Source: Nitrospirota bacterium
Lineage (GTDB): Bacteria > Nitrospinota_A > UBA7883 > JACRGQ01
Length of the DNA: 13,017 nt
Direction of reading: 5' to 3'
NCBI GenBank assembly: GCA_024275955.1
Contig: JAJRYD010000008.1
Span: 1 to 13,017, forward strand
In this document: positions 1 through 13,017 of the stretch, piece after piece
How the letters are laid out: each line of letters begins with the position of its first letter
Numbering within the stretch: position 1 is the stretch's first letter
Made by a program: the position numbers and the translations under genes
The notes under the pieces: model-generated
What the model was told of the DNA's origin: nothing
Seen by the model: the letters and a program-made list of their open reading frames with translations, nothing else
Database searches by the model: none

Positions 1-50
1 CTTTCAATTCTACTATTGCCATCAATCTTCTTTCCGTTTACTCTGTCCAT
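1..50 (-). CDS. 5' end of an unidentified leftward gene (partial)
   Basis: An ATG at 50-48 on the minus strand opens a frame that stays open to the window edge, giving 16 full codons (MDRVNGKKIDGNSRIE). A strong Shine-Dalgarno sequence, AAGGAGG, lies five bases upstream of the start (62-56), which is the main reason to call a gene. The visible peptide is basic and polar and too short to assign to a family. The gene is divergent from ftsH and lies downstream of the tRNA-Arg on the same strand, separated from it by repeats. If the tRNA carries an integrated element, this would be its first gene. No function is proposed. Confidence 0.6.
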   Translation of the reverse strand, partial: MDRVNGKKIDGNSRIE

Positions 51-101
51 GTTGACCTCCTTGCTATTTTTTGTTCTTTCTCAAACATATCTTAGCAGGT
101 G

Positions 102-112
102 AGGTCATACCT
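102..112. promoter_or_regulatory. Small inverted repeat upstream of the leftward gene, possible operator
   Basis: AGGT-CAT-ACCT is a perfect 4-bp inverted repeat 52 bp upstream of the start codon at 50. A second short inverted repeat, GACA-N6-TGTC, lies at 132-145. Both are in the gap between the tRNA-Arg and the leftward gene, together with the 11-bp tandem repeats, so the gap is rich in possible protein-binding sites. Such short repeats also arise by chance, so the regulatory reading is inference. Confidence 0.2.
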
Positions 113-160
113 TAATTTCAACTAACTTTAGGACAATTTCCTGTCTGGTGTTTGAATTGT

Positions 161-193
161 TAAGTTGCCTATAAGTTGCCTATAGGTTGCCTA
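161..193. repeat. Three tandem 11-bp direct repeats next to the tRNA 3' end
   Basis: The unit TAAGTTGCCTA occurs at 161-171 and 172-182, and as TAGGTTGCCTA at 183-193, with no gap between copies. The array ends 43 bp before the encoded CCA end of the leftward tRNA-Arg. An 11-bp period is close to one helical turn, so a protein reading each copy would bind the same face of the DNA. Arrays like this occur as arm-type integrase or excisionase sites at element ends and as iterons. The sequence shows the array; its role is inference. Confidence 0.75.
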
Positions 194-213
194 CTAGGAG
201 TGCAGCTTTTGAA

Positions 214-227
214 TGGTTTTGTAACCA
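214..227. repeat. Inverted repeat abutting the tRNA 3' end
   Basis: TGGTT (214-218) and AACCA (223-227) form a 5-bp inverted repeat with a 4-base centre, ending nine bases before the tRNA CCA. On the tRNA-coding strand it is not followed by a T run, so it is a poor Rho-independent terminator. It could be part of a recombination site or simply the processed 3' trailer of the tRNA. Confidence 0.3.
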
Positions 228-236
228 ATTGAAAAA

Positions 237-313
237 TGGTGCCCTCGACAGGGATTGAACCTGTGACCTCAGGATTAGGAATCCTGCGCTCTATCCAACT
301 GAGCTACGAGGGC
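237..313 (-). tRNA. tRNA-Arg (anticodon CCU), CCA encoded
   Basis: Read on the minus strand, the sequence folds into a standard cloverleaf. The acceptor arm is GCCCTCG at 313-307 pairing with CGAGGGC at 247-241. The D arm is GCTC/GAGC, the anticodon stem CAGGA/UCCUG holds the loop UUCCUAA, and a T arm contains GGTTCAATCC. Positions 34-36 are CCU, which reads AGG arginine codons. The discriminator base is A and the CCA end is encoded in the DNA (239-237). A TATAAA on the same strand at 345-340 is at a sensible distance for a -10 box, but no good -35 is seen. tRNA-Arg(CCU) genes are frequent targets of integrating elements in bacteria, which matters here because repeats lie just past the 3' end. 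Confidence 0.95.
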
Positions 314-428
314 TTATCTAACAAAGCGACTAAGAATAGTTTATACAGACATAAATTGGAAGTCTCTCTTTTGGTACATTCTTTTGGTAAATTCCAAGTT
401 TTACACAGTTTCGGTGAAAAGCTAGGTT

Positions 429-485
429 ACCGGCAAGGGTCCTCTAGTGCCGGTGGCAGGGTGCCGATTGTTTTTGGCACAGCCC
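429..485 (+). other. Two adjacent hairpins upstream of ftsH, possible structured RNA
   Basis: The first hairpin has a perfect 7-bp stem, ACCGGCA (429-435) with TGCCGGT (448-454), and a 12-base loop. The second pairs GGGTGCC (459-465) with GGCAC (476-480) and then CC (483-484) across a two-base bulge, with a T-rich loop. They are five bases apart and could stack. Neither is followed by a T run, so they are not classic terminators. The layout does not match a riboswitch class or small RNA that I recognise. The hairpins lie 80-140 bp before the ftsH start, so they belong to a long ftsH leader, to a separate small RNA, or to nothing functional. Confidence 0.35.
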
Positions 486-494
486 TATGTTACG

Positions 495-523
495 CTTAAC
501 GGACAAGTTTCATCGCCCCACAG
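495..523 (+). promoter_or_regulatory. Candidate heat-shock (sigma-32-type) promoter for ftsH
   Basis: CTTAACG (495-501) and CCCCACAG (516-523) are separated by 14 bp. The known sigma-32 pattern is CTTGAAA, 11-16 bp, then CCCCATnT. The -10 part keeps CCCCA and the -35 part keeps CTT and one A. Transcription would start near 530, giving a leader of about 35 nt that holds the ftsH ribosome binding site. In Escherichia coli ftsH is under heat-shock control, which makes the match sensible. The -35 match is weak, so the call is tentative. Confidence 0.3.
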
Positions 524-565
524 GATGGAAGCTATTGAAAAATTAATGAATTAGAGAGGTACAAC

Positions 566-2482
566 TTGACTCCTTTGCAGAAAAATACAGCTCTTTGGGT
601 TATAGTGGCGCTTTTTTTCGTAGCGATGTTCAATATTTTCAATAAGCAGGATATGGCTCGTAACGACATAATTTATAGCGATTTTATTGAGTCTGTTCAG
701 GCAGGAAATGTTGACGAGGTGAAAATGCAGAACAATATGCTTTCTGGTCAGTTCACCGACGGCAGTTATTTCGAAACCTTTGTACCGGATGATGCCGAGC
801 TTCTTCCTCTTCTCCGCGAAAAGAAGGTGCGGATAAATGTAAAACCGCCGGAGCAGACTTCGTGGTACATGGGGATTTTAATTTCGTGGTTCCCTATGCT
901 TCTCTTAATAGGTATCTGGATATTTTTTATGCGTCAAATGCAGTCTGGCGGCACAAAGGCGATGAGCTTTGGCAAAAGCAAGGCAAAAATGCTTAATGAG
1001 ACTAAGGATAAAGTTACTTTCAAGAATGTTGCCGGTGTAGACGAGGCAAAGGAAGAGCTGGAAGAGATTATAGAATTTCTCAAAAACCCCCATAAGTTTA
1101 CCAAGCTTGGCGGAAAGCTTCCAAAAGGTGTGCTTATGATGGGCCCTCCTGGAACCGGCAAAACTCTTTTGGCCCGTGCCATTGCCGGTGAGGCCGATGT
1201 GCCGTTTTTCAGCATATCCGGTTCCGATTTTGTGGAGATGTTTGTAGGCGTCGGAGCTTCCCGTGTACGCGATCTTTTTGAGCAGGGCAAGAAAAACGCT
1301 CCCTGCATAATTTTTATAGACGAGATAGATGCCGTCGGCCGTCATCGCGGTGCCGGCCTTGGCGGCGGGCATGACGAGCGCGAGCAGACACTAAACCAGC
1401 TTCTGGTAGAGATGGACGGCTTCGAGGGCAACGATGGAGTCATAATGATTGCCGCCACCAACCGTCCCGATGTTCTCGACCCCGCTCTTTTAAGGCCGGG
1501 GCGTTTCGACAGGCAGGTAGTTGTCTCCGCTCCCGATGTAAGGGGTCGCGAAGGTATCCTAAAAGTTCATGTTGCCAAGGTGCCGATGGCGGACGATGTA
1601 GACTTGAAAGTAATAGCGAGAGGCACCCCTGGTTTTTCCGGTGCCGATCTTGCCAACCTCATCAACGAGGCGGCTTTATGGGCGGCGCGTCTTGATGAAA
1701 AAGAAGTAAATATGGAGCATTTCGAATACGCTAAAGATAAGGTTATGATGGGGGTCGAGAGAAAGAGTGCCATCATAAGCGAAAAGGAAAAGCTGAGTAC
1801 CGCCTACCACGAGGCAGGACACGCATTGGTGGCGATGATGATTCCAGATTCCGACCCTGTGCATAAGATAACAATCATCCCTCGCGGCAGGGCGTTGGGG
1901 CTTACGATGCAGTTGCCGGAAGAGGAGAAACATACCTATTCACGTGAGCATCTTCAAACACAGCTAGCGATTCTTATGGGCGGCCGTGCCGCCGAGGAGG
2001 TAGCTCTAAACGATATGACTACAGGTGCCGGCAACGATATAGAAAGGGCGACAGGCCTTGCTAGAAAAATGGTCTGCTCGTGGGGAATGAGCGACAAGAT
2101 GGGGCCGCTCGCGTTTGGCAAAAAGGAAGAACAGATATTTCTCGGTCGGGAAATACAAAACCATCAGGATTTCAGCGAAGTCACTTCCGAGCATATCGAC
2201 GACGAGGTATCGCGGTTTGTGAAAGAGGCTATGGATAGAGCGAAAAAGATAATCACGGACAACAGGGAAAAGATGGAGGAGCTTGTCAAAGCTCTTGTAG
2301 ATAAAGAAACTCTAAGCGGTGCCGAGGCTAGAAAAATCTTGTTTGGCGACGATCCTCTAAATGACGACCGCAAAACTCCGCCGAAAAAACCTAGACCGGC
2401 CGCCAAATCGAAAAAAGATGACGGAGAGGTAGCTGGCGGTTCAATACAGGGGGGGATAAACCCGAAGCCTGCGGTTTCTTAA
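566..2482 (+). CDS. ftsH: ATP-dependent zinc metalloprotease FtsH
   Basis: FtsH is a membrane-anchored AAA+ protease that forms a hexamer at the inner membrane and degrades misassembled membrane proteins and short-lived regulators. The 638-aa length is normal for the family. Two membrane segments (about 9-25 and 102-122) flank a periplasmic domain. The AAA module has Walker A GPPGTGKT (193-200), the pore loop around MFVG (225-228), Walker B IIFIDEID (248-255) and the second region of homology with its arginine fingers (about 297-316). The peptidase has the zinc motif HEAGH (415-419) and the third ligand Asp in GNDIERAT (491). The tail from about 600 is Lys/Pro-rich and then Gly-rich, as is common. 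The start is TTG at 566, chosen because GAGAGGT (554-560) sits five bases before it and because it gives the usual N-terminus. The gene is complete with all catalytic residues present. Confidence 0.98.
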
Positions 2483-2550
2483 GTTTTATCGCCCTCGAAT
2501 GTTTTATCAGTTTTCCATTTTCAAAAATATCGCGCTAAGGTTTTCTAGTT

Positions 2551-4947
2551 ATGAAGTTTGTTGACCGTATCCGCAAAGAGGTAATGATCCTTGATGGTTC
2601 AATGGGTGTCTTCCTTCAGGAGGAAGGGCTTCCAAGTGGATATGCTCCAGATCTATGGAATCTCGAAAAACCAGATCTTATAGCAGATGTACATGCTACA
2701 TATGCCTCTGCCGGTTCTCAGATAGTAATAACCAATACGTTTGGCGCTACCGCTCCTCGGCTGGCAGAATATGATGCCAAAGGTAAAGTGGCCGATGTAA
2801 ACCGCTCCGCTGTAAGGAACGCCCGTAAAGGGGTAGACGGCAGAGCGTTGGTAGCTGGCGGGCTTGGTCCATCCGGTAAGATGATAGCCCCCATAGGCGA
2901 CTTCTCTTTTGGGGAGGCTGTCGATGTTTTTCGTGAGCAGGTCGCGGCATTTATGGCGGAAGGGGTAGACCTTCTTATCATAGAAACGATGTTCGACCTT
3001 ATGGAAGCAAAGGCGGCGATAATAGCCTGTAACGACCTTAGGGGCGACATCCCGTTAATCGCTAGTATGACATTCACCGCGAGCGAAACTACCGATACCG
3101 GCAGTACGCCAGAAGCGACGGCCGCTGTGATGGAAGGGCTTGGTGTCGATATTATCGGTGTCAACTGCTCTACCGGACCTGCCGATATGCTCAAAGTGGT
3201 AAAAAGGCTTGGCGAATGCACCTCTCTGCCGATAATGGTAGAGCCGAACGCCGGTCTGCCGGTGATGGAAAACGGGCAAACGGTTTTCAAAGAATCACCG
3301 GAGGCTATAGCCTCGTTCGGGCCTCGGTTCGTGGAGTATGGGGCGAACATAATCGGCGGCTGTTGCGGTACCAAGCCGGACTATATCAAAAAAGTTGCCA
3401 ACCTAGTTAAAGGTAAACCGCCGGCAAGCCGTAAAAGTCATAGCGGGGTCGTCATAGCATCCCGCTCGCTGGCGCTCCGAATAGGGGAGGGTTACCCCTT
3501 CGTAAAGATAGGCGAAAAGATAAATCCTACAGGCAAAAAACTTTTCTCTGCTTCTATAAAAGCAGGGAAGCTGGACAAAATTTTGCTTGCGGCCAGAAAA
3601 CAGACAGAGAGCGGGGCAAGCGCTCTGGATGTAAACGTAGGCGTTCCTTTGGTTGACGAGCCGGCGATGATGGTAAAAGCACTTACCGCCATTCAAAACG
3701 TTACACCACTGCCGCTTGTTATCGACTCTGCTAACGATGACGCACTGGAAGCAGGGCTGAACCTGTACGCCGGCAGAGCTTTGGTAAATTCCGTAAACGC
3801 GGAGCCGGAAAAAATGGAGAGGGTCTTCCCGTTTGTAAAACGGATGGGGGCGGCGGTAATGGCACTTGTCTCGGCGGACGATGTGCCGGAATTTGCCGAC
3901 AGAAGATTCGAGAACGCGAAAATACTTTTAGACCGCGCTCTTGAGGCTGGTTTAAGGCGTGAAGATATAGTTTTCGACTGTCTTGCGGTAGTTGTTTCCG
4001 CTATGCAGGAAGGCGCGCGCCAGACTTTAATTACCATAAGAAGAATAAGGGAAGAGCTTGGGTGCGCCACCACCATAGGGCTTTCAAACTCCTCATTCGG
4101 CCTGCCGGATAGGCCTACTGTCAATAACCATTTTCTTGCTATGGCTATGGCGGAGGGGCTTGACGCGGCAATAGTAAACCCGTATTCCGAAGGTATGCAC
4201 AAGGCTGTTGCCGGAGCATCTCTCTTTGTTGGGCGCGACCCGGATTGCAGGTCGTACATAGCTTTTGCCACGGCAACCGAGGAGACAAAGAAAAAAGATC
4301 TTACGCAAAAAAAGGTTCTAACCACAAGAGAGGCTATCTACGGTGCTGTTCTTGACGGCGAAAAAGATTCTATACAGGATTTAATCCACAAGGCTTTGGA
4401 AGAAAAAATACCCCCAATGGAAATGTTTACCGAAATAATGACACCGGCGATAAAACAGCTTGGCGACCTTTTTGCCGAGAAGAAGAAATTCATCCCGCAT
4501 CTTGTCGCCTCCGCCGATACTATGAAGAGAGGGATGAATATCCTGAATCCGATACTTAAAAAAGAAAGCCCCGACCAGAAACCTAAAGCAACTATCATCT
4601 TTGCGACGGTAAAAGGCGATGTACACGATATAGGAAAGAACGTCTGCTGTATAATGCTTGAAAATTTCGGGTTCAAGGTTATAGATCTTGGGCGTTCCGT
4701 GCCGTCTGACGATATACTCAAAGCGGCCGAAGAGCATAATGCCGATATCGTCGCTCTCTCGGCTTTGATGACCACTACGATGATTCAGATGCCGAAAGTT
4801 ATAGACGAAATAAAAAAAAGAAACCTGTCATACAAAGTTATGGTCGGCGGGGCTGTAGTTACAAAAAGTTTCGCAAAAGAGATAGGAGCCGACGCTTACG
4901 GCAAAGATGTGGGAGATGTCGTAAGCGTAGCCGAATCTCTGGTGTAG
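2551..4947 (+). CDS. metH: Cobalamin-dependent methionine synthase, short form without activation domain
   Basis: MetH transfers the methyl group of 5-methyltetrahydrofolate to homocysteine through methylcobalamin in the cytoplasm. The 798-aa protein has the domains in the usual order. The homocysteine-binding barrel (about 1-290) has zinc ligands Cys206 and Cys271-Cys272 (in GGCCGT). The pterin-binding barrel spans about 315-570, the helical cap about 590-675, and the B12 domain about 677-798. The B12 domain carries DVHDIG (690-695), with His692 as cobalt ligand, and a GGA turn (767-769). It ends there, so the roughly 330-residue AdoMet-binding reactivation domain of E. coli MetH (about 1,230 aa in all) is absent. 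Short forms like this are known, for example in Thermotoga, where a separate protein reactivates the cofactor. The start ATG has only a weak AAGG ten bases upstream. A 68-bp gap follows ftsH. Confidence 0.96.
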   Translation: MKFVDRIRKEVMILDGSMGVFLQEEGLPSGYAPDLWNLEKPDLIADVHATYASAGSQIVITNTFGATAPRLAEYDAKGKVADVNRSAVRNARKGVDGRALVAGGLGPSGKMIAPIGDFSFGEAVDVFREQVAAFMAEGVDLLIIETMFDLMEAKAAIIACNDLRGDIPLIASMTFTASETTDTGSTPEATAAVMEGLGVDIIGVNCSTGPADMLKVVKRLGECTSLPIMVEPNAGLPVMENGQTVFKESPEAIASFGPRFVEYGANIIGGCCGTKPDYIKKVANLVKGKPPASRKSHSGVVIASRSLALRIGEGYPFVKIGEKINPTGKKLFSASIKAGKLDKILLAARKQTESGASALDVNVGVPLVDEPAMMVKALTAIQNVTPLPLVIDSANDDALEAGLNLYAGRALVNSVNAEPEKMERVFPFVKRMGAAVMALVSADDVPEFADRRFENAKILLDRALEAGLRREDIVFDCLAVVVSAMQEGARQTLITIRRIREELGCATTIGLSNSSFGLPDRPTVNNHFLAMAMAEGLDAAIVNPYSEGMHKAVAGASLFVGRDPDCRSYIAFATATEETKKKDLTQKKVLTTREAIYGAVLDGEKDSIQDLIHKALEEKIPPMEMFTEIMTPAIKQLGDLFAEKKKFIPHLVASADTMKRGMNILNPILKKESPDQKPKATIIFATVKGDVHDIGKNVCCIMLENFGFKVIDLGRSVPSDDILKAAEEHNADIVALSALMTTTMIQMPKVIDEIKKRNLSYKVMVGGAVVTKSFAKEIGADAYGKDVGDVVSVAESLV

Positions 4948-4951
4948 GGCG

Positions 4952-5518
4952 ATGAAAAGATATTTTCCGGCTTTACTGTTCGTGCTGTTGGCTTCTTCCG
5001 GCTGTTCCGATTTTTCCGCCTACAGGTATCACCATACCTACGCCATGACAGCACCGATGAACCACTACAACAGAGAGCACAGAACCACGGATCTTGTGTT
5101 CCGCTTTGAAATAAATGAAAAGAAAATCTTCACCTACATAACGAATATTTCCAACGACGATATAGGGATCTTGTGGTCTAAGGTAAGGTTTATAGATTCG
5201 CGCGGCGGAAACCATAATGTGTTCAACCTAAAAACGCTTTTTACCAAAAACAAAAAGATAGAAGACGAAACGATTGCCCCGGGAAAAACCGACGAGAATG
5301 TGATAGTTCCAAAAGGTCATGTGGTAAAGCTGGAAGACCAATGGACATGGAGGGTGAAGCCTTTTTATAATCAGCGGGACGACAGGGCTATGCTTAACAA
5401 GAAAAAGAAGTTTTCCATTATTCTCCCTGTTATGGTTCGCGGGGACGAGGAAAGGAAGTACAGATTCGATTTTATGGTTGCGTCGGTTCTGCCTTACCGC
5501 TCGCAAAACCCTCAATAG
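4952..5518 (+). CDS. Probable lipoprotein of unknown function
   Basis: A 188-aa protein starting four bases after the metH stop, so the two are probably co-transcribed. The N-terminus (MKRYFPALLFVLLASSGC) is a short basic segment and a hydrophobic stretch ending at Cys18. Gly at -1 and small residues at -2 and -3 resemble a lipobox, although the usual Leu/Val/Ile at -3 is Ser. It is therefore a probable rather than certain lipoprotein. The mature part is rich in beta-type alternating residues and charged loops, with no cysteines or known catalytic motif, and could be a single beta-sandwich. I do not recognise the family. The ribosome binding site is poor (AGGG two bases before the start, overlapping the metH stop), which fits translational coupling. 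Its neighbour nagZ converges five bases away with no visible terminator. Confidence 0.8.
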   Translation: MKRYFPALLFVLLASSGCSDFSAYRYHHTYAMTAPMNHYNREHRTTDLVFRFEINEKKIFTYITNISNDDIGILWSKVRFIDSRGGNHNVFNLKTLFTKNKKIEDETIAPGKTDENVIVPKGHVVKLEDQWTWRVKPFYNQRDDRAMLNKKKKFSIILPVMVRGDEERKYRFDFMVASVLPYRSQNPQ

Positions 5519-5523
5519 ATGCC

Positions 5524-6720
5524 CTATAAAAGTCCTATCTGAAACTTGAGCATAAGAATTCTTTTTACGCTTGCGTCTACCCGTTTAACAAGGAACGGAT
5601 GTCTTTTCACCAGCCTGTGTATCTCGTCGATGTAGTCTACTCTTTTCCATTTTGTAGGAGTGGTAAACAGAAAAATATCGCTTCCGGCAAGGAACGCTTT
5701 TCGTATAAGTCTTTTGCGGTTTCCTTTAAACAGTTTGCGAAATGTTCCTATGGCAAGGTCGTCTGTCATTATTATGCCGTTATTGAACCGTGCTCTTTCG
5801 ATTATCGCACTGCTGAACGGTGCCGGCACGTCGTCGATTTTTGAATAGATTTTATTCGAGAGCATTATCCCGCCAAGCCAGGGAGATGTTTTTCTGAAAA
5901 CGTCTATCATTTTGTCGATTTTCTCTGTAGGCCAGTCGGCCGTTGAAAGCTCTTTGTCGGTATCTTTTTGCCCATCGCCGTAACCGGGAAAATGTTTCCC
6001 TATGGGGGCTACCCCAGCTTTGAGCAGTCCTTTTGAAAACGCCTTGCCTTTTGCTATCACCACTTTAGCGTCGCCGCTAAACGAACGGCGGCTTTTGTAG
6101 ATATGCCCCTTACCGGAAACATCGAGAACCGGAGCGAGGTTCATATTAAGCCCTATTTCGCGCATAGCTTTTCCAGCCTTGTATCCAAGGCGGTAGACCT
6201 CAGCATCGCTAAGGGTTCCCATTGTTTTTGCCGATGGAAAGTTTTTAAGCTGTTTTCTTAGTCTGTTTATTCTACCGCCTTCGATATCGGCGACAAAAAA
6301 AGGGGGGATTATAGAGCGTTGTTTAAGGTTAGCTATCAGCCTCTTCGCCACCTCTTTGTTCTTTAAAGTATTTCCAAGAAAAATCATACCGCCCTCTTCG
6401 TAAGGTTCATTCTTTTTACTGCTTGCCGGCGGATGGGCTATGAACATTTGCGATATCTTTTGCCTAAGGGTTAAAGACGAGAGTATAGATTCGACTTTTT
6501 TCTGCTTTATATTATGGTTAAGGATAAACTTTCCGCCAGTATCGCCATCGTATAGACGCGCGCCGTTAGCTGTGGAGCAAAGTATAGCCGGCGATAAAAG
6601 CAGGAGCAAAAACCGCCCAAGTATCTTTGTATTGATTCGCTGTTCCTCTTTAAATGTTTTTATGATATTGCAAAAGTTAGAGACTACCCCAAAACAAGGC
6701 GGTAGGGACAGCGGTTTCAT
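5524..6720 (-). CDS. NagZ-like glycoside hydrolase family 3 protein with altered catalytic dyad
   Basis: GH3 enzymes of the NagZ type remove N-acetylglucosamine from peptidoglycan fragments. The family is recognised from DIEGGRINRLR (about 145-155), NLAPVLDV (194-201), KHFPGYG (242-248) and MTDDLAIG, whose first Asp (320) is the expected nucleophile. In NagZ the acid/base is an Asp-x-His pair just after KHFPGHG. Here that motif reads Asp253-Thr-Asp255, so the His is replaced. A strong signal sequence (IL-GRFLLLLLSPAILC, about 33-48) points to export, unlike cytoplasmic E. coli NagZ. The start is uncertain. ATG at 6720 (used here, 398 aa) and in-frame GTG at 6741 both lack a ribosome binding site. 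AAAGAGGA at 6651-6644 lies seven bases before an ATC codon (6636-6634), which would start right at the signal peptide. Last gene of the leftward block, 61-82 bp after the CoA-binding gene depending on the start. Confidence 0.85.
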   Translation of the reverse strand: MKPLSLPPCFGVVSNFCNIIKTFKEEQRINTKILGRFLLLLLSPAILCSTANGARLYDGDTGGKFILNHNIKQKKVESILSSLTLRQKISQMFIAHPPASSKKNEPYEEGGMIFLGNTLKNKEVAKRLIANLKQRSIIPPFFVADIEGGRINRLRKQLKNFPSAKTMGTLSDAEVYRLGYKAGKAMREIGLNMNLAPVLDVSGKGHIYKSRRSFSGDAKVVIAKGKAFSKGLLKAGVAPIGKHFPGYGDGQKDTDKELSTADWPTEKIDKMIDVFRKTSPWLGGIMLSNKIYSKIDDVPAPFSSAIIERARFNNGIIMTDDLAIGTFRKLFKGNRKRLIRKAFLAGSDIFLFTTPTKWKRVDYIDEIHRLVKRHPFLVKRVDASVKRILMLKFQIGLL

Positions 6721-6802
6721 TCTGATAACGGATAAGGTCACTACGGTGTTGTTGAGATAGATGTTTTGGCCTTTTAGTGAAATTCATCGTCAACGGGCGT
6801 TT

Positions 6803-7255
6803 CTAACCGCCAACAACCCTCGCGTGTTCTATTTTCATGCAAAGGTTTTGCACCACTTCGATGCCGGCATCTTCCAAAGTTTTTACGGCATCGCTGTTTA
6901 TAACCCCTATCTGAAACCATACAGCTTTGGGTTTCTTTGGCAGGCTAGCGATCGTTTCGGCCAGTTCCGGCAAGGCAGACGGCTTTCTAAAAACATCTAC
7001 CACATCTATATCGAAGCCGATATCTTCGACACTCTTGTAGCACTTCTCGCCCAAAATTTCGTCGGCAGTAGGGTTTACCGGAACCACTTTGTAGCTATTC
7101 TCTTGAAGATATTTAGCTACCATATAGCTTGGTCTCTCTTCTTTTTTTGAGATGCCTACCACGGCGATAGTTTTGTACTCTCTTATTATCTTTTCTATAA
7201 GAGCATGGTCGTTCTCGTGTGCCGGTATCTCGCAAGCTACAGATTCTTCGGTCAT
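6803..7255 (-). CDS. CoA-binding domain protein, YccU-like
   Basis: A 150-aa cytoplasmic single-domain protein with a Rossmann-type CoA-binding fold, as found in the nucleotide-binding part of succinyl-CoA synthetases. The family signatures are all present in order: VVGIS (32-36), RPSY (41-44), VPVNP (58-62), DVVDVFR (84-90), VWFQIGV (112-118) and CMKIEH (139-144). Length is typical for this family. Its exact role is unknown; CoA binding is known for some relatives but not shown here. The ATG at 7255 follows the previous stop by four bases and has GGCAGGTAG a few bases upstream, so the gene is probably translated from the same message as the zinc-finger gene before it. Confidence 0.9.
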   Translation of the reverse strand: MTEESVACEIPAHENDHALIEKIIREYKTIAVVGISKKEERPSYMVAKYLQENSYKVVPVNPTADEILGEKCYKSVEDIGFDIDVVDVFRKPSALPELAETIASLPKKPKAVWFQIGVINSDAVKTLEDAGIEVVQNLCMKIEHARVVGG

Positions 7256-7259
7256 ATAG

Positions 7260-7544
7260 CTACCTGCCTTTCTCTATCTCTGCCCTTATTGTTTTATGCA
7301 GGTTAGAGCTGATATTTTTTGGGATATCGTCCTGCTTTCTGCCGCCAAAGATTTCGAGCGTTTTGCGGAAAGTGCTAAGAACAGTAAGGCAAAGAGGACA
7401 GTTGGCAAAATGATGCTCAAGGCGCGATTTGGCGCTGGAATCTAGTTCGCCGTCTACTAAATCGGACATTTTCTCAAAAGCTTCCGGGCAGTCATCACCC
7501 TCACAGCCGGAGTGGCTATCCCCATTACCTTTCTTTGTTTCCAA
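7260..7544 (-). CDS. Small zinc-finger (zf-HC2, anti-sigma type) protein
   Basis: A 94-aa protein with the ZAS/zf-HC2 pattern: Cys19, 25 residues, His45, three residues, Cys49, two residues, Cys52. In anti-sigma factors this module grips an ECF sigma factor and binds zinc. There is no membrane segment and the C-terminus is a short charged helix, so it would be soluble. The N-terminus has two further cysteines or histidines (His11, Cys14). No sigma-factor gene lies next to it, so its partner, if any, is encoded elsewhere. The start is unclear. TTG at 7544 is used because it includes Cys19; an ATT two codons upstream has a better-spaced GGAAAGG, and the first in-frame ATG would remove Cys19. 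It sits 26 bp after the DUF465-like gene and 4 bp before the CoA-binding gene. Confidence 0.75.
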   Translation of the reverse strand: METKKGNGDSHSGCEGDDCPEAFEKMSDLVDGELDSSAKSRLEHHFANCPLCLTVLSTFRKTLEIFGGRKQDDIPKNISSNLHKTIRAEIEKGR

Positions 7545-7570
7545 CGTAATTACTTTGCCTTTCCGGTATT

Positions 7571-7798
7571 TTAGGATGCTCTATCTACCAGCATCGACTC
7601 TATCTTGTCTTTAACAGCAAGCTTCCTTACTTTCTTTAGATGCAGAATATCTGTTTCGGTTTCATTTAAAAACTTGGATTTGCTTATTTCGATAATCTCT
7701 TTTTTAAGCTCGATATGCTCGTCGCACAGTTTTCTAAAGCCTAGGTTTCCATTGTATAGAATATCGTATGAACGGTTTTGCTGTAGTGTTGTCAACAT
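7571..7798 (-). CDS. DUF465/YdcH-like small coiled-coil protein
   Basis: A 75-aa protein, helical and charged, with the layout of DUF465 proteins: an EH-x-LKKEI helix (about 27-36), a short turn around the ETETDIL segment, and a second helix with LKKVRKLAVKDKIE (about 54-67). Such proteins are thought to form small antiparallel helical hairpins; their function is not established. The ATG at 7798 is well supported by AGAGGAG eight bases upstream. It follows tsaB by 36 bp and precedes the zinc-finger gene by 26 bp in the leftward block. The match is by pattern, so the family call is moderate while the gene call is good. Confidence 0.75.
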   Translation of the reverse strand: MLTTLQQNRSYDILYNGNLGFRKLCDEHIELKKEIIEISKSKFLNETETDILHLKKVRKLAVKDKIESMLVDRAS

Positions 7799-7834
7799 TG
7801 CGATTTCTCCTCTAATAGAAAATAAAACAAATAT

Positions 7835-8482
7835 TTATGCTGGTACCGGCCCCCTATGGATATAGTTAGGCTTTAAAAGCGGAAGTATGCCCTGTTTTTC
7901 GTCATTTTTCTCCGCAATTTGTGCCACGCCGGCCGCTATAGACATTTTCATAGAATCTGTAAACCTTTTCGGCAACACAGAGTCCCCAAAAGTTTCGGCA
8001 CTGTTTACGACAAAAAGAGCGTTCTCCATCTCCCCCCCGAGGGTCTCCTCGGCAGAGCCAAGCCTGTCTTCGGAGAGACGGTCTATATTTTGGGAGATAT
8101 TAAAAATTGCCGAATAAAAGTTCCCCCTCCCAGCGTTAAGCAGTGGGATAGCTTTTGGTTCTTTCTCTATATCTGCCGCTTTGGCGATAGCCTCCAGCGT
8201 GCTGACCCCGATAACAGGCCTCTCCAACGATTGCGCTATACCGGCAATAGTGGCGATGCCTATTCGGATGCCGGTAAACGAACCCGGGCCGACAGCGACG
8301 CCGAACCTGTCGATATCGGAAATATCTACCTCGTTTCTAGCCAGAAGCTTTTCCAGCATGCCCAGAAGCGAACGGGAGAAAGAGGTCGCTTCAGCTGACG
8401 CAATCTCATCCACAATGGTGGAACTTTTAAGATAAGCGACACTTCCACGCATGGTGGAGGTGTCAATCCCGATAGTTTTCAT
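7835..8482 (-). CDS. tsaB: tRNA threonylcarbamoyladenosine biosynthesis protein TsaB
   Basis: TsaB is the inactive ASKHA-fold partner of TsaD. With TsaE they transfer threonylcarbamoyl to A37 of tRNAs that read ANN codons. The 215-aa protein starts with the family's MKTIGIDTST strand and has VAVGPGSFTGIRIGIATI (about 63-80), the PLLNAGRGNFYSAIF segment (about 112-126, in place of the usual D-A-R motif) and the C-terminal PNYIHR end. Length is normal. ATG at 8482 was chosen because it places the DTST strand at the N-terminus as in homologues; an upstream TTG at 8533 would add 17 unlikely residues. The ribosome binding site is weak (GGCGG close to the start). It is the first gene of the leftward block; tsaD and tsaE are not in the window. 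Confidence 0.93.
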   Translation of the reverse strand: MKTIGIDTSTMRGSVAYLKSSTIVDEIASAEATSFSRSLLGMLEKLLARNEVDISDIDRFGVAVGPGSFTGIRIGIATIAGIAQSLERPVIGVSTLEAIAKAADIEKEPKAIPLLNAGRGNFYSAIFNISQNIDRLSEDRLGSAEETLGGEMENALFVVNSAETFGDSVLPKRFTDSMKMSIAAGVAQIAEKNDEKQGILPLLKPNYIHRGPVPA

Positions 8483-8628
8483 TCGCCGCCATTCTATCAC
8501 TTTAGGCCGAAATAATATTCTGGAATCTGTCAAAAAGATATCATGCCCAACCGGAGCGATAGAAGAATGCTACTGTGGGTGACTTTTGTCATTGAATTAA
8601 TAGGCTATTTGCGGATACTCTTTCCCCT

Positions 8629-9099
8629 ATGGAATCTTTTTACGATATAGCCCTTTTTCTGCATATAGTTTGCGGAGCGATATTTGCCATGACGCTTATA
8701 ATAATGCAGGTTGTGGTTGGCCCCGCGCTTGCCAAACTGCCTCCCGGTGAGGGGAAGCAGGCGGCTCAGCTGGTAGTCCAGACAAGGTGGCACCCTCTGG
8801 TCGATGTCGTAATTATTACACTTACAATAACGGCGCTCTTTCTCGCTTTCAGCAGATGGGAGATGATAGCGGCGGAACATTACTTTCACCTTAAGGTAGC
8901 TACCGGAGTGACAGCGCTTACCCTCGCTAATCTTTTGCACTTTTACTTTCGCGGTAAAAAAAGAAAACTAAAAGCTGACGGCGAAACGGAAAAGTTTGAC
9001 AAAATGAGCAGGCTTACCACGATGATGGAGAGAGTCGCTCTCGTTACCGGCCCGTTTGCGTTCCTTATGGGAATACTCTGGAACCACTCGCCTTTCTAA
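8629..9099 (+). CDS. Four-helix integral membrane protein, CopD-like
   Basis: A 156-aa protein with four predicted membrane helices (about 7-30, 55-75, 85-107 and 133-152) and a charged loop between helices 3 and 4 (108-125). The first helix begins with FLHIVCGAIFAM and is followed by VVGPAL, which resembles small CopD-like and related haem- or copper-associated membrane proteins. Histidines at 12, 55, 87 and 104 lie in or at the ends of helices and could bind a metal or haem. This is suggestive only. The ATG at 8629 has no clear Shine-Dalgarno sequence. It is divergent from tsaB across a 146-bp gap and upstream of the pseudopilin cluster, with no sign of a functional link to either. Confidence 0.8.
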   Translation: MESFYDIALFLHIVCGAIFAMTLIIMQVVVGPALAKLPPGEGKQAAQLVVQTRWHPLVDVVIITLTITALFLAFSRWEMIAAEHYFHLKVATGVTALTLANLLHFYFRGKKRKLKADGETEKFDKMSRLTTMMERVALVTGPFAFLMGILWNHSPF

Positions 9100-9107
9100 C
9101 ACTCCAT

Positions 9108-9136
9108 TTGGTTCGTAGTTCCCCCTCTGCTAGACT
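9108..9136 (+). promoter_or_regulatory. Weak candidate promoter before the pseudopilin cluster
   Basis: TTGGTT (9108-9113) and TAGACT (9131-9136) are spaced by 17 bp and resemble a sigma-70 promoter with 3/6 and 4/6 matches. It lies just after the stop of the membrane-protein gene. Transcription would start near 9143, upstream of the pseudopilin genes. Matches this weak are expected by chance, so it is a suggestion only. Confidence 0.2.
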
Positions 9137-9148
9137 CAGCTACAAGCG

Positions 9149-9358
9149 ATGAGTTTTTTTTCATTGAGCCTAAAGGGGAATGCTTTAACAACCTTTGCGT
9201 TCCTTTTTCTTCTTCTAACGCCACGGCTATGTTCCTCCGCCGCAGTACCGACGACGGATATCTGCACGGCGATACTCTCTTTTACAATCGTATCGTTTAT
9301 TAAGTTAGACGGTATGTTATCGGGTTTCTTTTTCATGGAAAGCTGGAAAGGTAAATGA
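9149..9358 (+). CDS. Possible small secreted or membrane protein coupled to the pseudopilin genes
   Basis: A 69-aa frame from ATG 9149 to a TGA that overlaps the next start as ATGA (9355-9358). The predicted peptide has a hydrophobic segment (about 15-31) ending in a plausible signal-peptidase site (CSSA-A) and a second hydrophobic stretch (about 40-63). For it: the exact 4-bp overlap with the next gene, the same pattern used further down this cluster. Against it: no ribosome binding site, no recognisable family, and a 66-codon open frame on the opposite strand, which shows that the region is permissive. I lean slightly against a real gene. Confidence 0.3.
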   Translation: MSFFSLSLKGNALTTFAFLFLLLTPRLCSSAAVPTTDICTAILSFTIVSFIKLDGMLSGFFFMESWKGK

Positions 9359-9780
9359 TGTATCAGGGAAAGAGTGAAGGCTTTACCCTCTTGGAACTTC
9401 TCCTACTGCTCATGCTAGCTGGAATTATTTATATCTCCGCTAGCCCCTTTCTCCGTATAGACGAATCTGGCATTCAAAATGCCGCTCTGGTAGTCGCTTC
9501 CGATATATCGCGAACTCAGCTGGATGCTATGGCTAAAGGCCGAAAGCTTAACCTATCTTTCGCGTCAGGTAGCTGTATTTATCTGTACGGGGATGGCGCG
9601 ACAAGAGACCTCTCCGAGTTCGGCAGTGGAACTGTTATCTCCTCCGGTGGACCTGTAGAATTTAATTCACTTGGAGAGCCGGTGGGAGCTACCTCGCCGA
9701 TTACGCTAAGGTTATCTTCCGGCTCTAGCTCGCGGTCGCTTACGATAGAGCCGTATACCGGCAAGGTGACGGTACAGTGA
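9355..9780 (+). CDS. GspH/FimT-type minor pseudopilin (mshC-like position)
   Basis: A 141-aa type IV prepilin-like protein. A short leader ends at Gly9, followed by FTLLE with Glu at mature position +5 and a hydrophobic helix (about 10-32), the standard substrate of prepilin peptidase. The C-terminal ITLRLSSG...SLTIEPYTGKVTV is the beta-strand end typical of GspH/FimT pseudopilins. After processing it would sit in the inner membrane and join a pilus or pseudopilus tip. GGAAAGG precedes the two possible starts, ATG 9355 and ATG 9358; the second has slightly better spacing. Its stop overlaps the next start by 4 bp. The gene order downstream matches mshC-mshD-mshO-mshP, so an MSHA-like role is likely, but similarity to GspH alone would also fit type II secretion. 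Confidence 0.85.
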   Translation: MMYQGKSEGFTLLELLLLLMLAGIIYISASPFLRIDESGIQNAALVVASDISRTQLDAMAKGRKLNLSFASGSCIYLYGDGATRDLSEFGSGTVISSGGPVEFNSLGEPVGATSPITLRLSSGSSSRSLTIEPYTGKVTVQ

Positions 9781-10232
9781 AGCAAGCCTCCAATAATATG
9801 GGGTTTTCTTTAATAGAGCTTGTCACAGTTATCGTTATCTTAGGGATACTGCTTCCAGTTCTCCTACAGCCGTTTATAACCTCTGCAAAAGGCGTAGGCA
9901 ACGCTTCCGGCGCGGCTCTGCTTTCGTCTCTCGCGCGTGAGAGTCTTTCGCGCGAGCTGGCGTTGATAGATTCCAACCTGCCGATATCATGGCCGGCCGC
10001 TGACGGGCAAGGGAGGTATACAAAAAGCTCGGCAGTACGTGCTGTAGACGGCAAACGGTACAGCTCTATGGTAGCCGGACAGTTTGTCGACTCTGATTTT
10101 AACAATACAGACGGCGCGAGGGGAACTAACGACAGGTACCTAGTGGTTACTGTTACAACTACAGAAACCGCGACCGGCAAAACAAAAACTCTCTCGACAT
10201 TAAAATCATGGAGCTACAGTGTTAACAGATAG
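9777..10232 (+). CDS. Type IV prepilin-like protein (mshD-like)
   Basis: A 151-aa protein with a 9-residue leader ending in Gly9, then FSLIE with Glu14 at +5 and a hydrophobic helix (10-30). The mature part is a small globular domain ending in strands rich in Thr (VVTVTTTETATGKTKTLSTLKSW), a plausible beta sheet. The second position in the cluster and the type of sequence suggest an MshD-like minor pilin, though the family is poorly conserved. The start is GTG at 9777, overlapping the previous TGA as GTGA, with AAGGTG about eight bases upstream. An in-frame ATG (codon 8) would leave an unusually short leader. Four pseudopilin-type genes overlap here, which suggests equal-ratio translation of one complex. 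Confidence 0.82.
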   Translation: MKQASNNMGFSLIELVTVIVILGILLPVLLQPFITSAKGVGNASGAALLSSLARESLSRELALIDSNLPISWPAADGQGRYTKSSAVRAVDGKRYSSMVAGQFVDSDFNNTDGARGTNDRYLVVTVTTTETATGKTKTLSTLKSWSYSVNR

Positions 10233-10731
10233 AGGCAAAGCTTTTGGCTTTACGTTAATAGAAGCTATTGCCGTTATCTCTATTATCGGTACTCTCTCTG
10301 TCATAGGCTTTGGGTTTGTGGCCCACTCCGCTGAAATCTTTGTTATTGTTTCCAACGAATCAAAAGCCTATAACGAACTATGGGTAGCTACCGAGAAGAT
10401 GTCGAGAGATATCGAAACGGCAGATAGCCTGACTGTGAGCGGAGTGAGCGAACTGACAATCATTAATAGCGGCAAAAGCGGATGCGCCAACTGTGTAGAT
10501 AAGTCGCCTCTGGTTATTTACCGTTTAAACGGCACGACGCTCGAAAGAGAAACCGCTTTGGGCATTTTCCCGCTTGCTGTGAATATTACTGTTCCAACGG
10601 GGGAGGCGGCTCTTTTTGCTCTCTCTGGCAGACTTGTGAACCTCAGCCTTACAAAAACCGAAGGTGACATTTCTCTTACTCTTAGAACCTCTATCTACCC
10701 CAACCGAGATTTAAGCGAGGTGGTTCAGTAG
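10219..10731 (+). CDS. Type IV prepilin-like protein (mshO/PilW-like)
   Basis: A 170-aa protein with a leader ending at Gly10, FTLIE with Glu15 at +5, and a hydrophobic helix (11-34). The following helix (about 40-70), with LWVATEKMSRDIETADSL, is the pattern of MshO/PilW/GspJ-type minor pilins. A CxxC (Cys89-Cys92) precedes strands reading PLVIYRLNGTTLERE, again usual for this group. The two cysteines could form a disulfide in the periplasm. The start is GTG at 10219, inside the end of the previous gene (14-bp overlap), supported by GGAG five bases upstream. It ends by sharing one base with the next start. Confidence 0.85.
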   Translation: MLTDRGKAFGFTLIEAIAVISIIGTLSVIGFGFVAHSAEIFVIVSNESKAYNELWVATEKMSRDIETADSLTVSGVSELTIINSGKSGCANCVDKSPLVIYRLNGTTLERETALGIFPLAVNITVPTGEAALFALSGRLVNLSLTKTEGDISLTLRTSIYPNRDLSEVVQ

Positions 10732-11222
10732 TGATCTTTTCTTGGTTTTCCGTAATCTGGAAACGTCTCACCGCTGGCGACAGCGTTGTTTGGAGGCAAG
10801 AGAGTTTGGGCAGGCAAAGGCCAGAGTTGCCGCTTGCGACAGCTTTCTCCCGCACTGCGGGGATGACTCTTATAGTAGTTGTATTTTTTCTTATCGTTAT
10901 GGGGGGGATGGGGCTGGCGGTCGGCAGAATTTCGTCTAACCAGCATGAAGCTCTGGCGGGCAGTACATTTTCCAACGATGCCTATTTTACGGCAAACGCC
11001 GGTATCGAGTGGGCGGTGCAGACTGCCGTCGCGAGCGGCTGGTCGTCGACGGTTCAGCTTAGCAGTTTGAGAGGAACATACAGGTTGCCTAATGGGAATA
11101 GTTTTTCTCTTACCTATGCCGCCGACATGTTGACATCGAGTGCTTCGGTGAATGGCAGTCAAAGAAAGATATCATTCAAAAACTTTTCTCAAAGAATCGC
11201 CCCTATCATCGGCGCGCCTTAA
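10731..11222 (+). CDS. PilX/MshP-like pilus assembly protein
   Basis: A 163-aa protein with a single membrane helix (about 45-66) followed by GRISSNQHEAL and YFTANAGIEWAV (85-96). The latter is the hallmark of MshP/PilX/GspK-type proteins, in which an AGIEWA helix follows the N-terminal segment. Gly44-Met45 before TLIV is a possible prepilin cleavage site, without Glu at +5, as in MshP. The GTG start at 10731 shares one base with the previous stop and has GAGGTGG upstream, but gives an unusually long 44-residue leader. A TTG at 10827 with AAAGG six bases upstream would give a 12-residue leader and may be the true start. Last gene of the cluster; no mshQ-like gene follows. Confidence 0.82.
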   Translation: MIFSWFSVIWKRLTAGDSVVWRQESLGRQRPELPLATAFSRTAGMTLIVVVFFLIVMGGMGLAVGRISSNQHEALAGSTFSNDAYFTANAGIEWAVQTAVASGWSSTVQLSSLRGTYRLPNGNSFSLTYAADMLTSSASVNGSQRKISFKNFSQRIAPIIGAP

Positions 11223-11237
11223 CCACGCAGGGCGTGG
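11223..11237 (+). terminator. Hairpin right after the pseudopilin cluster
   Basis: CCACGC (11223-11228) pairs perfectly with GCGTGG (11232-11237) around a 3-base loop, starting at the base after the last stop codon. It is a compact GC-rich stem but has no T run after it, so it is not a full Rho-independent terminator. It may protect the 3' end of the message or assist Rho-dependent termination. Confidence 0.4.
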
Positions 11238-11315
11238 AGCCAGCTCTCACAGGTGGTAAAGATAGCCTAAAAACTTCTAAAACTTTCTAGCCGATGCGCC
11301 GTTGCCAACTGCGGT

Positions 11316-11466
11316 GTCCCATATAGTATCTGTTGCCAAATCCGATAAATCTGATTTTGTTTAAAATTGCCGATCGCTAAAACATATATTTTAAAGAAGT
11401 TAAAAGATGAGTCTTTCCTTCAAATACCCCAAAAACCATTTCAGCAACAGTCCCGTATAGTATCTG
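11316..11466 (+). repeat. 17-bp direct repeat pair in the noncoding stretch
   Basis: GTCCCATATAGTATCTG (11316-11332) and GTCCCGTATAGTATCTG (11450-11466) differ at one base and are 134 bp apart, start to start. They are flanked by the looser TTCTAAA...TGCCAAC module, upstream of the first copy and downstream of the second, so this is more than a single chance match. I cannot tell whether the family occurs elsewhere in the genome. Confidence 0.7.
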
Positions 11467-11841
11467 GCGGCGGTTGTCGCTCGCTGGGGAGATCGGTTTA
11501 AAAAAATTCTAAAGTTTTTGCCAAGCGGTTCGCTGATGCCAACGGTAGTATGAAGGCGAAAATTTTAAAAAGAAAAGCTAAAGACGGCTCTAAACCTGTT
11601 TCTTTGCAATCAAGATGGCGCAGGGTGGCGCCGGCCTTTGGCATTGGCTTTACATTTCTTATGGAATGATTCAGAATAATGAACGAAATATATCTTTTGG
11701 CTTTCAAGCTGGCAAAGGCGCTGGGGCGGCAGTTTTGATTCTGGTATTTTCACCACAAAAAAGGCAGGCTTATAAAGAGGGCCTCTCCTTTATGCTAGGA
11801 ATTGTTACAGTTTTTTGGCAGTAGTTTTAGCTTGTTAAGTG

Positions 11842-11847
11842 TATAAT
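11842..11847 (+). promoter_or_regulatory. Consensus -10 box before the hemerythrin fusion gene
   Basis: TATAAT is a perfect -10 hexamer 24 bp before the start codon. The best -35-like sequence, TTGGCA (11815-11820), is 21 bp away, longer than the usual 16-18. If used, transcription would begin near 11854, putting the TGGAGG ribosome binding site (11855-11860) at the very 5' end of the message. A different promoter further upstream is possible. Confidence 0.4.
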
Positions 11848-11871
11848 CATTTCATGGAGGCTTAATTATTT

Positions 11872-12858
11872 ATGGGTAGCGATTTAGAACTTGTAGAATG
11901 TATGCACCGGGAGGAAGGGTTAAGGGAACTAAACTGTTCTAACTGCAAATACTGCTTGTCTTTTCCGATTAAAGCTTTTAGTGAGATAGACACACTCGTT
12001 TCTAAAATTAAGGATCTTATTTACAATCAGATTAATTTGGCATGGGATGCTTCGAAGGTAAGCTTTTTCCTAAAAGTTGTTCTTAATGAGGCGATACCCA
12101 ATGCCGTGGAGCATGGCATTCTTGGAATAGACTCCGCCCAGAAAAAAGCGCTTCATCAGGAGTTATCTGCCGACTATCCCGCTCATATTCAAAAAAGATG
12201 GTCAGAAAAAAACAAGCCGGTTGTAGTAAGCTTGTGCCTATCCCCCAAAAGGATACTGCTTGGATGCCATGACAGCGGAGAAGGGTTTGACCCTGAACTA
12301 TATACCATGAGTTCCGTTAACAAAAATAGTCTCCTCAAGTTGAGTGGCCGAGGGTTGATGCTGTTGGATTCGCTTGGCGTCAATCTGCAATGGAACGCAA
12401 AAGGCAATTCCGTGTTGTGTTCAATTTCCGATAAAACCTTAAGGGAAAGAAAACTTCAGCTTCACTTCGATAAGATTTTTCATGTTGGTGTAGAAGAATT
12501 TGACGCTCAGCATCAAAAGCTCTTTGGATTTTTTAACCTGCTTTTAAACAACCTGCAGGAATCGAGCGATGATGATACCCTGTTGGCAACGATTGTAGAG
12601 CTTACAAATTATGTTCACCTTCATCTTAGCGCTGAAGAAAAGAAAATGCGGGAATATAACTACCCCGGCTACGATAAGCATAAAAACGAACATGAGTATT
12701 TCAGTCTGCAGGTCTTATCTCTTCACGATAAGGTGCAAAAAAAGGGAGAGGCCCTGGATATAGAGGTACTCGGTTTCTTGGTTGGCTGGCTGAAAAACCA
12801 TATTGCGAAAACCGATAGAGGTTACACCGCGTTTTTTAGGGAAAGAGGAGTTAGCTAG
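11872..12858 (+). CDS. RsbW/HATPase-type ATP-binding domain fused to bacteriohemerythrin
   Basis: A 328-aa soluble protein with three parts. Residues 1-30 hold Cys10 and a C-x2-C-x2-C cluster (Cys22, 25, 28), able in principle to bind an iron-sulfur centre or zinc. Residues about 31-190 form a GHKL ATPase domain of the RsbW/SpoIIAB kind: N box NEAIPNAVEHG (72-82), G1 box DSGEGF (134-139) and G2 box SGRGL (158-162). There is no phospho-acceptor His domain, so it resembles an anti-sigma serine kinase rather than a histidine kinase. Residues about 199-327 are a hemerythrin domain with all seven expected di-iron ligands: His214, His251, Glu255, His270, His274, His310 and Asp315. Hemerythrins bind O2 and can sense oxygen, NO or iron. 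TGGAGG lies 11 bases before the ATG, a long spacing. No partner sigma factor, anti-anti-sigma factor or phosphatase gene is in the window. The role as a sensor-switch is inference. Confidence 0.88.
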   Translation: MGSDLELVECMHREEGLRELNCSNCKYCLSFPIKAFSEIDTLVSKIKDLIYNQINLAWDASKVSFFLKVVLNEAIPNAVEHGILGIDSAQKKALHQELSADYPAHIQKRWSEKNKPVVVSLCLSPKRILLGCHDSGEGFDPELYTMSSVNKNSLLKLSGRGLMLLDSLGVNLQWNAKGNSVLCSISDKTLRERKLQLHFDKIFHVGVEEFDAQHQKLFGFFNLLLNNLQESSDDDTLLATIVELTNYVHLHLSAEEKKMREYNYPGYDKHKNEHEYFSLQVLSLHDKVQKKGEALDIEVLGFLVGWLKNHIAKTDRGYTAFFRERGVS

Positions 12859-13017
12859 TCGTCCCTGAAAAAGTAGGTTTTTAGCGTGGCAAGGTTTTGT
12901 AACTGACCTTCCTGTTTAGTTTTCTGCCGATAAATCTTCGTAAAACCGCCAGCCAAAAAGAAAAAATAAGAAAGCCCGTAGTAGGTTTCTCCTATTATGC
13001 CCAGCACCGCATAACAC
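12855..13017 (-). CDS. 3' end of a membrane-protein gene (partial)
   Basis: On the minus strand a frame open from the window edge runs for 53 codons to a TAG at 12857-12855. The peptide has a hydrophobic helix (YAVLGIIGETYYGLSYFFFLAGG) followed by a basic, polar tail ending KTYFFRDD. It is therefore the C-terminal end of a membrane protein with its last helix and a cytoplasmic-type tail. The length and aromatic membrane segment are unlikely by chance, but the family cannot be told from this fragment. Its stop overlaps the stop of the hemerythrin gene by 4 bp, so the two genes converge with no room for a terminator. Confidence 0.65.
   Translation of the reverse strand, partial: CYAVLGIIGETYYGLSYFFFLAGGFTKIYRQKTKQEGQLQNLATLKTYFFRDD

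Follow-up and report, generated by a model that had tools for sequence, protein, structure and literature searches.

A 328-residue protein joining an RsbW/SpoIIAB-type GHKL domain to a complete bacteriohemerythrin in a Nitrospirota bacterium

RsbW and SpoIIAB, the anti-sigma kinases of Bacillus, are stand-alone proteins without a sensor domain or a Cys element, and the sigma gene lies in an operon with them. LvrC of Leptospira has a signal-input domain fused to an RsbW-like Bergerat domain; the input is an N-terminal receiver phosphorylated by LvrB, and no hemerythrin domain has been described in this protein (PMC13269768). In CrsR/HsbR (Rec-PP2C-GHKL), the GHKL domain phosphorylates a STAS antagonist, and the fused receiver and PP2C domains supply the input and the phosphatase (PMC6482189). 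The O2 state sets the STAS/kinase partner switch in the Vibrio brasiliensis stressosome, where the sensor is the haem protein RsbR, on the STAS side (PMC4976288). As to hemerythrins, the characterised sensors act in chemotaxis or c-di-GMP turnover or are found on P1B-5 ATPases, and DcrH, Bhr-DGC, and Bhr-HD-GYP carry a seven-ligand hemerythrin on a signalling output that is chemotactic or a c-di-GMP enzyme, not a partner-switch kinase (PMC9388753). Signal transfer in DcrH is not fully understood, partly because it is a membrane protein that is hard to purify (PMC9388753). Two surveys mainly name fusions with MCP, GGDEF, and histidine kinase domains (PMC2556348, PMC4919030). MsmHr of Mycobacterium smegmatis, a hemerythrin-like protein, is tied to the partner-switch-regulated SigF, but it is a separate protein that acts on sigF transcription and is not fused to RsbW (PMC4295536). 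We found no description of a hemerythrin combined with a partner-switch kinase; one survey, accessible in part, counts 56 architectures (PMC4919030), and an earlier sighting is possible.

The window, a stretch of 13,017 nucleotides forming positions 1 to 13,017 of contig JAJRYD010000008.1, contains such a combination in the gene at 11872-12858 (forward strand). This gene encodes one protein of 328 amino acids, as judged from its ORF, Pfam and NCBIfam matches, the AlphaFold model, and PDB fold matches, and the catalytic and metal-ligand residues of both halves are intact. An N-terminal Cys element (residues 10–28; 11899-11955) leads into the GHKL (HATPase_c_2) domain (residues 27–188; 11950-12435), which is followed by a linker (residues 189–203; 12436-12480) and the bacteriohemerythrin domain (residues 206–326; 12487-12849), all on the forward strand. 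Pfam places HATPase_c_2 at residues 67–181 (31.9 bits; cut-off, 27.4) and Hemerythrin at residues 206–318 (52.4 bits; cut-off, 25.3), and the bacteriohemerythrin model NF033749 of NCBIfam matches the C-terminal half (107.7 bits; cut-off, 84). The junction between the halves lies in one continuous frame, and the window contains no N. In the AlphaFold model (mean pLDDT, 82.1), the linker is loose, with pLDDT below 50 at residues 193–203. Hemerythrin-domain sensors are recognised by a hemerythrin joined to a signalling output domain in one ORF, and the protein has this layout. The fusion is thus real and intact, and it is probably meaningful.

The kinase half has the features of an RsbW/SpoIIAB-type GHKL domain, that is, a Bergerat fold with N, G1, and G2 boxes. 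The N-box (E73, N77, and E80-H81-G82), the G1 box (D134-x-G136-x-G138), and the G2 box (S158-G-R-G161) are invariant in all 10 members of the family described below; E73, N77, G136, G138, and R160 are also invariant across 29 of 29 diverse HATPases, and D134 is kept in 27 of them. When the kinase half of the model was compared with solved structures using Foldseek and VIA-align, the nearest was LvrC (PDB ID: 9qih; 27% identity over 160 residues; Z score, 16.2), followed by SpoIIAB (12.3) and RsbW (11.1). The box assignment of the first-pass annotation and its expectation that these residues would be conserved in homologues are therefore borne out by the Pfam match above the cut-off, the invariant boxes, and the fold matches. 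With the N-box Glu and Asn (E73 and N77) in place, as in RsbW and SpoIIAB, the domain is predicted to be a serine kinase. Two further cysteines, Cys122 (12235-12237) and Cys183 (12418-12420), are located on core strands; both are invariant in the ten family members and mostly absent from other HATPases.

Likewise, the seven di-iron ligands that had been read from the sequence are all present. Alignment to 52 hemerythrins identified them as His214, His251, Glu255, His270, His274, His310, and Asp315, and the C-terminal half accordingly has the H-HxxxE-HxxxH-HxxxxD ligand pattern and the four-helix bundle of a bacteriohemerythrin. Its best structural match is the hemerythrin domain of DcrH (DcrH-Hr; Z score, 16–17; rmsd, 1.6–2.1 over 121–122 residues); a middling Z score arises by chance for helical bundles, and here the sequence HMMs agree with the fold match.

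The kinase half belongs to a small family, referred to here as Cys-ATPases, with ten members in seven genomes that all come from one bacterial family. The match score drops from 257 to 63 bits after the tenth member, and RR- and PP2C-length proteins appear among the matches outside the family. An alignment-based scan of contigs gave strong matches in Nitrospinales-type metagenome-assembled genomes only, a scan of genome contigs with the single sequence gave no match, and a plasmid search gave no match covering more than 80% of the query. As far as found, the subfamily is confined to one bacterial family of these Nitrospinales-type genomes. Besides the one fused copy, two of the ten lie next to a hemerythrin gene, and neither applies to the other seven. 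The genome of the window also encodes a stand-alone Cys-ATPase paralogue, 39% identical to the fused protein over residues 10–186, and the kinase tree carries too little signal to place the fused copy. A second protein spanning both domains was found in none of 60 relatives, 24 members of the phylum, and 297 genomes of one other phylum, a search that fusions with a distant ATPase could escape. A full-length profile run over 385 genomes reports the ATPase half only, even for the window, so it is uninformative on other fusions. Nor is anything to be concluded from 80 additional genomes, in which no match passed the search threshold. The proposed search for the same architecture elsewhere thus returned the fusion from this genome alone and the split pair from two relatives. 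Division into two genes in close relatives had been named beforehand as grounds for rejection, and literally it occurs; because the two genes are adjacent, the split counts as support for a functional kinase–hemerythrin pair. The genome of the window (G000) and its family also contain many receiver-HATPase (LvrC-like) genes and stand-alone hemerythrin genes, suggesting that both signalling types have expanded.

The gene order in one of these relatives (G003:C3) is three STAS genes, the Cys-ATPase, a bacteriohemerythrin, a PAS-like ORF, and a fourth STAS gene. The third STAS gene stops 2 bp before the ATPase start, the bacteriohemerythrin follows 76 bp after the ATPase, and the STAS proteins retain the RsbV-like IDS Ser. 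This order supports a link between the kinase–hemerythrin pair and partner switching. In the other relative (G009:C86), the hemerythrin gene is located 5′ of the Cys-ATPase on the same strand, and a receiver gene and then a receiver-HATPase gene come next. For ten ATPases, 0.09 hemerythrin neighbors would be expected, and two adjacencies and one fusion were seen; the chance of the two adjacencies alone is P ~0.0035 and that of three events including the fusion ~8e-5, all of these being rough, post hoc figures. In three genomes, a Cys-ATPase gene is convergent with a conserved neighbor, a gene for a receiver/histidine kinase of ~630 amino acids starting MLFGEFLV (L042 3100-5963, L044 3162-5691, and L045 3823-6487).

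STAS proteins of the G003 type occur in all seven ATPase-bearing genomes and in two without the ATPase, and high-scoring ones in none of 12 genomes of other families. The copy in the genome of the window (G000:C39:27641-27976) lies beside an Hsp70-like gene. The STAS gene adjoins an Hsp70/DnaK-like gene in several genomes of the family (L166 3082-4974, L177, L178, L182, and L183), in some with a CheW-like gene, which possibly represents a conserved partner-switch/chaperone/chemosensory cluster. SpoIIE-type phosphatases are also encoded in the genome of the window. No STAS, PP2C, or sigma gene is adjacent to the fused gene itself: on the upstream side, the last of the pilin-like genes stops at 11222, leaving a gap of 649 bp, and on the downstream side a convergent open frame ends where the fused gene does, so it looks monocistronic with no partner gene beside it. 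The survey of neighbors suggested by the first-pass annotation thus yielded STAS genes beside the ATPase in one relative and somewhere in every ATPase-bearing genome, but no partner gene next to the fused one.

Here, we propose, with moderate confidence, that the protein is a partner-switch kinase gated by O2 or redox state and that its hemerythrin modulates how STAS proteins are phosphorylated or bound. The GHKL domain would bind ATP and phosphorylate a STAS-domain antagonist on Ser, as RsbW/SpoIIAB, CrsR, or LvrC does, and would alternate between this antagonist and a second partner, which may be a sigma factor or a regulator of another kind. At its di-iron site, the C-terminal hemerythrin may bind O2 or shift its redox or ligand state (e.g., with NO). 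Its conformational change would then pass through the short linker and alter kinase activity or partner binding. The proposal is based on the domain HMMs, the fold matches, the invariant E73 and N77, the seven ligands, the two neighborhoods, and the co-occurrence with STAS. Several points count against it. The fusion is known from one genome, so its retention is not demonstrated by conservation. No partner gene stands beside it, and seven of the ten ATPase copies have no hemerythrin. Moreover, hemerythrins are numerous in these genomes, and the tree does not group the fused one with those of the operons. The stronger statement that the di-iron hemerythrin directly gates the kinase, so that a single soluble chain sets both STAS phosphorylation and gene expression according to O2 or redox state, is somewhat doubtful. 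If it is true, the relatives, with their split STAS–ATPase–hemerythrin cluster, would run the same O2-sensing switch with three proteins.

Each step of the proposed kinase gating has a separate precedent, and what is probably new is the use of a hemerythrin as the input to a known output module. Through the fusion, oxygen or redox status would probably enter a familiar type of switch by a new route, with a di-iron sensor on the kinase where the Vibrio stressosome has a haem sensor on the STAS side. A soluble, one-chain hemerythrin–kinase would make it simple to study how a di-iron ligand changes an attached output domain, and the separate genes of the relatives provide a naturally split counterpart.

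Sigma-factor control through partner switching, as first suggested, is supported in part: STAS genes lie directly upstream of the ATPase in one relative, but the copies examined had no sigma gene nearby. The sigma target is unproven, and kinases of this kind may also act on different partners. A stricter form, in which the GHKL domain is a true anti-sigma factor that sequesters a sigma factor and releases it according to O2 or redox state, appears rather unlikely. Four sigma-70 region-2 genes are present in the genome of the window, and from our own reading of the sequences, we take them to be RpoD, RpoH-like (C40), FliA-like (C25), and ECF (C33), the last three being the candidates; none of the four lies close to either the fused gene or the paralogue. 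The fold and residues of RsbW/SpoIIAB fit such a role, but by the same reading there is no RpoS among these four genes. CrsR/HsbR domains bind RpoS (PMC6482189), whereas LvrC itself has no known sigma target (PMC13269768).

The hemerythrin may instead be a tethered scavenger of O2 or iron, or a protector that shields the kinase or the Cys site from O2, with the kinase under other inputs. Single-domain proteins account for 74% of bacterial hemerythrins (PMC2556348), delivery or scavenging roles have been proposed for some of them (PMC11841059), the genome of the window has several stand-alone hemerythrins, and most ATPase copies have no neighboring one. However, DcrH is a known sensor in which the hemerythrin likewise follows a signalling domain at the C-terminus (PMC9388753), related GHKL domains carry a fused receiver as signal input (PMC6482189, PMC13269768), and two relatives keep a hemerythrin beside the ATPase, so we regard scavenging as unlikely. 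In the hemerythrin tree, the two ATPase-adjacent proteins (G003 and G009) cluster together with four others in a supported clade (97/90); the fused hemerythrin has a long branch outside this clade, and its grouping with them is not rejected (p-AU, 0.36).

The first-pass annotation had also pointed to a Cys-rich N-terminus and a possible second metal or Fe–S site. Cys10, Cys22, and Cys25 do form a conserved element, being invariant in all ten Cys-ATPases, but Cys28 occurs in the window protein only, leaving three invariant cysteines and not the four conserved ligands of an Fe–S site. The position of residue 14 is His in nine of the ten and Glu14 in the window protein, which has a histidine at position 12; the short family members show the pattern C-x3-H-x7-C-x2-C, and the four copies from one genus (G005, G008, G010, and one of the two in G009) contain an insert that brings in a further Cys and a further His. 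Given three invariant Cys and a His in the family, the N-terminus is a conserved Cys/His element that most likely holds a single metal ion in a structural role, probably zinc. We consider a zinc-type site likelier than a cluster, to which nothing points, and Fe–S was set aside as the default reading because the fourth Cys is unconserved and the family has His. It is very unlikely that this element (as an Fe–S site or redox thiols) is the main sensor and the hemerythrin secondary. Cys122 and Cys183 are invariant along with Cys10, Cys22, and Cys25, which speaks for this reading, but three Cys and one His are more typical of a structural site, and the confidence at the N-terminus, low in both AlphaFold models, is too low for judging geometry.

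Least probable is that two neighboring genes were recently joined by read-through, perhaps neutrally or as an assembly artefact, with no new function. This would fit a fusion in one genome whose relatives have separate genes, but the frame is continuous with no N, the short linker is located at the natural bacteriohemerythrin start, the catalytic and ligand residues are all intact, and both halves are long diverged (end branches of 2.0 and 1.2) without decay.

Elsewhere in the window, four consecutive pilin-like/type II secretion-like genes (9355-11222, forward strand) encode N-terminal methylation-type segments, with weak HMM support. A 94-residue zf-HC2 protein (7260-7544, reverse strand; Pfam, 30.5 bits) is encoded beside a CoA_binding_2 gene with no adjacent sigma gene; zf-HC2 is a domain type often found in anti-sigma factors. 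Rfam detected one tRNA in the window and nothing else. This tRNA gene (240-313, reverse strand) overlaps an ORF on the forward strand (236-499), which is probably not a gene.
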